NCBI RefSeq assembly: GCF_026625605.1
Contig: NZ_CP113054.1
Span: 620,001-684,000 of the forward strand
Direction of reading: 5' to 3'
Origin: Luteolibacter sp. SL250
GTDB taxonomy: Bacteria > Verrucomicrobiota > Verrucomicrobiia > Verrucomicrobiales > Akkermansiaceae
Length of the DNA stretch: 64,000 nucleotides
Positions 1 to 64,000 of the stretch are shown in pieces. Each line of letters begins with the position of its first letter. Positions within the stretch are counted from its first letter, which is position 1. The translations under genes were made by a program, and so were the position numbers. Below the pieces are notes generated by a model that ran no database searches, had not been told where the DNA came from, and saw only the letters and a program-made list of their open reading frames with translations.

Positions 1-823
1 CGCGGCCGAGGATGGCGGCCAGCAGGTCGAACGCGGGGGAGTCCGCATGGTCCAGCGCCGGGCACTTCCATGCCAGGGAGATGCGGCTGGTGGGGATGGC
101 GAACGTCTCACGGGCGAAGCGCGGGCCGAGCTGCAGGTTGTCCTGCGGCACCACGGGATCCCGCCCGGCGGAAACGGTGCGGTCCGCCGTCAGTTCCGTG
201 ATCTGCCGCAGCGCTTCCACGGGATCGAAGTCCCCGGAGATGACGGCGAACGCCCGGTCCGGCGTGTAGCGTGTCCGGTGGTAGTCCAGCATGTCCTCAT
301 GGGTCAGCGTGTCGAACAGATGGCGGTGGCCGATCACCGGGTGGCGCCGCGGGTCACGCGTGAACGCGGTGGAGAGCAGCAGGCGGGTGGACGCGTTGTC
401 CGGATCATCCAGCCCCATGTCGATCTCACGCCGGATCACGTCCTTTTCCCGCTCGAACTCGGTCTGTGGGATCGTCGGGTAAAATACCAGGCCGGTGAGC
501 GTTTTGAGGAAGGTGGGCAGGGACTCGGATGGACCGTCGATGTAGTACACCGTGCGGTCGAAGGTGGTGTAGGCGTTCCAGTGCCCCCCGGCGGCCTGCA
601 CCGTGTCCGCCAGTTCGTCCGCGCTGTAGTCCCGTGTGCCCTTGAAGACCATGTGTTCCAGAAAGTGGGACAGCCCGCTCCCCAGGTGCCGGTCTTCATG
701 GACGCTGCCGGATTCCACCCAGATCTGGGCGCTGACCACGGGGGCGGCGGGATCCGGATCGAGGATCACCGTGAAGCCGTTCGGCAGGGTGTCTACGGTA
801 GCGGTGGTGGGCGGGTATTCCAT
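1..823 (-). CDS. M16 family zinc metallopeptidase (insulinase-like), 3' end cut off by window edge
   Basis: The N-terminal ~274 residues of an insulinase-type peptidase are visible; the gene runs off the left edge. After a short lead the protein reads VDTLPNGFTVIL, then HFLEH (H53, E56, H57), the inverted zinc motif HxxEH of M16 enzymes, in its usual place within the first 60 residues. The last visible residues, DHADSPAFDLLAAILGR, match the part of the M16 domain before the substrate-groove segment. Start 823 was chosen because it leaves 45 bp to the divergent gene at 869; an in-frame ATG at 865 would add 14 residues and almost abut that gene. Role inferred from family: periplasmic or cytoplasmic peptide degradation. 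M16 genes often come in pairs, so a partner may lie outside the window. Confidence 0.88.
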   Translation of the reverse strand, partial: MEYPPTTATVDTLPNGFTVILDPDPAAPVVSAQIWVESGSVHEDRHLGSGLSHFLEHMVFKGTRDYSADELADTVQAAGGHWNAYTTFDRTVYYIDGPSESLPTFLKTLTGLVFYPTIPQTEFEREKDVIRREIDMGLDDPDNASTRLLLSTAFTRDPRRHPVIGHRHLFDTLTHEDMLDYHRTRYTPDRAFAVISGDFDPVEALRQITELTADRTVSAGRDPVVPQDNLQLGPRFARETFAIPTSRISLAWKCPALDHADSPAFDLLAAILGR

Positions 824-868
824 GGATTTCAGCTTGGAGAGGGAGTTGGAGAGGCGTAGAAGCATCCC

Positions 869-1339
869 ATGCAACGTTGGATCGTGATTGCGGTGGTGGG
901 AGCGCTGTTGTTCGGACTGGGCGGCGGATTCGCGTTGTGGAACTACCGGGAGAACCGGCCGAAGAAAGTCTGGGTTCCGCTTGTTCTGAATGAAGAACTG
1001 CCGGAAGAGAAGCGCGGGGAATTGGCGGAGAAGATCAAGGCCGGATTGCTGGAGGGCTCCATCCTCCGGGAGGTGGTGAAAGACACCGGCCTCGCCAAGA
1101 AGCTGAAGCTGCCATCGGACGAGGCGGCGGAAGCGGAGGTGAGGAAAAGGCTCATGGTGGAGGTGGGTGAGGCGGATGTTCCGACCGAGACCGGGATCAT
1201 CCGCAAGATGCCTTCCATCAACATCGGTATCCACGCCCAGCGGAAAACCTATGGTCCGATGGGCGAGGTGGCGATGCGGATCATGAAGGACGTCTGGAAA
1301 ATGCTCGGGATCAAGGAACCGGCGGCGCCGACCATCTGA
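869..1339 (+). CDS. Hypothetical single-pass membrane-anchored protein
   Basis: 156 residues with one N-terminal hydrophobic segment (about residues 4-24, IVIAVVGALLFGLGGGFALW) followed by a basic stretch (RENRPKK) and a mostly helical charged domain. No cysteine follows the hydrophobic stretch, so it is a signal anchor rather than a lipoprotein. The rest contains an Ala/Glu/Lys-rich helix (EAAEAEVRKRL) and a C-terminal helix GEVAMRIMKDVWKMLGI. I do not recognise the family. It is transcribed divergently from the M16 peptidase and converges on the nitroreductase. A purine-rich GGAG lies about 16-20 bases before the ATG, a rather distant ribosome site. Probably a real gene from its length, codon use and lack of a better competing frame. 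Confidence 0.65.
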   Translation: MQRWIVIAVVGALLFGLGGGFALWNYRENRPKKVWVPLVLNEELPEEKRGELAEKIKAGLLEGSILREVVKDTGLAKKLKLPSDEAAEAEVRKRLMVEVGEADVPTETGIIRKMPSINIGIHAQRKTYGPMGEVAMRIMKDVWKMLGIKEPAAPTI

Positions 1340-1350
1340 GTCCGCAGGCT

Positions 1351-1995
1351 TCAGATGTGGCGGATCACCGCCTCGCGGGCGAAGCGGGCCTTGGGCATGG
1401 CGGCGTAACGGTCATCTTCCGCACGGTATCCCGCCGCGCAGGCGACCACGGTGGCATATTCCGTTCCTTCCAGCCCCAGCACGCGGTCATATCCCGCCGG
1501 ATTGATGCCTTCCAGCGGGCAGGTGTCGATGCCGAGAACGGCGGCGGCGGTCATGAATTGCCCCAGCGCGATGTAGAGCTGGCGGGTGTTCCAGGCGCGC
1601 CGCTGGTCCGTGTCCATCGGCGCCACGAAGCCGGAGATGATGGATTGGAGCGGGGCGAGAACCTCCAGCGGAGTGGACTGGACCTCTCCAAGCCGGGCGA
1701 CCCAACGGCTGATGTCTTCTTCCTCCAGGTTCTTCTTCACCGTGAACACCACCAGGTGGGAGGCGTCCGTCAGTTGGGCCTGCCCCCAGGATTCGGCGCG
1801 CAGCGCGGTCCGGATTTCAGGATTCCTGATGACCAGGAACTGCCACGGCTGCAGCCCGAAGGATGACGGCGTGAGTGAAAGCGAGTGCTCCAGCGTCTCC
1901 CACGTCTCCTCCGGGATGCGGCGGGCGGGGTCGAACTTTTTCGTGGCGTAGCGCCACTTCAGCGCGTCGAGGAGCGGGGTCTGGGATGGGGTCAC
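1351..1995 (-). CDS. Nitroreductase family NAD(P)H oxidoreductase
   Basis: 214 residues of the FMN-dependent nitroreductase fold (NfsB/DrgA group). The N terminus LLDALKWRYATKKFD carries the RYATKKFD pattern that contacts FMN phosphate, followed by SLSLTPSSFGLQPWQFLVI (SS.GLQPW, the second flavin-binding segment) and the C-terminal AAGYRAEDDRYA, where GYR is the third. The expected activity is two-electron reduction of nitro compounds or quinones using a flavin dimer in the cytoplasm; the natural substrate cannot be read from sequence. The start is GTG at 1995, only 8 bp after the lptD stop codon, so it is probably the second gene of an lptD transcript. Confidence 0.9.
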   Translation of the reverse strand: MTPSQTPLLDALKWRYATKKFDPARRIPEETWETLEHSLSLTPSSFGLQPWQFLVIRNPEIRTALRAESWGQAQLTDASHLVVFTVKKNLEEEDISRWVARLGEVQSTPLEVLAPLQSIISGFVAPMDTDQRRAWNTRQLYIALGQFMTAAAVLGIDTCPLEGINPAGYDRVLGLEGTEYATVVACAAGYRAEDDRYAAMPKARFAREAVIRHI

Positions 1996-2003
1996 GCCCG
2001 GGA

Positions 2004-4511
2004 TTATTCCGCATCAAGGCTGAAAGGCAAGGAGGCCGACGGCAAATCACGCAGCGTGAGGCTGAACATGACGCCGAACTCATCCTTCAGGCGGTTGTCC
2101 CGGTGGGTGATGCCCACCCCTGCGATCCATTTTCCGAGATCCCGGTGGAGGGTGTATTGCTGGACTTCCAGGGTATTGTCATCCAGCTCCAGGATATGCT
2201 TCGTCCCCACACCCCAGTTCTCCGCGATGCGGGTGTAAGTGCGGAGATCGACGCGGTTGGAGTCCTGGAACATCGGATGGTTGTCCAACATCCGGTAGCC
2301 GACGGAGAAGTAGAAGTCCTGGGTCGCCTGGAAGGTCACCGAGGTGGCGAACTCGGTGAAGCCGGACCCCCCGTCGAACAGAGGGAATTGCGTCTCCATA
2401 TTGACCGTCATCCAGGGAAGAGGTCTCCAGTTGAGATCATTGTAGAGGTTGGAGAAGCTGCTGCCGGCTTGGTCATCCTCCAGGAAAGCATCCATGTAGG
2501 TGTCCAGGGAAAGCCACTCGTAGGACTGGCCGTCCCGTTTGGTGATGAGCCGGTTCCTTGTGCCCAGCCGGAGCGTGTTCCAGTCCTGGAAATCATCGAT
2601 GGCCGTGTAACGGTTGGGTGAAAGCGGGCGTGGGCGCGTGGTGAAGGTCAGGCGGTCGATCTTCGGCTGGAGCTCGTCCAGCTCATCCGCGGAGAGCAGA
2701 GACCAGTTCGCGTAGGGCTGGATGACATGAAGCAGCCCGTCGATGCCCCACTTGTGGTTCTGGATGGAGGAATAGTCCTTCGAGAATTTCAGGGATGCCT
2801 CCGCGCCCAGGTGATAGATCATCCGGTCGAAATTGTCGGCGGGGCCGTCCACGGAATCGTACCGGGTGTAGCCGATGCCGGCGTGTGGGACGAAGTTCAG
2901 CCAGCCGCCGAAGTTCATCGGCATCGAGAAGTCGTGGAAGGTGTGGAAGCGGGTGAAGCCGGTGTCGATGAGCTGGTGGCGGAGGGCATCCGCCCGTGCG
3001 AGGCTCGCCGCGTCCCCGGCGTCCTGATAGGCCAGGATCTGCTGGGCGAGGATCAGTTCATAGCCGGTCAGTTGGCTGAGGTAGCGCGCGCGGTCGCCCA
3101 CAGGGCCGTCCAGCAGGGGCCGGATGATCGAATTTTTCCGCATGTCGGACGTTTGGTCGCCCAGGACGGAGAATGAGGTGGCGCCTTCATGCAGGATCGG
3201 CAGTCCGAACAATGGGCCGCGGGCCTGGTCATAGGCGATTTCCGGATGGCGCGTGTCCGTCCGGTAGAAATCATTCAGGCGAAACCTACCATAAAGCGAG
3301 AGCAGGGACTTTTCATCCCGGCGGAAGATGCCAAGGGTGTTGTCCGGGAAGGGGTCCTCGCCATAGTTCTTCGGGTCGAAGTCCTCGAGATAGTAGAGAT
3401 CGCTGAGGAAGGTCAGGTTGGCATCCGCATACCATTCGGCCTGGTCGGCGACTTCAAACGGGAAGCGCTGCTTCAGTTGGAGGCGGTAGCGGTCCTCGTT
3501 CACGGAGCCCCGGTCCACTCCGGAGCGGGAGATGTCCGGGTTGAGGTCGTTCAGATAGTAGAGGCTGAGGCCGGTGGTGTTCTTGTTCGAGGTGTCCGTG
3601 GCATCCTTCAGGTCGAGGCCGAAGCCCACGCCCCGGCGGGCGCGGAAGTCGAAGTGCCATTTTGAAAGCAGCCAGGGATCCGCCCCGGTGGATTCGTCAC
3701 CGCCCAGCATGATGCCGTAGCTGTTGAGCAGGTAGGGGCCCCAGTTCGTCCGGGCTCCCGGGATGAAGTGGTAGCCCAGCTCGGAGTCCAGCGGCTGGCT
3801 GAGGTAGGGCAGCCAGAACACGGGGGTGTCCCCGGCGTAGAGCTTCATGTTCCGGAAGACGATTTTCTCCCCGGGATAAACCTTCGTCTGTCCGGCCCGC
3901 ACCCAGTAGCTGGGGTCCTGGGAATCGTCGGTGGTGATGCCCGCGTCCTCCCCCACGAAGACCTGCTTGCCATCGATGGTCTGGACCTGGAATTTGCCGG
4001 CTTCGAGGAAAATGGGATCGACCGAGGCACGCAGCCCGGCGGTGTCGAGCTGTTTGGTCTCGTAGAAATAAACCGTGCGGTCCCCTTTCTGGGCGAGATT
4101 TCCCTGATAGAGCGTGACGTTGCCCTCGAAGGTGATGGACTTGGCGACCAGATCCAGCACCGCGCTGTCGGCGAAAATCTCCAGCCCGTTGTCGCCGGTC
4201 AGTTTCACCGGTCCGCGGGCGCGGATCTTGTCCTTCGCGTTGCCTTCCAGGCCGTTGTTGGTGAGGCGGATGTTCTCTGGAAGGGCTGCCATCCCCTCGA
4301 CCTGCGAACCGAATGCAATCTCCGGAGCGGGTACAGGGGTGATCATGTCCACGGCGGGTCCGACGTTGCCGTCCGGTTGGATCTCAGGCGGGTTCGGGGT
4401 GGCGGGCAGCGGTGCGGGCACGGCCGGCACGGGTGCGGGAACCGGCGCATCTTGGGCGTGGAGCGGGGAAAAGAGCAGCGGACCGGAGATCAGCGCGACG
4501 AGCTTGGACAT
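2004..4511 (-). CDS. lptD: LptD-like LPS assembly outer-membrane protein
   Basis: 835 residues from ATG 4511 with a short signal peptide (MSKLVALISGPLLFSPLHAQ) and a Pro/Ala-rich linker. Residues ~70-180 form an OstA/LptA-like beta-jellyroll: LTGDNGLEIFADSAVLD, then ITFEGNVTLYQG. The remaining ~600 residues are an aromatic-rich beta-barrel region (e.g. WHFDFRARRGVGFGLDLKD, QPYANWSLLSADELDELQP) ending in LRDLPSASLPFSLDAE. That order is the LptD order: periplasmic jellyroll plus large barrel, inserting LPS into the outer leaflet together with lipoprotein LptE. The length is close to typical LptD (about 780-850). The reading frame stays open far upstream, antisense to the dehydratase gene, but signal peptide and composition fix the start here. 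The nitroreductase gene follows after 8 bp. Confidence 0.88.
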   Translation of the reverse strand: MSKLVALISGPLLFSPLHAQDAPVPAPVPAVPAPLPATPNPPEIQPDGNVGPAVDMITPVPAPEIAFGSQVEGMAALPENIRLTNNGLEGNAKDKIRARGPVKLTGDNGLEIFADSAVLDLVAKSITFEGNVTLYQGNLAQKGDRTVYFYETKQLDTAGLRASVDPIFLEAGKFQVQTIDGKQVFVGEDAGITTDDSQDPSYWVRAGQTKVYPGEKIVFRNMKLYAGDTPVFWLPYLSQPLDSELGYHFIPGARTNWGPYLLNSYGIMLGGDESTGADPWLLSKWHFDFRARRGVGFGLDLKDATDTSNKNTTGLSLYYLNDLNPDISRSGVDRGSVNEDRYRLQLKQRFPFEVADQAEWYADANLTFLSDLYYLEDFDPKNYGEDPFPDNTLGIFRRDEKSLLSLYGRFRLNDFYRTDTRHPEIAYDQARGPLFGLPILHEGATSFSVLGDQTSDMRKNSIIRPLLDGPVGDRARYLSQLTGYELILAQQILAYQDAGDAASLARADALRHQLIDTGFTRFHTFHDFSMPMNFGGWLNFVPHAGIGYTRYDSVDGPADNFDRMIYHLGAEASLKFSKDYSSIQNHKWGIDGLLHVIQPYANWSLLSADELDELQPKIDRLTFTTRPRPLSPNRYTAIDDFQDWNTLRLGTRNRLITKRDGQSYEWLSLDTYMDAFLEDDQAGSSFSNLYNDLNWRPLPWMTVNMETQFPLFDGGSGFTEFATSVTFQATQDFYFSVGYRMLDNHPMFQDSNRVDLRTYTRIAENWGVGTKHILELDDNTLEVQQYTLHRDLGKWIAGVGITHRDNRLKDEFGVMFSLTLRDLPSASLPFSLDAE

Positions 4512-4572
4512 CGCCGTGATAAGAGTTTGACGGGGGGCCGAAGTAAAGAGGGAAAGCCGGAGGCACCCCACA

Positions 4573-4595
4573 CCCACTCTGCGGCCCGCAGTGGG
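4573..4595. other. Hairpin in the lptD / dehydratase divergent gap
   Basis: The 153-bp divergent gap contains an imperfect inverted repeat, CCCAC(TC)TGCGG against CCGCAGTGGG, about 70 bp before the dehydratase start. There is no T-run directly after it, so it is not a convincing terminator. It could be leader structure or an operator. Confidence 0.3.
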
Positions 4596-4664
4596 GCGGT
4601 GGGATTTTCCGGAGGGGGGCGGGGAGGGGTTCCGTCCCCGCTTTTCATTTGCGGGGGAACCGCT

Positions 4665-5684
4665 ATGAATCGTTCCGCCGTGAGCAACCAAGCCCGTTCC
4701 ATCATCGTCACCGGAGGCGCGGGCTTCATCGGCTCCCATTTGGTGCGCCGCCTGCTTGCGGACGGCCACCGCGTCCTGAACATCGACAAGCTCACCTACG
4801 CGGGAAATCTCCGCTCCCTCGCGGATGTCAGCGGCCACCCCTCCTACTCCTTCCTGCGGGCGGACATCGCGGACGCTCCAGCGATCCATGGGGCGTTTTC
4901 TTCGTTCCGGCCTGACCTGATTTTCCATCTCGCGGCGGAGAGCCACGTCGACCGCTCGATCACCGGGCCGATGGCGTTCATCGGGACCAATGTGACGGGA
5001 ACCGCGGTGCTCCTCCAGGCTGCGCTGGAAACATGGCAACGGCACCCGCGTCCGGAGGGCTTCCGGTTCATCCATGTTTCCACCGACGAGGTGTTCGGCG
5101 CGCTGGGCGACGAAGGCGTCTTCACGGAGAACAGCCCGTATCAGCCCCGCTCGCCCTATTCCGCCAGCAAGGCGGCCAGTGACCATCTGGTGCGTGCCTG
5201 GGGGGAGACCTATGGCCTGCCCTTCATCGTCACGAACAGTTCCAACAACTACGGTCCCTGCCAGCACCCGGAGAAACTGATCCCGCTGGCGGTCACCCGC
5301 GCGCTCGGCGGTGAGCCCATCCCCATCTATGGCAACGGGACGCAGGTCCGGGACTGGCTGCACGTGCTCGACCATTGCGATGCCCTCGTGCGGGTGGCCG
5401 CCCATGGCCGCAACCATGATACCTACCTCATCGGTGGGGGGAATGAGCGGAGGAATCTGGACCTGGTCCGTGAGCTGTGCGGCATCCTCGACCGGCTGGC
5501 CCCGAAGCCCGCCGGAGGCAGCTACGCGGACCAGATCACCTTCGTGGCGGACCGCCCCGGGCATGATTTCCGCTATGCGCTGGACGCGGCGAAGGTGAGC
5601 GCCCACACCGGCTGGGAGCCGGAGATCACCCGCAGCGAAGGGTTTTTCTCAACCGTGGAGTGGTACCTCGCCAACCTGAAGTAG
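4665..5684 (+). CDS. rfbB: dTDP-glucose 4,6-dehydratase
   Basis: 339 residues of the extended short-chain dehydrogenase family. The N terminus has the NAD-binding motif TGGAGFIGSH, followed by NIDKLTYAGNL, characteristic of RmlB/RfbB. The catalytic elements are STDEVFG (Thr-Asp-Glu) and YSASKAASDH (the YxxxK pair). NYGPCQHPEKLIPL and GNGTQVRDWLHVLDH are also RmlB hallmarks. It converts dTDP-glucose to dTDP-4-keto-6-deoxyglucose in the rhamnose/deoxysugar pathway for surface polysaccharide. The other dTDP-rhamnose genes (rmlA, rmlC, rmlD) are not in the window, so the gene stands alone. The divergent LptD neighbour also serves the cell surface. The ATG at 4665 was chosen because the Rossmann motif begins about 15 residues later; the open frame extends upstream but is antisense to lptD. 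Confidence 0.93.
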   Translation: MNRSAVSNQARSIIVTGGAGFIGSHLVRRLLADGHRVLNIDKLTYAGNLRSLADVSGHPSYSFLRADIADAPAIHGAFSSFRPDLIFHLAAESHVDRSITGPMAFIGTNVTGTAVLLQAALETWQRHPRPEGFRFIHVSTDEVFGALGDEGVFTENSPYQPRSPYSASKAASDHLVRAWGETYGLPFIVTNSSNNYGPCQHPEKLIPLAVTRALGGEPIPIYGNGTQVRDWLHVLDHCDALVRVAAHGRNHDTYLIGGGNERRNLDLVRELCGILDRLAPKPAGGSYADQITFVADRPGHDFRYALDAAKVSAHTGWEPEITRSEGFFSTVEWYLANLK

Positions 5685-5756
5685 CGTCACGGCATATCCA
5701 CGCCGTCGCCTCCGCCAGGAAGCCATGAATTTCTTTCATCGCTGATAAAGCCGCCA

Positions 5757-5772
5757 TGGCATGTGCCATGCT
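5757..5772 (+). promoter_or_regulatory. Candidate sigma-54 (-24/-12) element before urtB, inside an inverted repeat
   Basis: TGGCATG-TGCC-ATGCT fits the sigma-54 consensus TGGCACG-N4-TTGCW with GG and GC in the required register (11 bases between them). It lies within a perfect inverted repeat, CATGGCA-TG-TGCCATG (5755-5770). A start about 12 bases after the GC would fall near 5783, only 7 bases before the urtB ATG at 5790, so the leader would be very short. Sigma-54/NtrC control of urea uptake is common in other bacteria. Confidence 0.4.
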
Positions 5773-5789
5773 AACTCCGGCATCTTCCG

Positions 5790-7526
5790 ATGCTGAAGAA
5801 ACTGTTCCAACTTGGCTCCGTCTTCGTGCCGCTGATTGCCGCCTGTGTTCTGACAGGTCATCTGCGGGCCCAGGAGGCACCCGCCGCGTCCCCGCGGCAG
5901 CTCATCGCCAACGCGGTTTCCGCCGCCACGCCGGATGAGCAGAAGGATCTGATTCTGGCGATGCGGTCCACTCCTTCTCCGGAAATCGTGGAATGGCTGG
6001 AAAAATGGAAGGGCGGAGAGATCTATGTCCATACCACGGATGATGGTGCCGTGATCACGGCGTTGCTGCTCACCGGCCAACCGAATGCCGATGGTGCCAG
6101 CAACGCGGTGAAGCTGGTGGATGACACACCCTTCACCGGAGCTGACGGCCAGCCCATCCTCATCAATCCGGATGAAGTCCCCGCCGCGGAAACCACCTCC
6201 GGCATCCGCAGGGCGATGAAGGAAGTGTCCGATCTCGCCGCGCTGGCGGATCCGGATCCCGTCCGCCGCCTGCGTGCGGTGAAAGACTCCGCCATCGGCC
6301 AGAATCCGGAGAAGCTCCCCGGCCTGCAACTGCTGGAAAAATCAGAGAAGGAGCCCGCGATCCGGCGGGCGCTCCGCGAATCCATCTCCCTCATCCAGCT
6401 CAAGTCCACGGTTCCCGCGGAAAAAATCGCCGCCTGCAAAACTCTGGGTGATCTCCACTCCCTGGCCGCGCAGGACGCCCTGAAAGCGGTTCTCAAGGAA
6501 GCCGGTGCGGCCGACGACAAGGGCCTCGCCGCCGCGGCGCAGTCCGCCATCAGCTCCATCGACGGCCACATTTCCCGGATCAATGCCATGGGGACCGCGT
6601 TCCGCGGGCTTTCGCTCGGTTCGGTGCTGTTGGTCGTAGCCATCGGCCTTGCCATCACCTTCGGCCTCATGGGCGTGATCAACATGGCCCACGGTGAGTT
6701 CATCGCGGTAGGCGCCTACACCACCTACGTCATCCAGAACGTCTTCGCCGCCGGCTTGAAACTCTCTCCTTTCGGTTTCTCCCTCAGCATCCCCGGCTTC
6801 AACGTGGGGGGCGGGGACAACACCTACTTCATCCTGGCGATCCCCGCCAGTTTCCTGGTCGCCGCGCTCGTCGGCATCCTTCTGGAGCGGTCCGTCATCC
6901 AGTTCCTCTACAAGCGGCCCCTGGAATCCTTGCTCGCCACCTGGGGCATCTCGCTGGTCATGCAGCAGATCCTCAAGTTCGTCTTCGGTTCGAACAACGT
7001 GCAGGTCAACAGCCCCGCATGGCTTTCCGGAAACTGGACCGTGAATGATGTCATCTTCGGGTGGAACCGGCTGTTCGTCATCGGCTTCGCCGTGCTGATC
7101 ATCGCCGGCACCTGGCTGGTGCTCAACAAGACCTCCCTCGGCCTGCTCATCCGGGCGGTGATGCAGAACCGCAACATGGCCGCCTGCATGGGCGTGAGGA
7201 CGGAAAGGGTGAACACCATGACCTTTGCCTTCGGCTGCGGGCTGGCCGGTCTGGCCGGCGCGTTCCTTTCCCAGATCGGCAACGTGGGTCCGACCATGGG
7301 GCAGCTCTACATTGTGGACTCCTTCATGACCGTGGTGGTCGGCGGCGTGGGCAACATTGTGGGAACCGTGATCAGCGCGCTGGGCATCGGCGTGGCGGAC
7401 CAGACCTTCCAGCAATATCTCGGAAACCCGGTGATCGGTAAAATCCTCGTCCTCGGAGCGATCATCCTCTTCCTGCAATGGCGTCCCGCAGGTCTCTTCG
7501 TCACCCGGTCCCGCAGCCTCGACTAA
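5790..7526 (+). CDS. urtB: Urea ABC transporter permease UrtB
   Basis: 578 residues. The N terminus is a signal peptide (VFVPLIAACVLTGHLRAQ) followed by about 240 residues of helical, probably periplasmic sequence. Then comes a LivH-type permease domain starting near FRGLSLGSVLLVVAIGLAIT, with the conserved block FGLMGVINMAHGEFIAVGAY and the late segment VGGVGNIVGTVISALGIG. A long periplasmic extension before the permease distinguishes UrtB from the branched-chain amino-acid permease LivH (about 300 residues). It pairs with UrtC in the inner membrane to form the channel of an ATP-driven urea or short-amide importer. urtC follows 5 bp later. Substrate assignment rests on the whole five-gene set. 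Confidence 0.93.
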   Translation: MLKKLFQLGSVFVPLIAACVLTGHLRAQEAPAASPRQLIANAVSAATPDEQKDLILAMRSTPSPEIVEWLEKWKGGEIYVHTTDDGAVITALLLTGQPNADGASNAVKLVDDTPFTGADGQPILINPDEVPAAETTSGIRRAMKEVSDLAALADPDPVRRLRAVKDSAIGQNPEKLPGLQLLEKSEKEPAIRRALRESISLIQLKSTVPAEKIAACKTLGDLHSLAAQDALKAVLKEAGAADDKGLAAAAQSAISSIDGHISRINAMGTAFRGLSLGSVLLVVAIGLAITFGLMGVINMAHGEFIAVGAYTTYVIQNVFAAGLKLSPFGFSLSIPGFNVGGGDNTYFILAIPASFLVAALVGILLERSVIQFLYKRPLESLLATWGISLVMQQILKFVFGSNNVQVNSPAWLSGNWTVNDVIFGWNRLFVIGFAVLIIAGTWLVLNKTSLGLLIRAVMQNRNMAACMGVRTERVNTMTFAFGCGLAGLAGAFLSQIGNVGPTMGQLYIVDSFMTVVVGGVGNIVGTVISALGIGVADQTFQQYLGNPVIGKILVLGAIILFLQWRPAGLFVTRSRSLD

Positions 7527-7531
7527 CCCCA

Positions 7532-8650
7532 ATGTCCAAAACACCGCTCACCAGCCGGATTCATCTTCCGCTCCTGATCGCCTGCGCGATCGTCCTCGTC
7601 ATTGTCATTCCGCTGCTGCATTCCTTCGGGGTCATCTCGGATTTCACGCTGGGGAACTGGGGGAAATACCTCTGCTACGGCATCCTGGCCATCTCCATCG
7701 ACCTGTTGTGGGGCTATACCGGCCTCCTCTGCCTGGGCCAGGCCCTCTTCTTCACCCTGGGTGGCTACATGATGGGCATGCACCTGCTGCGGATGGCGGG
7801 CACCACGGAACTGCCGACCTTCCTGACCATGGTCGGGCGCAGCGAATGGCCGGTCTTCTTCCAGCCGTTCTCCAGCTTCCCCTTCGCCCTGCTGGCCATG
7901 GTGCTGGTGCCGGGCGTCCTGGCCTACGTCTTCGGTTACCTCGCCTTCCGGTCGCGCATCAAGGGTGTCTATTTCTCCATCCTCACCCAGGCGCTCACCT
8001 ACGGCGCGGCGCTGCTGTTCTTCCGGAACGAGCTGCTGATGGGTGGCAACAATGGCTTCACGAACTTCGACACGCTGCTCGGCTTCTCCCTGCGCGAGGT
8101 GGGCACGAAGCGCGGCCTCTACATCGCCACCGCCATCCTCCTGATCTCCGTCGTCGCGCTCTGCAAATGGCTGACCGGTTCCCGCTTCGGTCTGATCCAG
8201 CGCGCGATCCGGGATTCGGAGAACCGCGTGCTCTTCTCCGGCTACTCCACCGCGAACTTCAAGCTGTTCGTGTTCGTCATCAGCGCGGTGATCGCCAGTT
8301 TTGCGGGTGCGCTGTTCGTCCCACAGGTCGGCATCATCAACCCCAGCGAGATGGAGACGGGCAAGTCGCTGGAGGCCGTCGTCTGGGTGGCCCTCGGCGG
8401 GCGCGGCACCATCATCGGGCCTGTGCTCGGCGCGATCAGCGTGAACGCCCTCAAGAGCTGGGCTTCCTCCGGCGCCACGGCGGACTTCTGGCCCCTCATC
8501 CTCGGCGGCTCCTTCGTTCTTGTCGTTCTCTTCATGCCAAAGGGCATCGTCGGCATTCCGGGGCAGATCCGCTCGCTGATTTTGAAATTCCGCAGGAAGG
8601 AAGAAGAGAAAGCACCTTCCATCACCAACTCCGCCACCTCGAAACCCTGA
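7532..8650 (+). CDS. urtC: Urea ABC transporter permease UrtC
   Basis: 372 residues, LivM-like, with multiple membrane segments. Family markers include ISIDLLWGYTGLLCLGQALFF, SRIKGVYFSILTQALTYGAAL, the UrtC-typical NNGFTNFDTLLGF, and QVGIINPSEMETGKSLEAVV ahead of the last membrane segments. It is the second channel subunit, partner of UrtB. The ATG at 7532 lies 5 bp after the urtB stop; an upstream in-frame start inside urtB is less likely. The C terminus ends in a charged cytoplasmic tail (FRRKEEEKAPS). Confidence 0.93.
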   Translation: MSKTPLTSRIHLPLLIACAIVLVIVIPLLHSFGVISDFTLGNWGKYLCYGILAISIDLLWGYTGLLCLGQALFFTLGGYMMGMHLLRMAGTTELPTFLTMVGRSEWPVFFQPFSSFPFALLAMVLVPGVLAYVFGYLAFRSRIKGVYFSILTQALTYGAALLFFRNELLMGGNNGFTNFDTLLGFSLREVGTKRGLYIATAILLISVVALCKWLTGSRFGLIQRAIRDSENRVLFSGYSTANFKLFVFVISAVIASFAGALFVPQVGIINPSEMETGKSLEAVVWVALGGRGTIIGPVLGAISVNALKSWASSGATADFWPLILGGSFVLVVLFMPKGIVGIPGQIRSLILKFRRKEEEKAPSITNSATSKP

Positions 8651-8653
8651 GCC

Positions 8654-9442
8654 ATGGACGTCTATCCCACTCTTCCCAGAAAGCCCTTCCTGCTCGCCGC
8701 GGAAGGCCTCACCCGCTCCTTCGACGGATTCAAAGCCATCAACGACCTCAACTTCTACCTCGATGAAGGGGAGCTCCGCACCGTCATCGGCCCCAATGGC
8801 GCGGGAAAGACCACCTTCCTCGATCTCATCACCGGCCGCACCAAGCCGGACGTCGGCAGCCTCAAGTGGGACGACGGCCAGCATGATCTCCTGAAGATGA
8901 GCGAATATGAGATCTACCGCCTGGGCATCGGCCGGAAGTTCCAGACACCGACCGTCTACAACGACCACACCGTCACGGAAAATCTCATCCTCTCCCTCGC
9001 CGGATCCCGCGGCATCTGGCACTCGCTTTTCGGCAAGGTCACGGCGGCGCAGAAGGAACGCATCGCGGAGATCCTCGCCACCATCAAGCTCACCGACCAC
9101 GCCCACCGGAAGGCGGGCATCCTCGCCCACGGGCAGAAGCAGTGGCTGGAGATCGGCATGCTGCTCGCCCAGGACGCCCGCCTGCTGCTGGTGGATGAAC
9201 CCGCCGCCGGCATGACGGATGAGGAAACCTACCGCACCGGAGAGCTTCTGCTCTCCCTCGCCGGAAAGCACACCATCGTCGTCATCGAGCATGACATGAC
9301 CTTCGTCCGCCAGATTTCCCAGGGCCGGAAGGTGACCGTTCTCCACCAGGGGCACGTCCTCTGCGAAGGCCCGGTGGATCAGGTCCAGTCCGACGAGCGC
9401 GTCATCGAAGTCTACCTCGGCCGCAAGTCCAAGGCCGCCTGA
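8654..9442 (+). CDS. urtD: Urea ABC transporter ATP-binding protein UrtD
   Basis: 262 residues, ABC ATPase of the LivG class. Walker A is GPNGAGKTTFLDLITGRTKP, where the GRTKP tail is typical of UrtD. The signature motif is the UrtD variant LAHGQKQWLEIGM in place of LSGGQ, Walker B is LLLVDEPAAGMTDEET, and the switch His is in VVIEHDMTFV. It forms an ATPase heterodimer with UrtE on the cytoplasmic face of UrtBC. It starts 3 bp after the urtC stop, indicating co-transcription. Confidence 0.95.
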   Translation: MDVYPTLPRKPFLLAAEGLTRSFDGFKAINDLNFYLDEGELRTVIGPNGAGKTTFLDLITGRTKPDVGSLKWDDGQHDLLKMSEYEIYRLGIGRKFQTPTVYNDHTVTENLILSLAGSRGIWHSLFGKVTAAQKERIAEILATIKLTDHAHRKAGILAHGQKQWLEIGMLLAQDARLLLVDEPAAGMTDEETYRTGELLLSLAGKHTIVVIEHDMTFVRQISQGRKVTVLHQGHVLCEGPVDQVQSDERVIEVYLGRKSKAA

Positions 9443-9482
9443 CACCAACTATCCCATTCCCAATCCCAAATCTCTATTCCCG

Positions 9483-10205
9483 ATGTCCGCCACCGCCATC
9501 CAGGAAAGCCTGGCCATCTCGAACCTCCGGGTCTCCATCGGAGGCAGCGCCATTCTCCGCGGCATCAACCTTTCCATCCAGCCGAAGTCCGTCTTCTGCC
9601 TGATGGGGCGCAACGGGGTGGGGAAGTCCACCACGCTCAAGGCCCTGACCGGGCTCTATCCGGCGGACGCAGGCAGCTTCGTTCTGGACGGGCAGGACAT
9701 CACGCGGATGCCAGCCGCTTCCCGCGCCCGCGCCGGGCTGGGGTATGTGCCACAGGGCCGCGACATCTTCCCCCTCCTCACCGTGGAGGAGAACCTTTTC
9801 ATCGGTGTGAAGGCGCGCGGTGAGAAGATCGACAAGTCCGAGGTGGACCGGATTTACACCCTCTTCCCCATCATCAGGGAGTTCCTCCACCGCAAGGGGG
9901 GCATGCTCTCCGGAGGTCAGCAGCAGCAGCTCGCCATCGGCCGCGCCCTGCTCACGAAGCCGAAGCTCCTCATCCTCGACGAGCCCACCGAGGGCATCCA
10001 GCCGAACATCATCGACCAGATCGGCGACGCCATCAAGATGCTCCGGGAAGAGGGGCGCATGAGCATCCTGCTCGTCGAGCAGTACCTGGACTTCTGCAAG
10101 GAGCTCGGTGATGACTTCGCCATCCTGGAACGCGGATCCGTGGCCGCTTCGGGTTCCATGGATGAACTCACCGATGATGTGGTGAAGGAGTTCCTCACCG
10201 TGTGA
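9483..10205 (+). CDS. urtE: Urea ABC transporter ATP-binding protein UrtE
   Basis: 240 residues, ABC ATPase of the LivF class. Walker A is MGRNGVGKSTTLKALTGLYP, the Q-loop region is GLGYVPQGRDIFPLLTVEEN, the signature is LSGGQQQQLAIGRAL, and Walker B with the D-loop is LLILDEPTEGIQPNI. It is the second ATPase subunit of the importer. It is separated from urtD by 40 bp of C-rich, A-rich sequence with short ATCCCA/TTCCC repeats, and is followed by a strong intrinsic terminator, so the urtBCDE transcript ends here. Confidence 0.95.
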   Translation: MSATAIQESLAISNLRVSIGGSAILRGINLSIQPKSVFCLMGRNGVGKSTTLKALTGLYPADAGSFVLDGQDITRMPAASRARAGLGYVPQGRDIFPLLTVEENLFIGVKARGEKIDKSEVDRIYTLFPIIREFLHRKGGMLSGGQQQQLAIGRALLTKPKLLILDEPTEGIQPNIIDQIGDAIKMLREEGRMSILLVEQYLDFCKELGDDFAILERGSVAASGSMDELTDDVVKEFLTV

Positions 10206-10235
10206 GATGGCCCCGGTTCATGGCTCCGGACCAGC

Positions 10236-10265
10236 AAGGGACGCGCAAGCGTCCCTTTTCGTTTT
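10236..10265 (+). terminator. Intrinsic terminator after urtE
   Basis: A perfect 9-bp stem AAGGGACGC/GCGTCCCTT closed by a GCAA tetraloop, followed by TTCGTTTT. It begins 30 bp after the urtE stop and separates urtBCDE from the porin/urtA unit. The rest of the 284-bp gap (10206-10489) holds an AT-rich tract and a candidate promoter. Confidence 0.88.
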
Positions 10266-10417
10266 CCTGGCATCCGCCCGCCGCGTGCGGGGGTATCCGC
10301 GATTTCATGGGTGCATGTGCCTGGTTCATGTGGCCGGATTCCGCGGATGAAGCGGGCTCATCATGCTGTCTAACAGCTACTATAAATTTAATAGAATCAT
10401 GCTTCCGCATAAAATCA

Positions 10418-10433
10418 TGGCACGGATCAAGCA
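10418..10433 (+). promoter_or_regulatory. Candidate sigma-54 (-24/-12) element before the porin gene
   Basis: TGGCACG-GATC-AAGCA: the -24 half is a perfect match to TGGCACG; the -12 half keeps the GC in the right register but has AA instead of TT. It sits 56 bp upstream of the porin ATG, a normal distance. An AT-rich tract (10380-10396) and a short inverted repeat GCTGT-CTA-ACAGC lie just upstream and could bind an activator, or could be a sigma-70 promoter instead. Confidence 0.4.
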
Positions 10434-10489
10434 TTACCCGGGAGGCAGACGATCAAGCTGATCGCGCCATACCAATAAGCAGCCTAACC

Positions 10490-11344
10490 ATGAAAAAACA
10501 TCACAGTCGCACCTTCTTCGCCACCCCGCTCCTCGTGCTCGCCCTCTCGGCCGGTGCCATGGCCGGAGTCACGGAAAGCACCACCACCGCCCCGGTCACC
10601 CCGGCAGAGGAAGAGGACTTCTTCTCCGGTACCCTGAGCCTCGATGCGAACTCGCACTTCATCTCCTACGGCTGGGACGTCTGGGCGGACGGCAGCTCCC
10701 TTTCCAACTACGGATTCAACCCATCCCTCGAGCTGGCGTGGAAACTTCCCGGCGGATTCACCGCGACGCTTGGAACCTGGTGGGATGTCAACGCCAAGCC
10801 CGCAGGCCTTGCTCCGGGAACGCCTGAATCCCCGATCGGTGGCAAGATCCAGGAGATCGACGTCTGGGCCGGCCTCGCTTACAACATCGGCGATTTCACC
10901 GCCAAGGTGACTTACCAGAACTGGTTCTACGGCAGCGAGACGGAGGAGATTCTGGATGTCACCTTCTCCTACGCCACGTTCCTCTCCCCGACCCTTACGA
11001 TCCACAACCGTCTTGATGAAGGTGCCTCCGGTGGCCAGACCGGCACCGTCGCGGTGCTCGGTGTTTCCCACAGCATTGAGGCAGGTCCGGTGACGTTCTC
11101 CTTCCCGCTGAATGTCGCCTACTTCTTCCAGGATGATTACCATCCCGGCAGCACCGATGACGGCTTCGGCTACGGCTCCCTCGGAGTCACCGCCAACATG
11201 CCTCTGGAGTTCATCAGCGATGCCTATGGTGACTGGTCCATCCACGCCGGCCTCACCTATTACGTCACCTCCGGTGATGTCGTTGGCAATCCGCGGAAGG
11301 ATAACTTCCTCACTGCCAACGTAGGCGTGACCGTCGCCTTCTGA
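10490..11344 (+). CDS. Outer-membrane porin-like beta-barrel protein of the urea uptake locus
   Basis: 284 residues with a clear signal peptide (MKKHHSRTFFATPLLVLALS, cleavage near AGAMAG). The mature part alternates polar and aromatic residues in short strands, e.g. GTLSLDANSHFISYGWDVW, FTAKVTYQNWFYG and HAGLTYYVTSGD, and ends with the outer-membrane type terminus TANVGVTVAF (terminal Phe). The layout resembles small outer-membrane proteins encoded with amide/urea importers, such as FmdC of Methylophilus; the analogy is from context, not an alignment. Its position between urtE and urtA suggests it lets urea or short amides cross the outer membrane. It has its own candidate promoter and a hairpin separates it from urtA. 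Confidence 0.75.
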   Translation: MKKHHSRTFFATPLLVLALSAGAMAGVTESTTTAPVTPAEEEDFFSGTLSLDANSHFISYGWDVWADGSSLSNYGFNPSLELAWKLPGGFTATLGTWWDVNAKPAGLAPGTPESPIGGKIQEIDVWAGLAYNIGDFTAKVTYQNWFYGSETEEILDVTFSYATFLSPTLTIHNRLDEGASGGQTGTVAVLGVSHSIEAGPVTFSFPLNVAYFFQDDYHPGSTDDGFGYGSLGVTANMPLEFISDAYGDWSIHAGLTYYVTSGDVVGNPRKDNFLTANVGVTVAF

Positions 11345-11373
11345 TCCACCTTGTTTGTTGCGCTATCGGTTGC

Positions 11374-11427
11374 CACGGGGAGGGCTTGTTCCTCCGCAAG
11401 AGGTGCAGGCTCTCCCCGTGTGTTTTT
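11374..11427 (+). terminator. Terminator or attenuator between porin gene and urtA
   Basis: CACGGGGAG (11374-11382) pairs perfectly with CTCCCCGTG (11412-11420) and is followed by TGTTTTT. The intervening sequence can form its own hairpin (CCTC-CGCAA-GAGG). It lies 44 bp before urtA, so it probably limits read-through and sets a porin-to-binding-protein ratio. Confidence 0.7.
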
Positions 11428-11470
11428 CCGCTGAACTCCAGCTCTCTTCCCTCTTCCTCCAAAACATACC

Positions 11471-12724
11471 ATGATCTCCCGAATCGTACCCGCCGCCTTC
11501 GCGGCAATCGCCCTCTCCGCCTCCGCCGCCCAGGCACAGGATACCGTCAAGGTCGGCGTCCTCCACTCCCTCTCCGGCACCATGGCGATCAGCGAGACCT
11601 CGCTGCGTGACGTGCTGCTCTTCACCTTCGACGAAATCAACGCCAACGGTGGCGTCCTCGGCAAGAAGATCGAGCCGGTGGTCGCGGACGGCGCGTCGAA
11701 CTGGCCGCTCTTCGCCGAGAAGGCCAAGCAGCTCCTCGACCAGGACAAGGTCTCCGTGACCTTCGGCTGCTGGACCTCCGTTTCCCGGAAGTCCGTCCTG
11801 CCCGTCTATGAGGAGAAGAAGGGCCTGCTCTTCTACCCGGTGCAGTACGAGGGCGAGGAGATGTCCCCGAACATTTTCTACACCGCGGAGGCCGTCAACC
11901 AGCAAGCCACTCCCGCCGTGGACTACCTGCTCGCGGAAGGTAAGAAGAAATTCTACCTCCTCGGTTCCGACTACGTCTATCCGCAGACCACCAACCTGGT
12001 CCTCCTCGAGTATCTCCTCAGCAAGGGAGTGCCGCTTGAGAACATCGGCGGTGGCTTCACCAAGGACGGCTCCGGCAAGATCATCTCCGCCGGCAAGTAC
12101 ACCCCGTTCGGCCACACCGACTACCAGCAGATCGTTTCCGAGATCAAACAGTTCTGCGCCTCCGGTGACGCCGCCATCATCAGCACGCTGAACGGCGACA
12201 CCAACGTGCCGTTCTTCAAGGAATACGCCGCCGCCGGCCTCACCGCCGAAACCGCTCCCGTCGTCTCCTTCTCCATCTCCGAGGATGAGTTCCGCGGCCT
12301 GCCCGCGAAGCAGCTTGTCGGCCAGCTCGGTTGCTGGACCTACTTCCAGTCCATCAAGAGCCCGGCCAACGCAAAGTTCACGAAGGACTTCCAAGCCTGG
12401 CTGCAGAAGACCGACGTTCCCGGCATCGTCAAGGAAGGCCGCGTGACCTGCTCCCCGATGGTGCTCTCCTACAACGGCGTCTACCTCTGGAAAGCCGCGG
12501 TTGAGAAGGCCGGCAGCTTCGACGTGGACAAGGTTGTCGCCGCCCTCGAGTCCGGCATCTCCTTCGACGGCCCCGGCGGCAAGGTGACCACCCAGAAGAA
12601 CCACCACCTCACCAAGAACGTGTTCATCGGTGAGTCCAAGGCCGACGGCCAGTTCAAGATCCTCAAGGAATACAAGGACGTTGTCGGTGAGCCCTTCCTG
12701 AAGGGAACCTTCAAGGCCAAGTAA
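11471..12724 (+). CDS. urtA: Urea ABC transporter substrate-binding protein UrtA
   Basis: 417 residues with a Sec signal peptide ([20 protein letters not shown], cleavage after AQA). The mature start [20 protein letters not shown] is the diagnostic UrtA block, and [40 protein letters not shown] and [12 protein letters not shown] are all highly typical of UrtA rather than LivJ or FmdD. It is a type-I periplasmic binding protein that captures urea and delivers it to UrtBC. It normally heads the operon; here it is last, behind its own upstream hairpin, and ends in a strong terminator. No urease genes are present in the window. Confidence 0.95.
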
Positions 12725-12747
12725 TCCCGGCCTGCTTCACCCTCACA

Positions 12748-12779
12748 CCCCTGTCCGGATGTTCCGGCCGGGGGTTTTT
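12748..12779 (+). terminator. Intrinsic terminator after urtA
   Basis: CCCCTGTCCGGA-TGT-TCCGGCCGGGG forms a GC-rich stem (TCCGGA/TCCGG core, CCCC/GGGG base) followed directly by TTTTT, 24 bp after the urtA stop. Confidence 0.8.
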
Positions 12780-12849
12780 CATTTGGGCGGGCTTTGCGGA
12801 CCTTCCCTTTCCGGAGAGAATTCCGATTTACCCCGGACGGAATCGGGCG

Positions 12850-13758
12850 ATGCTCCCGGGTATGGCAGAGAAAAGGAAAGCTGCGGTCGCCGGGGTGACG
12901 GGTCTTGTCGGGCGTGGTCTTCCCGCGTTGCTGGCGGAGCAGGGCTTTTCCGTCACGGGGATCAGCCGCGGTGGTGCCGGGAATGTTCCGGGCGTGGACC
13001 GGTGGCAGAGGCCGGAGGCGATGGACCTTTCCGGCCACCAGGCGGTCATCAACCTGGCGGGCGAGCCCGTGAACCAACGCTGGACGGAAGAGCGGAAGAA
13101 ACGCTTCCGGGATAGCCGTGTCGGCTACACGGAGAAGCTCGTCGCCGCGATCGGAAGGCTGCCGGAGGGGGAGCGCCCGGAAGTCCTGGTGAACGCCTCG
13201 GCCGTGGGCTACTACGGGAACCGCGGGGATGAGTTCCTGACGGAAGCCGCAGGCGCGGGTGACGGCTATCTCGCGGATCTCTGCAGGGATTGGGAGGACG
13301 CGGCGATGGCGGCGGAGGATCTGGGGGTGCGGACGGTGATGCTGCGCATCGGGCTGGTTCTGGGAAAAGAGGGCGGGGCTTACCGGCAGTTGCGGGGCAT
13401 CTTCCGCATGGGCATCGGCGGGCGGCTGGGGGATGGACGGCAATGGATGCCGTGGATCCACATTGACGACCTCCGGCGGGGTATCATCCACGCCGTGGTT
13501 TCCGGGACCCTGCGCGGACCGGTGAATGGCACCGCACCGGCGCCCGAAAGGAATGCGGATTTCACCCGGAAATTCACCGCCGCCATGCACCGCCCCGCTA
13601 TTTTTCCGGTGCCGGCCTTTGCCTTGAAGCTGGCCTTCGGTGAGTTCGCCCAGGCCCTGCTGGACAGCGGGCGGGCGGTGCCTTCCGCGCTGGTGGCGGA
13701 CGGCTTCGTCTTCCGTTTCGGAACGCTGGAGGATGCCCTCGCAGGGCTGGACGGATAG
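12850..13758 (+). CDS. TIGR01777-family NAD(P)-dependent epimerase-like protein
   Basis: 302 residues, atypical short-chain dehydrogenase (SDR39U1/YfcH type). The Rossmann motif is AGVTGLVGRGL; family-specific blocks follow: VINLAGEPVNQRWTEERKK, NASAVGYYGNRGDE (the YxxxR-like active region), LCRDWEDAAMAAEDLGVRTV, LRIGLVLGKEGGA, and QWMPWIHIDDLRRGI. The C-terminal part PVNGTAPAPERNADFTRKF matches the DUF1731-type domain. Substrate unknown across the family. The ATG at 12862 (MAEKRK) is an equally good start, since the Rossmann strand begins right after it. No neighbour suggests a pathway. Confidence 0.9.
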   Translation: MLPGMAEKRKAAVAGVTGLVGRGLPALLAEQGFSVTGISRGGAGNVPGVDRWQRPEAMDLSGHQAVINLAGEPVNQRWTEERKKRFRDSRVGYTEKLVAAIGRLPEGERPEVLVNASAVGYYGNRGDEFLTEAAGAGDGYLADLCRDWEDAAMAAEDLGVRTVMLRIGLVLGKEGGAYRQLRGIFRMGIGGRLGDGRQWMPWIHIDDLRRGIIHAVVSGTLRGPVNGTAPAPERNADFTRKFTAAMHRPAIFPVPAFALKLAFGEFAQALLDSGRAVPSALVADGFVFRFGTLEDALAGLDG

Positions 13759-13855
13759 GGCTTCCATTCATGCCGGGTGGGGTGGTTCACAAGATTCCCT
13801 CATCCGGACGTTTTTACTTTTCACAAGTTGGCCTGCCGGGGAATGATTTGAGACG

Positions 13856-15601
13856 ATGACCGTGTTTTCGTTTTTGGCCGCGGGTGCGACCGATGTCTCG
13901 CCTCTTTTCGCGTTGCTCAGCCTGGTGCTGATCTTCGCCGTGCTGATGTCCCTGCTGCTGGCGAAGCTGAAACAGAACTTCCTCATCGGTTACCTGATCT
14001 GCGGCGTCATCATCGCGAACGCCGGGCTGCTGGGCTTCATCCCCGGACAGGAGGCGGAGATGGACAAGGTCATCTCCCATCTCGCGGAACTGGGCATCAT
14101 CCTGCTGATGTTCACCCTCGGCATCGAGTTCTCCCTGGCGGAGCTGAAGCACCTCTGGCGGGTGTCATTGATTGGCGGCGGCATCCAGGTGGGGACCATC
14201 TCCCTGGTCGGCGCGTCGATCATCTGGGCGTCCACCTCGTTTCCCGGCGCGGAGATCATCGTGCTGGCGGTGTCGGTGGCGCTCAGCTCCACCGCCGTGT
14301 CCATGAAGTCCTTCCAGGACATGGGCCAGCCGAACAACCCCTCCGCGAGGACGGCGCTGGCCATCGCCCTGTTCGATGACATCGTGGTCATTCTCTTCCT
14401 GCTCATCCTGCCGGCGCTGTATGGTGCCAGCAGCGACCATCCGGTGCCGGTGGAAATCGCGAAAGCCATCGGCAAGGGCGTGCTCTTCCTCGGCGGCGCG
14501 CTGCTCATTGGGAAATTCGGCATCACGCCGCTGCTGCATGCCGTTGCCCGCACCCGCAGCCGGGAGCTGTTCACGCTCGCCGTGGTCGCCCTCTGCGCGG
14601 GCATCGCCGTGCTGGGGGCCGCGCTGAACCTTTCTCCCGCGCTCGGCGCCTTCGCCGCCGGGGTGGTCGTCAGCGAGTCCATCTACCGCCACCGCATCAT
14701 GGCGGACATCATGCCGTTCAAGGACCTGTTCCTTGCCATTTTCTTCGTCTCCGTCGGTCTCCAGATCGACCTGAAGATCGTCGCCGGGGACTGGATGCGG
14801 ATCGTTGGTTTCAGCGTCCTGATCCTGATGGTGAAAGGCTTCGTCGCCTTCAATGTCGCGCGGATCTTCAAGCTGCGGCTGCGTCCCGCGCTGCTTACCG
14901 GCGCCGCCCTGGCCAGCTCCGGTGAGTTTTCCCTCGTCTTGCTGGCAAAGGCGGCGGACTACCGTCCGGCGGATGAGTCCATCCAGCAGCTCCTGCTGAG
15001 CTGCGCGGCGCTCACCATGGCCACCGTCCCGCTGCTGATGCGGGGCAGCGGCGGCTTCGGAAAGTTCCTGGAAACGAAGTTCGGGTTCGACCAGAAGAAG
15101 CACCCGCAGGCGGAGAACCTCACCCCCTCCAGCCACATCAAGGAAATCTCCGACCACGCCGTGATCTGCGGCTACGGACCGGTCGGGCAGGCGCTCAATG
15201 AAGCCCTGAAACGATCCGGCGTCGAGACCCTCATCATGGAGTTGAACGCGGATACCGTCCGTTCGCTGAAAGCGAAGGGTCAGCCGGTGTTGTTCGCGGA
15301 TGCGACGCACCCGGAAGCCCTCGAGCTTGCCGGAATCCACCGCGCCCGCATGGTCGCCTTCACCTTTCCGTCCGTGGAGTTGACGAACGCCGCGGTGCCG
15401 CTTGTCCGCGAGCACAACCCGGGCATCGTCATCATGGGCAGGGTCAAGTTCGCGTCCGAGATCGAGGCCCTGCGGGAACTCGACATCGACGTCATCCATG
15501 ACGAGGCGGAAAGCGCCGTTGCCATGATCCACTCCGCGCGGGAGATCTACCAGCGTGTGACCCTGACGGACCGGGAGATCCGGGAGATCGCCACACAATA
15601 G
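13856..15601 (+). CDS. Kef-type monovalent cation:proton antiporter (CPA2) with TrkA-N domain
   Basis: 581 residues. Residues 1 to ~385 form a CPA2 membrane domain with about twelve segments, including LIGYLICGVIIANAGLLGFI, LAELGIILLMFTLGIEFSL (the GIEF motif) and NLSPALGAFAAGVVVSES. Residues ~425-560 form a Rossmann RCK/TrkA-N domain: HAVICGYGPVGQALNEAL, with acidic ligand region LIMELNADTV. It lacks a TrkA-C tail. Likely role: K+ or Na+ efflux coupled to proton uptake, gated by NAD(H) or another nucleotide through the cytoplasmic domain. It stands alone between the epimerase and the convergent CHAT gene. Confidence 0.9.
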   Translation: MTVFSFLAAGATDVSPLFALLSLVLIFAVLMSLLLAKLKQNFLIGYLICGVIIANAGLLGFIPGQEAEMDKVISHLAELGIILLMFTLGIEFSLAELKHLWRVSLIGGGIQVGTISLVGASIIWASTSFPGAEIIVLAVSVALSSTAVSMKSFQDMGQPNNPSARTALAIALFDDIVVILFLLILPALYGASSDHPVPVEIAKAIGKGVLFLGGALLIGKFGITPLLHAVARTRSRELFTLAVVALCAGIAVLGAALNLSPALGAFAAGVVVSESIYRHRIMADIMPFKDLFLAIFFVSVGLQIDLKIVAGDWMRIVGFSVLILMVKGFVAFNVARIFKLRLRPALLTGAALASSGEFSLVLLAKAADYRPADESIQQLLLSCAALTMATVPLLMRGSGGFGKFLETKFGFDQKKHPQAENLTPSSHIKEISDHAVICGYGPVGQALNEALKRSGVETLIMELNADTVRSLKAKGQPVLFADATHPEALELAGIHRARMVAFTFPSVELTNAAVPLVREHNPGIVIMGRVKFASEIEALRELDIDVIHDEAESAVAMIHSAREIYQRVTLTDREIREIATQ

Positions 15602-15626
15602 CGGCCGGGATGGAGGGGGCGGCCCT

Positions 15627-18600
15627 TCAAGCCGATGCGTCTTCCGGGAACGCTGCGGCGAGCAGAGAGGTTCCTCGGTCTGCGCGATAGGAATCGAAGG
15701 TGCGGTCGATCTCCGCATGGAACGCATCGTTGGGCATTTCCAGTTCTGCGGCTATGCCGGTGAGATTCGCCCACGCTGTCTCCTGATCCCCTATTCCCAA
15801 GAGATTCAGCAAGCTCCATCCGACAGCCGCAAGGCGGACGCCGATCAAGGTAGCGCCATTCTGATTCAAAGAAATTCCAGCAATGCCCATCCAATTGTAT
15901 CCCTCGGCCACTCTATCTCCGAGTAATTGATGGATTTTGATAGAAAACAAATAGTTGGTTTTGGCGTCCTTGTAGTTGCCTTCTTCGCTGTCGAGAGTCG
16001 CAATTTGATGGGCGGAAGCCGCCTGTCCCGCCAAATCTTCCATTGCTATCCGGATCTTCATGCATGCCTCAAATTCATGGCGCGCATTCTTACGGTCTCC
16101 GGTAGCGTGGTGGATTTTCCCAAGCATGTTCCGGCAAAAAGCTTCGGCATCGGGATTCTTATGAAGAATCAGCATTCTGAGACATTTGCGGATCTTTATT
16201 TTTGCGGAGACATACTTTCCCCTGCGTTCGTCGATCCCGGCCCGATTGAGCCAAGTCATCACCTGGCCATCAAAGTCATTGATGCTGATTTGAAGGCGCA
16301 AGCCTCGCCTGAATCCCTGTTCGGCGGCATCCAGGTTTCCTTGTCGTGAGTCGATCAGTGCCTCATTCACAATCGCAGTGGCTTGGCCGCTGATGTTGCC
16401 TTGCTTCCGGTAGCCTTCCTCAGCTTCTCTGAAATAAGCCCGGGCTTTGGACCAATTGCTCAGATGGTACAATGCTTGTGCGGCGATTTTCAGCAGTTCG
16501 GGGAAGCGATCTTTCCGGAGGATGTCCAAAGCGAGAGCGAGTATCGTTCGATGGTTTGACGACAAGGCGAAGCTCTTGCAGATGTTAGTGCTGCTCCAGA
16601 CAATCAGTTCCGGGGATTCAGCCTTACGGGCGCTTCCGAGACATACAATGAGTAGGGGGAAAAGATCGATTTCTTTGTCAACTGAAGGGCCTTCCATGTA
16701 TCCTTTCAGCCATTTTGAAAGTTCAAGATGACTCTGCCGAAGAACATCGGAAGCAATGTTTTCTCCTCCGAGTAAAAATTTTCTTTGCAGTGGATAAACA
16801 GAATACGCCTCGGTTTCTTCAGGAAAAATTTGGACGAGGCCGAGCCGGGTCCATGCCTGCAACGCGGACCCTGTTTCCGTTTCGTCGAGGGCGGTTACTG
16901 CGGCAACGGCCTCGAAGGGAATCGCGATGTCACATACGGCGAGGCGGCTGAGGGCGGTGCGGTGGGCGGGGGAAAGGGCGTCGTAGAGCTGGGTGAGGAA
17001 AAGCCGGGTGAAGTATTCTTGCTGGAGTTCGCGGATGGGATCGCTGGTGTGGCCTGCTTGATCGCTCGCAGTGGTTTCTTCCAGAGTTGCCAGGGTACTT
17101 CTGATCTCGGCGGGGTCGAGGGTGGCGAGGACATCGAGGGCTTGGCGGACAAAGCCGGGAGTGGCACCCAGCTTGCGGTGGAATTCCGCCAACAGGTCGT
17201 GGGTGATTTCCCCGGTGGCGAGACGTGACGAAACACGTTCGTGATACTCGGAGAACTTGAAAAAGTCAGCAGACGTGAAGTCCGGCATGGGCTGGACGAA
17301 AACTGTGGGGGCATTCGCCGGATCGAGCCCGGCGGGAATGTAGCGGCAAGTGAGAATGGCCCGGCTTCTACCAATCAGGCCGTTGGCGAGTTCGGTGAAA
17401 AATAACGCGAGATTGGTATCCGTCCATGTGGGTGGAGCGGGTGGTGCCGGCATGAGATCCTCCAGGTTGTCCAGAACAAGCAGGATGGGAAGCTGATTCA
17501 AGACCTCGATGGCGTAGCGGATGCGGATGCTCACCTCGAGTTTGCCGTCGATGATGGCATCGGCGAGTGGAACTTCCCGGCTGAGGGCCTTCGCCGCCAC
17601 GTGAAGATCGATGAGGATCCGCAGAAGAAATTGGGGTGCGGGTTCATCGGCGCGGAGACGAAGTGAAACGATCGTCATGCCCGCTGCTTCCAAGCGGTTG
17701 GCGAGGCGCGTAGCGAGCGTGCTTTTCCCTCCGCCACCGATGCCGGTAAGCAGCAGGATCCATTTGCCCGAGGCCGGATCCTGCAGCACGGGAAAAGTTC
17801 GTTGGAGAATGCGGCGTCTGCCGACGAACCCGCTGGCGAGACCCTGGATGCCGTCTTTCAACTGGGAGGGTCGGAAGGTGGGTCTGGGTGGCCGATCTTC
17901 GGGAAGCGCCGGATTGAGCAGGCGATCCACGGGACACGCGGCGTAGAGGCGAGGAAGAGCGAAATCAGCCAGAATGCGGGGTGTTCCATCCGGGGAGGAA
18001 AAGGTGCAGGTTTTGAGAATGACGGCCCTTGCATGATCGATGGCGATGTCGATTCCGCGACCGGCGCCCAAGTCCCGGAAAAGGGTGGTGGCGAACTGAA
18101 TGGCAATGTCATCAAGGACGGGCAATCCCCAGCCGAGTACCAAGGGAACGTGTTGGGATTCGGCCAACTTTTGAGCGATGCCAGCGGGACCTGCCCGGGC
18201 GGTGTCGCAACCGGACAAGAAGGCGAGGCGGACCCCGGAATTTCTGAAAAGGATATCGGAAATATCGTAGGCACTCCGGAGATCCGTATTTCCGGATGCA
18301 TCTTCGAAAGCAAAGGAACCAGAGCCGGAAGGTGAATGGAACGCGGCGTGTCCCGAAAGATGGACGATGTGGGGACGATACGAGATGATTTTCTGTTGCA
18401 GTCCTTCAAAGGTGCCGGACTCCTCGATCTCCAAATGGACGCCGGGCCCGGCCGAGGAGCAGGCTTTGAGAAGATTCTCCTCTTCCTTTTCAAAGGAAAG
18501 ACGGCTTTCGCTGTCAGGTGAGCATGCCATGAAAAGAACACGAAGCGGGCCTGGCACTGGCGCGGTGGCTTCTTTGTTCATTGCGGCGGGATCCGTGGTC

Positions 18601-19028
18601 CGGCGCAGGAAGAGATGGCCGGATTCAATCAGAAATCCACCATCGCTGTCAGTCAGCAATTCGAACGGGAGATTGACGAGGACAGGATCGGTGCTGGTGA
18701 TCCAAAGTGTGCCGCGGATGCTGATGATCCTTGATAGGAGATCTCCCAGAAGCTGCATTCCCAGATCGAGTCCCAAGGAACGGATTTCAGAAGTGGAAGG
18801 GGGTTCGTCGCTTTCAAGTAGTGTCTCCGTCCGTTTGGTAAGATCGGAGATAGAGGAACCTTCGGCGATACGCACGTCGCTGACGCCATCATGGAGGAGA
18901 GAAACACGGACGTTGTTTCCCTCGCGAACAAGGGAAAGGAGATACGGGGACATGAGTGCAATGCTGGGTTTGAAATCTTTGTTCCTCGGATACGATACAG
19001 GAATGGCGATCCAGCCGGTCACATGCAC
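15627..19028 (-). CDS. CHAT protease - STAND NTPase - TPR protein
   Basis: 1133 residues in three parts. Residues ~100-365 are a CHAT (caspase-like) domain with the catalytic pair in HIVHLSGHAAF (H227) and LAFLSGCDTARAG (C274). Residues ~400-700 are a STAND/NB-ARC-like ATPase: P-loop TGIGGGGKST (429-437), Walker B ILLVLDNLED (~515-524), and ILTCRY as sensor-like segment. The last ~300 residues are TPR-like helical pairs (ALYHLSNWSKARAYFREAEE, IATLDSEEGNYKDAKTNY). This is the layout of bacterial immune or cell-death sensors: repeats sense, the STAND module oligomerises, the CHAT domain cleaves a target. That role is inferred. The TPR-coding end is much less GC-rich than flanking genes (near 40% in places versus above 60%), suggesting transfer. 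The start is uncertain: M26 at 18953 (MSPYLLSLVREG) is a good alternative, and the frame is open 36 codons upstream without an ATG. No partner gene is adjacent. Confidence 0.85.
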   Translation of the reverse strand: MHVTGWIAIPVSYPRNKDFKPSIALMSPYLLSLVREGNNVRVSLLHDGVSDVRIAEGSSISDLTKRTETLLESDEPPSTSEIRSLGLDLGMQLLGDLLSRIISIRGTLWITSTDPVLVNLPFELLTDSDGGFLIESGHLFLRRTTDPAAMNKEATAPVPGPLRVLFMACSPDSESRLSFEKEEENLLKACSSAGPGVHLEIEESGTFEGLQQKIISYRPHIVHLSGHAAFHSPSGSGSFAFEDASGNTDLRSAYDISDILFRNSGVRLAFLSGCDTARAGPAGIAQKLAESQHVPLVLGWGLPVLDDIAIQFATTLFRDLGAGRGIDIAIDHARAVILKTCTFSSPDGTPRILADFALPRLYAACPVDRLLNPALPEDRPPRPTFRPSQLKDGIQGLASGFVGRRRILQRTFPVLQDPASGKWILLLTGIGGGGKSTLATRLANRLEAAGMTIVSLRLRADEPAPQFLLRILIDLHVAAKALSREVPLADAIIDGKLEVSIRIRYAIEVLNQLPILLVLDNLEDLMPAPPAPPTWTDTNLALFFTELANGLIGRSRAILTCRYIPAGLDPANAPTVFVQPMPDFTSADFFKFSEYHERVSSRLATGEITHDLLAEFHRKLGATPGFVRQALDVLATLDPAEIRSTLATLEETTASDQAGHTSDPIRELQQEYFTRLFLTQLYDALSPAHRTALSRLAVCDIAIPFEAVAAVTALDETETGSALQAWTRLGLVQIFPEETEAYSVYPLQRKFLLGGENIASDVLRQSHLELSKWLKGYMEGPSVDKEIDLFPLLIVCLGSARKAESPELIVWSSTNICKSFALSSNHRTILALALDILRKDRFPELLKIAAQALYHLSNWSKARAYFREAEEGYRKQGNISGQATAIVNEALIDSRQGNLDAAEQGFRRGLRLQISINDFDGQVMTWLNRAGIDERRGKYVSAKIKIRKCLRMLILHKNPDAEAFCRNMLGKIHHATGDRKNARHEFEACMKIRIAMEDLAGQAASAHQIATLDSEEGNYKDAKTNYLFSIKIHQLLGDRVAEGYNWMGIAGISLNQNGATLIGVRLAAVGWSLLNLLGIGDQETAWANLTGIAAELEMPNDAFHAEIDRTFDSYRADRGTSLLAAAFPEDASA

Positions 19029-19212
19029 TTCGCCCGAAAGATGAAGATGTCGTTGAGAACAGTGGAGATGAAAGCCGGTTGCTCTTCAAGCGGTTGGTTG
19101 TCGCTGATGCCTTTTGGGACGATCGCCGGAACATAAGGGGCGCTTGATCAAAGGACAGGGTCGTTATCGCATCAACAATCCAGATCTCCTCGCAACTCGG
19201 TTGTGTGTGACC

Positions 19213-20565
19213 TCACTCCGTAACCTGAGGCCGCAGCACCGCATACATCACCAGGCTGGCGGCGATGATGGCTCCGGCCACCAGCGGGGCGACGTGGCCT
19301 GCCTGACCTGTGCCCGTGACGGCCCCGTGGACGCGGGTCACGATCAGCACCAGGCACACGACCGAGCCGAGCGCGGGGACGAACAGGGGGATCTCGAAGC
19401 CGCCTTTCTCCTCGCCTTTCCGCAACTTCAGGATGACCAGCGAGGCATTCACGATGACAAACACGGTCAGGAGCAGCAGCACCGTCGCTTCCGCGAGCTG
19501 CTTCACCCCGCCGGCGAGGATCAGCGCCGTGACGATGCCCAGCAGGACCAGCACGGCGATATGGGGTGTTCTCCGCACCGCATGCACCCTGCCCAGCAGC
19601 TTTGGCATCAATCCCTGGTGGCTCATGCCGTAGAGCAGGCGGGAACCCATCAGATAGTTCAGCAGCGCCGTGTTGCCGATGGAGAAGATCGTGATGAAGA
19701 GATAGACCTGGTCCAGTCCTTTGAACCATGGCGCCGCGCGGTGGGCCACCTCCATCAGCGGAGCGGGGCTCTTCGCCAGTTCCTGCCACGGCATCACGGA
19801 GACCGCGGTGATGGCCACCCCCATGTAGATCACCGTAGCGCCGAGCATCGCACCCACCAGTCCGAATGGGATCGAGCGGCGCGGTTCCTTCACCTCCTCG
19901 CTCACGTTCAGGATGTCCTCGAAGCCGATGAACGAGAAGAACGTCAGCACCGCTCCCTGCAGGATCACGATGAAACTGATGCCCGCGATGCCCACGCCTT
20001 CGGCCTGTGGCGGCACCTCCAGGTAGTCCACGCCTCCCCAGAATTTCATCCCAACCGCGATGATGAAGATCAGGCCGCCCACCTCGATGATGGTGCAGAA
20101 AAGGTTCGCCCACATGCTTTCCCGGATGCCCCGGTAGATCACCGATCCGATGAACACCGCGAGCAGCACCGCCATCAGCTTCACCGGCAGCGCGATGCCC
20201 AGCTTGAGGACAAGCGCCTCCGCGATGGCCTGCAGGCCCGTCGCCATGCTGGTCAGGCCGCTCATCATGACGGAGATGCCCACCACGTAGCTCAGCCACT
20301 TCTTCCGCATCGCGCGTTCCGTGATATAGGCGGCGCCGCCCGCCTTCGGGTACCTGCTGCCCAGGCTGGCGTAGGACAGGCCCGTCAGCAGCGCGGCGAC
20401 CATCGCCGCGACGAATGCCAGCCACACCGCGTTGCCCAGGGATCCCGCCGCCTTGCCGATCAGGGCGTAGACTCCGGCCCCCAGCATCGAGCCGAGGCCG
20501 TAGAAAAGGATCTGCCATGGGCCGATCGTTTGGGCGAGTTTTGGTGAACCATCCGGACAAGACAT
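19213..20565 (-). CDS. APC superfamily amino-acid permease
   Basis: 450 residues with about twelve hydrophobic segments. The first carries the APC signature GLGSMLGAGVYALIGKAAG (substrate and Na+/H+ site in unwound helix 1). The next segments include GLSYASLGSRYPKAGGAAYI, another consensus block, and FFSFIGFEDILNVSEEVKEP, typical of cationic-amino-acid/APA transporters. Predicted to import amino acids by proton symport or exchange; substrate not determinable. It lies downstream of nothing obviously related; the CHAT gene is next in the same direction after 184 bp of intergenic sequence. Confidence 0.9.
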   Translation of the reverse strand: MSCPDGSPKLAQTIGPWQILFYGLGSMLGAGVYALIGKAAGSLGNAVWLAFVAAMVAALLTGLSYASLGSRYPKAGGAAYITERAMRKKWLSYVVGISVMMSGLTSMATGLQAIAEALVLKLGIALPVKLMAVLLAVFIGSVIYRGIRESMWANLFCTIIEVGGLIFIIAVGMKFWGGVDYLEVPPQAEGVGIAGISFIVILQGAVLTFFSFIGFEDILNVSEEVKEPRRSIPFGLVGAMLGATVIYMGVAITAVSVMPWQELAKSPAPLMEVAHRAAPWFKGLDQVYLFITIFSIGNTALLNYLMGSRLLYGMSHQGLMPKLLGRVHAVRRTPHIAVLVLLGIVTALILAGGVKQLAEATVLLLLTVFVIVNASLVILKLRKGEEKGGFEIPLFVPALGSVVCLVLIVTRVHGAVTGTGQAGHVAPLVAGAIIAASLVMYAVLRPQVTE

Positions 20566-20675
20566 GATCCAGCTCTAACGGATGTGTCCCACCGCTGGAA
20601 CGCAAATCGGCCCCATGGGGTCAAAAGCCATCGACTTCCGGTCTGAAATCCGTTCTTTCCTCAAGTGCCGCCGCC

Positions 20676-22163
20676 ATGTCCCAGAAGCCGAACACGACTC
20701 CCATCCCTGATGATTCCGATGCCGAGGAAGGCTTCGGCCTTGTGAAAATCGCGGGTTGGGTCGGTGGGCTCGGGCTGCTGGCCGCCGCGTTTCTCAGCCC
20801 GCCGTTGTTCGGACTTTCTCCGGAAGGCTCGAAGGTGGCACTCCTGTGCTTCGCCATGGCGCTGCTATGGATTACGGAAGGCCTGCCCATCCCGGCCACC
20901 GCGTTGCTCCCCATCGTGATGCTGCCGCTGCTTGGCGTTTCCACGGTCCGGGAGGCCGCGGCACCCTACGCGGACCCCATCATTTATCTCTTCATGGGCG
21001 GCTTCATGCTTTCCATCGCCATGGCGCGCTGGAACCTGCACCGCCGCATCGCCCTGCGCATCATCCGCGTTTTCGGAACGAAGCCCCGGGCGCTGGTCCT
21101 CGGCTTCCTCGTCTCCGGCACCTGCATCAGCTTCGGCGTCAGCAACTCCGCCACTGCCATGATGCTGCTGCCCATCGCGTTGTCCGTCTATGCCCTCATC
21201 AAGGAGTCGCAGGGCGAGGCGGCGAGCAAGCACTTCGGCGCGGCCCTCGTCCTCACCGTGGCGTATGGGGCGAACATCGGCGGCATGGCCATCCTCACCA
21301 GCACTCCGCCCAATCTCATCCTGAAGGGCTACATGCAGGAAACCCACGGTGTGGAGGTGACCTTCTTCCAGTGGATGAAACTCGGCATCCCGCTGGCGTT
21401 GGTCTCGCTGCCGCTGGTTTATTTCATCATCACCCGCTACTGCTTCAGGGTGGAGAATACGGAGGTGCCCGGGCTGAAGGAGGCGTTGGACAAGGAGGTC
21501 GAAAGCCTCGGTCCCATCACCAAGCCGGAGTTGGCCGTGCTGGGCGCGTTCATCCTCGCGGTCACCTGCTGGATCAGCCGCGAGTGGTGGAAGGGCGCCT
21601 ACCCCCGCATCACCGATGAGGTCATCGCCATTGGCTCCGCCTGCCTGCTTTTCCTCATCCCGGTCAACCTGAAGAAAGGCATCTTCGTGCTCGACTGGGA
21701 AAGCGTGAAGAAACTTCCGTGGGGGGTGCTCGTCATCTTCGGCGGGGGCCTCAGCCTCGCGTCGTCGTTTGAGAAAACGAAGCTCGCCGTCTCCATGGCC
21801 ACGGCCCTCAACAGCATGGCTGACTGGCCTCCGCTGGCCATGGTTTTCCTCGTCGTTGCCATCATGATCGCCGCCACCGCGGTCACCAGCAACACCGCCA
21901 CCGCCGCCGCTTTCCTTCCCGTCATCGGCGCATTGGCCGTCGCCATCGACCAACCGGTGCTGCTGCTCGCCGTTCCCGTCGCCATCGCCGCCAGCGCGGA
22001 CTTCATGCTGCCGGTGGGCACTCCGCCGAACGCCATCGCCTACGGCTCGGGCCTCGTCAGCCTGCCGGAGATGATGCGGGCCGGGTTCCGTGTGAACATC
22101 CTGTTCGCCATCCTCATCCCCATCCTCATGTGGACCGTCGGCCGCTGGGCGTTCGGGATTTGA
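20676..22163 (+). CDS. DASS/SLC13-family anion:sodium symporter
   Basis: 495 residues, divalent-anion symporter family. The two SNT-type substrate motifs are visible: FGVSNSATAMMLLPIALSVY in the first half and TSNTATAAAFLPVIGALAVA in the second. The hairpin motifs ILTSTPPNLILKGYM and PVGTPPNAIAYGSGLV are the paired sodium/anion sites of this family. Likely substrates are C4-dicarboxylates, sulfate or phosphate. It is divergent from the APC permease (110-bp gap) and followed by the beta-propeller gene 33 bp later. Confidence 0.93.
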   Translation: MSQKPNTTPIPDDSDAEEGFGLVKIAGWVGGLGLLAAAFLSPPLFGLSPEGSKVALLCFAMALLWITEGLPIPATALLPIVMLPLLGVSTVREAAAPYADPIIYLFMGGFMLSIAMARWNLHRRIALRIIRVFGTKPRALVLGFLVSGTCISFGVSNSATAMMLLPIALSVYALIKESQGEAASKHFGAALVLTVAYGANIGGMAILTSTPPNLILKGYMQETHGVEVTFFQWMKLGIPLALVSLPLVYFIITRYCFRVENTEVPGLKEALDKEVESLGPITKPELAVLGAFILAVTCWISREWWKGAYPRITDEVIAIGSACLLFLIPVNLKKGIFVLDWESVKKLPWGVLVIFGGGLSLASSFEKTKLAVSMATALNSMADWPPLAMVFLVVAIMIAATAVTSNTATAAAFLPVIGALAVAIDQPVLLLAVPVAIAASADFMLPVGTPPNAIAYGSGLVSLPEMMRAGFRVNILFAILIPILMWTVGRWAFGI

Positions 22164-22196
22164 TAGATCCCGGGCATGCGGGCGTTATCGTCCGGG

Positions 22197-23339
22197 ATGA
22201 AACCCCTGCTCGCCCTGTTTCTCGGCCTTTGCACCGCCCATGCGGACCTGGAGGCGTGGAGGCACGCGGAGAAGCGCGCGGTGGCTCCGGGCCGGTCCCG
22301 GCATTCCATCCATTCCTATTTCAACGTCTGCCCTGAAAGCCCGGACGGAAAGCACGTCCTCTACTTCACCTCCACCACCCCGGAGGGGGAGAAGGGGGAC
22401 CTGCGCATCCTCGAGCGCGCGACGGGAAAGGAAACCGTCATCGCGGATGGCATCACCTGTGAGGACGCCCACCGCGCCGCCTGCCAGCAATGGTCCGGCG
22501 GTGGGAAACACGTGCTCTACCACACCCTCACGGACGGCCGCTGGAGTGTCCGTGCCGTGGACATTTCCACCAAACAGGAGCGGGTGCTGGCGATGGACAG
22601 GCAGCTCGGCTACGGCTCCGCCACCGGGAAATACGCACCCGTCTATGGCTGCCACTGGAACCCAGGCGCGCACCGGAACCTGGAGATGATCGATGTGGCC
22701 ACCGGCGAGGTCACCACCCCCGTCACCGCTGAACAGACCGTCGAGGCGTACGGGGAGTGGATCGACAAGAAGCTCGGCTCGCGGGATCTCACCATCTTCT
22801 TCCCGGTGGTCAGCCCTGACGAATCGAAGGTGTTTTTCAAACCCTGCATCCCCGGTGGCGGGGACAGCTACAAGGGCATGTCCGTCAGCAAGCGCGATGG
22901 AAAGGCGATCTTCGACCTGGTGAACGGGAAATTCATCCGCCTGGTCGATTCCTGGGGGCATCCCTCCTGGTCGCCGGATTCCGCCGGTATCCTGGAAAAA
23001 GGGCAGGTCCTCATGGACGTCGCCACCGGAAAGAACGGTCCGCGCTTCTCTCCGTCGTGCTTTTCGGACCATCCCACCCTCGCACCGGATGCCTCCGTTT
23101 TCGTGACGGATGCTGATGTCACGAAGCGTCCCTTCGGAAAGCCCGGCCACTGGGCCATCGGCGTCGGCTCCACGACGGCGGATGAGTTCGTCGTCGTCGA
23201 TTTGTTCGACAACTCGAAGGGTGCGAAAAGCTGGCGGCGCAGCCACCCGCACCCCGCCTTCAGCGCGGACGGGAAGCGGATCTACTACAACGTCAGCGAC
23301 GGTCCGTGGACCCGCCTGATGGTGGCGGAGGTGAAGTGA
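22197..23339 (+). CDS. Secreted beta-propeller protein resembling oligogalacturonate lyase / TolB-type propellers
   Basis: 380 residues with a short signal peptide (MKPLLALFLGLCTAHA). Propeller blades show the PD40/TolB-like pattern, e.g. NVCPESPDGKHVLYFTST, VVSPDESKVFFKPC, WSPDSAGILEKG and HPAFSADGKRIYYNVSDG. Conserved-looking His residues (GCHWNPGAH, SWGHPSWSP, SHPHPAFS) resemble the metal-binding His set of oligogalacturonate lyases (PL22). A lyase role is therefore possible but unproven. Start 22197 was chosen over ATG 22176 because it places the signal peptide at the N terminus. It lies 33 bp after the transporter gene and may be co-transcribed with it. Confidence 0.75.
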   Translation: MKPLLALFLGLCTAHADLEAWRHAEKRAVAPGRSRHSIHSYFNVCPESPDGKHVLYFTSTTPEGEKGDLRILERATGKETVIADGITCEDAHRAACQQWSGGGKHVLYHTLTDGRWSVRAVDISTKQERVLAMDRQLGYGSATGKYAPVYGCHWNPGAHRNLEMIDVATGEVTTPVTAEQTVEAYGEWIDKKLGSRDLTIFFPVVSPDESKVFFKPCIPGGGDSYKGMSVSKRDGKAIFDLVNGKFIRLVDSWGHPSWSPDSAGILEKGQVLMDVATGKNGPRFSPSCFSDHPTLAPDASVFVTDADVTKRPFGKPGHWAIGVGSTTADEFVVVDLFDNSKGAKSWRRSHPHPAFSADGKRIYYNVSDGPWTRLMVAEVK

Positions 23340-23393
23340 CCGGCGCTCCATTCCGCTCTTGGCGGGCGGGCTTGGTGCTGGTTCGCTCTGTCC

Positions 23394-24275
23394 ATGGCCG
23401 CACCGCAGAACATCATCGCTCTGGTATATGACTATGACCAGACGCTCAGTCCCCGCTACATGCAGGATGATGTCTTGTTCCCGCAGTTCGGCATCAACCC
23501 GGAGCAGTTCTGGAAGAAGTGCAACGCCTTGGTGAGCGATCAGAAATGGGACGGGGAGCTGGCCTACATGAAGTGCCTGCTCGACTACCTGGGCATGGAT
23601 AACGTGACCAACGGGCGCCTCAGCGAGCTGGGCGGCGGCCTGCGGTTTTTCCCCGGCCTGCCGGAGCTTTTCGAGGAACTGCCAAAGGCCGCGCTGCGTC
23701 CGGAGCACGAGATGGCAGGCATCAAGGTGGAGCACTACATCATTTCCTCCGGACTCAAGGCGCTGCTGGACGGCTCCCGCCTGAAGGACCATGTCCGAGC
23801 CATGTTCGGCTGCGAGTTCGGCGAGGATGCGGAAGGCCGCATCAGTTTCCCCAAGCGCGTCATCTCCCACACCTCGAAGACCCAGTTCCTCTTCCGCATC
23901 AACAAGGGCATGCTCCGTTACGATGAGGATGTGAACGACCACATGCCCGCCGACCAGCGGCCCATCCCCTTCGAGAACATGGTCTATGTCGGCGACGGAC
24001 CCACGGACGTGCCGTGCTTCACCGTCATGGCCCGCAACGGCGGCCAGGGCATCGCCGTCTACAATCCGGAAGACCCCACCGGACGTTCCTTCCGGAAGTG
24101 CTTCCAGCTTTCCACCCATGCGGGCCGGGTGAAACACATCGCCCCGGCCGACTACCGCCAGGGTTCCCACCTCTGGCTGCTGCTTCAGGAAATGGTCACG
24201 GAAATCGCCGATCGCATCCTTTCCCGGCGTATCGACGAGCGTGAGCGTTCGACGGTCGCCGCGCCCAAGTTCTGA
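23394..24275 (+). CDS. HAD-superfamily hydrolase
   Basis: 293 residues. Motif I is VYDYDQTLS (nucleophile D13 and acid D15), motif II is the Ser of HYIISSGLKALL, and motif IV is VYVGDGPTDVPCF. A cap of about 80 residues lies between motifs I and II (FWKKCNALVSDQKWDGELAY), as in phosphoserine-phosphatase-like members. Expected to be a cytoplasmic phosphatase with an unknown small-molecule substrate. It sits between the propeller gene and the iron-type importer without overlaps; no functional link is evident. Confidence 0.88.
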   Translation: MAAPQNIIALVYDYDQTLSPRYMQDDVLFPQFGINPEQFWKKCNALVSDQKWDGELAYMKCLLDYLGMDNVTNGRLSELGGGLRFFPGLPELFEELPKAALRPEHEMAGIKVEHYIISSGLKALLDGSRLKDHVRAMFGCEFGEDAEGRISFPKRVISHTSKTQFLFRINKGMLRYDEDVNDHMPADQRPIPFENMVYVGDGPTDVPCFTVMARNGGQGIAVYNPEDPTGRSFRKCFQLSTHAGRVKHIAPADYRQGSHLWLLLQEMVTEIADRILSRRIDERERSTVAAPKF

Positions 24276-24404
24276 AAATTTCCTGCCCGCGTGGTATTTG
24301 TGCGCTGGCTTCGGATACGGGGGGGAAACACCAGCCGTTTGGCAAAAGCAATCCACCGTCGAGGTTTTGATTTGCCCGGAAGACGTTTCGCGGCTCGATT
24401 CCGG

Positions 24405-25433
24405 ATGATGAAACCATCCCGCAAGCCCCTCCTCGTTCTGGCCGCCGTCGCCGCTGCGTCATCCTTCCTCGGTGCCCGTGCCGATGAACTCAACGTCTAC
24501 TCCCACCGCCACTACACCGGGGACCAGGCGATCAACCGCCTCTTCACCGAGAAGACCGGCATCAAGGTCAACGTCGTGAACGCGGATGCGGACCAGCTCA
24601 TCGAGCGGTTGAAAACCGAGGGCGCGAACAGCCCGGCGGACCTTCTCGTCACCGTGGACGCCGGACGTCTCCAGCGCGCCAAGGCGGAGGGCCTGCTCCA
24701 GCCGCTGGATTCGGAAGTGCTGAAAAATGCCGCCCCGAAGGAACTGCGCGATCCGGAAGGCTACTGGTATCCCTACACCCTCCGTGCTCGCGTCATCCTC
24801 GCCGCGAAGGACCGCGTGAAGGCAGGTGAGATCAAGACCTACGAGGACCTCGCGAAGCCGGAATGGCGCGGCCGCCTGCTGGCGCGTTCCTCCACCAGCA
24901 GCTACAACCAGTCCTTGCTCGCCTCCATCGTGACCGCGAACGGCAAGGATGAGGCCGCGAAGTGGGCGAAAGGCGTGGTTTCGAACTTCGCCCGCCCGCC
25001 GCAGGGCGGCGACCGTGACCAGATCAAGGCCGTGGCCTCCGGCCTGGCGGACGTCTGCATTTCGAACACCTACTACCTCGGCCTGCTCCTGAACTCGAAG
25101 GACGAGGCGGACCGCAAGGCCGGTGAAGCCGTCACCGTGATCTTCCCGAACCAGGATGGCCGCGGAGCCCACTGCAATGTCAGTGCCGCCGGTGTGACGA
25201 AGCACGCCAAGAACGTCGCCCAGGCAAAGGCCTATATGGAGTTCCTCGTCAGCCCGGAGATCCAGAAGATGATCGCCAACAGCACCTACGAGCATCCGGT
25301 CAACGGTGACGTCACCCTCAGCCCGACCCACGAAAGCTGGGGCAAGTTCAAGATCGACACCGAAACGCTCCCGAAAATGTCGGAAAGCCAGCCGGAAGCG
25401 ACGAGGATCTTTGACCAGGCGGGCTGGAAGTGA
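24405..25433 (+). CDS. Iron(III)-type ABC transporter substrate-binding protein (FutA/FbpA-like)
   Basis: 342 residues with a signal peptide (LVLAAVAAASSFLGARA). The mature start ELNVYSHRHYTGDQAINRLF is the FutA/FbpA/AfuA opening (VYS.RHY, where H/Y bind iron). Downstream the pair of tyrosines in SNTYYLGLLL are the usual iron ligands of the C-lobe, and FPNQDGRGAHCNVSAAGVTK is also typical. It delivers Fe3+ to the fused permease encoded immediately downstream (GTGA overlap). ATG 24405 and 24408 are adjacent alternatives. No clear Fur-box match was seen in the 129-bp upstream region. Confidence 0.92.
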   Translation: MMKPSRKPLLVLAAVAAASSFLGARADELNVYSHRHYTGDQAINRLFTEKTGIKVNVVNADADQLIERLKTEGANSPADLLVTVDAGRLQRAKAEGLLQPLDSEVLKNAAPKELRDPEGYWYPYTLRARVILAAKDRVKAGEIKTYEDLAKPEWRGRLLARSSTSSYNQSLLASIVTANGKDEAAKWAKGVVSNFARPPQGGDRDQIKAVASGLADVCISNTYYLGLLLNSKDEADRKAGEAVTVIFPNQDGRGAHCNVSAAGVTKHAKNVAQAKAYMEFLVSPEIQKMIANSTYEHPVNGDVTLSPTHESWGKFKIDTETLPKMSESQPEATRIFDQAGWK

Positions 25434-27082
25434 TTCGGATGGGGCGGATGCCTGCCGATGATCCCACGAAACCCCTCCCGCCGCGTCATGCGGCCGGGAG
25501 ACGTTTCGTGGTCGCCGGGGTCTGGCTTCCCGCGCTGGTGGTGCTCGTGCCCGTGCTGGTGGTCCTTTGGCGCGCCGGCATGCCCGGCGGGGAGGAATGG
25601 ACCCGCATCTCCCAGGAACGTCTGCCCGCCTACCTGCGCCAGACGCTGATCCTGGTCGCCGGGGTCACCTCGCTCTCCATCGTTTTCGGAGTGCCCGCCG
25701 CGTGGTTCGTTTCCACCTGCCGCTTCCCGGGCCGCAGGTTTTTCGAGGTGGCCATGCTGCTGCCCATCGCCATGCCCGGCTTCATCGCCGCCGTGGCCTA
25801 TGTCGATGCCTTCCGCGGACTCATTCCCTTCTACATCTGGATCCGGAGAAACTTCGGGGTGGACGCGTTCCTGAAGTCGCAGGAGATCATGCCGTGGATC
25901 TTCGCCACGGTGGTCCTCGCGGCCACCCTGTTCCCCTATGTCTATCTGAGCTGCCGGGCGGTCTTCGTGCGGCAGGCAGCCGGTCCGCTGGAGGCGGCGC
26001 GCCTGCTGGGCGCGGGGGCCTTCCGCAGGTTCCTCACCATCGCCCTGCCGATGGCCCGTCCCGCCGTCGCCGCAGGTGCCGCGCTGGTGGCGATGGAGGC
26101 GGTGAATGATTACGGCGTCGTTTCCCATTTCGGCCTTTCGCCCCTCACCCCCGGCGTGTTCCGGGCGTGGAATGAAGGCCAGCTCGTTTCCGCCATGCGG
26201 CTCGCCGTGGTACTCATGGCGGTGGTGGTCGTGCTGCTCGCCGCGGAGCGCTGGCAGCGTGGAGGGAAGAAATTTTCGTCCGATTCACCGGACATGCCGT
26301 TGACGCGCGCGGACGCCGGCATCACCGGAACGGCGCTGGCGTGGCTGGCCTGCGGCCTGCCGCTGGTCCTCGGTTTCGTCATCCCCGGCTGGCGGCTGCT
26401 GCGTTGGACCCTCGCTTCGTGGGAGGTCATGAACTGGCCGGACAATCTCCGCGCTGCGGGAAATTCCTTCATGCTCGCCTCTGGGGCCGCCGTGTTGGTA
26501 GTGGTCGGGACCATCATCCTCGTCGGCGGTTGCCGTGCCTACGGGGGCCGGTGGCTGTTGCTCGCCCGTCAGACCGGCATCCTCGGTTACGCCTATCCCA
26601 GCGCGATGGTGGCGGTGGGCACCGGTGTGCTCGTTTCCGTCCTCGCCTTCGACTTTCCCGGCTGGGCGTGGCTCGCGTTGAGCGCCTCCACCTTCGGCCT
26701 GTTCCTCGCCTATTTCATCCGCTTCCTGGCCGTGGGCATCCAGCCCGCCGCCGCCGCGTTCGAGCGTCTGCCCGCCAGCCTGCATGAGGCGGGTCGCATG
26801 CTCGGCACCGGCCCGCTGCGCACGCTGCGGGTGGTGGACCTGCCGCTCATCCGCCCCGCGCTGGTTGCGGGGGCGACGCTGGCTTTCATCGATGTCTTCA
26901 AAGAACTGACCATGACGCTGGTGCTGCGCCCGTTCAACTTCGAGACCCTCGCCACGCTCACCTTCCGTCTCACCGATGAGAGCCGCATCCCGGAAGCGGC
27001 GCTGCCCGGCCTGCTGATGGTCGCGCTCGGTCTGCTCGGCCTCATCCCACTCGTCCGCCTGATGCGCCCCGCCTCGAAATGA
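25430..27082 (+). CDS. Iron(III)-type ABC transporter fused permease (FutB/FbpB-like)
   Basis: 550 residues with two homologous binding-protein-dependent permease halves, each with about six membrane segments. EAA-type loops are visible in both: EAARLLGAGAFRRFLTIALP in the first half and EAGRMLGTGPLRTLRVVDLP in the second. This double permease is the normal architecture for FbpB/FutB. The start is GTG at 25430, overlapping the previous stop (GTGA); ATGs at 25439 and 25448 are alternatives. The end overlaps the ATPase gene by ATGA. All three genes form one translationally coupled operon. Confidence 0.93.
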   Translation: MIRMGRMPADDPTKPLPPRHAAGRRFVVAGVWLPALVVLVPVLVVLWRAGMPGGEEWTRISQERLPAYLRQTLILVAGVTSLSIVFGVPAAWFVSTCRFPGRRFFEVAMLLPIAMPGFIAAVAYVDAFRGLIPFYIWIRRNFGVDAFLKSQEIMPWIFATVVLAATLFPYVYLSCRAVFVRQAAGPLEAARLLGAGAFRRFLTIALPMARPAVAAGAALVAMEAVNDYGVVSHFGLSPLTPGVFRAWNEGQLVSAMRLAVVLMAVVVVLLAAERWQRGGKKFSSDSPDMPLTRADAGITGTALAWLACGLPLVLGFVIPGWRLLRWTLASWEVMNWPDNLRAAGNSFMLASGAAVLVVVGTIILVGGCRAYGGRWLLLARQTGILGYAYPSAMVAVGTGVLVSVLAFDFPGWAWLALSASTFGLFLAYFIRFLAVGIQPAAAAFERLPASLHEAGRMLGTGPLRTLRVVDLPLIRPALVAGATLAFIDVFKELTMTLVLRPFNFETLATLTFRLTDESRIPEAALPGLLMVALGLLGLIPLVRLMRPASK

Positions 27083-28074
27083 ATCTCCTGGAAATCCACA
27101 ACCTTTCGAAAACCTACCGCGGCGGCGTCCGGCCCGCCGTTCATGGTGCGACCGTCGCTTCGGCTCCGGGAGAGATCCTCTCGCTGGTCGGTGAGAGTGG
27201 CAGCGGGAAGACCACGCTCCTCCGCCTCATCGCCGGGCTGGAATCCCCGGACGAAGGAACCATCACCCTGACGGACCGCGTCATCTCCGCGCCGGGCCGT
27301 GGCATCCAGCCGGAGAAGCGCGGCATCGGCATGGTGTTCCAGCATCATGCGCTGTTTCCTCATCTCACGGTGGAGAGGAACATCTCCTATGGCATCCGCA
27401 GGCTGCCCCGCACGGAGCGCGCGGAAACCGTCCGCTCCCTGCTGGAACTCGTCGGCCTGCCCGGCTTCGGTGGCCGCTATCCGCACCAGCTTTCCGGCGG
27501 GGAACGCCAGCGCGTCGCCCTTGCCCGTGCCCTCGCGCCGAAGCCGGAACTCCTGCTGCTGGACGAACCGTTCGCCAGCCTGGACGCGGGCCTGCGCGAG
27601 GAACTCCGTGAGGAAACCCGCCGCGTGCTGAAACGCCACGGCAGCAGTGCCGTCTTCGTCACCCATGATACCGCGGACGCGCTCACTGTCGCCGACCGCA
27701 TCGTCGTGCTCAACCAGGGGACCATCCAGCAGATCGGCACGCCTGCGGAAATCTATGGCCGCCCCGCGAACGCCTATGTCGCATCCTTTTTCGGAGCCTG
27801 CAATTTCGTGCCGCCCGGGCAGTTGGCCACCTGCCTCCACATCGGCCCCGGTCCGGAAACGGAAGGCCTCTGGCTGAGGCCGGAATCACTCGCCCTCGTC
27901 GCGTTCGGTGAAGGCCTCACCGGCGTCATCACCACCGTCCGCTTCCGTGGCACCCACCATGAAGTCATCCTCGACTGCCGTTGCGAAATCCATGGCGCGT
28001 TCACCATCCAGCTCCACCACCCGGGAGATCAGCCGGTCGCGGTCGGTGAGACCTGGTTGATCGCCCCGCGGTGA
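27079..28074 (+). CDS. Iron(III)-type ABC transporter ATP-binding protein (FutC/FbpC-like)
   Basis: 331 residues. The ABC domain has Walker A GESGSGKTTLLRLIAGLE, signature LSGGERQRVALARALAPKPE, Walker B LLLLDEPFASLDAG and the switch His in VFVTHDTADAL. The C-terminal ~90 residues are a TOBE/regulatory OB domain (LRPESLALVAFGEGLTGVIT), as in FbpC. It energises the fused permease; the start overlaps that gene's stop (ATGA). The importer is complete within the window. Confidence 0.93.
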   Translation: MNLLEIHNLSKTYRGGVRPAVHGATVASAPGEILSLVGESGSGKTTLLRLIAGLESPDEGTITLTDRVISAPGRGIQPEKRGIGMVFQHHALFPHLTVERNISYGIRRLPRTERAETVRSLLELVGLPGFGGRYPHQLSGGERQRVALARALAPKPELLLLDEPFASLDAGLREELREETRRVLKRHGSSAVFVTHDTADALTVADRIVVLNQGTIQQIGTPAEIYGRPANAYVASFFGACNFVPPGQLATCLHIGPGPETEGLWLRPESLALVAFGEGLTGVITTVRFRGTHHEVILDCRCEIHGAFTIQLHHPGDQPVAVGETWLIAPR

Positions 28075-28125
28075 GCGATTGGGGGGATCTTGACGTATCC
28101 CGGCAGTGCCATCCATGATACCGGG

Positions 28126-29085
28126 ATGAGATTTCTTCCTCTGCTGATGGCCGTCGTCGCATCACCCGCTGCGGAGGCGTGCCTTTGGGATGGCGACACC
28201 ATTGCTTCGGAAAAGGCGCGGTTTCCCGGAGTGGACAAAGTGATCTTCGGAGAGTTTCCACGACATTCCAGAGAGTTTTACGAATGGAGGAAAAAGGAAA
28301 GTGAAGCGGGCATCGCCGCCGATCCATCACGGCTGGAACTCTATGACGATCTCGCCGTAGCCCAGCACAAACTGGGTGATCACCAAGGGGCGATCGAAAC
28401 CATGAAAACGAAAGATGGGATCAAGCCGGGTCTCTATGAAACACTGTCGAACACCGGAACCTTCTATATCTACACTGGTGATCTTTCGGCCGCCCTGGGG
28501 CGGATCGAAAAGGCGCTGGAGGTGAATCCGAACGCTCATTTCGGACGTGAGAAGTATCAGAAATGGCTCATCGAATGGATGCTCGAAGGGAGGCCGGAAG
28601 AGAAAGCCAACATGCATGATCCGAATTTGGGTAAGGTGGGATTCGCCGGGTGGGTGGCGAAAAAGCACGAAGCCGCTGGAGAAGGGAAGGAGCTGACCGA
28701 ACCCATCAGAAAAGAGGCAATCCAAGCGGTGCTTGGAATGATGCGCTTCGCGGATTTCGACAACCCGATCCTCCAGGAAATTCTCGGGGATCTTCTTATA
28801 TCGGGCATGATGGACAAGAATGCCTCAATTCATGCGAGCTTTGCGTATCTGAGTGCCTATTCGCGCGTTCAGGAACCCGAAGCCAGGAAACGGCTGACTG
28901 AAAAATTCCAATGGGCGGCGGGAACCATCCAAGGCGGTGATCCGAAGTTGCTCGCCGAGCTGTTGAAGAAAGGCTTGGCGAAGGGAGCGAGGCTGACGGG
29001 CGGGATCCGCCATGACGAAATCGCCTGGATCGCCGCCGGAAAGGATGTCTCCGCCGAGTTCAACAGGAAGTATCTGAGGCCCTGA
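28126..29085 (+). CDS. Secreted TPR-like hypothetical protein
   Basis: 319 residues with a signal peptide (MRFLPLLMAVVASPAAEA) and mature start CLWDGDTIASEKARFPGV. Residues ~65-150 look like TPR repeats (YDDLAVAQHKLGDHQGAIET; TFYIYTGDLSAALGRIEKAL). The remainder is helical with GFAGWVAKKHEAAGEGKELT and ILGDLLISGM. Proteins with this CLWD...FPRHS.EFYEWR opening occur in Planctomycetes and Verrucomicrobia as far as I recall, with no known function. GC content is visibly lower than in the preceding operon. The gene ends before the repeat cluster at 29117. No functional link to the iron importer is visible. Confidence 0.7.
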   Translation: MRFLPLLMAVVASPAAEACLWDGDTIASEKARFPGVDKVIFGEFPRHSREFYEWRKKESEAGIAADPSRLELYDDLAVAQHKLGDHQGAIETMKTKDGIKPGLYETLSNTGTFYIYTGDLSAALGRIEKALEVNPNAHFGREKYQKWLIEWMLEGRPEEKANMHDPNLGKVGFAGWVAKKHEAAGEGKELTEPIRKEAIQAVLGMMRFADFDNPILQEILGDLLISGMMDKNASIHASFAYLSAYSRVQEPEARKRLTEKFQWAAGTIQGGDPKLLAELLKKGLAKGARLTGGIRHDEIAWIAAGKDVSAEFNRKYLRP

Positions 29086-29116
29086 CGGTCTGCGGGAATG
29101 GAAAAGACAACCGTGG

Positions 29117-29298
29117 CTGCTGCGTCCCGCAGCAGGCCGTGACATCGGCGTCCCGCCGATGGTCCGTGTGAGCCATCACGCTACGGAAGAGTGCGCTCCC
29201 TTGCTCCCAATTCAGAATGGACGGGATCTTTCCATGTGGAATCGAGTGGAGGGGATGTGTTTCCACAGCCGTCATGGCGCAGCCATGACGCTACGGAA
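29117..29298. repeat. Cluster of stem-loop repeats (REP/BIME-like)
   Basis: Three perfect hairpins with 3-nt loops: CTGCTGCG-TCC-CGCAGCAG (29117-29135), CATCGGCG-TCC-CGCCGATG (29143-29161) and CGTCATGGC-GCA-GCCATGACG (29270-29290). A 17-bp module GCCATSACGCTACGGAA occurs twice (29172-29188 and 29282-29298). Similar loop sequences on different stems suggest a family of palindromic intergenic repeats. No gene is visible in this 219-bp gap. Confidence 0.65.
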
Positions 29299-29304
29299 CC
29301 ATCC

Positions 29305-31911
29305 TCATTGGTTGGTCTTATAAAGTCCCACGCCGGCAGCCCACAGCTCGCGGGTGGCGGGGTTGAAGCGCAGCACCATCGGTTTCACGAAGGGGATGTC
29401 GCCGGTGATGTTGGTCCAGGTCGCGCCGTGGTCGGTGGACTTGTGGATGCCACCGATGGCCGTGTTTCCCCAGTTGATGTTGGAGACCCAGATCGTCTTC
29501 GGGTCACCCGGATCGACCTCCAGTCCGACGGTGGACATGCCCTGCGGGAAGTTCGTCAGCTTCTTCCAGGTCTTGCCGTGGTCGGTGCTGCGGTGCAGTT
29601 GCGCTCCGGAGGCATAGATGGCCCCGTCCGTGGCAACGTGGAGGTTCCAGACGAAGTTCTCATTGGCGAAAACATTCTGCCAGGTGTTGCCCCCATCCTC
29701 GCTGCGCCAGACGCCTCCGCCCGCGCCGCAGGCACCCCAGAAGATCCGCTTGGAGTCCGTCGGGTCCACGGCCAGGCCGTAGAACATCCGGCGGCTGCCG
29801 GGTTGGTTGGGCATCTGCTTCCATGAAGCGCCGCCGTCCGTCGATTTGAAGATCCCGCCGCCGTTGTGGCCTTCCTCCTTATCACCATCGAGGCCCATGT
29901 AGACGATGCTCGGATCCTTCGGATCCACCGCCAGCGCACGCGGATAGCCACGGCCCCACATCGTGTTTTTCTTCAGCCTCTTATCGGGAAGGCCGTCCTT
30001 GATGATCTTGAACGTCTTGCCACCGTCCTCGCTGAGAACCGTGCTCTGGCTGCCATCGTCCCATGGGGAAACGGTGGCGATCACACGTTCCTTGCCTGCC
30101 ACTTCATTGACCGCCACGCGCCAGTTGTGGCCGCTGAAACCGCGCACGTGGGAGAGCGGCCAGAGCTGCTGCCAGGTCTTTCCGCCGGAGTCGCTCGCCA
30201 GCGTGCCCTCGTCCATGACCGAGACGAAAGTTCTGCCTTTCGAGAAACGCACATCCGTGATGACGGAAATGTCCGCCCCCGCGTCACGCTCGGTCCAGGT
30301 CACACCGCCGTCCGTGCTGTGCGGGCAGCGCCAGTTCGCGCTGATGAACAGCTCCTTTCCATCGCGCGGATTCACCGCGATGTTCGTCGGCGCGCTGAGC
30401 GACGTCATGCCGTTGGAGACGTTGTCCAGCGTCGGGTTCGCCGTGGGATCCACCTTCAGCCTCGATGAGGATTTCCAAGTCTTTCCTCCATCCTCGGAAC
30501 GATAGAACCTGCCGTTCCAACTGATGCTGCCGATCGCATAGACATCCAGCGGGTTCGTCGGGCTGACGACCACCTCCATGATCTCCATGCCCTTTTCGAT
30601 CCCCTCCGAGGATGGCATCCAGGTCTTGCCGCCGTCGGTGGACTTGTGGATGCCGTCCTTGTGGAAGGCCCCGTAGATGATGTCCGGGTTCACCGGGTCG
30701 AAGGCGGAGCTGCCGGCCTGCGGCGGGGTGCCCACCCGGTTCCAGGTCTTCCCCGCGTCCCTGCTCAGCAGCAGCCCGTCATTCTGGGTGCCTGCCAGCA
30801 CCAGCGACGGGTTCTTCGATGAAACATTCACCGCATACACGGTCCCGGCCGCCACGGGGCCGAGCTTGATGTTGCCGAAGAACTGCAACGTCCTGTCCGT
30901 CTTGAAATCACGGATGGTCGCCTTCACCGGTTTGGCCGCCGGGCCGCTGGTGAAGAAAAATTCCTTCAGTTCCAGCACCGTCTGCTCCGCAGGCAGGTTG
31001 CCGGAAATCGCCAGGTCGAACCGGTCGATCGCCGCCCAGTCCGGGGTGGGGTTTTTCGCCGCCGCTTCCGGGTTCTTCTTCGCATACCCCGGCTCGACGA
31101 TGAAATCCGCCGCACCCATGACGATGTCCTGCCACTCCGTGTTCTTGTAGTGCGGGGCCAGGTTCTTGCTCCGGTAGGTGATGCCCGACTTCGTCCGCGC
31201 CGTGAAATAGGAATCCTTCGCGGTGGATCCATCGCCCTTCACCGTGAAGCCGACCCCGGAAAGCTGCGACGTGTTCGCCGTCGCCGGGACCGTCACCGGG
31301 ATGGCGATGTCACCAAAGAATTCCGCGTTCACCTTCCCATACTGAACGCGCAGGGTATCCCCGCCGCCTGCGGCTTCCTTTGACCAGGACACGGTCCACG
31401 TCTCCCCGCCGTCCACGGATTTGTAGACCTTCCCGCCGGGGCTGGCCGCGTAGAGATTTTTCCCATTCGTCGGATCGACCGCCAGCGCGCGCACGCTCTT
31501 GTCGCGCTCCGCGGTGATCCGGAGTTCCTTTTTCCCGGTGTTGGGCAGCGTCTTCCAGCTCCCGCCCGCGTCGGTGCTCTTGCTCACCCCGTCCTCGGTG
31601 ACCGCATAGACCGTGTCGGGATTCGTCCGGTCCACGGCGACCGAATAGACCGCGTAGGAAACCAGGCCGTTGTTGATCATCTTCCACTGCTTGCCGTGAT
31701 CGTCGGTCCGGTAGATCCCCGCGACATCGCCGCCGAGATACATGGTCCCCTTCTTCGTCGGGTGATACTCCGCGGCCCAGAAAAAGCCGCCGCCCCCCCA
31801 GCCGGCCTGCTCCCATTTCGTTTCCGCGGCAGTTGCGTGGCCGGGGGAGAGAATCGTGGAGGCCAGCAGCCCCCATTTCAGTGGTTTGGGTAGGTTTCGT
31901 AGTGAGGACAT
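29305..31911 (-). CDS. Secreted BNR/Asp-box beta-propeller protein (sortilin/GH74-like)
   Basis: 868 residues with a signal peptide (LKWGLLASTILSPGHATAAE). About a dozen Asp-box motifs of the S-x-D-x-G-x-T-W type are visible: STDAGGSW, SVDGGETW, SRDAGKTW, STDGGKTW, SEDGGKTW, STDGGVTW, SEDGGKTF, STDGGASW, SEDGGNTW, STDHGKTW and STDHGATW. This suits a tandem pair of seven-bladed propellers, as in GH74 xyloglucanases and VPS10 proteins. Between the second and third motifs lies a ~190-residue insert (around GFTVKGDGSTAKDSYFTART and DRFDLAISGNLPAEQTVLEL) that looks like a beta-sandwich binding domain. Catalytic Asp residues of GH74 could not be assigned. It may bind or cleave polysaccharide outside the cytoplasm. 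The frame is open 35 codons upstream; ATG 31911 was chosen for the signal peptide. Confidence 0.82.
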   Translation of the reverse strand: MSSLRNLPKPLKWGLLASTILSPGHATAAETKWEQAGWGGGGFFWAAEYHPTKKGTMYLGGDVAGIYRTDDHGKQWKMINNGLVSYAVYSVAVDRTNPDTVYAVTEDGVSKSTDAGGSWKTLPNTGKKELRITAERDKSVRALAVDPTNGKNLYAASPGGKVYKSVDGGETWTVSWSKEAAGGGDTLRVQYGKVNAEFFGDIAIPVTVPATANTSQLSGVGFTVKGDGSTAKDSYFTARTKSGITYRSKNLAPHYKNTEWQDIVMGAADFIVEPGYAKKNPEAAAKNPTPDWAAIDRFDLAISGNLPAEQTVLELKEFFFTSGPAAKPVKATIRDFKTDRTLQFFGNIKLGPVAAGTVYAVNVSSKNPSLVLAGTQNDGLLLSRDAGKTWNRVGTPPQAGSSAFDPVNPDIIYGAFHKDGIHKSTDGGKTWMPSSEGIEKGMEIMEVVVSPTNPLDVYAIGSISWNGRFYRSEDGGKTWKSSSRLKVDPTANPTLDNVSNGMTSLSAPTNIAVNPRDGKELFISANWRCPHSTDGGVTWTERDAGADISVITDVRFSKGRTFVSVMDEGTLASDSGGKTWQQLWPLSHVRGFSGHNWRVAVNEVAGKERVIATVSPWDDGSQSTVLSEDGGKTFKIIKDGLPDKRLKKNTMWGRGYPRALAVDPKDPSIVYMGLDGDKEEGHNGGGIFKSTDGGASWKQMPNQPGSRRMFYGLAVDPTDSKRIFWGACGAGGGVWRSEDGGNTWQNVFANENFVWNLHVATDGAIYASGAQLHRSTDHGKTWKKLTNFPQGMSTVGLEVDPGDPKTIWVSNINWGNTAIGGIHKSTDHGATWTNITGDIPFVKPMVLRFNPATRELWAAGVGLYKTNQ

Positions 31912-32130
31912 GGAGGATCGGGTAGGGGCTTCCGTCAGCGTCAGCCGTAACTTTCCGGAAGCGGCGGTTCTTTCACAAATGGCTGCCGGGATCACCCGAC
32001 CTGCCCAGATGGCCAATCAGCCTGTTTTTTGATGGCCTCCGGTGTCCATTCCCAAAATGACGGGGAAACGGATGATTGACGTCCGGGCAGGGACATCCAC
32101 CATCCCGCGACTCACGCATTTTCCCGCTTC

Positions 32131-33516
32131 ATGGCAGACAAGACCCGCTTCCACTTCACTGGCATCTGTGGCACCGCCATGGGGGCCGTCGCCGCCGCCA
32201 TGAAACAGCGCGGATTCACCGTCACCGGTTCCGACGCCGCCGTGTATCCGCCCATGTCCGACTTCCTGCGGAATCAGGGCATCACCATCGCGGAGGGCTA
32301 CAAGGAAGAGCACATCCCGGCGGATGCGGATGTGGTCATCATCGGAAACGCCATTTCCCGTGGAAATCCGGAGGCGGAAGCCGCGCTCGACCGCAAGCTG
32401 CTCTACCATTCCCTGCCGGAGGTCATGAAGGAGTTCTTCCTCCGCGGAAAGAGGAACCTCGTCGTCTCCGGCACCCACGGAAAAACCACCACCTCCTCCA
32501 TGCTGGCGTCCGTGCTCCGTGATGCGGGGAAAAACCCCGGCTTCATGATCGGCGGCCTGCCGAAGAACCTCGGCTGCGGCGCCTACTTTCCGGATTCCGA
32601 ATTCAACGTCCTGGAGGGCGACGAATACGACACCGCCTTCTTCGACAAGCGCTCGAAGTTCCTCCACTACCTGCCGGACTGCGTGGTGGTGAACAACATC
32701 GAGTTCGACCACGCGGACATCTACAACTCGCTGGACGAAATCAAGCTGACCTTCCGCCGCCTGCTCAACATCGTCCCCCGCAGTGGCCGTGCCTTCGTCA
32801 ACGGGGATGACCCCAACTGCCTGGACGTCTCCGCCAACGCGCCATGCCCGGTGACCCGCGTGGGTCTCGGGGAGAACTGCGATCTGCGCATCGAAAACGT
32901 CAGCTATGAGCCGGAGCGCAGCTCGTTCACCCTCGGTGGCGTGCCGTATTCCGTCCGCATGACGGGGGAGTTCAACGTCCGCAATGCCGCGATGGCCGCC
33001 GCCGCCGCCACCTTCGCCGGGCTTTCCCCGGAGGAAATCCGCGCCGGACTGGAGAATTTCGAGGGCGTCGCCCGCCGTCAGGAACTGAAGGGCGAGGTGA
33101 ACGGCATCAAGGTGGTCGATGACTTCGCGCACCACCCCACCGCCATCAAGCTGGCGGTGCAGAGCCTGCGCCAGAAGTTCAACGGCGACCGGCTGTGGGT
33201 GCTTTTCGAACCGCGTTCGAACACCACCCGCAGGGCCGTTTTCCAGAATGAACTGGCCGAGGCGCTGGCCACCGCGGACTGCGCCGTGGTCGCCGCCATC
33301 CCGGACCTCCACAAGATCCCGGAAAACGACCGGCTTGATCCCGAAAAGCTGGCATCCGACATCGTCCGCCTCGGCGGCGAGTGCGCCTACCTGGCGGATG
33401 TCGATGCCATCGTCGCCTACGTCTCAGAGCGTGCCGCCACCGGGGATGTCATCGCCGTGCTCAGCAACGGCGGCTTCGGCGGCATCCACGGCAAGCTGCT
33501 GGAGGCGCTGGCCTGA
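32131..33516 (+). CDS. mpl: UDP-MurNAc:L-Ala-gamma-D-Glu-meso-DAP ligase Mpl
   Basis: 461 residues of the Mur ligase family, Mpl branch. The N-terminal domain has HFTGICGTAMGAVAAAMKQR (the UDP-binding GxxGxxM region) and ITIAEGYKEEHIP. The central ATPase has VVSGTHGKTTTSSMLA, followed by EGDEYDTAFFDKRSKF, the Mpl signature; MurC has a different sequence here. The C-terminal domain contains VVDDFAHHPTAIKLAVQSLR and FEPRSNTTRRAVFQ. It reattaches recovered murein tripeptide to UDP-MurNAc in peptidoglycan recycling. The presence of Mpl implies meso-DAP peptidoglycan and a recycling pathway. It is convergent with the next gene after 12 bp. Confidence 0.94.
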   Translation: MADKTRFHFTGICGTAMGAVAAAMKQRGFTVTGSDAAVYPPMSDFLRNQGITIAEGYKEEHIPADADVVIIGNAISRGNPEAEAALDRKLLYHSLPEVMKEFFLRGKRNLVVSGTHGKTTTSSMLASVLRDAGKNPGFMIGGLPKNLGCGAYFPDSEFNVLEGDEYDTAFFDKRSKFLHYLPDCVVVNNIEFDHADIYNSLDEIKLTFRRLLNIVPRSGRAFVNGDDPNCLDVSANAPCPVTRVGLGENCDLRIENVSYEPERSSFTLGGVPYSVRMTGEFNVRNAAMAAAAATFAGLSPEEIRAGLENFEGVARRQELKGEVNGIKVVDDFAHHPTAIKLAVQSLRQKFNGDRLWVLFEPRSNTTRRAVFQNELAEALATADCAVVAAIPDLHKIPENDRLDPEKLASDIVRLGGECAYLADVDAIVAYVSERAATGDVIAVLSNGGFGGIHGKLLEALA

Positions 33517-33528
33517 CCGGGCGGCGGA

Positions 33529-34809
33529 TCACTGCTTCAGGTTCCGGTCGCCCGCGAAAGCGGACCACGCGGACGGATCCTTTTTCCGCCATTCGTTGCG
33601 GATCACCGCCAAGGCATGGCTGCGGTCCCTCCCGACCGGGAGCATCATAGCGGCGTCCGCGGCCTCGGCTGGATCTGTGTTGGCGAGTTCCATGGCATAG
33701 TTCTTCGCAGCCGTGTTCCGCATGGTCCCTTCCGGTTGTCCGTCCAGCCAGACGCGAACCGCGGCGCGGTCCTGCTTCATCCAGACCCGGATGAAGCCAC
33801 CGACGGGATGCTCCCGGGGGCCGGAGTGCTCCAGCCCCGCCACCCAGTCCGCCCATAGCCCCGGCTCGTCGCCCTCCATCTGGAGCTCGTACACCAGCTT
33901 CGATTTTTCCTCAGCGGTGAACTCGGCGTCCACCAACCGGACCGCTTCGTCATGCGGCCACGCTGGGAGCTTGCCGATGAGGCGGACAATGTATTGGTTC
34001 CGGAGATCGGCGGCCACCGGAGACCCCGGTTGCTTCGCGGCTTCCGTCCGCAGGGCGGCGAGGAAAGCGCGGTGCTCGCCTGGGTTTCTCAGATGATCTC
34101 CGATCGCTGTGTGGAGTCCATGCAGATTCAGCATCTCCTCGGCCCCTTCCGGAGAAAGCAGATGGGAGATCAATTCCACAGGCTCCAGCCGGGCGCGGGC
34201 GGCATAGATCGCCGGGCGAACAACTGAGTCGATGGGGCCGGACAAGCCATCCGACGCCATCTTGTTGAATGTGCGGATGGCGAATGCCGGGTCCGCGGGG
34301 ATGCTGCGGTTGAAGGCCAAGATGAGAAATTCCGCGCGGGCGGGGATTTCTCCGAGTTCCAATCCGAGCAGCAGGGCCTCCTTGGGATTCCCCTCGACGA
34401 AGGCATAAAGGAAAAAGTAGGTCACCTCACTGCGGGAGGCCGGGTCCATTCCGGCGGAGGCGGTCTCGATGAGCGCCATCACCTCCTCCCGGTTCAGGCC
34501 TGCCAGTTCCTTCTGGAACCGCCTCGATAGCTCCATGATCGCCAAGTAGTGGGCGCGTGGCTCCAGACCACCCCGGCCCGGATCATCCGCCATCCGCCGG
34601 AAATCCCGGACGAGGCCGACGATCTCTTCCCGCTTTGGCTCCGAAAGGGGCATCCGGGGAGCGGGGCGGCGTTCCGAGCGGAACCGGATTTCGGGCGCGG
34701 CTGGCTGGAGCCGCGTGTTCTCCTGCCGCAGCCGCTCAAGCTCCGGCTGACGCAGCAAGCCGATGGCCAGCGCCAGGATCGGTATCGGGATGAGGTGGTA
34801 GGGTTTCAT
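33529..34809 (-). CDS. Membrane-anchored helical-repeat protein coupled to a sigma factor
   Basis: 426 residues. A short N-terminal hydrophobic segment (HLIPIPILALAIGLL) is followed by a coiled-coil-like piece (PELERLRQENTRLQ) and then about 350 residues of alpha-helical repeats without cysteine motifs (EVTYFFLYAFVEGNPKEALLLG is cut short here as EVTYFFLYAFVEGNPKEALL; AFAIRTFNKMASDG). No known family is recognised. The start ATG overlaps the stop of the extended sigma factor (ATGA), so the two are made together. Its helical style (NPKEALL, DPAFAIRTF) resembles the C-terminal region of the sigma factor (DPRLALETLLTAF), hinting at shared ancestry or interaction. A sensor or anti-sigma-like partner role is a guess from context. 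Confidence 0.7.
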   Translation of the reverse strand: MKPYHLIPIPILALAIGLLRQPELERLRQENTRLQPAAPEIRFRSERRPAPRMPLSEPKREEIVGLVRDFRRMADDPGRGGLEPRAHYLAIMELSRRFQKELAGLNREEVMALIETASAGMDPASRSEVTYFFLYAFVEGNPKEALLLGLELGEIPARAEFLILAFNRSIPADPAFAIRTFNKMASDGLSGPIDSVVRPAIYAARARLEPVELISHLLSPEGAEEMLNLHGLHTAIGDHLRNPGEHRAFLAALRTEAAKQPGSPVAADLRNQYIVRLIGKLPAWPHDEAVRLVDAEFTAEEKSKLVYELQMEGDEPGLWADWVAGLEHSGPREHPVGGFIRVWMKQDRAAVRVWLDGQPEGTMRNTAAKNYAMELANTDPAEAADAAMMLPVGRDRSHALAVIRNEWRKKDPSAWSAFAGDRNLKQ

Positions 34810-36809
34810 TTCGTGCGGCGGAGTTTTTCGATCACCTGGGCCCTTTTCTCCGGATCCTTGATGCGCTCCGCGTGCTTGAGCGCTTCATCGAGATGGCCGC
34901 TGAAATCATGGTTCATCAGGATCATGGAAATGGCGGGATCGCCCAGTTCCACCGGCGCGTTCAGGATCTGGAGCTGTGCCTGGGCCATGCCGGCATCGCG
35001 CTTCCTGCTTTCCTCCCCGGCATCCGCCGCAAGCTGGGAGGCGAGATCCGGTGCCAGCCGCTTGGCGACTTCCATCATTCCCCCGTTGATCCGTTCGACG
35101 ACGGTTCCGTCAGGCTGGCGGACGCTGCTGCGGGCCATTCGCGCCAGATGCCGCGCCACCATGATCTTTTCCGCTTCGGTGAAATCCACCCCTGCGAGGA
35201 ACTCCTCCAGGTCACGGGGGGCGACGCTGCCTGGCTGGAAGATGACCGGCAGTTCCTTCGCCACCTGGGAGGGTGCGAATTCACGGAACAGGGCGAGCAG
35301 GTTGGCAGTTTTTCGGACGGGTGCAGGCGGCCTCCCTTCTCCGGTGAAAGTGATGCCCGTGTTCTTCGAGCGGGTTCCCATCGTGAGGTTCCCGAAAAAT
35401 GTCGGACGTTCTGCCTCCGGCAGTGACAACACCAGTTCTCGCGCCAGCCCGGGGTCAGACAGGAGCAGGGAATCGAGCAGCGGGATGGTCAGCTCGCCGA
35501 GGCTGTCCCGGCGGGGGCTGGAAACACCCAGCTCCGGACCATAACGTTCGCGGAGATTGCCCGCCTGGAACCAGTCATATGCCGCCCGCGGGTCCGCTGC
35601 CGCCCAGTGGCCCAGAATATTCCCTGCACCGGTCCGGTTCAGGGCGCGGGGCAGGTTCACTCCTGCCGGAAATGCGGTCAGCAGGGTCTCCAATGCCAAT
35701 CGGGGATCCCGCTTTGCCAAGGTGAATGCCAGCGTGCGCAGCGTGGCGTATTTTGTATCCCGGTTCATGGTTTCCGCCGCGCCTTTCCGGATGAGTTCGA
35801 CAAGAGTGGGGGTATCGAGGTTTTCGAGATCAGCCGCATAGGCCTCCGCCTGGAGATCCGGTGTGCCGGGCATCGCATGATTGCCGAGCGACCGGCGGAT
35901 CCCATCCCAGCGGTCGCCCAGAGCGATGAAATCCAGATTCGCCGCGCCCCCCGTGGCAGTCGCGACGACCCGCTGCCGGGAAGGGGCCCCGCCTCCGGCG
36001 GGACCGCCCGGGGCGGAGGCTGTGAGTTCCCGGTTCCGCGCGGCGGCGGATGAGATGGCGGATTGCTGGACCGCCAGCGGCAGGCCGCAGACCAGCACGG
36101 CGGCGGGGATGAGGACTTTCGGTTTCATGGATAGTAGTGCGGTGATGGGACCGGTGGATGAGGGAGTGGACCAGGCGGCCGCTGCGGCGGTGGCAGCCAG
36201 CGAAACGGGTGCCGCCTTGGCGAACTCCGCGGAGAGACCTGCCGCGATGACGGAGGCGGAAAGCGCCACACCCCGCGCCCGCAGCAGCCGGGACAGCTTT
36301 TCCAGCGCGCGGCGGGATTGCTTCTGCACCGCGTCCGCGGATTTCCCCAGGATGCCGGCGATCTGCGGAAAGCTCCGGTTTCCGAAAAAATGGAGCATCA
36401 GCACGGTTCGGTCCGCTTCCGGGAGCTTGTCCAGCGCACCGTCCAGCAGCGGGACGGCGTCTGTCCAGATGGAGCCGGAGCCCGGACTGGAGGGCGTTTC
36501 TTCCGGGGGTGGCAGGTGTTTCCGCCGTTGGTAGGAGCATTCGGAGCGCATGGCCTTCAGGGATTCCAGGATGGTCGCGCGGTGCAGCCATGGGGCGAGC
36601 CGCTCCGGGTGCCGGGCCAGGTTGCCCGCCTTTCTGGCCATCGCGCACAGCACGTTCTGGCTCACCTCCTCCGCCAGCGGGCGGTTCCCTGTGCGCCGCA
36701 GCGCCGTGTGGAAGATCAACCCCAGATACCGGTCCGCCAGCGTACGGAAGGACTTTTCGTCCCGGGTCGCGGCGAAGGTGGTCAGGAGCGTGGCGTCGGA
36801 ATCCGGCAT
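34806..36809 (-). CDS. ECF sigma factor fused to a transmembrane segment and large C-terminal domain
   Basis: 667 residues. Residues ~5-90 are sigma-70 region 2 (FRTLADRYLGLIFHTALRRT, EEVSQNVLCAMARKA). Residues ~118-178 are region 4 (LDKLPEADRTVLMLHFFGNR, then an HTH around SFPQIAGILGKSADAVQKQS). A hydrophobic Ala-rich stretch (182-213) and a strong membrane segment (VLIPAAVLVCGLPLAV, ~231-247) follow, then ~420 residues of helical sequence with no known catalytic motif. Read literally, this is a membrane-tethered sigma factor with its own outside domain. Extended ECF factors are known in Planctomycetes and Verrucomicrobia. ATG 36809 was chosen because region 2 begins a few residues later. 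It overlaps the partner gene at 34809 (ATGA) and is divergent from the beta-strand-repeat protein at 36973. Confidence 0.85.
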   Translation of the reverse strand: MPDSDATLLTTFAATRDEKSFRTLADRYLGLIFHTALRRTGNRPLAEEVSQNVLCAMARKAGNLARHPERLAPWLHRATILESLKAMRSECSYQRRKHLPPPEETPSSPGSGSIWTDAVPLLDGALDKLPEADRTVLMLHFFGNRSFPQIAGILGKSADAVQKQSRRALEKLSRLLRARGVALSASVIAAGLSAEFAKAAPVSLAATAAAAAWSTPSSTGPITALLSMKPKVLIPAAVLVCGLPLAVQQSAISSAAARNRELTASAPGGPAGGGAPSRQRVVATATGGAANLDFIALGDRWDGIRRSLGNHAMPGTPDLQAEAYAADLENLDTPTLVELIRKGAAETMNRDTKYATLRTLAFTLAKRDPRLALETLLTAFPAGVNLPRALNRTGAGNILGHWAAADPRAAYDWFQAGNLRERYGPELGVSSPRRDSLGELTIPLLDSLLLSDPGLARELVLSLPEAERPTFFGNLTMGTRSKNTGITFTGEGRPPAPVRKTANLLALFREFAPSQVAKELPVIFQPGSVAPRDLEEFLAGVDFTEAEKIMVARHLARMARSSVRQPDGTVVERINGGMMEVAKRLAPDLASQLAADAGEESRKRDAGMAQAQLQILNAPVELGDPAISMILMNHDFSGHLDEALKHAERIKDPEKRAQVIEKLRRTK

Positions 36810-36921
36810 GGTTTCACAAGGGAACACCACCTCACGCCCGGATGCGGACAATTATTTTCACGCCGCATCTCCCTGCGGGCCGGGAAAATTTGATTGCCGC
36901 CGGGCGGAGGAAAGATAGGGG

Positions 36922-36949
36922 TTGGGATCATACCTTTTTGGTGTATATA
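36922..36949 (+). promoter_or_regulatory. Candidate promoter of the beta-strand-repeat protein gene
   Basis: TTGGGA, 16-bp spacer, TATATA in an AT-rich stretch, about 24 bp before the ATG at 36973. It lies in the 163-bp divergent gap shared with the ECF sigma gene. No Shine-Dalgarno sequence is visible before the ATG. Confidence 0.35.
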
Positions 36950-36972
36950 CATTTTAAAAACCCCAAAACCCG

Positions 36973-39900
36973 ATGAAACCCTCTCGCCTTCCCGCTTTCC
37001 TCCGTCGTGCTCTGGCTTTGGCCGCCCTGACCAGCCTTGGTTCCTCCCCGGCTCTGGCAGCCACCTGGTATTGGGATACTGACTCCGCGACCAGTGGCGC
37101 CCAGCAGGGGGCCGGCACATGGGCCGCCGGCGGCACAAGCTGGTGGGACGGCGCCGCCAACGTATCGTGGAACAATGCGGCCGGAAACGTCGCCCATTTC
37201 GGCAGCCAGACCAACGCGGGGATCACCGCGACGGCCGATGCAAGCCGGACAATCACGGTTTCCAACACCGTGAACGCCGCAGGGCTGGTCTTCAACGCGA
37301 CCACCGAGAACAGCTACATCCTGAGCGGCGGAGAGATTGTCCTCGCGGACGGATCGACCATCGACGTCAGGGGATCGAACAGCACCGATACGGCGACCAA
37401 GCGCCACCGCATCACCAGCACCATTTTAGGGAATAACATCAACATCACGCGCTCCACCACCACCAGTCTGGCCATGCTCCGGCTGTTCGGAAACAACGCA
37501 TGGACCGGAACCCTTTCGCTCTCCGCAGGCTCAAATGAGGGGATTTTTGTCGAAGCGCTGAACGTAGGTGCCATCAATACCCTGAGCACTGTCTCGGTTG
37601 GGGCGAACGCAAGCATGATCCTTGCCACAGGATCCACCTTCACCCCGGCGTTCACCCTCAACGGAAGCGGTGCGGCCGCCCGGGGGGCGATCCGCTTCGA
37701 CACCACCGGCGCCATTGTCTCCGGGGCGGTGACGCTGACGGGACCTTCGACGATCAACGTCAACTCCGGTATCACCGGCACCATATCAGGTCCCATCACT
37801 CAGGGCGGCCACACGCTGACTGTCACCCCAAGTGGCGGTATTCTGATCCTGAGTGGGAACAACACCCTTTCCTCTGTGAACCTGTCCGGCGGGAACCTGG
37901 CATTGTCCGGGAACAACACGATTACGGGTAACATTGCCGTCGGAGCGCACAGTCTGTCTCTGTCCGGTACCAACACGTTCACGGGAGCGGGCAAGATCAC
38001 CCTCAACGGGGGGTCGCTTACGCTCGGTCGGCCGGGTTCCTTGGGTACTGGGGCGAATCCCATCGTCCTTAACGGAGACGCCAACACGATTGTCGCCATG
38101 GTTGGCGCGGGTGGTTTCAGCGAGACTGAGTATGCCGCGCTGCCCACCATGGCAACCACCGGTGGCGGGACAGCCGCCTTCGGCATGGGTGCCCTGTCCG
38201 ACTTCACCTGGGACGGTGCCCTCTCCGGCACCCGTGGTTTTGCCAAGAGTGGTCCTGGTACCCTCACCCTCCTGGGTACCCGCTCCGACAGCGGCGGGAT
38301 CCAGATCCGTGAAGGATCGCTGCGGATCTATCAGATTGGTGATGGAGGCCAGAACTCCTCGATCGGAAGTTCCCCTTCCACCGCGTCCAGCGTGCTCCTC
38401 AGCGGCGGACGCCTGATGTATGTCGGACCGGCGGCCCAGACCGACCGGTTGTTCACCATGAGCGCCAGTTCCATGATCGACTCCTCCGGTCACGGTCCCC
38501 TCCGTTTCACCAATACCGGCACCATCGTCCACTCAGGCAATTCGGGGCGAACCCTCACTCTCACTGGCTATGCACCGGGTGAGAACAGAATCGCCAGCAT
38601 CATCCCGAACACGAGCAACAATACGGCGATTGGCGTCACCAAGCAGGGCACGGCGGCTTGGACGCTCGCCGGCACCAACACCTATACCGGGACCACCCGC
38701 AACAACGGCGGTATCCTGACCCTGGACTACAGCGCCGGGGCGGATCCCGTCAGCACCGGAGCGGTCCACCTGAACGCCGGTGAGATCCGCATCAAGGGCA
38801 CCACCGGCGGAACCACGGAGACGTTCAGCACCTTCCAGCTTGCGATTAACCAGCACACCGCGGCCACCCTGAAGTTTGAGAACCGGGTCAACCTCACCGC
38901 CACGACCTTTACCCACGGAGGCAGCACGCAGCGCAACGACCTCATCGATATCTCAAGCAATCCCAACAACTCGTTCACGATCACCGCCCTCAATTCCAAC
39001 AACGCCATGAGGGTTGTGAACGGGGTGCTCATGGCGAACGCCTCCACGACCACCAACGGCCGTGCCAACCTGATCCTGCGTGACAAGGATGGAACCTACG
39101 GGTTCCCGACGTTGAGCGGCGGAACCTCCGGCAACCTGGTCAAGATCAGCGCCTCCACCGCGGACTCCAACATTGTCACTTATACCAACGGCGCGACCGC
39201 CGTTTTCAACGACAATACCAAGAACTACAGGATCACCAAAGGGGAATACAGCGCCAGCGGGATCTGGGACACCGCCGGCAACTATGAGAACATGCTGTTC
39301 AACACCATCACGTTGGACTCGACGGCCCCTGCCGTCGCTTTTGAGAACGAGATCAGCCTGTCGTTGAACACCGGCCGCTTTTCCCCGGGGATGGGCAGCG
39401 GACAGAACAGCGGAAAAGGCATCCTGATCACAGGGAACAACAATGTGACGATCTCCAATGCCGAATTCTTCAACTCGAACACCCAGCCGATCTGGTTCCA
39501 CAATTATCTGGAGCCGAACGCCAAGTTCAAAATCGAAGCCGACTTCGACCAGCAGTTCCTCATTTTCGGCGGCACCGGATTCACCGAGCACGTGGGATTC
39601 TTCCAGAAGACGGACAACTTCTTCCTCCACGGCTCCACGGTGCGCCTTTCACGCGGCCAGATCCTCTTCCCATCGGAGGGCAACTTCCGGGTTGCGGAGG
39701 GCGGCGTCCTCGAGGTGAACGCGGACTTCTTCAGCCTCGGGCTGTATCCCGAATGGGATCAGGTGGATTTCGCGAAGCCGCTGAGAACCACCCCGGCCGG
39801 CGGCATCGCATTTTACGGAGACTCCGGAATGAGCGCCTATTCCACTGCGGCGCCGACCCCTTCGGTGCCGATCCCCAAGAGAGTGGTGCACTTCGCGACC

Positions 39901-40848
39901 TACGACATTTCCGGCGTCCCGAGCAGCCAGCAACTCGTATGGGGAGCTGATCGTTTCCTCACGCAGCCGGATTCCGAGACGGATGGGGACTACACCTTCA
40001 AGCTGTCCTCCTCCAGGGCGAACGCCATGCTGGAGTTGCGCAACAACATCAACCTCAACGGCCGCAGCCGGAAGATCGAGGTGGCGAACGGCAGTGCGGA
40101 TGTTGATGCCCTGCTCAACGGGGTTCTCAGCGGCAGTGACGCCTCCGGCATCATCAAGTCCGGGGCCGGCACGCTTCAACTCGGAGGACAGAACACCTAC
40201 AAGGGGGAGACCCGCGTCCAGGACGGAACCCTCATGGTCGGACCGGGGAACCTGCATCCTTCATCCACGATCTACATCGCCACATCCGCCACCGGTGGCG
40301 CTGGCAAGCTGCACGTCACGGGTGACGTCGCCGTCGCCGCTGTCTACATCGACGGAGCCGCCCAACCCGCGGGGAAGGTGACGAAAGAGAACGTCGTTCT
40401 CGGAGGCGGTTCCCTGTATGTCGGCAGCGCCCTCACCCCATACCAGCAGTGGGCGAACAACAACAGCCTCTCGACGGGTGAATCCGCCGCCGACTATGAC
40501 GCGGACTTCGACGGCGTGAAGAACGGCATCGAATATGCGGTGGGGACGGCTCCGAAGGGCTCGACCCCATCCGTTCTGACCCAGGTGGCAGGTGCCCCCG
40601 CGTCGGTGAGGTTCAACCGGGCGACCACTCCGGTCCGCAGCGACCTGACCCTCTATCTGGAGGCCAGTCCGGACCTGGGGGCCGCCACCTGGACGGTGCT
40701 GGCGACCAGCACTGCGGGTGCCGCGATGACCAGCAGCGTGGGCGTGAGTGCGACCGTGTCGGAATCCGCAGGCACGGTTACCGTCACCGACAACAGGACC
40801 CACGCCACCGGGAAAGTCTTTTACCGCTTGAGGGCCCAGATCCCCTGA
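36973..40848 (+). CDS. Large secreted protein with autotransporter-associated beta-strand repeats
   Basis: 1291 residues. The N terminus is a signal peptide (FLRRALALAALTSLGSSPAL, then AATWYWD). The body is rich in Gly, Thr, Asn and Ser and contains repeats of the PATR type: GFAKSGPGTLTLLGTRSDSG, AAWTLAGTNTYTGTTRNNGG and GIIKSGAGTLQLGGQNTYKG, the last followed by ETRVQDGTLMVG. These form a beta-helix. No C-terminal autotransporter barrel is present; instead the tail has a calcium-type loop (YDADFDGVKNGIEYAVG) and a beta-sandwich end (KVFYRLRAQIP) common at the C termini of verrucomicrobial extracellular proteins. Likely a cell-surface adhesin or matrix protein. It is divergent from the extended sigma factor, which could control it. 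A terminator follows. Confidence 0.85.
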   Translation: MKPSRLPAFLRRALALAALTSLGSSPALAATWYWDTDSATSGAQQGAGTWAAGGTSWWDGAANVSWNNAAGNVAHFGSQTNAGITATADASRTITVSNTVNAAGLVFNATTENSYILSGGEIVLADGSTIDVRGSNSTDTATKRHRITSTILGNNINITRSTTTSLAMLRLFGNNAWTGTLSLSAGSNEGIFVEALNVGAINTLSTVSVGANASMILATGSTFTPAFTLNGSGAAARGAIRFDTTGAIVSGAVTLTGPSTINVNSGITGTISGPITQGGHTLTVTPSGGILILSGNNTLSSVNLSGGNLALSGNNTITGNIAVGAHSLSLSGTNTFTGAGKITLNGGSLTLGRPGSLGTGANPIVLNGDANTIVAMVGAGGFSETEYAALPTMATTGGGTAAFGMGALSDFTWDGALSGTRGFAKSGPGTLTLLGTRSDSGGIQIREGSLRIYQIGDGGQNSSIGSSPSTASSVLLSGGRLMYVGPAAQTDRLFTMSASSMIDSSGHGPLRFTNTGTIVHSGNSGRTLTLTGYAPGENRIASIIPNTSNNTAIGVTKQGTAAWTLAGTNTYTGTTRNNGGILTLDYSAGADPVSTGAVHLNAGEIRIKGTTGGTTETFSTFQLAINQHTAATLKFENRVNLTATTFTHGGSTQRNDLIDISSNPNNSFTITALNSNNAMRVVNGVLMANASTTTNGRANLILRDKDGTYGFPTLSGGTSGNLVKISASTADSNIVTYTNGATAVFNDNTKNYRITKGEYSASGIWDTAGNYENMLFNTITLDSTAPAVAFENEISLSLNTGRFSPGMGSGQNSGKGILITGNNNVTISNAEFFNSNTQPIWFHNYLEPNAKFKIEADFDQQFLIFGGTGFTEHVGFFQKTDNFFLHGSTVRLSRGQILFPSEGNFRVAEGGVLEVNADFFSLGLYPEWDQVDFAKPLRTTPAGGIAFYGDSGMSAYSTAAPTPSVPIPKRVVHFATYDISGVPSSQQLVWGADRFLTQPDSETDGDYTFKLSSSRANAMLELRNNINLNGRSRKIEVANGSADVDALLNGVLSGSDASGIIKSGAGTLQLGGQNTYKGETRVQDGTLMVGPGNLHPSSTIYIATSATGGAGKLHVTGDVAVAAVYIDGAAQPAGKVTKENVVLGGGSLYVGSALTPYQQWANNNSLSTGESAADYDADFDGVKNGIEYAVGTAPKGSTPSVLTQVAGAPASVRFNRATTPVRSDLTLYLEASPDLGAATWTVLATSTAGAAMTSSVGVSATVSESAGTVTVTDNRTHATGKVFYRLRAQIP

Positions 40849-40873
40849 CGCGGGGTTTTGTTCCGGCATTTCC

Positions 40874-40916
40874 GCGGCGCGGCTCCTGGATTCGGGAGTT
40901 GCGCCGCTTTGCTTTT
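40874..40916 (+). terminator. Terminator after the beta-strand-repeat protein gene
   Basis: GCGGCGC (40874) pairs with GCGCCGC (40901), with an inner CTCC/GGAG pairing, followed by TTTGCTTTT. It starts 25 bp after the stop codon. Confidence 0.75.
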
Positions 40917-40941
40917 CGCTCACTCTCGGGCCGCAAATCCT

Positions 40942-41799
40942 ATGAACCGACGCAAACTTCTCACGATGGTGCCAGCCGCCGCGGCCCTTCTTTCGCTCCG
41001 CTCGAAAGCCGCCCCCATCCCGGCCTCCGCCGCCACCCAGGCCGGCTTCGCCATTTCCGTCCAGTGCTGGTCGCTGAAGGAATTCACCCTCTTCGAAGCC
41101 ATCGAAAAGGCCGCTTCCGCCGGTGCCACCGGGGTCGAGATCTTCCCCGGCCAGAAGCTTTCCCCGGAGGATGACACGAAGCTGGGGCCGGACATGGCGG
41201 ACGACAAGATCCAGGCTCTGAAGGCCCACCTCGAGAAGAACAAGATCGCCGCCGTGAACTTCGGCGTCACCGGCATCGACAAGGACGAGGCGAAGGCCCG
41301 ACCGGTGTTTGAGTTCGCGAAAAAACTCGGCCTCTACGGCGTCACCACCGAGTCGCTGGGCTCCCTCGACACGCTTGAGAAACTGGCGAAGGAATACGAC
41401 GTGAAGGTCTGCTTCCACAACCATCCGAAGCCAACGGCTCTCTGGAATCCGGACACCATTTGGAATGCCATCAAGGACCGCCATGAGAACATCGGCTTCT
41501 GCGCGGACCTCGGCCACTGGGCCACCTCGGGCCTGGACCCGCTCGAAGTCATCAAAAAGATCGCTCCGCGCGTCCGCTCCTTCCACATGAAGGACCGCGA
41601 GATCGTCGGCAAGCCGAGCCGCGACCGCCCGTTCGGCACCGGCGTGATCGACAACTTCGCCATCCTCGATGAGGTCCGCAAACACGGCTTCGCCGGCAAC
41701 GTCACCATCGAGTACGAATTCAACTGGAAAAACAACGTCACGGAGATCGCCCAGTGCGTCGGCTACCTCCGCGCCTACTCCGCCACCCGCAAGGGCTGA
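40942..41799 (+). CDS. Secreted TIM-barrel sugar phosphate isomerase/epimerase-like protein
   Basis: 285 residues, xylose-isomerase-like TIM barrel (AP endonuclease family 2 fold). The N terminus MNRRKLLTMVPAAAALLSL is a Tat-like or Sec signal with an RR pair. Barrel markers are FAISVQCWSLKEF, GVEIFPG, VCFHNHPKP (metal-binding His), GFCADLGHWATSGLDP (Asp/His metal ligands) and FHMKDRE. It probably acts on a sugar in the periplasm with a divalent metal. Start 40942 is chosen for the RR signal; the upstream open frame runs through the terminator of the preceding gene. A terminator follows the gene. Confidence 0.88.
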   Translation: MNRRKLLTMVPAAAALLSLRSKAAPIPASAATQAGFAISVQCWSLKEFTLFEAIEKAASAGATGVEIFPGQKLSPEDDTKLGPDMADDKIQALKAHLEKNKIAAVNFGVTGIDKDEAKARPVFEFAKKLGLYGVTTESLGSLDTLEKLAKEYDVKVCFHNHPKPTALWNPDTIWNAIKDRHENIGFCADLGHWATSGLDPLEVIKKIAPRVRSFHMKDREIVGKPSRDRPFGTGVIDNFAILDEVRKHGFAGNVTIEYEFNWKNNVTEIAQCVGYLRAYSATRKG

Positions 41800-41818
41800 T
41801 CCGCCTGTAGCATTCACG

Positions 41819-41853
41819 AAGCCCCGCCCGCACCTGCGGCCGGGGCTTTTCTT
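41819..41853 (+). terminator. Terminator after the TIM-barrel gene
   Basis: AAGCCCCG (41819) pairs with CGGGGCTT (41841), with inner CCGCA/TGCGG pairing, followed by TTCTTG. It starts 20 bp after the stop codon. Confidence 0.78.
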
Positions 41854-41889
41854 GTCTCAAAGGGATAGCGGGCTGTGGTCCGGTCGTTG

Positions 41890-42351
41890 TTACTTCCCGT
41901 CGATCCTCCTCAGCTTCGGTTTGAGCACCGTCCCATCCATCAGCACCACCCGGTGGCTCTCGGCGTTGTCGTCCACCTTCAGAGTGATGAGATAGTAGCT
42001 GATCCTTTTCCCCGCCTTGTTGTCCTCCATCAGGTCGAGCTTCCGGACAGGCAGTCCACCGGATTCCGGTTTCGGCTCCACTGAAGCGGATGCCAGCTCG
42101 ATCGCCTTCGCGGCGGAAAGCGGAGGCATGCCCGATGCGTGGGGCAGCCGCGCGAGCAGCTCGGAGCCGATGAAGAATTCATAGATGAACTGGAGGTCAT
42201 CCCCCTTCGGATCGGCCTTCAGTGTCGGGTCCAGCATCACGGCATCCGGCACCGCGACCGTAGGTCCTGCATGGAACAGGATCTCCTCCGCATGCGAGGA
42301 GCAGGGGAACACCAAGCCCAGACATGCCAACGCTGGAATGAACGATTTCAT
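41890..42351 (-). CDS. Secreted hypothetical protein
   Basis: 153 residues with a signal peptide (MKSFIPALACLGLVFPCSSH, cleavage near AEE). The mature part has LLARLPHASGMPPLSAAKAI and a C-terminal beta-rich part (RISYYLITLKVDD, HRVVLMDGTVLKPKLRRIDG). The alternation of a helix around SAAKAIELA with such strands is reminiscent of small PepSY-like domains, but I cannot assign a family. The ATG overlaps the stop of the GNAT gene (ATGA), so it is the second gene of that transcript. Confidence 0.65.
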   Translation of the reverse strand: MKSFIPALACLGLVFPCSSHAEEILFHAGPTVAVPDAVMLDPTLKADPKGDDLQFIYEFFIGSELLARLPHASGMPPLSAAKAIELASASVEPKPESGGLPVRKLDLMEDNKAGKRISYYLITLKVDDNAESHRVVLMDGTVLKPKLRRIDGK

Positions 42352-42896
42352 GGTCCTGCCATCATTTCCCGAATGTCCCGCGGAGTCCATTCCTTCCGCA
42401 GCCGGATCTCCGCCAGCTCCGCCCCGCCGATCCGGATTCTCTTCGTCATGCCTTCCGCTGTGAAGCCCAGCCGTTGGTAGAAACCGATGCCGCGCTGGTT
42501 CTGTTCCAGCACCCACAGTGTGATGGGAGATCCGGATGGGAAATGGCGCTCCATGGCTTCCATCAATTTTTTTCCGCTGCCGCCGCCCCAGCAGTCAGGG
42601 GAGACATAGATGGCGTGGATCTCGGATGTCTTCGCTCCATCGTCATCGCGGCTGCCGCCACCGGAAATCCAACCGGTGATCGATCCTTCCCGGACGGATA
42701 CCAGCGTGATACTCCCGCTTCCGGCGAGTTCGCCCTCCCAGAAAGCGGTGTGTTTTCCGATGGAAAGCGCGGCCAGATGGTCACCCGGCAGGATACCCGC
42801 GTACGCCGCCTGCCAGCAGCGGACATGGATGTCCGCGATGGCCGGTGCATCCGCAGGGACGGCGTCGCGTATCTGGATTTCATCCGGCATTCGCAT
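42348..42896 (-). CDS. GNAT-family N-acetyltransferase
   Basis: 182 residues with the GNAT fold. It opens with IQIRDAVPADAPAIADIHVR, a common start in this family, then HAIYVSPDCWGGGSGKKLME, in which CWGGGSGKKL is the acetyl-CoA pyrophosphate loop (Q/RxxGxG/A variant), and ITLWVLEQNQRGIGFYQRLG, the typical beta5 segment with N and Y positions near the active site. Expected to transfer an acetyl group to an amine of unknown identity. The first ATG at 42896 and an in-frame ATG two codons on are both possible. It overlaps the downstream secreted protein gene by 4 bp. Confidence 0.88.
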   Translation of the reverse strand: MRMPDEIQIRDAVPADAPAIADIHVRCWQAAYAGILPGDHLAALSIGKHTAFWEGELAGSGSITLVSVREGSITGWISGGGSRDDDGAKTSEIHAIYVSPDCWGGGSGKKLMEAMERHFPSGSPITLWVLEQNQRGIGFYQRLGFTAEGMTKRIRIGGAELAEIRLRKEWTPRDIREMMAGP

Positions 42897-42962
42897 TCAT
42901 TGGGAAAATCCCGCCAGGCGGGAAATTTGTCTGCATGACGGTCGAAGCTGGTGCGCCATGCC

Positions 42963-42996
42963 AAAGAAAAACCCGGCCCCTTGCGGAGGCCGGGCT
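42963..42996 (-). terminator. Terminator after the FAD oxidoreductase gene
   Basis: On the minus strand CCCGGCC...GGCCGGG (inner CC/GG pairs) is followed by TTTTTCTTT. It starts 25 bp beyond the stop of the FAD oxidoreductase gene. Confidence 0.82.
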
Positions 42997-43020
42997 TCAG
43001 GAAAGGTTGGTGATGGAGTC

Positions 43021-44652
43021 TTACTTCGGCTCCCACGAAAGCACCTGCCCGCGTTCCTTCAGGCGGGCCTGCAGTCTCGGGACATCCACTTCCTGCACCT
43101 TCTGTCCCGCCTTGACCGCCTGGGCGGCGGCGACGCCGGACGACTCCCCCAGCACGGCGAAGACAGGCTCCATCCGTGCGGAGGCGTAGGCGATGTAGGT
43201 GGCGCTGAAACAGACGGGAACCAGCAGGTTCTCGCATTGTTCCGCCTTTGGTGTGATCGAGCGATAGGGAACCGGGTAGGGATGCCCGGTGCCTTTCGGT
43301 CCGCCAATGAACATGTTGCCCTCCGTCGCCACACCGATCTGGCCGCTCTCCGGGTGCTTCGCCACGTAGCGGCGCGGCGGGTAGGTGTCCACCCCGTATA
43401 GGGCGAGTCCGACGGCATCCTTCTCGTCCGTTTTGTTGAGCACGTCCTTGTGGCTGAGCTTGTAGGGAGCGTCCATCCGGCGGGAGATGCGGACGTAGAG
43501 TTGGTTCGGCCAGCCGTTGGTGTCCGGGTGGGTATCCAGCTTCAGTCCCAGCTTCGCGGTCTTTTCCCGGAACTCCTGCGGCACGCGCGGGTCGGTGGAC
43601 ATGAAGTGATGGAGGCCGGCGAGATAGTCGCGGTGCTGGCGCCATACCTTCGACTTGGTGGCATAGTCACCGTCCTGGTAGAAGCGGGAGACGTTCAGAG
43701 GGGCCATCGTCACCAGCGAGTTGCGCTGGTAGTTGTATTCGCCGGAGTTCATCCAGCCGGGGAAGATGGCGGAGAGGCGCTCGTCCAGCTTCTTGGCATC
43801 GTCCGCATGCACCTTTTTCAGGTGCTCCACGAACCGGCCCACCAGCTCGAACTGCGCCGCGTCATAACCCGGAGGAACGCCGAACTCGGCCTTGTTGTCC
43901 GCTTCATCCGTCACGTAGTAACGGTAGTTGTAGGCCTGGGTGTAGTCATCCGCCGCACCCAGTGGCCTGCCATGATCGGGGTCCACCAGCGGCAGCACAC
44001 CGCTGGATGGATCTCCGGGTTTCACATAGGGGTCGATGGGCGTCCAGTTCGTCTGCTTGCCCACGCCCGCCGGTTCCTCGTTGAACTCGGAAGCGGCTTC
44101 GCGGCCCACGGAGTAGGAAACCCCGGCCTTCGCCATCAGGTCGCCTTCATAGGAGGCATCGATGAACACTTTCGCCTGCACCTGCTTTTCAGGGGAGCCG
44201 GGGAGCGCTTCCGGGATCGGGATGCCTTCCTTGTCCGGCGGGGCGTTTTCGAGCGTGACCGTGGTGATTTTCGCGCCATCCTTGGTGGTGGATTTCACCC
44301 GGTGCTCGCGGACGATCCCGATGTTCTCTTCCTTCAGCCATGCCTCGAAGTCGCGGCGCAGATGGCTGGGGAAATTCCCGAAGGTGAAAATCTTCGACTT
44401 CGTGAGGCCGCCGACCGCCCTTGGTTCCGGGCAGTCCTGCTTCGTCTTGATGCCCGCGCCGAGGATGCCGCCGACCCAGCGGGACGGCTCGATGAGGATG
44501 ACGCTCGCGCCTTCCTGCTTGGCGGCGATGGCGGCGTTGATGCCCGCAGGCGTCGCGCCATAGACGCAGACATCGGCATTGATGGTGTCCTCCGCGTGGG
44601 CGGTGGCGATGAGGGCCGCGAGGAAAGGGATGGTTCGTAGGGATCGGATCAT
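43021..44652 (-). CDS. Secreted FAD-dependent oxidoreductase
   Basis: 543 residues with a signal peptide (MIRSLRTIPFLAALIATAHA). The mature protein opens with ADVCVYGATPAGINAAIAAK, a GxxxxG-type dinucleotide-binding motif in place of GxGxxG, then VILIEPSRWVGGILGAGI. AKVFIDASYEGDLMAKAGVS is the conserved second FAD segment of the PF12831-like family often found near polysaccharide-use genes. NLLVPVCFSATYIAYASARM and GVAAAQAVKAGQKVQ close the FAD domain. It is 5 bp downstream of a PEP-CTERM gene and ends at a terminator, so the two form one unit. Substrate unknown; exported flavoproteins of this group are common in Verrucomicrobia and Planctomycetes. Confidence 0.87.
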   Translation of the reverse strand: MIRSLRTIPFLAALIATAHAEDTINADVCVYGATPAGINAAIAAKQEGASVILIEPSRWVGGILGAGIKTKQDCPEPRAVGGLTKSKIFTFGNFPSHLRRDFEAWLKEENIGIVREHRVKSTTKDGAKITTVTLENAPPDKEGIPIPEALPGSPEKQVQAKVFIDASYEGDLMAKAGVSYSVGREAASEFNEEPAGVGKQTNWTPIDPYVKPGDPSSGVLPLVDPDHGRPLGAADDYTQAYNYRYYVTDEADNKAEFGVPPGYDAAQFELVGRFVEHLKKVHADDAKKLDERLSAIFPGWMNSGEYNYQRNSLVTMAPLNVSRFYQDGDYATKSKVWRQHRDYLAGLHHFMSTDPRVPQEFREKTAKLGLKLDTHPDTNGWPNQLYVRISRRMDAPYKLSHKDVLNKTDEKDAVGLALYGVDTYPPRRYVAKHPESGQIGVATEGNMFIGGPKGTGHPYPVPYRSITPKAEQCENLLVPVCFSATYIAYASARMEPVFAVLGESSGVAAAQAVKAGQKVQEVDVPRLQARLKERGQVLSWEPK

Positions 44653-44657
44653 GTTGT

Positions 44658-45368
44658 TCAGTGGATGCGTCTGCGGGTGATGGGTATCAGCGAGAAGATG
44701 GCCGCCGTAAGCAGGGTGGAAGGCTCCGGGATGGTGGTGAGCTGCACGTTGTCGATCCGGACACCGCCCGTGTCCGCGGTGGTGGCGCTGTTGTCGAAGC
44801 CGTAGATGCGGAACTCGACGGTGGTCAGATTCTGGTAGGCGGGGATGGACGCCAGATTGACGACCGCCAGATGCGGCGACGAGCCGCCGGGCGGGGTGAA
44901 GCCGCTGACTCCGCCCCCGCTGGAGACGACGTATGCGCCGGTGGAGTGAATGGTGGTGGCGAAGTCATCGATGCTGGAGCGGACGAAGATCGTACTCTCG
45001 ATGTTGACGGAGCCGCCGTGGTTGAAGCTCAGCGTGTCCAGGTTGAGCGTGCCGGTGACCGCGGTGACGGTGAATGTCCAATAGTCGTTGGCGGCGATGG
45101 TGGTCGCTTCATCGGTACCGTTGGTTTCCGCCGTGAACATCGCCGCGGAGCGGTTGCCGGTGGTGGAGTTGTAGGTGGAGTAGCGGAGGGCGCTGCCATT
45201 GATTCCGGAACCGACGCCGAACGGCTGGGGAGTCGAGTTCGTGTCCGTGTCCGATGAAACCGGAGTGCCGCTGGCACCATCGAACTGGTAGGATGCCACC
45301 GTGGCGGCGTGGGACATGGCCATACCACCGAGGCAGGCCATGAGAACGAGCGGGGAGGTTTTTTTCAT
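44658..45368 (-). CDS. PEP-CTERM sorted exported protein
   Basis: 236 residues with a signal peptide (SPLVLMACLGGMAMSHAA) and a PEP-CTERM tail: IPEPST, a hydrophobic stretch (LLTAAIFSLIPI) and a basic end (TRRRIH). The middle (~25-205) is a Thr/Ser/Asn-rich beta-sandwich-like region (DTLSFNHGGSVNIESTIFVR, TVEFRIYGFDNSATTADTGG). The PEP motif directs processing by an exosortase and surface or matrix localisation. Co-transcribed with the FAD oxidoreductase (5-bp gap). No exosortase gene is in the window. Confidence 0.87.
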   Translation of the reverse strand: MKKTSPLVLMACLGGMAMSHAATVASYQFDGASGTPVSSDTDTNSTPQPFGVGSGINGSALRYSTYNSTTGNRSAAMFTAETNGTDEATTIAANDYWTFTVTAVTGTLNLDTLSFNHGGSVNIESTIFVRSSIDDFATTIHSTGAYVVSSGGGVSGFTPPGGSSPHLAVVNLASIPAYQNLTTVEFRIYGFDNSATTADTGGVRIDNVQLTTIPEPSTLLTAAIFSLIPITRRRIH

Positions 45369-45428
45369 GGGTTTGCGGAACAGGATTCCGGAAGCTTGGC
45401 CTAGGATGGTATTCCATCGGCAAGTGGT

Positions 45429-45450
45429 CCACTACACGGACGTGTAGTGG
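45429..45450. promoter_or_regulatory. Perfect 22-bp palindrome, candidate operator
   Basis: Arms CCACTACACG and CGTGTAGTGG are exact inverted repeats separated by GA. It lies in the divergent gap between the PEP-CTERM gene (starts 45368, minus) and the sensor-kinase gene (plus), about 32 bp before the chosen kinase start. The symmetry fits a dimeric regulator such as the NarL-type response regulator encoded downstream; the binding protein is not known. Confidence 0.55.
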
Positions 45451-45482
45451 GCGGCCGCGTGATGATCTGTGACGTTCCTCCG

Positions 45483-47528
45483 ATGCTCCGAGCCCTGAAG
45501 ATCCCCGCCATCCTCGCCTGCCTGCAGGTGATGTCGGTAGGGGAGGTGCTCACCAGTTCCGCGGAGCTGCGCGCCATGACGCCCACGCGTTTGGCGGAGA
45601 AACACCCGGTGAGGATCTCCGGCGTGGTGACATCCGTGAGGGGGAAGGAATACCCGGAGTTCATTCTCCAGGACCGGACGGGCGGCGTGGTCGCCAGCCT
45701 CAATGGGAAAGTGGGCGACCAGTTGGTGGCCGGGCAGCAGGTGGAAATCGAGGGCGTTACGGCCGAGGAGACGCCGAGTCCGCGGGTGAAGGTGAGGAAG
45801 CTGACGGTGGGTCCCGTCGTGGGGCTGCCGGAACCGATGAAAGTCAGCCCGCTGGAACTGCGGGACGGCTCGAAGGACGCGAACTACATCGAGTTTCAGG
45901 GGGTGATCCGCGCGGTGAAGATCGAGGAAGGGGTTCCGCCGACGAGGCTGGTGCTGGATCTCGGGCCGGAAAGCAGGCGGCTGCGGGTGTGGGTTTCACA
46001 CTTTGATGACGCGGTGCGGGAAAAGTTGGTGCCGGATGTGGAGGTGAAGGTGCGGGGTGTGTGCAACTCCTGGCGCGGCCCGAATTTCCAACCGTTCAGC
46101 ACGTTCGTGACCGTGTCCGATCCGCAGGAGATCGAGGTGCTGAAGCAGGCACCCGGAGATTGGGAAAAGCTGGAGGAGCGCTCGCTGGAGGAACTGCTGG
46201 TCCTGCCGGTGGAAGACTTCATGGCCCACCGGGAGGTGGCGGGAGGGGTGGTCACGCTCTGCTGGCCGGACGGGCTGGTGGTCCTGCAGCGGGGAGGACA
46301 CGCCATCCGGCTGCGGACGGATGCACCGGGCGGACTGCGTCTGGGGGATAGGGTGGTGGCGGCGGGCTTTCCCTCGTTGGCGGGTGGCAGGGTGGTGCTG
46401 GAGAACGCGGAAGTGAAGCGGACCGGCGTCGCGGGTCTGGTGGAACCGGAGGAGATCTCCCCCCAGCGGTTGCTGGATGAAAGTGGAGGGACGGACCGGG
46501 AGGCGCGGCTGCTGAGGATGGCGGGTAGATTCAAGGAAACCCTCCGGGAAGGAGACCGGCAGACGCTGGTGATCGCAGCGGAAAAGCGGGATTTCCGCGC
46601 CATCCTGCCGGAGGGTGAAGTCCTTCCGGAGGGGCTGGAACCCGGTGTGGAGGTCGTGGTGGAGGGCGTGTGCCGTGTGGGCTTCAGCGATGTGGCGGGG
46701 CGCTTTGGGAAAGGCGCGGATGGGTTCGACCTGCAACTGCCGGACGCTAGGGCGATCAAGATCGGCGGGAGCCGCTCATGGCTGACGGTGGGGGGCGTGC
46801 TGATGGCCCTGGGACCGGTGCTTGCCGGGGCATTCCTGTGGGTGGTCGTGCTGCGGCGGCGGGTGGGAAAAAGAAGCGACCTGCTGGTGAGGGAGATCCG
46901 CGCGCGGCATGACGCGGAGCTGGTGGCAGCGGAGCGGGTGCGGCTCGCCGCGGACCTGCATGACACGATTTCCCAATCCCTTTCCGGAGCGGCGATGCAG
47001 CTTGAGGTCGCTGGAAATCTGGCGGAGGAGGGGATCGGCGCGGAAGATCATCTGGCGCTGGCGAAGCGGTTGCTCGACCGGGGCAGGGAGGATCTGCGGC
47101 GGACTGTGTGGGATCTGAGCCCCAGCGCCCTTGCTGGTGAGGATCTGGCCACCGCGCTTGAAAAGGTGGCGCGTGAGAGCGGTGCGGGTTGCGAGGTCAC
47201 CGTCAACCGTTCCGGGGACATCGCCTCCCTGCCGGAGCGGATCCGCATCCATCTTTTCCGGGCGGGACAGGAGGCGTTGTCCAACGCACTGCGGCATGGC
47301 GGCGCGGGGCGACTGGGGATCTCGGTCGGCGTGTCCGGCGGCTCCGCCAGGTTGGAGATCGTGGATGATGGCTGCGGCTTCGATCCCGTGACCGTCCCCG
47401 GCCCGGATGAGGGGCACTTCGGCCTGCGCTCCCTGAAGGAAAGGATCACCCGGTTGGGCGGTGTGCTGGAGGTGGCCAGTTCCTCCGCGGGCACCCGCAT
47501 CACCGCCACCGTACCGTTGCAATCATGA
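45483..47528 (+). CDS. NarL-type sensor histidine kinase with large N-terminal sensor region
   Basis: 681 residues. A signal peptide (MLRALKIPAILACLQVMSVG) is followed by ~400 residues of beta-rich sequence with OB-like units (VRISGVVTSVRGKEYPEFIL; VEIEGVTAEETPSPRVKVRK; VEVKVRGVCNSWRGPNF), a membrane helix (VGGVLMALGPVLAGAFLWVV), a HisKA_3 dimerisation helix with the phospho-His in LAADLHDTISQSLSGAAMQL, and a HATPase_c domain (QEALSNALRHGG, EIVDDGCGFDP). The ligand is unknown. Start uncertain: GTG 45447 lies inside the palindrome and ATG 45462 gives an acidic lead; ATG 45483 gives a clean signal peptide. Its stop overlaps the response regulator gene (ATGA). Confidence 0.88.
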   Translation: MLRALKIPAILACLQVMSVGEVLTSSAELRAMTPTRLAEKHPVRISGVVTSVRGKEYPEFILQDRTGGVVASLNGKVGDQLVAGQQVEIEGVTAEETPSPRVKVRKLTVGPVVGLPEPMKVSPLELRDGSKDANYIEFQGVIRAVKIEEGVPPTRLVLDLGPESRRLRVWVSHFDDAVREKLVPDVEVKVRGVCNSWRGPNFQPFSTFVTVSDPQEIEVLKQAPGDWEKLEERSLEELLVLPVEDFMAHREVAGGVVTLCWPDGLVVLQRGGHAIRLRTDAPGGLRLGDRVVAAGFPSLAGGRVVLENAEVKRTGVAGLVEPEEISPQRLLDESGGTDREARLLRMAGRFKETLREGDRQTLVIAAEKRDFRAILPEGEVLPEGLEPGVEVVVEGVCRVGFSDVAGRFGKGADGFDLQLPDARAIKIGGSRSWLTVGGVLMALGPVLAGAFLWVVVLRRRVGKRSDLLVREIRARHDAELVAAERVRLAADLHDTISQSLSGAAMQLEVAGNLAEEGIGAEDHLALAKRLLDRGREDLRRTVWDLSPSALAGEDLATALEKVARESGAGCEVTVNRSGDIASLPERIRIHLFRAGQEALSNALRHGGAGRLGISVGVSGGSARLEIVDDGCGFDPVTVPGPDEGHFGLRSLKERITRLGGVLEVASSSAGTRITATVPLQS

Positions 47529-48154
47529 GCGCCTCACCCGTCATCCGTCTGCTGCTTGCGGACGACCACTACATCGTCCTGATGGGGCTGAAGTCGCTTC
47601 TGAAACTCCGCAAGGAGTTCAAGGTGGTGGCCACGGCGGGGGATGGGGAGGAGGCGGTGGCGCTGTTCCGCGAGCACCAGCCGGACATCGCCCTGCTGGA
47701 TCTGCGGATGCCGAAGCTGGACGGCATCCAGGCCACCGGGCGCATCCGGAAGGAATTTCCCGGAGCCAGGGTCATCCTGCTGACCAGCTTCGACCGGGAG
47801 GAGGAGATCCACCAGGCGGTGAAGGCAGGCGTGGCCGGATACCTCTTGAAGGAATCGAAGCTCCCGGAGCTGTCGGAGGCCATCCGGACGGTCTTCCGTG
47901 GGGAGCGGTGGTTTCCCAAGGAGATCCTGGACCTGGCCAAGGAACGGGCCTCCCTGCCGGAGCTGTCGAAGCGTGAGGTGGAGGTGCTGGATCTCGTCGC
48001 GAAGGGTCTCACCAACAAGGAAATCGCGGGCGTCCTCGGCTTCAGCGAGGATGGAGCGAAGCACCACCTGCGGAAAATCTACGAAAAGCTGGGCGTCAAC
48101 GTGCGCGCGGAGGCCATCAGCGAGGCCTTGCGGCGCGGCATCCTGCGGGAGTGA
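47525..48154 (+). CDS. NarL/FixJ-family response regulator
   Basis: 209 residues. The receiver domain (~5-120) has the acidic pair in LLADDHYIVLMGLKSLLKLR, the phospho-Asp in IALLDLRMPKLDGIQ, and the conserved Lys in AGYLLKESKLPEL. The LuxR-type helix-turn-helix (~145-205) reads LSKREVEVLDLVAKGLTNKE followed by IAGVLGFSEDGAKHHLRKIY. The expected partner is the kinase encoded just upstream (4-bp overlap). The DNA target may be the palindrome at 45429-45450. The gene converges on RNase III after 6 bp. Confidence 0.93.
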   Translation: MSASPVIRLLLADDHYIVLMGLKSLLKLRKEFKVVATAGDGEEAVALFREHQPDIALLDLRMPKLDGIQATGRIRKEFPGARVILLTSFDREEEIHQAVKAGVAGYLLKESKLPELSEAIRTVFRGERWFPKEILDLAKERASLPELSKREVEVLDLVAKGLTNKEIAGVLGFSEDGAKHHLRKIYEKLGVNVRAEAISEALRRGILRE

Positions 48155-48160
48155 ACCGGT

Positions 48161-48844
48161 TCAGTCCTCCCACACCCGGGAGCGCAGCGCTTCCGCGGCG
48201 GCGCGGGCTTCCGCTTCCTTCTTGCTCTTGCCCTTGCCAGTGGCCAGCACCTTGTCCCGCCAGGAAACCTCCGCCTGGAAGACCCGGCGGTGGTCCGGTC
48301 CGGTCTCGCCGATGATGCGGTAGGACGGGGCCTGCGGATGGAGCGCCTGCAGGCATTCCTGCAGCTCTCCCTTTGGATTGCGTTCCTCCGGACTGGAGGC
48401 CATCGCACCGATCTCGCTTTCGAAAAGCCGCAGCACCAGCTTCGTCGCCGGGCCGGGACCGGCATCCAGATAGACCGCGCCGATCAACGCCTCGAAGGCG
48501 TCAGCGAGCGTGGAAAGCCGCCTGCGGCCGCCGGTCGCTTCCTCGCCCTTCCCCAGCAGCACGTAGTCGCCCAGGTGGATCGCCATCGCGAAACGGGCGA
48601 GCGCGCGGCGGGAGACGACACGGGAACGCAGCTTGGTGAGCTTCCCTTCGGTGAAGTCGGGGAACATCCGGTAGAGTTCCTCCGTGACGATCAGTTGGAG
48701 GACCGCGTCTCCCAGGAATTCCAGCCGCTGGTTGTCGAAATGGGGCCTCTGTGACTCGTAGGCCAGACTCGGATGGGTCAGCGCTTCCGCCAGCAGAAGT
48801 GAATTGCGGAACTTGTATTGAATCCTGCTCTCTAGAGGCTGCAT
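48161..48844 (-). CDS. rnc: Ribonuclease III
   Basis: 227 residues. The catalytic domain has NQRLEFLGDAVLQLIVTEEL, the RNase III signature with Glu and Asp metal ligands, and TLADAFEALIGAVYLDAG, the second half of the active site. The C-terminal double-stranded RNA binding domain follows (PKGELQECLQALHPQAPSYR, then GKSKKEAEARAAAEALRSRV). It processes rRNA precursors and some mRNAs. Convergent with the response regulator gene. Upstream on the same strand is tRNA-His. Confidence 0.94.
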   Translation of the reverse strand: MQPLESRIQYKFRNSLLLAEALTHPSLAYESQRPHFDNQRLEFLGDAVLQLIVTEELYRMFPDFTEGKLTKLRSRVVSRRALARFAMAIHLGDYVLLGKGEEATGGRRRLSTLADAFEALIGAVYLDAGPGPATKLVLRLFESEIGAMASSPEERNPKGELQECLQALHPQAPSYRIIGETGPDHRRVFQAEVSWRDKVLATGKGKSKKEAEARAAAEALRSRVWED

Positions 48845-48912
48845 CGTTCAGTATCCAGGGGGTTCCTTCCCCCTTGTCCGGGACCCACTTCAGGGATCCC
48901 CGATAAGAAAGA

Positions 48913-48989
48913 TGGGGTGATCGACGGGACTCGAACCCGCGACAACCGGAATCACAATCCGGGGCTCTACCAACTGAGCTACGACCACC
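48913..48989 (-). tRNA. tRNA-His (GTG anticodon)
   Basis: A 77-nt cloverleaf on the minus strand. Acceptor GTGGTCG pairs with CGATCAC, with a genomically encoded G-1 opposite discriminator C73, the histidine identity pair. The D arm reads GTAGCTCAGTTGGTAGAGC, the anticodon loop in CCGGATTGTGATTCCGG carries GTG, the T arm contains GGGTTCGAGTCCC, and CCA is encoded. No other tRNA was seen in the window. Confidence 0.96.
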
Positions 48990-49142
48990 ATTTGTTTCAG
49001 GCGGACGGGAGGACTAAGGGATGATCCCGGGTTTGCAAAGTGAAAAATATGCACTTCATGGATTTCCTCAGGGGAAGCCCTTGCGGCATCCTTCAAATCC
49101 ATCTCGACGGCGGGGAGACCAGGTGGCATCCACTTGGATCGC

Positions 49143-49829
49143 ATGAAACTCCGACTGTGCCTCCTTCTCTGTCTTTTCTCCATTTCCCCGGCCTTCGCCT
49201 CAAAACTGGTCGATAACCTCAAGGCCGGAAAGGACCAGACCGTGGTCGTCTATGGCACCAGCCTCACCGCCGGTGGCAAGTGGGTGTCGTCCACCAAGGA
49301 ATGGCTCTCCGCCATCAACCCCGCCGCGAAGGTGAATGTCATCAACGGCGGCCAGTCCGGCCAGAACTCCCTCGTCGGCCTGGCGAAGCTGGACAGCGTG
49401 GTCATCGCGAAGAAGCCGGACACCGTGTTCATCGAGTTCGCCGTGAACGACGCATTCCTCTACCCGGAGGAGCAGAAGCGGGTCTCCGCCAAACAGAGCG
49501 GGGAGAACCTCGAGACCATGATCGAAAGGATCCGGAAGGAGCTGCCGGACGCGGAGATCATCATCCAGACCATGAACCCGGCGTGGGACTCCCCGAAAGG
49601 GAACGGCTCCGCCACCAAGCGCCCCGATCTGGCGGCCTGCTATGAGAGCTACCGCAAGGTCGCCGCGAAGCACGGCCTGCTGCTCATCGATCATCACAGG
49701 AACTGGGAGAAGATCCGCGCGGAGAGCGAGGAACAGTTCAGGGCCTACGTCGCGGACGGGATCCATCCGTCGGCGGAGGCCTCCGTGGCGGTCACTTTCC
49801 CCGAAGTGAAGAAGATGTTGGAAAAATAA
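49143..49829 (+). CDS. Secreted SGNH/GDSL hydrolase (copy 1)
   Basis: 228 residues with a signal peptide (RLCLLLCLFSISPAFA). Block I is VVVYGTSLTAGGKW (nucleophile Ser in GTSL), block II is VINGGQSGQNS (Gly), block III is IEFAVNDAFL (Asn), and block V is VADGIHPSAEAS (Asp-x-x-His). This complete set indicates an active lipase/esterase-like enzyme, commonly a carbohydrate esterase or acetylesterase. The following gene is a close paralog, 12 bp downstream, so the pair forms one transcription unit. ATG 49143 was preferred over TTG 49134. Confidence 0.88.
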   Translation: MKLRLCLLLCLFSISPAFASKLVDNLKAGKDQTVVVYGTSLTAGGKWVSSTKEWLSAINPAAKVNVINGGQSGQNSLVGLAKLDSVVIAKKPDTVFIEFAVNDAFLYPEEQKRVSAKQSGENLETMIERIRKELPDAEIIIQTMNPAWDSPKGNGSATKRPDLAACYESYRKVAAKHGLLLIDHHRNWEKIRAESEEQFRAYVADGIHPSAEASVAVTFPEVKKMLEK

Positions 49830-49841
49830 CCGATCCATCCC

Positions 49842-50537
49842 ATGAAAACGAAAACCTTTCTGTCCGCCGCAGCGCTGCTGCTTTTCGCTCCGGGCCTCTG
49901 TTCCGCCTCACAGCTCGTTGACAATCTCAAGGCGGGGAAAGACCAGACCGTCGTCGTCTATGGAACCAGCCTCACCAGGGGCGGCGAATGGACGAAGGCC
50001 CTGAACGACTGGCTGGTGACCGTGAATCCCAAAGCAAAGGTCAACTTCATCAACAGCGGGCAATCCGGGAAAAACTCGATCGTCGGGCTGCAGAAGCTCG
50101 ATGAGGTCGTGATAGGGAACAAGCCGGACACGGTGATCATCGAGTTCGCCGTGAACGACGCGGGCAAGCATGAGGGCAAGCCGGCCGCCGTTTCGCAGGA
50201 GCAGTGCGGGAAAAATCTCGGGGAAATGATCGACCGGATCAAGAAGGCGCTGCCGGGCACGGAGATCATCCTCCAGACCATGAACCCCGCGTGGGACGCG
50301 CCGAACGGCAACCGCTCCGGATCCATCCGTCCGGAACTCCCCTCCTACTATGAGGTCTACCGGAAGGTCGCCGCGGAGCGTGGCCTGTTGCTGGTCGATC
50401 ACAACAAGAACTGGCTGAAGATCCGCGAAGAGGACGGGGAGTTGTTCAAGACCTACGTCAAGGATGGCGTCCATCCGACGAAGGAAGCCTCGGTCAAAGT
50501 CACCTTTCCGGCGCTGAAGGAAGCGTTGGAGAAGTGA
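49842..50537 (+). CDS. Secreted SGNH/GDSL hydrolase (copy 2)
   Basis: 231 residues, clear paralog of copy 1 with the same layout: signal peptide (FLSAAALLLFAPGLCSAS), VVVYGTSLTRGGEW, FINSGQSGKNS, IEFAVNDAGKHEGKP and VKDGVHPTKEAS. All SGNH catalytic residues are kept. It differs mainly in the 40 residues after block III, where the two copies diverge. Tandem duplication is the simplest explanation. It ends at a bidirectional terminator shared with cstA. Confidence 0.88.
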   Translation: MKTKTFLSAAALLLFAPGLCSASQLVDNLKAGKDQTVVVYGTSLTRGGEWTKALNDWLVTVNPKAKVNFINSGQSGKNSIVGLQKLDEVVIGNKPDTVIIEFAVNDAGKHEGKPAAVSQEQCGKNLGEMIDRIKKALPGTEIILQTMNPAWDAPNGNRSGSIRPELPSYYEVYRKVAAERGLLLVDHNKNWLKIREEDGELFKTYVKDGVHPTKEASVKVTFPALKEALEK

Positions 50538-50565
50538 CCGGCGGAACTCCTCTCCCCATCAAATG

Positions 50566-50596
50566 AAAAAGGCGCGGTTCGCACCGCGCCTTTTTT
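50566..50596. terminator. Bidirectional terminator between SGNH copy 2 and cstA
   Basis: GGCGCGG (50571-50577) and CCGCGCC (50584-50590) form a stem flanked by an A-run on the left and TTTTTT on the right. It therefore ends transcripts from both sides: copy 2 of the SGNH gene and the convergent cstA-like gene. Confidence 0.9.
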
Positions 50597-50624
50597 GTTT
50601 GGGATTGGGAGCCGGATATCCGGA

Positions 50625-52739
50625 TCAGGCCTTCTCCCCGTCGAGTGCCACGTAGGGACCCTCGTGGAGGACGGCCTTCTTGGTGCCGTTGATGACCTTG
50701 ATCCACTCGCGGGCGCAGCCGATGACGATGACAGCGACCAGCACCATGAACATGGCGGTGATGCCGACGTCCATGCGGGCGTTGAACAGCGCCGTCTCCG
50801 CCGCCTTGATCTGGGCTGCGGTGAGGTTGGCGGCATTTTCCAGGATGGCCTTCTGCTTGTCCGCTTCCGGAAGGAATCCGGCTGCCTTGGTGGAGAAGAT
50901 CTTCATGTAGCCGGCGGTGAAGGTCACGCAGACCAGGAAAGCCAGCGGCACCATCGTGCACCATGCGTACTTCGCCCGGCCCATCTTGATGATGACCGTC
51001 GTGCCCAGCGAGAAGGCGATCACCGCCAGGAGCTGGTTGGCGATGCCGAACAGCGGCCACAGGCTCTTCGCGATGCCGTTCGGATCAATCGCCCCTTGAT
51101 AGAGGAAATAACCCCAGGCGGCGACCAGCAGGCCGCTGGTGAGGACGTTCGCACCCCAGGACTTCGTGTTGCCCAGCGGCTTGTAGAAGCTGCCCAGCAG
51201 GTCCTGCATGATGAAGCGGCCCACCCGCGTGCCCGCATCCAGCGTGGTCAGGATGAACAGCGCCTCGAACATGATGGCGAAGTGATACCAGAGGCCCAGC
51301 AGGCCGTGGCCGAGGCCGAACTTCTTGAACACGGAATCGAACATCACCGCCATGCCGACGGCGAAGGTCGGCGCGCCACCGGTCTTGCCGATCAGGGTGG
51401 GCTCCTCCATGTCGGACGCCATCGTGTTCATCCGCTCCATCGTGATGGGGAATGCGGCGGTGCCGTCCGGGTTCTTCACGGAGTTCACCCTGTCCACCGC
51501 GCCCTGCAGGGCCGCCTGGTTCTCCGGGGCGGAGATCGGCGCGTCGCTCAGGGCGACCGGGGTGTTGATGGCGAAGTATTCACCCGGCTGCAGGGAGCAG
51601 GCGGCGATGATGGCCATCAGCGCGACGAGCATCTCCGTGACCATGGAGCCGTAGCCCACCAGCCGGATGTGCTTTTCCCGTTCCAGCAGCTTCGGCGTCG
51701 TGCCGGAGGAAATCACCGAGTGGAAACCCGAAATGGCTCCGCAGGCGATGGTGATGCAGACGAAGGGGAACACAGGACCGGGGACCACCCAGCCGCTGCC
51801 GTCCACGAACTGGGTCACGGCGGGCATCTGCAGTTTCGGCGCGATGATGATGACGAAAACCCCGAGGATCGCCACGGTGCCCAGCTTCATGAAGGTGCTG
51901 AGGTAGTCCCGCGGCGCGAGCAGTAGCCACACCGGCAGCACGGAGGCGAAGAAGCCGTAGATCATGATGGCCCAGGCCAGATCCGTGGAGGACCAGGTGA
52001 GGGCGCCGTAGAGTGCTGAGCCCGGCTTGATCAGCCCGCCGGCCCACACGCAGACCAAAAGGCCGATGACACCGGCGATGGTGACGGACTTCACGCTGAT
52101 GCCACCGCGGATCGCCAGACCCATGATCATCGCTAGCGGGATGGTCATCGCGATGGTGAACAGGCCCCACGGGCTGTGGGAGAGCGCCTTGACCACCACC
52201 AGGCCGAGCACGGCGAGGATGATCGTCATGATCGCCAGAAGGCTGAAGAGGGCGACGATGCCCACCACGGGGTTCACCTCGTCCTTGAGCATCTGGCCGA
52301 GCGACTTGCCCTCTCGGCGCATGGAGGAGAACAGGACCACCGCATCATGCACACCGCCGCCGAGCGTGGCGCCGATGAGGATCCAGAGGGTTCCTGGAAG
52401 GTAGCCGAACTGGGCGGCGAGCACCGGACCGACGAGCGGACCCGGGCCGGCGATGGCGGCGAAGTGGTGGCCGAACACGACCCACTTGTTCGTGGGCACG
52501 TAGTCCTTGCCGTCCGCCTTGGTCACGGCAGGGGGGGCGCGGCGGTCATCGAGCACCAGCACCTTGGCCATCAGCCAGGAACTGTAGAAGCGGTAACTGA
52601 CGGCGAACGCGCAGGCACCGGCCACGACGAGCCAGAGGGCGTTGACTTTCTCGCCGCTCTGGAACGCGGCGATCGCCACGGCGGCGGCGCCTAGGAGCGA
52701 AACGGCGATCCAGATCAGGATCTTGACGAATTTGGGCAT
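50625..52739 (-). CDS. cstA: CstA-family carbon starvation protein (peptide/pyruvate transporter family)
   Basis: 704 residues with many hydrophobic segments. The CstA signature is strong: VPTNKWVVFGHHFAAIAGPG, LVGPVLAAQFGYLPGTLWIL, GATLGGGVHDAVVLFSSMRR and SSGTTPKLLEREKHIRLVGY. CstA/BtsT-like proteins import pyruvate or peptides during starvation in E. coli; substrate here unknown. The gene lies 46 bp downstream of an MFS carrier on the same strand and ends at a bidirectional terminator. Start 52739 is chosen over 52775 because MPKFVKILIWIAVSLLG begins the first membrane segment directly. Confidence 0.92.
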   Translation of the reverse strand: MPKFVKILIWIAVSLLGAAAVAIAAFQSGEKVNALWLVVAGACAFAVSYRFYSSWLMAKVLVLDDRRAPPAVTKADGKDYVPTNKWVVFGHHFAAIAGPGPLVGPVLAAQFGYLPGTLWILIGATLGGGVHDAVVLFSSMRREGKSLGQMLKDEVNPVVGIVALFSLLAIMTIILAVLGLVVVKALSHSPWGLFTIAMTIPLAMIMGLAIRGGISVKSVTIAGVIGLLVCVWAGGLIKPGSALYGALTWSSTDLAWAIMIYGFFASVLPVWLLLAPRDYLSTFMKLGTVAILGVFVIIIAPKLQMPAVTQFVDGSGWVVPGPVFPFVCITIACGAISGFHSVISSGTTPKLLEREKHIRLVGYGSMVTEMLVALMAIIAACSLQPGEYFAINTPVALSDAPISAPENQAALQGAVDRVNSVKNPDGTAAFPITMERMNTMASDMEEPTLIGKTGGAPTFAVGMAVMFDSVFKKFGLGHGLLGLWYHFAIMFEALFILTTLDAGTRVGRFIMQDLLGSFYKPLGNTKSWGANVLTSGLLVAAWGYFLYQGAIDPNGIAKSLWPLFGIANQLLAVIAFSLGTTVIIKMGRAKYAWCTMVPLAFLVCVTFTAGYMKIFSTKAAGFLPEADKQKAILENAANLTAAQIKAAETALFNARMDVGITAMFMVLVAVIVIGCAREWIKVINGTKKAVLHEGPYVALDGEKA

Positions 52740-52785
52740 GGGAGCGGTTTTTAGTGGGATTACAAGGCGGCGCAATGCGGAAATC

Positions 52786-54249
52786 TCAATCCTCCGGCAG
52801 CGGCTGGCCTTTCGTTTCCGGGAGGAACGGCAGGACGACCACGCCGAGCAGGAAGATCACGCACATCCAGGAGGCGGCGTCGCGGAAGGCATCGATCTTC
52901 GCGGCGGCCTTCAGGGCGGCGAGCGCGGAGTCCGAAACGGAGGCTCCCGCGGCCTTCACCGCTTCCGCTTCCGCGGACTTGGCGAAGGTGGCGATCATCG
53001 TCCCCAACAGCAGCGGACCGAGGGCTGCCAGATAGCGACCCACGTTGTAGCAGAACGAAACCCCCGTCGCCCGCAGGCGGGTCGGGAACAGCTCCGGAAG
53101 GTAGATGGAGAATCCGGCGAACACCGTGAGGTGGAAGAAGCCCATGAGCGGGGTCATCCAAAGGATGTCCCAGCGGCCGTTGATGGTTCCCAGTTTCTGG
53201 AAGACGAAGACCGTCACCAGCAAGGAGCCGATGAATGAGATGGCGAACGCCTTCCTCCTGCCCCACGCCTCGGTCGCACGGGTGAAGGCGAGCATCCCGG
53301 CGAACGCGCCGACGTTGAATGCCAACAAGTTGATGGACATCCAGGTCTGCTTGCCCTTGCTGATTTCTTGTGCTCCGGCTCCCGCTTCGCGCAGGCTGTT
53401 GGTGATGATGTCACCGACCAGGTCGCTGGAGAAAACGCCGATGCCCCAAAGTCCGACGACCCCTGCGCAGGAGAGAGTCATGCCCAGCAGCGCATGCTTC
53501 CGCCAGGTGGGGTGGCCGAATAGATCCTTGTAGGAGCCGGCCTTCTTGCCTTGGGCGGTGGCACGCTCGCGCGCCTCAAGCCATGCTGGCGGTTCCTTCA
53601 TGCGCATCTGGATCACGGCGACGAGGAAGGCTGGCAGAGCGCCGATCACGAACAGCCACTTCCAGTAGGTCGGGCTGTCACCGAAGTGTGTCAGCGCGAT
53701 GGCGAGGCCGATGAATCCGGCGCTCACATTGCCCACTGCGGAGAACGACTGGAGTACCCCCAGCGCCCGCGGGCGGACTTCACCGGGAACCGTGTCCGCG
53801 ACCAGCGCCACGGCCAAGCCGAACACCCCGCCGACACCCAGACCCGTGACGAAACGGTAGATGCAGAAGTCGACGAAATGTACCGAAAGTGCCGAAAGTC
53901 CCGTGGCGATCGAGTAGAGCAACACGCAGGTGGAGAGCATTTTTGCTCTGCCGAACCGGTCACCGAGCGAGCCGAAGATCATGCCACCCGTGGCCCAGCC
54001 GAGGATGAAAATGGTGGTGGCCAGCGTGGGGGCGGTAGTGGTGATGAATCCCAGGTCGATGGTTTGGTTCTGGCCCAACAGCGAGGTCATCGCCGGACTC
54101 CGCGCCAGGTTGAAAAGCTGCTGGTCCAGGCAGTCGAACAACCACGCGAGGGTCGCTACGACGAACACGAGACGCTGATAGGGGCCGAGTTGGCCCCACC
54201 AGCTTTTGCCGGTGGGAACGGAGGGATGGGATGGGTAGGGCTGTGACAT
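52786..54249 (-). CDS. MFS transporter (sugar/aromatic acid:H+ symporter type)
   Basis: 487 residues with twelve predicted membrane segments. The loop 2-3 motif is FGSLGDRFGRAKMLSTCVLL (MFS motif A, GDRFGR), and the equivalent later loop has TRATEAWGRRKAFAISF. STYLPELFPTRLRATGVSF-like sequence (YLPELFPTRLRATGVSFCYN) is the PESPR-like motif of the sugar/AAHS subfamilies. The C-terminal part has an unusual ~30-residue Ala/Lys-rich loop (KSAEAEAVKAAGASVSDSAL). It is probably co-transcribed with cstA. Substrate unknown. Start 54249 is favoured over the long upstream open frame, which is antisense to the CNNM gene. Confidence 0.9.
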   Translation of the reverse strand: MSQPYPSHPSVPTGKSWWGQLGPYQRLVFVVATLAWLFDCLDQQLFNLARSPAMTSLLGQNQTIDLGFITTTAPTLATTIFILGWATGGMIFGSLGDRFGRAKMLSTCVLLYSIATGLSALSVHFVDFCIYRFVTGLGVGGVFGLAVALVADTVPGEVRPRALGVLQSFSAVGNVSAGFIGLAIALTHFGDSPTYWKWLFVIGALPAFLVAVIQMRMKEPPAWLEARERATAQGKKAGSYKDLFGHPTWRKHALLGMTLSCAGVVGLWGIGVFSSDLVGDIITNSLREAGAGAQEISKGKQTWMSINLLAFNVGAFAGMLAFTRATEAWGRRKAFAISFIGSLLVTVFVFQKLGTINGRWDILWMTPLMGFFHLTVFAGFSIYLPELFPTRLRATGVSFCYNVGRYLAALGPLLLGTMIATFAKSAEAEAVKAAGASVSDSALAALKAAAKIDAFRDAASWMCVIFLLGVVVLPFLPETKGQPLPED

Positions 54250-54407
54250 CGTTCGGGGCTTCGTTTGAGGACTCCAGAGTGCCGGAGAGGTTCCGGCAAG
54301 TCCGAAAGAACGCCCATTCGGGGTGGTTGCTTTCGGGAATGGGTGTAAAACCAAGGAAAAATTCAAATTGAACTGAACAGTTTCCGCGCCGACTATGCCT
54401 GTCTTCA

Positions 54408-55763
54408 ATGAGCTCAGTCCTGTTTGAGATCGTCCTGATCTTCGTCCTTCTTCTCGCAAACGGCGTCTTCGCCATGACGGAAATCGCGATCGTTTCCTCC
54501 CGCCGCGGCAAGCTCCAGTCCATGGCGGAGGGCGGAAACAAAGGCGCCGCAAAGGCGCTCGAGCTCGCGGACACCCCGGAGCGTTTCCTTTCCACCGTCC
54601 AGATCGGCATCACCCTCATCGGCATCCTCGCCAGCATTTTCGGCGGTGCCCGCATCGCGGACAAGCTGGCGGTGACCATGGAGGGAATCCCCTGGCTGGG
54701 CCAGTTCGCGGACAACATGGCGTTCATCATCGTCATCGGGGCGCTGACCTATCTCTCACTGGTGATCGGGGAACTGGTGCCGAAGCGGCTGGCCATGCAG
54801 CAGCCGGAGGTCATCGCCAGCGTCATGGCCCGGCCGATGGCGTTCATCTCCAGGATCGCCTCCGTTTTCGTCCATTTCCTGTCCGGCTCCACCACCTTCA
54901 TCCTCAGGTTGCTGGGGATGCAGGACTCCACCGCCGAGGGGATGTCGAAGGACGAGTTCCGCGTGCTGATCCGTGAAGGCGTCATCGCCGGCACCATCGA
55001 GCAGGGTGAGTCCAAGATGATGGAAGGCGTGCTCGCGTTCGAGAAACTCGACGTCTATGACCTCATGATCCCGCGGCCGAAGGTGGTCTGGGTCGATGTG
55101 GATTCAAGGCATGAGGATGCCTGGCCGGTCATCGTCCGCAGTTCCCAGAGCTTCTTCCCGGTCTATCAGAAAGACCGGGACAATCTGGTGGGGGTCATCT
55201 CCATCAAGGATTGCTACGCCCAGCTCGCCGCAGGTGTGCCGGTCTCCTTCCGGCACCTCATGCGGCCGCCCCTGCTGGTGCCGGAAGTCCAGAAGGCCAG
55301 CGCCACGCTGGAGACCTTCCGGGACACCGGCCACCACGTCGCTTTCGTCGTGGATGAGTTCGGCGGCGTCATCGGCATGGTGACGCTCATCGACCTGATG
55401 GAATCCATTGTCGGCGACGTGCCGTCGGTGGAGGAAAGGCGGACCCTGTCGATCCAGCAGCGGACCGACGGCAGTTGGCTCATCGACGGACTGTTCGAGA
55501 TCGAGAAACTCGGACGCCACCTTTCCGGCTTCACCCATCCGGTGGAGGCCGGGGACGAATACCAGACCGTCGCGGGATTCTTCGGCGCGAAGCTGGCGCG
55601 GGTTCCCGTCGAGGGGGACATCATCCGTGACAGCGGCTGGGTCTTCGAGATCGTGGACATGGACGGCATCCGAGTGGACAAGGTGATCGCCAGCGTCGAT
55701 CCGGACGCGGCGAAGGAGGAGGAAGTGGAAAATGTGGAAGAGATTACAGTGGCGGGGAACTGA
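54408..55763 (+). CDS. CNNM/CorC-type membrane protein with CBS pair (hemolysin C family)
   Basis: 451 residues. Residues 1 to ~190 are a DUF21/CNNM domain with about four membrane segments (VLFEIVLIFVLLLANGVFAM, FGGARIADKLAV; LVIGELVPKRLAMQQPE is the conserved loop). Then a CBS pair (~205-345, VYDLMIPRPKVVWVDVDSRH; HHVAFVVDEFGGVIGMVTLI) and a CorC_HlyC domain (~365-435, WLIDGLFEIEKLGRHLSGF, GDIIRDSGWVFEIVDMDGIR). CNNM proteins export Mg2+ or Na+/Co2+. The TerC-type gene follows after 21 bp. It is divergent from the MFS gene; the 158-bp gap holds no recognisable riboswitch. Confidence 0.9.
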   Translation: MSSVLFEIVLIFVLLLANGVFAMTEIAIVSSRRGKLQSMAEGGNKGAAKALELADTPERFLSTVQIGITLIGILASIFGGARIADKLAVTMEGIPWLGQFADNMAFIIVIGALTYLSLVIGELVPKRLAMQQPEVIASVMARPMAFISRIASVFVHFLSGSTTFILRLLGMQDSTAEGMSKDEFRVLIREGVIAGTIEQGESKMMEGVLAFEKLDVYDLMIPRPKVVWVDVDSRHEDAWPVIVRSSQSFFPVYQKDRDNLVGVISIKDCYAQLAAGVPVSFRHLMRPPLLVPEVQKASATLETFRDTGHHVAFVVDEFGGVIGMVTLIDLMESIVGDVPSVEERRTLSIQQRTDGSWLIDGLFEIEKLGRHLSGFTHPVEAGDEYQTVAGFFGAKLARVPVEGDIIRDSGWVFEIVDMDGIRVDKVIASVDPDAAKEEEVENVEEITVAGN

Positions 55764-55784
55764 AGCTGGGGGCAGCTTCCCGCA

Positions 55785-56858
55785 ATGATTTGGGCCTGGT
55801 TGATCTTCCTTGGTTTTGTGTTCCTCATGCTCGCGCTGGACCTCGGCGTGTTTCACCGGAAATCCCACGTGGTGGGGATGAAGGAGGCGCTCGGGTGGTC
55901 CGGTGTGTGGATCTCGCTCGGCCTCGCGTTCTCCGTGGCGGTGTATTTCGCCTATGAAAATCATTGGTTCGACCTGGGCAATACCCGGGACGCGGTTGAT
56001 GGCGTGGTGAACAACGGCCGTCTTGCGGCCACCAAGTATCTGACCGGCTATGTGGTGGAGAAGTCCCTCAGTGTGGACAACATCTTCGTCATCGCCATGG
56101 TTTTCGGCTCGCTGGCGGTTCCCGCCCAATACCAGCACCGGGTGCTTTTCTGGGGTATCCTCGGTGCGCTGGTGATGCGCGGCGCCATGATCGGCATCGG
56201 CGCGGCGCTGGTGCAGAACTTCCACTGGGTCCTCTATGTCTTCGGCGTGTTCCTGATCGTCACCGGCCTGAAGATGCTCTTCATGAAGGAAAAGGAGGAG
56301 CATCCGGAGAACAACGGTCTGGTCCGCTTCCTGAAAAAGCGCTTCCCCATCACCCGGGACTTCCACGGCCAGCATTTCCTGGTGAAGGCGGGTGAGCCCA
56401 CCTCCAAGGAGCCGGAAACCCCGGGTGCGGAAGTGATTCCGGATCCCGTCGTCCAGGCCGCACCTGCCGGCAAATGGCTGCTCACCCCGCTGGCGGTGGC
56501 GCTCATCCTGGTGGAGTTCACGGACGTCATCTTCGCGGTGGACTCCATTCCGGCCATCTTCGCCATCACGGCGGATCCGTTTCTGGTCTTCACCAGCAAC
56601 GTCTTCGCCATCCTCGGCCTGCGGTCGCTTTATTTCGCCCTGGCAGGGATGATCGCCAAGTTCCGCTACCTCAAGCCCGCCCTCTCCCTGATCCTGCTGG
56701 TGGTCGGCGTGAAGATGCTCACCGCGAAGTACCTCAAGGCCTGGCTCGGGGAGTCGTTCAACTTTGTCGTCCTCGGTGTGATCCTGGCCCTGCTGCTGGC
56801 GGGAGTGGTCACCTCACTGGTCGTCGGAGCGGAGGACGACGAGAAGAAGGCGGGATGA
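55785..56858 (+). CDS. TerC/Alx-family membrane protein
   Basis: 357 residues with about nine membrane segments. TerC-family signatures are LTGYVVEKSLSVDNIFVIAM and the matching later repeat LVEFTDVIFAVDSIPAIFAI, both with the conserved acidic E..SDN/ E.TD..D residues thought to bind metal. A ~60-residue soluble loop (TSKEPETPGAEVIPDPVVQ) separates the halves. The family includes Alx/MeeF-type manganese exporters and tellurite resistance TerC. The pair with CNNM suggests metal efflux. The downstream DNA has a weak hairpin without a direct T-run. Confidence 0.92.
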   Translation: MIWAWLIFLGFVFLMLALDLGVFHRKSHVVGMKEALGWSGVWISLGLAFSVAVYFAYENHWFDLGNTRDAVDGVVNNGRLAATKYLTGYVVEKSLSVDNIFVIAMVFGSLAVPAQYQHRVLFWGILGALVMRGAMIGIGAALVQNFHWVLYVFGVFLIVTGLKMLFMKEKEEHPENNGLVRFLKKRFPITRDFHGQHFLVKAGEPTSKEPETPGAEVIPDPVVQAAPAGKWLLTPLAVALILVEFTDVIFAVDSIPAIFAITADPFLVFTSNVFAILGLRSLYFALAGMIAKFRYLKPALSLILLVVGVKMLTAKYLKAWLGESFNFVVLGVILALLLAGVVTSLVVGAEDDEKKAG

Positions 56859-56952
56859 ACGGCCCGCCTCCATGCGGGCGGCGTTCCACATTTTTGCACC
56901 GTCCGCAAGGGGCGGATTGACCACGCGCACCGGCCCATCTAACACATGGGCC

Positions 56953-57318
56953 ATGCGTCCTTTCTCCCTCATCGTGGTGGCGTCCTTGTGCCTGGGTTCC
57001 GTGGGTTGTCTGACCTCCGCCTCCCGTTCGGAGGCCGGGGACCAGGCGGTGATGAACCGCTACGCGGAGGGCTTCAGCGGCCGGAAAACGGCGTTCCAGC
57101 CGAAGGGTTTCCGCTGGCCGAATGGCAAGGGCTACAGCGAGGACGAAAAGGTATCAGACATCAGCCGCCTCGACTCCCGCACCAGCGCTTTCGGAAAGCG
57201 TGAGATCAAGGTCCGCCTGACCATCGAAACCTCCCGCTGGGTGGAGGTGGATGGGAAACGGCAGGGCTCCCCGAAGGTGAGCAAGCGCACCGAGGAGCGT
57301 TGGCTTCCTGCGGAGTGA
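56953..57318 (+). CDS. Small putative lipoprotein
   Basis: 121 residues with a lipoprotein-like signal (MRPFSLIVVASLCLGSVGC); the lipobox GSVGC is imperfect because Leu is at -5 rather than -3. The mature part has GDQAVMNRYAEGFSGRKTAF and a basic C-terminal half (KREIKVRLTIETSRWVEVDG). No family recognised. It converges on the GTPase gene 26 bp away. Moderate confidence because of small size, but the signal and codon use support it. Confidence 0.62.
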   Translation: MRPFSLIVVASLCLGSVGCLTSASRSEAGDQAVMNRYAEGFSGRKTAFQPKGFRWPNGKGYSEDEKVSDISRLDSRTSAFGKREIKVRLTIETSRWVEVDGKRQGSPKVSKRTEERWLPAE

Positions 57319-57344
57319 TGCCCAAAACAAGGGGGAGGGCCTCC

Positions 57345-58784
57345 CTACACTTCCTCCAGCGCGGCGACCAGCGCCTGGAACACCTCCGGCTCCAGCGCCC
57401 GGTTCGGTGATCCTTTCAGGCAGGAGTTGAACCACTTTGCCAGGACATCCCTCCGCTCGCGCGGAAAATGCCGGGTGAATCCCTCTCCGGCGCCTTCCAG
57501 GATTTCCTCATCCCGCCTGCCGTGCGCGCGGGCGAGCATCTGCCGGTAGCGGCTGAGGATGCCATCCAGCAGCACCCAGGGGAAATTCGGGTTCTTCGGC
57601 GGACCCATGGAAAGGGTCTTGCCTTCACCCGCCCCCAGCGTGATGCCACCGGTGAGGTCGATCCTCAGGTCCGGCAGGCTGCCTCCCTTGAACCAAGCGG
57701 CCGCACCTCCCAGCAGGCCGCCGAGAACGGTTCCCGCACCGTGGGTCAGTCCGCCGGTGGCGGCGTCCACCGCCAGCCCTCCGGCGGCTCCCGTCAGGGC
57801 GGAGACCAGCGCCAGTTGGCCCCGTTTCAGGCCCCACTTCGTCCACGTTTCATCACTTTCCAGATCAATGCCGTGGAAGGCGTCGATGTTCGTGTCAGCT
57901 TTCAGCAGATGGTGGCGGTGGAGCTTCAGCAGGGCGGCGAAGCATTCTTTCTCCAGTTCGGAGAGTTTCCCGAAATATTGTTTCCCCAGCAACTCAGCCT
58001 TCCGCTCCCGCCGGGAGGGCAGGGTCAGATCACGCTCTTCCAGCGTCGCCTCCACCTTCAGGGAGAGGGCTTCCTCGAAAAAGCTGATGATGATCTCGGC
58101 GGACTCCTCCCGCCGCCGTTCCCATTCATCCTCTACCAGCCGGATGGTTTCCTCCAGTTTGCTGCGGTGGCGTTCCTCGATCTCCAGCAGGGATTTGAGA
58201 AGCCTCAGCCGTTCTTCATAGCGGGCATGGTGGGCATCGAAGCTGCGGACCAGATTGAAGGCCCCGCCCAGACTGGACCGCCATGCTTCTTCGTCCGGGC
58301 CGGTGGTTTCGGACCGCCGGTTGAGAAGCGCCAGCCTCGGGCGGCCGGTCCAGCGCAGGATCTCCATTTCCGCAAGGAAGTCGTCCCGCAGTGGCTTCGC
58401 CGGATCCACCACGTAAAGGACGCCCGCGCCTTCCAGCAGTGGTTCCAGCAGCCGCTTCTCATCCCCGAAATCCTCCCCCGCCTCCGCCACGAAGCGGTGC
58501 AGCGTTTCCAGGTTCGGCGTGCCCTCCCCATGCAGCGAGTGGATGACCCGCAGGGCCTCCACCGGCCGCGAGAATCCGGGAGTATCGATGAAACGGATGC
58601 ATTCCCGGCCGCCAAAGATCACGCGGTGCGGCTGGCAGCGTGTGGTTTCACCCGGGGTCGCGCTCACCCGGACCACGTCCTGGTCATCGATCTCCAGCAG
58701 CGTGGCGATGACGGCGGACTTCCCCATGTTCACCCGTCCGACCACCGCGAAGGCGGGGACGTCCGAGGTCACCAGTCCGTTCAT
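57345..58784 (-). CDS. DUF3482-like GTPase
   Basis: 479 residues. G1 is FAVVGRVNMGKSAVIATLLE, G2 region is VRVSATPGETTRCQPHRVIF, and G3 is IRFIDTPGFSRPV. The G4 position reads LALLNRRSETTG, so NKxD is replaced by NRRS. The middle is coiled-coil-like (LLKSLLEIEERHRSKLEETI). Residues ~350-405 are a Gly/Ala-rich hydrophobic hairpin (ALVSALTGAAGGLAVDAATG; AGTVLGGLLGGAAAWFKGG) like the glycine-zipper of DUF3482 proteins and eukaryotic-dynamin-like membrane binders. It is third in an operon behind the pseudokinase (4-bp ATGA overlap). Likely a membrane-acting GTPase in division, trafficking or signalling; function unknown. Confidence 0.82.
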   Translation of the reverse strand: MNGLVTSDVPAFAVVGRVNMGKSAVIATLLEIDDQDVVRVSATPGETTRCQPHRVIFGGRECIRFIDTPGFSRPVEALRVIHSLHGEGTPNLETLHRFVAEAGEDFGDEKRLLEPLLEGAGVLYVVDPAKPLRDDFLAEMEILRWTGRPRLALLNRRSETTGPDEEAWRSSLGGAFNLVRSFDAHHARYEERLRLLKSLLEIEERHRSKLEETIRLVEDEWERRREESAEIIISFFEEALSLKVEATLEERDLTLPSRRERKAELLGKQYFGKLSELEKECFAALLKLHRHHLLKADTNIDAFHGIDLESDETWTKWGLKRGQLALVSALTGAAGGLAVDAATGGLTHGAGTVLGGLLGGAAAWFKGGSLPDLRIDLTGGITLGAGEGKTLSMGPPKNPNFPWVLLDGILSRYRQMLARAHGRRDEEILEGAGEGFTRHFPRERRDVLAKWFNSCLKGSPNRALEPEVFQALVAALEEV

Positions 58785-60214
58785 GGCAGCGTGATGGATT
58801 CCCTGTCGAAGATCTGGATCTTCGGCCGTTTGCCGAACTTGCCCGCCCCCACGCCCACCTTGCCCCGGATGCGGATCGTTTTGCCCACCAGCTTTGTCAG
58901 TTCCTCGAAGCTCAAGGAGCCGGTGGCATCCCGTGAGATGACGAAGCCACATGCGTCGTTGCGTTCTGTCATCTCCAGTTGGAGAAAGATCTGGGTTCTC
59001 TCCGTGTTGCGGGAGACGCTTTCCAGCTTCCCTTCCAAGGTCACCGTCTGGTTGAGCTTCTTCATCACGGCCTCGGAATCCTTCACCTGATACACGGTTT
59101 CGGAAGAGGATCCCGATGCCGGTGGAGCTGGTGTGGAGGCGCTGGCCGGGGTCGCTGCAACCGCTTCTTCCTCCTCAACGTCTGCCTGCGACGGAAGCGG
59201 CGGGGCGTAGTCGAGGGCGGACTTCGGGGCGGACGGCGTGGCTTCTGCCGCCACCGCCTGGAAACGGCCTTTGAAAGGAATCTCCCCGGTTTTGGCGACC
59301 CATCCGCCGATGCCCAGTGCGATGAGCAGACCTGTCAGACCGAGGACCAGCGGCACCTTCGATGGCTTCGTCCGCTGGACGGGGACCATCTGCACCTGGA
59401 CGGTGGCGGCCCGTGGGACCATCGGCCGGGTTGACTGCCGGACGAGGCGGGAGGTGGGAGGCGGAGGTGGCGCACCCGTTGCGGCGGCCAGGTTTTCGCG
59501 TGTCTCAGCGAGGGTGGCCTGGAAGGCGTGCTGTTTCAGCCATTTCAACCAGATGGCGAGACCGTTGCCCGCCTGGTCGTTCACCAGCTTGTTCTTCCAG
59601 CCCATCAGCTCCTCGGTGAGCTGGATGAGGGGCTTCAGGCTGCGGCGTTCCTCGTCGGAACCCAGCCATTTGAAAGGGGAGATGCCGAAGGTGGTGCCAC
59701 GCTTCGGATCATCGGACGCGTCGATGATGGAGGAGGGATCCGTTTCCACCCACACTGCCTGCTCCGCGAGCAATTCGGAGATCACCTCCGAAACCTCGAG
59801 CGCCCCCATGAGGATGTCGATGGCACGGCGCGGCTGCATCGGGCCGCTGGCGAGCTGCTGGGAAATGGGCGTGCCCTCCAGCCATTCGCTGACGATGAAA
59901 GGTACCCCGTCCACCGCATCACAACCTCCGGCGATCACACCTCGCAGTGCCGGATGGATGGCGCAGGTGAAGCGCTGCACGGCGATGTCGAAGGCGGCCC
60001 GTTCCTCCTCCTGCAGTCCGCCTTCACCCATCCCGCGCGGGAAAAAGCGGCGGACCGTCACGTCAGTGCCGGACTCCAGGTCTTTGGCGCGGAAAATCAC
60101 GCCGGATGAATCCTGTGAGATGAGTTCCTCGATGTGGAAGCGGGCTGCCAAGGGTGCTGAAATTACTGTTTTCTGCGGCCAAGCCAAGAGATCTTTGAGC
60201 CTTCCGGCAATCAA
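58781..60214 (-). CDS. Transmembrane pseudokinase with C-terminal OB-fold domain
   Basis: 477 residues. Residues ~25-240 resemble an Hanks-type kinase: RFHIEELISQDSSGVIFRAK in place of the glycine loop, then FIVSEWLEGTPI as the hinge. Key residues are lost: the VAIK lysine is Arg (VTVRRF, R55), the HRD loop is replaced by WVETDPSSII, and DFG by TFGIS. A Pro-rich linker (249-270), a membrane helix (~287-306, VPLVLGLTGLLIALGIGGWV) and an acidic linker follow. Residues ~385-477 form an OB-fold-like tail (NQTVTLEGKLESVSRNTERT; TIRIRGKVGVGAGKFGKRPK). The start is TTG at 60214 overlapping the upstream stop (TTGA); no closer ATG exists. The 3' end overlaps the GTPase gene. Pseudokinase role inferred from missing residues. 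Confidence 0.75.
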   Translation of the reverse strand: MIAGRLKDLLAWPQKTVISAPLAARFHIEELISQDSSGVIFRAKDLESGTDVTVRRFFPRGMGEGGLQEEERAAFDIAVQRFTCAIHPALRGVIAGGCDAVDGVPFIVSEWLEGTPISQQLASGPMQPRRAIDILMGALEVSEVISELLAEQAVWVETDPSSIIDASDDPKRGTTFGISPFKWLGSDEERRSLKPLIQLTEELMGWKNKLVNDQAGNGLAIWLKWLKQHAFQATLAETRENLAAATGAPPPPPTSRLVRQSTRPMVPRAATVQVQMVPVQRTKPSKVPLVLGLTGLLIALGIGGWVAKTGEIPFKGRFQAVAAEATPSAPKSALDYAPPLPSQADVEEEEAVAATPASASTPAPPASGSSSETVYQVKDSEAVMKKLNQTVTLEGKLESVSRNTERTQIFLQLEMTERNDACGFVISRDATGSLSFEELTKLVGKTIRIRGKVGVGAGKFGKRPKIQIFDRESITLP

Positions 60215-60897
60215 CGTGGAGGCACCGGCGCGAACTGAAGTTTCCGGAAATGGGACGGGCGGTGGAAATCCGGCTCACCGCTTCCCAGATCCGCGGCGCT
60301 CAGGTAGCGCGGTTCCGGGTGGCCGAGGATGAAGGCCACGTTGCCAAGGGATTGCGGGCCGAAGCCGATGCGGGCGCGGAGCAGGTCCAGCGGGATGGAA
60401 AGCGCCGCCACCCATCCACCGTCCGGGGCCAGCTCGGAGAATGCCGCCACTTCCGGCATGACGATGTCCCCCTCCTCTTCGCGGATCCGCTGACCCTTGA
60501 ACTCGCAGCTCCACCAGGCTCCGTTGGGGGACAGGTTGAACTCGAAATAACGGTCCCCGGATGGCGTTGCCAGGAACAGCTCCGCCACATCATGCTGCCA
60601 CAGCCTGGGCATGAACTTGCCGGGGCGCGACTGGGGGTGGAGGGAGGCCGGCTTCCGGTGGGTGGCGATGAACCAGAGCCGGCGTGCATCCGTGGCCAGG
60701 GAGAAGCCCGCCGGAGCCTCCAGCGGAACCCCGTGCCAGTCTTTCGTCAGACCCAGCAGCGGGACATCCAGGGAGCCCCAGCCGAGGGTGGTTTTGCTTT
60801 CGAAAACGATCACATTCCGTGTCTGTCCTGCCGCACCCGCCGTGTCCAGACCGGGGGCTGGAAAAAAAACCTCCGCGTTTTGGAAAATCGTGGTCAT
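60211..60897 (-). CDS. CBM9-like carbohydrate-binding (DOMON-type) protein
   Basis: 228 residues without a clear signal peptide. The centre shows the family-9-like carbohydrate-binding pattern: WQHDVAELFLATPSGDRYFE, FNLSPNGAWWSCEFKGQRIR, and late WVAALSIPLDLLRARIGFG. This fold is usually extracytoplasmic, so the lack of a signal is odd; it could be cytoplasmic or the start could lie elsewhere. The stop overlaps the pseudokinase start (TTGA), making it the first gene of a coupled operon with the pseudokinase and GTPase. Confidence 0.72.
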   Translation of the reverse strand: MTTIFQNAEVFFPAPGLDTAGAAGQTRNVIVFESKTTLGWGSLDVPLLGLTKDWHGVPLEAPAGFSLATDARRLWFIATHRKPASLHPQSRPGKFMPRLWQHDVAELFLATPSGDRYFEFNLSPNGAWWSCEFKGQRIREEEGDIVMPEVAAFSELAPDGGWVAALSIPLDLLRARIGFGPQSLGNVAFILGHPEPRYLSAADLGSGEPDFHRPSHFRKLQFAPVPPR

Positions 60898-60944
60898 CCG
60901 GTCCCGTAAATGCTACTGCGTCCCCGACCCCAGAAGCATCGATC

Positions 60945-61754
60945 ATGGCCCGCAAAGGATCAGGTTTTTACAGCACCATCGAGTACATCGGTCCGCGTCC
61001 ACAGAAGCCCAAACGTCCGAACATCTTCGGCGGCTGGGTCATTCTGGTGATCGCGGGAGGAATCGCTTTCTGGTTCGGCAAGCCTCTGGTCCAGTCCCTG
61101 CAGGCGGCGCAGAACGGGACGACCCAGGAGGACACGAACTCGGTCATCGCCCGTCTCAGCGAGTCCGCCTCTCCGGGGGACCGCCTCGCGGAGGTGGCCA
61201 TTTCGCATTCCCGTGAGTCCGTCTCTTTCGACGCTTCCTACTACAAGATCGACTTCCCCGGTGGCGATGTGCCGGCCAACAAGGGCAAGGCGGAGGACGT
61301 GATCGTCCGATGCTACCGCCGACTGGGCGTGGATCTGCAGGCGCTCGTCAACGAGGACATGGCCGCCAATTTCCAGGACTATCCTCCGCTTTTCGCTGCG
61401 ACCGCTCCGGACCCGAACATCGACCACCGCCGCGCGGCCAACCTCCACCGCTTTTTCAGCCGTCACGGCCAGAAACTGGAAAACACCCGGAATCCTGCGG
61501 ACTACCGTCCCGGTGACGTCGTCGTCTGGTCCCTCGCCAACGGCAAGACCCACATCGGTATCGTCGTGCCGAACCCCACCGGCAAGGAGAACGATCCATG
61601 GATCGTCCACAACAACGGTGCCGGGGTGAAGTGGGAGAGCGGCTTGTTCGACTCCACCATCACCGGTCATTTCCGCTACTCCCCGAAGAGCCGGGACACC
61701 GTTTCGGCACCACCGGCAACGGAAACGGACGCTCCGGAAACCGGAAGCTTCTGA
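60945..61754 (+). CDS. DUF1287 (NlpC/P60-like) membrane-anchored protein
   Basis: 269 residues. A membrane helix lies at ~29-50 (GGWVILVIAGGIAFWFGKPL). The DUF1287 domain follows: SFDASYYKIDFPGGDVPANK, DVIVRCYRRLGVDLQALVNE, PDPNIDHRRAANLHRFFSRH and YRPGDVVVWSLANGKTHIGI. The Asp/Cys/His arrangement (C in IVRCYR, H in THIGIV) resembles NlpC/P60 hydrolases, suggesting cell-wall peptide cleavage, though the function of this family is not established. The true start is ATG 60945; the open frame upstream overlaps the CBM9-like gene antisense. The divergent CBM9-like gene begins 47 bp away. A C-terminal tail is Thr/Pro-rich. Confidence 0.83.
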   Translation: MARKGSGFYSTIEYIGPRPQKPKRPNIFGGWVILVIAGGIAFWFGKPLVQSLQAAQNGTTQEDTNSVIARLSESASPGDRLAEVAISHSRESVSFDASYYKIDFPGGDVPANKGKAEDVIVRCYRRLGVDLQALVNEDMAANFQDYPPLFAATAPDPNIDHRRAANLHRFFSRHGQKLENTRNPADYRPGDVVVWSLANGKTHIGIVVPNPTGKENDPWIVHNNGAGVKWESGLFDSTITGHFRYSPKSRDTVSAPPATETDAPETGSF

Positions 61755-61834
61755 AGACCCGTCCGGAAAGACGCGGGTAAATCCCCGGCGGACTTCTCTT
61801 GCGAACGGGACGCATCCGCGCATGGTATGGGGCG

Positions 61835-62620
61835 ATGACCGCCTGTTCCCTGCTCATGTTCCCGTTTTTCGCGGCGTTCGCGCACGCCGCTCCCGTGAAA
61901 TCCGGCCACGCCACCGCGGAGTGGATCACCGGCGCGACCACCGTCGAAGGAGGGAAGCCCATCCAGACCGGCATCCGCATGGTGATCGAGGATGGCTGGC
62001 ACAGCTATTGGACGAATCCGGGGGAATCCGGCATGAAACTGAAAGTGATGTGGGATCTTCCCGAGGGATGGACCGCCGGTGAAGTACAGCACCCCGCCCC
62101 GAAAAAGTTCCTCACCGGGGAACTGCCCGGCTACGGCTACGAAGGGGAAGTGATCTTCCCGGTCACACTCACGCCGCCTGCCGGAGCCTCCGGGACGGTG
62201 CGGCTCGGAGCGAAGGTCTCCTGGCTCACCTGCAACGACGCCTCCTGCATCCCGGGCAAGGCGGAGCTGAAGTTGTCCGCCGCCTCCGGATCCCCGGAGA
62301 ATGCCGCAGCCATCGAAAAGGCCCGTGCCCTCGTCCCGCGCCCTTTGGAAGGCCTGAAACTGGAGGTTGCGGAGACTGCCGATGCCGTTGCCCTCACCTT
62401 GGAAGCGCCGCAGGGATTCGACGCCACGGGCTGGGAGGTGTTCCCCGCCACCGAGATGGCCTTGGATCATTATAAAGCCATTGAATTCCGCAAGGATGGT
62501 GGAAAATGGACCGCAACGGCGAAAAAGAACGCCTACGCCGACGGGCCGCTCAAGGACCTGGTTCTGGTCCTGGTGAGGAAGGGCGAAACCCCGCTGGAAG
62601 TGGCGTGGAAGGCGAAATGA
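61835..62620 (+). CDS. DsbD-alpha-like periplasmic protein
   Basis: 261 residues with a signal peptide (CSLLMFPFFAAFAHAA). The domain resembles the N-terminal immunoglobulin-like DsbD-alpha/ScsB domain (PF11412 type): GIRMVIEDGWHSYWTNPGES, WDLPEGWTAGEVQHPAPKKF, then VSWLTCNDASCIPGKAEL with the two cysteines spaced CNDASC. The membrane (DsbD-beta) and thioredoxin (DsbD-gamma) parts are missing, so an electron donor would be encoded elsewhere. The redoxin gene 91 bp downstream could be a partner. TTG 61799 is an alternative start; ATG 61835 gives the cleaner signal peptide. Confidence 0.83.
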   Translation: MTACSLLMFPFFAAFAHAAPVKSGHATAEWITGATTVEGGKPIQTGIRMVIEDGWHSYWTNPGESGMKLKVMWDLPEGWTAGEVQHPAPKKFLTGELPGYGYEGEVIFPVTLTPPAGASGTVRLGAKVSWLTCNDASCIPGKAELKLSAASGSPENAAAIEKARALVPRPLEGLKLEVAETADAVALTLEAPQGFDATGWEVFPATEMALDHYKAIEFRKDGGKWTATAKKNAYADGPLKDLVLVLVRKGETPLEVAWKAK

Positions 62621-62711
62621 TCACTTTGATGGAATAAATATCGTTGGACAAACGTCCTAACCTCGCCTCGGTTACGGGGCATTTTAAACGCCAAACCTAA
62701 ATCATAACCCC

Positions 62712-63311
62712 ATGAAACTACTCGCATACGCCACGCTCGCCGGAGCCTTCGCACTTGCCTCCGTGACCGCAAAGGAAGTCGGCAAGGCCGCGCCGGAATT
62801 CTCCGTCCAGGACACCGCCGGCAAAGCGGTCTCCCTCGCTGACCAAAAGGGAAAAACCGTCGTCCTGGAGTGGGTGAACTTCGGTTGCCCGTTCGTGAAG
62901 AAACACTACGGCAGCGGCAACATGCAGAAACTCCAGGAAACCTACACCGGCAAGGGTGTGGTCTGGCTGACCGTCAGCTCCGCGAACAAGGACAAGGCGG
63001 ATGTTTTCGTTGAAGGCTCCAAGCTCGCCGAAGCCGCCAAGGACCAGGGCAGCAAGGCCACCGCGATCCTCGTCGATGGCGACGGCAAGCTCGGCAAGAG
63101 CTACGGTGCGGAAGTCACCCCGCACATGATGATCATCGACAAGGATGGAAAGCTCGCCTACCGCGGTGAGATCGACTCCCTCCACACCACCGAACAGTCC
63201 GATATTGCCAAGGCTGACAAGACCTTCGCCAACGCGCTGGACAACGTGCTCGCCGGCAAGCCGGTCGAGAACGCCAGCAACAAGCCATACGGCTGCGGCG
63301 TGAAATACTGA
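62712..63311 (+). CDS. Secreted redoxin/thioredoxin-fold protein
   Basis: 199 residues with a signal peptide (MKLLAYATLAGAFALASVTA). A redoxin (AhpC/TSA-like) fold follows: GKAAPEFSVQDTAGKAVSLA, then WVNFGCPFVKKHYGSGNMQK with one cysteine in the GCPFVKKHY motif, common in planctomycete and verrucomicrobial redoxins, and VTPHMMIIDKDGKLAYRG. A second Cys lies at the C terminus (YGCGVKY). Only one Cys is in the usual CxxC place, so it resembles a peroxiredoxin-like or reduced thioredoxin family. Terminator follows. Upstream is the DsbD-alpha-like protein. Confidence 0.85.
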   Translation: MKLLAYATLAGAFALASVTAKEVGKAAPEFSVQDTAGKAVSLADQKGKTVVLEWVNFGCPFVKKHYGSGNMQKLQETYTGKGVVWLTVSSANKDKADVFVEGSKLAEAAKDQGSKATAILVDGDGKLGKSYGAEVTPHMMIIDKDGKLAYRGEIDSLHTTEQSDIAKADKTFANALDNVLAGKPVENASNKPYGCGVKY

Positions 63312-63338
63312 TTTCCGGTTGCGCGCATTGTTTTTGGC

Positions 63339-63372
63339 AGCCCTTCCACCCATCGGGTGGAAGGGCTTTTTG
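63339..63372 (+). terminator. Terminator after the redoxin gene
   Basis: AGCCCTTCCACCC-ATC-GGGTGGAAGGGCT is a perfect 13-bp stem with a 3-nt loop followed by TTTTTGTTG, 28 bp after the stop codon. Confidence 0.92.
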
Positions 63373-63442
63373 TTGCGGCCCGGCTTGTTCCGCGCGGTTC
63401 CGCGCTTGGATTCCGGCGGTGAAGCGGCCAGTTTCCTTCATC

Positions 63443-63808
63443 ATGAGCAAACGGAGCGGTCATTTCGCTGGATGGGCACTGGTTCTGGCAGGATGTCTCC
63501 TGCTGCCATCCTGCGGGCTGATCAAGATGCCCTTCCGGGTTGCGGGTGCGGTCGTGGACGGTGCTTACGTCGGGGGAAAGAAGGTCGCGAAAAACACCTC
63601 GGACGCGCTGGAAAAAAGAAAACAGCGCAAGCAGAAGGAAGAAGAGGAAGCGGCCAAGAAGGATGCGAGGGGGCAAACTCCGGAGCAGGCCGGGGCCCCG
63701 CAGGGACCGTCACCGTCCGCGGATTCAATCCCGGTTGACCAATCACCGGCCATCCCGGTGGACGACACCATCCCGATCCCGGTGGAGCCGTTGCCCCTGC
63801 CGCAGTGA
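63443..63808 (+). CDS. Small lipoprotein, charged and proline-rich
   Basis: 121 residues. A lipoprotein signal (GHFAGWALVLAGCLLLPSC) ends in the lipobox LPSC. Next comes GLIKMPFRVAGAVVDGAYVG, a basic/acidic coiled-coil (KRKQRKQKEEEEAAKKDARG) and a Pro-rich C terminus (DDTIPIPVEPLPLPQ). No enzymatic motif. It resembles small outer-membrane anchored proteins of Verrucomicrobia only by composition. ATG 63443 was chosen over GTG 63419 for the signal. The gene converges on the partial PEP-CTERM gene with no spacing. Confidence 0.68.
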   Translation: MSKRSGHFAGWALVLAGCLLLPSCGLIKMPFRVAGAVVDGAYVGGKKVAKNTSDALEKRKQRKQKEEEEAAKKDARGQTPEQAGAPQGPSPSADSIPVDQSPAIPVDDTIPIPVEPLPLPQ

Positions 63809-64000
63809 CTACCTCCGGCGGCGCAGCAGCGGGAGCGCGCCCAGCGCGGTGAGTGCCATCGTGGAAGGTTCCGGAACGAAGGTCAGGGTCGGCCGGTAGG
63901 CGGTGGTCCTGTGTTCTGAAGCTCCCAGCGACATGTTGGAACCTCCGGCCGTCTGGGCATATACCACGGAGATGAGGGTGAGGGTGCCATCCGCTTGGAC
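63809..64000 (-). CDS. PEP-CTERM protein, C-terminal 63 residues (5' end beyond window)
   Basis: The minus strand is open from the right edge to TAG at 63809-63811. The last residues read RPTLTFVPEPSTMALTALGA, then LPLLRRRR: PEP motif, short hydrophobic stretch and basic tail, the typical PEP-CTERM sorting signal. The visible upstream part (VQADGTLTLISVVYAQTAGG) fits a beta-sandwich ectodomain. This is the second PEP-CTERM protein in the window, supporting exosortase-dependent sorting in this genome. Confidence 0.82.
   Translation of the reverse strand, partial: VQADGTLTLISVVYAQTAGGSNMSLGASEHRTTAYRPTLTFVPEPSTMALTALGALPLLRRRR

Follow-up and report, generated by a model that had tools for sequence, protein, structure and literature searches.

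We find that three adjoining minus-strand genes of Luteolibacter sp. SL250, encoding a CBM9-fold protein, a transmembrane pseudokinase and a DUF3482 GTPase, are best read, with moderate confidence, as modules joined at different times and not as a dedicated three-protein machine, the GTPase working mainly with DUF2868. The pseudokinase apparently represents a new, so far undescribed bacterial family. The DNA analysed, here called the window, is a stretch of 64,000 nucleotides from this member of the Akkermansiaceae (GCF_026625605.1, NZ_CP113054.1, positions 620,001-684,000 of the forward strand). Its three open reading frames were confirmed at 60211-60897 (CBM9), 58781-60214 (pseudokinase) and 57345-58784 (GTPase), and comparison with the close relative G064 gave dN/dS values of 0.123, 0.123 and 0.041, respectively.

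A plasmid collection contained no near DNA match, and Rfam at gathering scores reported one tRNA, elsewhere in the 64-kb window. PADLOC gave partial and weak matches, none of them full-length: LeoBC (E 4.9e-6) and LeoA (E 4.6e-5) for the GTPase, and PD-T4-6 kinases (best E 1.2e-6) for the pseudokinase. As these matches fit common GTPase and kinase folds, an anti-phage defence system was rejected as a reading of the locus. A literature search covering titles and abstract openings, with subscription papers and preprints outside its reach, found no described system of this kind.

A predicted kinase fold with degraded motifs and a membrane helix

The middle protein (58781-60214, minus strand) had been proposed to be a Hanks kinase without its catalytic Lys, HRD and DFG, and the absence of a kinase fold from residues 25-240 had been named beforehand as what would refute this. 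AlphaFold and fold searches did not refute it. The model contains a confident kinase fold in residues 22-250 (59465-60151, minus strand; pLDDT mostly >90), a single membrane helix and, as a distinct part, a beta-rich tail of OB-like type. It matches PknA (4x3f) with Z 17.1 and rmsd 3.6 over 222 aligned residues, and the best Foldseek match was to PknB (1mru; E 1.0e-9). The alignment used for AlphaFold had coordinates for 25 of 27 near loci, L198, L199, L201 and L204 being dropped for broken or over-long frames. The membrane helix, also anticipated, lies at residues 287-309 of the model (59288-59356, minus strand), and a hydrophobic segment occupies this position in 52 of the 54 homologues with a sufficiently long tail.

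Motif loss was then followed across 62 homologues, with our own assignment of the motif columns and the contig-edge fragment L142 left out. At the beta3 Lys site Arg was found in 56 sequences and Lys in none. The HRD His is replaced by Trp in 59, and the HRD Asp site carries Glu in 46 and Asp in 12, this Asp alone being retained. At the DFG site, Asp was present in 2 sequences at column 179 among the letters listed. The absence of a beta3 Lys together with degraded HRD and DFG motifs across these homologues points to a conserved pseudokinase. This assignment of the middle gene, based on the predicted kinase fold and motif loss, is well supported, and a lack of phosphotransfer is predicted.

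The kinase fold of MviN (Rv3910, ActPs3) from Mycobacterium tuberculosis, a multi-pass flippase homologue, matches the window model (3uqc; Z 15.7, rmsd 3.5, 211 aligned), although the two proteins share 11% identity and MviN has another extracellular domain. According to the pseudokinase review PMC12599244, MviN resembles the window protein in the loss of all three catalytic motifs, in its short activation segment and in being a membrane protein; bulky residues occupy its ATP site, and its operon differs in having neither CBM9 nor a DUF3482 GTPase. In the same review (PMC12599244), EssB/YukC of type VII secretion is, like the window protein, a one-pass membrane pseudokinase with degraded motifs, and has a scaffold role and a short activation loop. 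EssB was not among the 50 fold matches listed for the pseudokinase model, and type VII genes were not noticed here. Judged by the review text on pseudokinase families such as ActPs1-3, GLW, CP1, DYD and DLHK, the window family would differ from GLW and the others by W-[VIL]-[ED], Arg in place of the beta3 Lys and the OB-like tail (PMC12599244). The review describes bacterial pseudokinases as little studied, and the string 'Verrucomicrob' does not occur in it (PMC12599244). The present analysis thus adds a family that is widespread in one genus and combines degraded motifs, a membrane helix and a conserved outer domain (predicted), mostly beside a CBM9-fold gene.

Several unusual residues of the family are near-invariant in the 62 homologues: R56 (60/62), W155 (59), D99 and D102 (61) and Glu or Asp at 157 (58/62). 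Such very high conservation would suit a repurposed enzyme, in which the 'dead' kinase pocket runs another reaction via a conserved Arg pair, W-x-E and a GG loop. SelO is an example of a kinase fold used for another reaction. SidJ also carries out a different reaction on a kinase fold, according to PMC12599244. Nevertheless, we consider repurposing very unlikely for the window family, in which the Gly-rich loop is lost along with the beta3 Lys and DFG, Trp stands at the HRD His and the pattern is MviN-like.

The C-terminal domain (residues 373-477; 58784-59098, minus strand) shows the strand order b-b-b-a-b-b in the AlphaFold model, which fits a barrel of five strands in which a helix separates the third from the fourth. 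The OB family PF01336 matched the tail at E 0.029 or worse, in only 2 of 14 members, and a tail profile found nothing significant in Pfam or in PDB sequences (PDB best E 0.25). Fold searches of the whole pseudokinase model gave no OB structure for the tail among the matches listed; kinases filled this list, so that the tail was barely probed. The domain is termed OB-like on the basis of predicted strand order.

The CBM9-fold protein and its neighbours

That the first protein (60211-60897, minus strand) is CBM9-like was borne out by its AlphaFold model (mean pLDDT 86.8) and by structure matches, though its CBM9_2 score stayed under the Pfam cut-off (19.1 of 25 bits). The model matched 4jpq (Z 19.2, rmsd 2.9, 192 aligned) and the CBM9 modules 7nwn (Z 15.9, rmsd 3.6, 168 aligned) and 1i82 (Z 14.6, rmsd 3.1, 168 aligned). 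The fold is thus common to CBM9 modules of Thermotoga maritima Xyn10A and Caldicellulosiruptor kristjanssonii over 168 residues. In contrast to these modules, the window protein stands alone and has 14% identity to them, and it is a putative sugar binder. It is probably cytosolic, since inspection by eye revealed no signal peptide. In most homologues the similarity starts only at residue 29 of the window protein, making GTG at 60813 a likelier start than ATG at 60897; the homologue starts, for which a script took the start codon closest to the beginning of the profile, are not independent of the profile.

CBM9 is present in 94 of 145 relatives, many of them without the pseudokinase. Its divergent neighbour in the window encodes a DUF1287 protein (60945-61754, plus strand; PF06940, 182.2 bits), for which PDB gave no match at E 0.01. 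At 16 of 16 inspected loci of the family lying away from the pseudokinase, DUF1287 was divergent from CBM9, and by synteny it is the oldest conserved neighbour of CBM9.

The pseudokinase, counted at E < 1e-30, occurs in 62 of the 145 genomes. Flanks were taken from 60 loci plus G037, covering 58 of the 61 non-window genomes at this threshold (all except G031, G045 and G054); a second G055 locus was also included, as were G073 and G083, which match more weakly. Some of the 62-63 loci so obtained represent paralogues or relocated copies. The synteny check proposed in the original prediction had a divided outcome: CBM9 lies upstream of the pseudokinase in 47 of 62 loci, whereas all three genes are contiguous in only 13 of the 63 tabulated. 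The GTPase follows the pseudokinase in 15 of 56 loci with enough flank, all in one part of the genus, and is absent there from the other 41. Conservation is nested: DUF1287 with CBM9, then CBM9 with the pseudokinase and lastly, within part of the genus, the pseudokinase with the GTPase.

The two 4-bp overlaps noted originally also fared differently. The ATGA shared by pseudokinase and GTPase (58781-58784, minus strand) is real and is kept in most linked species. The TTG that creates the TTGA overlap with CBM9 adds about 21 residues absent from most pseudokinase homologues. From the CBM9 stop to the first conserved kinase residue, the median distance in 44 CBM9-linked loci is 70.5 nt (quartiles 57-75.75; outliers 19, 175, 183 and 337), and the window has 68. 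The extra residues and this spacing make TTG at 60151, about 60 nt past CBM9, the likelier start; the TTGA overlap was rejected as probably a start-codon artefact.

CBM9 is missing beside 15 of 62 pseudokinases, some of which adjoin lepA at a second site instead. These copies, and the many genomes having CBM9 without a pseudokinase, would be expected if the genes were passive neighbours on an accidental common transcript with unrelated jobs, not even CBM9 and the pseudokinase cooperating. We think this improbable in view of the prevailing CBM9-pseudokinase order and its narrow spacing. In the history we favour, modules joined at different times, the old core is the divergent DUF1287 and CBM9-fold pair seen in synteny, and in the Luteolibacter-like genus a one-pass membrane pseudokinase gene is usually found about 60 nt downstream of CBM9. 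The pseudokinase may act as an envelope receptor or scaffold: its dead kinase domain would face the cytoplasm and, without transferring phosphate, dock a protein partner, with the CBM9 protein as foremost candidate, and across the membrane the OB-like domain could bind an envelope ligand or partner.

The DUF3482 GTPase and DUF2868

The GTPase (57345-58784, minus strand) was correctly recognised as DUF3482-like. It is a clear member of PF11981 (E 9.8e-48; 163.5 bits against a cut-off of 29.2), the DUF3482 region spanning residues 175-457 (57414-58262, minus strand) after an MMR_HSR1 G domain (E 1.4e-10; 41.7 bits against 21.9). A DUF2868-type cluster lies directly upstream in 31 of the 40 GTPase loci fetched. 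Among 73 genomes of the genus, 31 have both GTPase and DUF2868, one has each alone and 40 have neither (p 2.6e-18). With the pseudokinase counted at E < 1e-30, the corresponding counts for GTPase and pseudokinase are 27 with both, 5 with the GTPase only, 32 with the pseudokinase only and 9 with neither (p 0.56), the pseudokinase search having scored at most 11 candidates per genome, which makes its absences less sure than those of Pfam families. Both Fisher tests count related species as if they were independent. The three proteins probably do not form a single machine, since through evolution the GTPase accompanies a different membrane protein, DUF2868. The locus counts and co-occurrence led us to reject a conserved operon system made up of all three genes. 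The earlier argument that shared translation implies a shared job is not supported for a trio so rarely contiguous, with one doubtful overlap and a GTPase that tracks DUF2868.

DUF2868-DUF3482 pairs are found in Pseudomonadota and Verrucomicrobiota; one is annotated, with a 1-nt overlap, in the gammaproteobacterium Candidatus Thiodictyon syntrophicum. The window GTPase is a relocated member of this known but uncharacterised pair: it shares DUF3482 but is separated from DUF2868, its upstream gene being the pseudokinase. DUF2868 is retained at another place in all 15 pseudokinase-linked genomes. In the window's own genome this gene (about G000:C1:4738441-4739852) is apparently frameshifted, so that the window GTPase may be without its DUF2868 partner. 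The neighbour analysis makes the pair testable: a comparison of linked with unlinked species amounts to a natural experiment that could show which membrane protein is required by the GTPase.

In 12 of the 15 linked species pseudokinase and GTPase overlap by 4 nt, with ATGA in all but one, which has TTGA. The GTPases have clearly diverged, most end branches measuring 0.15-0.47 in a tree of 50 sequences from fetched loci (84 genomes have a match); that the overlap was nevertheless retained argues for a degree of selection on the two genes, and a looser tie between them in one part of the genus is possible. A topology uniting the linked GTPases, with G020, in one clade was not rejected (AU p 0.43), and in G032 the two genes lie together away from CBM9. 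These observations and the frameshifted-looking DUF2868 favour recruitment of the pseudokinase as the GTPase's membrane adaptor in place of DUF2868, which amounts to the earlier nucleotide-switch idea limited to one part of the genus. We regard such recruitment as unlikely, given that every linked genome keeps DUF2868, that GTPase and pseudokinase do not co-occur over the genus and that five DUF2868-linked rows fall within the linked clade, where the pseudokinase-GTPase link may also have been undone. That the pseudokinase captured the GTPase from DUF2868 to form a membrane switch, with the window species caught after damage to DUF2868, seems distinctly unlikely. In the preferred modular reading, the DUF3482 GTPase, which is observed behind the pseudokinase with the 4-nt overlap in one part of the genus, would there be co-expressed with the pseudokinase and still work mainly with DUF2868.

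The frequent overlap, the G032 pair, the state of DUF2868 in the window's genome and the pseudokinases without CBM9 are observations that run against the modular reading.

The G4 motif of the window GTPase is altered as first described (NRRS for NKxD), yet this is not peculiar to the locus. N-K-x-D occurs in 0 of 49 GTPase rows covering the G4 columns (of 50), at least 15 DUF2868-linked ones included, and the alteration was rejected as a special feature, lying within the normal range of the DUF3482 family. The last Asp of G4 is retained in some GTPases, which read N-R-R-D (G009, G072 and G037).

Fold and probable membrane topology of the middle protein

The three minus-strand reading frames of the original prediction are present at 60211-60897 (CBM9-fold protein), 58781-60214 (pseudokinase) and 57345-58784 (GTPase/DUF3482), and all are under purifying selection against the close relative G064 (dN/dS 0.041 for the GTPase, 0.123 for the pseudokinase and 0.123 for the CBM9-fold protein). 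A Pfam search with the middle protein matched no family; in a sequence search, PknB aligned with residues 22-141 (E 0.001). An AlphaFold model, built from the window protein aligned with 21 others, gave a mean pLDDT of 79.8 and a pTM of 0.55; the kinase and tail domains scored mostly above 90 in pLDDT, the linkers below 50. In a fold search with this model, the kinase part matched PknA (4x3f; Z 17.1, rmsd 3.6, 222 aligned), PknI (5m09; Z 17.1, rmsd 3.4, 214 aligned) and the Rv3910/MviN pseudokinase (3uqc; Z 15.7, rmsd 3.5, 211 aligned). At the beta3 Lys site, 56 of 62 homologues have Arg and none has Lys. The HRD site carries Trp first in 59, Val, Ile or Leu second in 60, and Glu (46) or Asp (12) third. 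At the expected place of DFG, Phe176 and Pro180 are each conserved in 60, and Asp is found, among the letters listed, in 2 homologues at column 179; the HRD and DFG columns are our own assignment, based on the succession of secondary-structure elements. The middle protein thus combines a kinase fold with loss of the Lys, HRD and DFG motifs, as originally proposed.

Of the 54 homologues whose tail is sufficiently long, 52 have a hydrophobic segment. Because K+R are more numerous on its kinase side in 36 of these 52 (equal in 12), the sequences suggest that the kinase domain is cytoplasmic. In the model, the strands of the tail (residues 373-477) follow each other as in an OB fold, which makes such a fold likely. 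Profile searches with the tail for known domains or structures returned nothing significant.

The CBM9-fold protein and nested gene order

The first protein scored 19.1 bits against CBM9_2, under the Pfam cut-off of 25. Its AlphaFold model (mean pLDDT 86.8) matched the putative carbohydrate-binding protein 4jpq (Z 19.2, rmsd 2.9, 192 aligned) and, in agreement with the predicted CBM9-like character, the CBM9 modules 7nwn (Z 15.9, rmsd 3.6, 168 aligned) and 1i82 (Z 14.6, rmsd 3.1, 168 aligned). Inspection by eye revealed no signal peptide, and in most homologues homology starts near window residue 29. The TTGA overlap with the pseudokinase gene (60211-60214) fared less well: since the CBM9 stop lies a median of 70.5 nt from the first conserved kinase residue (44 loci), and most pseudokinase homologues start a few residues ahead of that residue, it probably arose from taking the longest ORF as the gene.

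Flanks were fetched for 60 pseudokinase and 20 CBM9 loci. Synteny of these genes is nested. Of 62 pseudokinase loci with 700 bp or more of upstream flank, 47 have a CBM9 gene upstream on the same strand; of 56 with 1000 bp or more of downstream flank, 15 have the GTPase gene downstream. All three genes are contiguous in 13 of 63 tabulated pseudokinase loci. The predicted pseudokinase-GTPase overlap was borne out, being kept at 4 nt in 12 of the 15 linked species (GTPase gene directly behind the pseudokinase gene); in the remaining three, the genes are 312 nt apart (G052), do not overlap (G072) or meet a contig edge (G071). In the related genome G032 the two genes lie together away from CBM9. 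The closest homologues in named records are from Luteolibacter, other Akkermansiaceae and Verrucomicrobiota bins.

The CBM9 protein occurs in 94 of 145 relatives. At CBM9 loci away from the pseudokinase, a divergent DUF1287 neighbour was found in all 16 loci from the window's family (14 by neighbour labels, two by coordinates) and in none of the 4 from elsewhere. The window's DUF1287 (60945-61754, plus strand) and CBM9 genes belong to this old divergent pairing. A second setting for pseudokinase homologues is next to lepA, with no CBM9 gene (loci L045, L046, L060, L078 and L079), and genome G002 has two strong pseudokinase matches.

The GTPase and its usual DUF2868 neighbour

The assignment of the third protein as a DUF3482-like GTPase was upheld by Pfam (PF11981, 163.5 bits, cut-off 29.2; MMR_HSR1, 41.7 bits). 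Flanks were fetched for 40 GTPase and 20 DUF2868 loci. By our own count, the gene directly upstream of the GTPase belongs to neighbour cluster c4 (26) or c14 (5) in 31 of the 40; the remainder have the pseudokinase (2), a contig edge (3) or a different or unassigned gene (4). Two c4 members tested are DUF2868, a membrane protein family (82.5 and 95.9 bits, cut-off 26.8); of two c14 members tested, one scored 18.6 bits, below this cut-off, and one had no match. The pair is also annotated in Candidatus Thiodictyon syntrophicum, and a Pseudomonas aeruginosa study counts both families as hypothetical proteins.

Co-occurrence follows the same neighbour. Of the 73 genomes in the window's genus, 31 have both GTPase and DUF2868, 40 have neither, 1 has the GTPase alone and 1 has DUF2868 alone (Fisher p 2.6e-18, species treated as independent); over all 145 genomes the counts are 77 both, 7 GTPase alone, 5 DUF2868 alone and 56 neither. 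For GTPase and pseudokinase, the genus gives 27 both, 5 GTPase alone, 32 pseudokinase alone and 9 neither (p 0.56), and all 145 genomes give 29, 55, 33 and 28 (p 0.03, towards avoidance), species again treated as independent.

DUF2868 is at a separate place in all 15 linked genomes; in G072 it lies some 13 kb away within one contig. In the window's genome this gene (L161:3942-5353, minus strand; G000:C1 about 4738441-4739852) is split between two reading frames, as ORFs of 383 aa and 82 aa, and in G064 it is a single ORF of 453 aa; the apparent frameshift may be real or derive from assembly. Two DUF3482 GTPases are encoded in genome G035 (noted at locus L147, G035:C140); the first follows the pseudokinase gene, the second a DUF2868-type gene of its own.

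A possible pseudokinase-GTPase link and its history

Fold, motif loss, nested gene order and co-occurrence are shown directly by these analyses. Beyond them, the pseudokinase may be a receptor-like scaffold with the CBM9 protein as first candidate partner, and the GTPase would still work with DUF2868. For one part of the genus, the original idea of a GTPase steered by the pseudokinase still stands as a hypothesis; the conserved overlap, the G032 arrangement and the apparently frameshifted DUF2868 gene of the window's genome lend it some weight.

The linked GTPases all fall inside one 22-row clade of the GTPase tree with moderate inner-fork support. Besides them, this clade contains five rows linked to DUF2868, G020, where the contig breaks next to the gene, and G028, in which no pseudokinase was found. 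A single clade of linked rows plus G020 was not rejected (AU p 0.43), and the simplest history would be a single relocation of the GTPase gene to its place after the pseudokinase.
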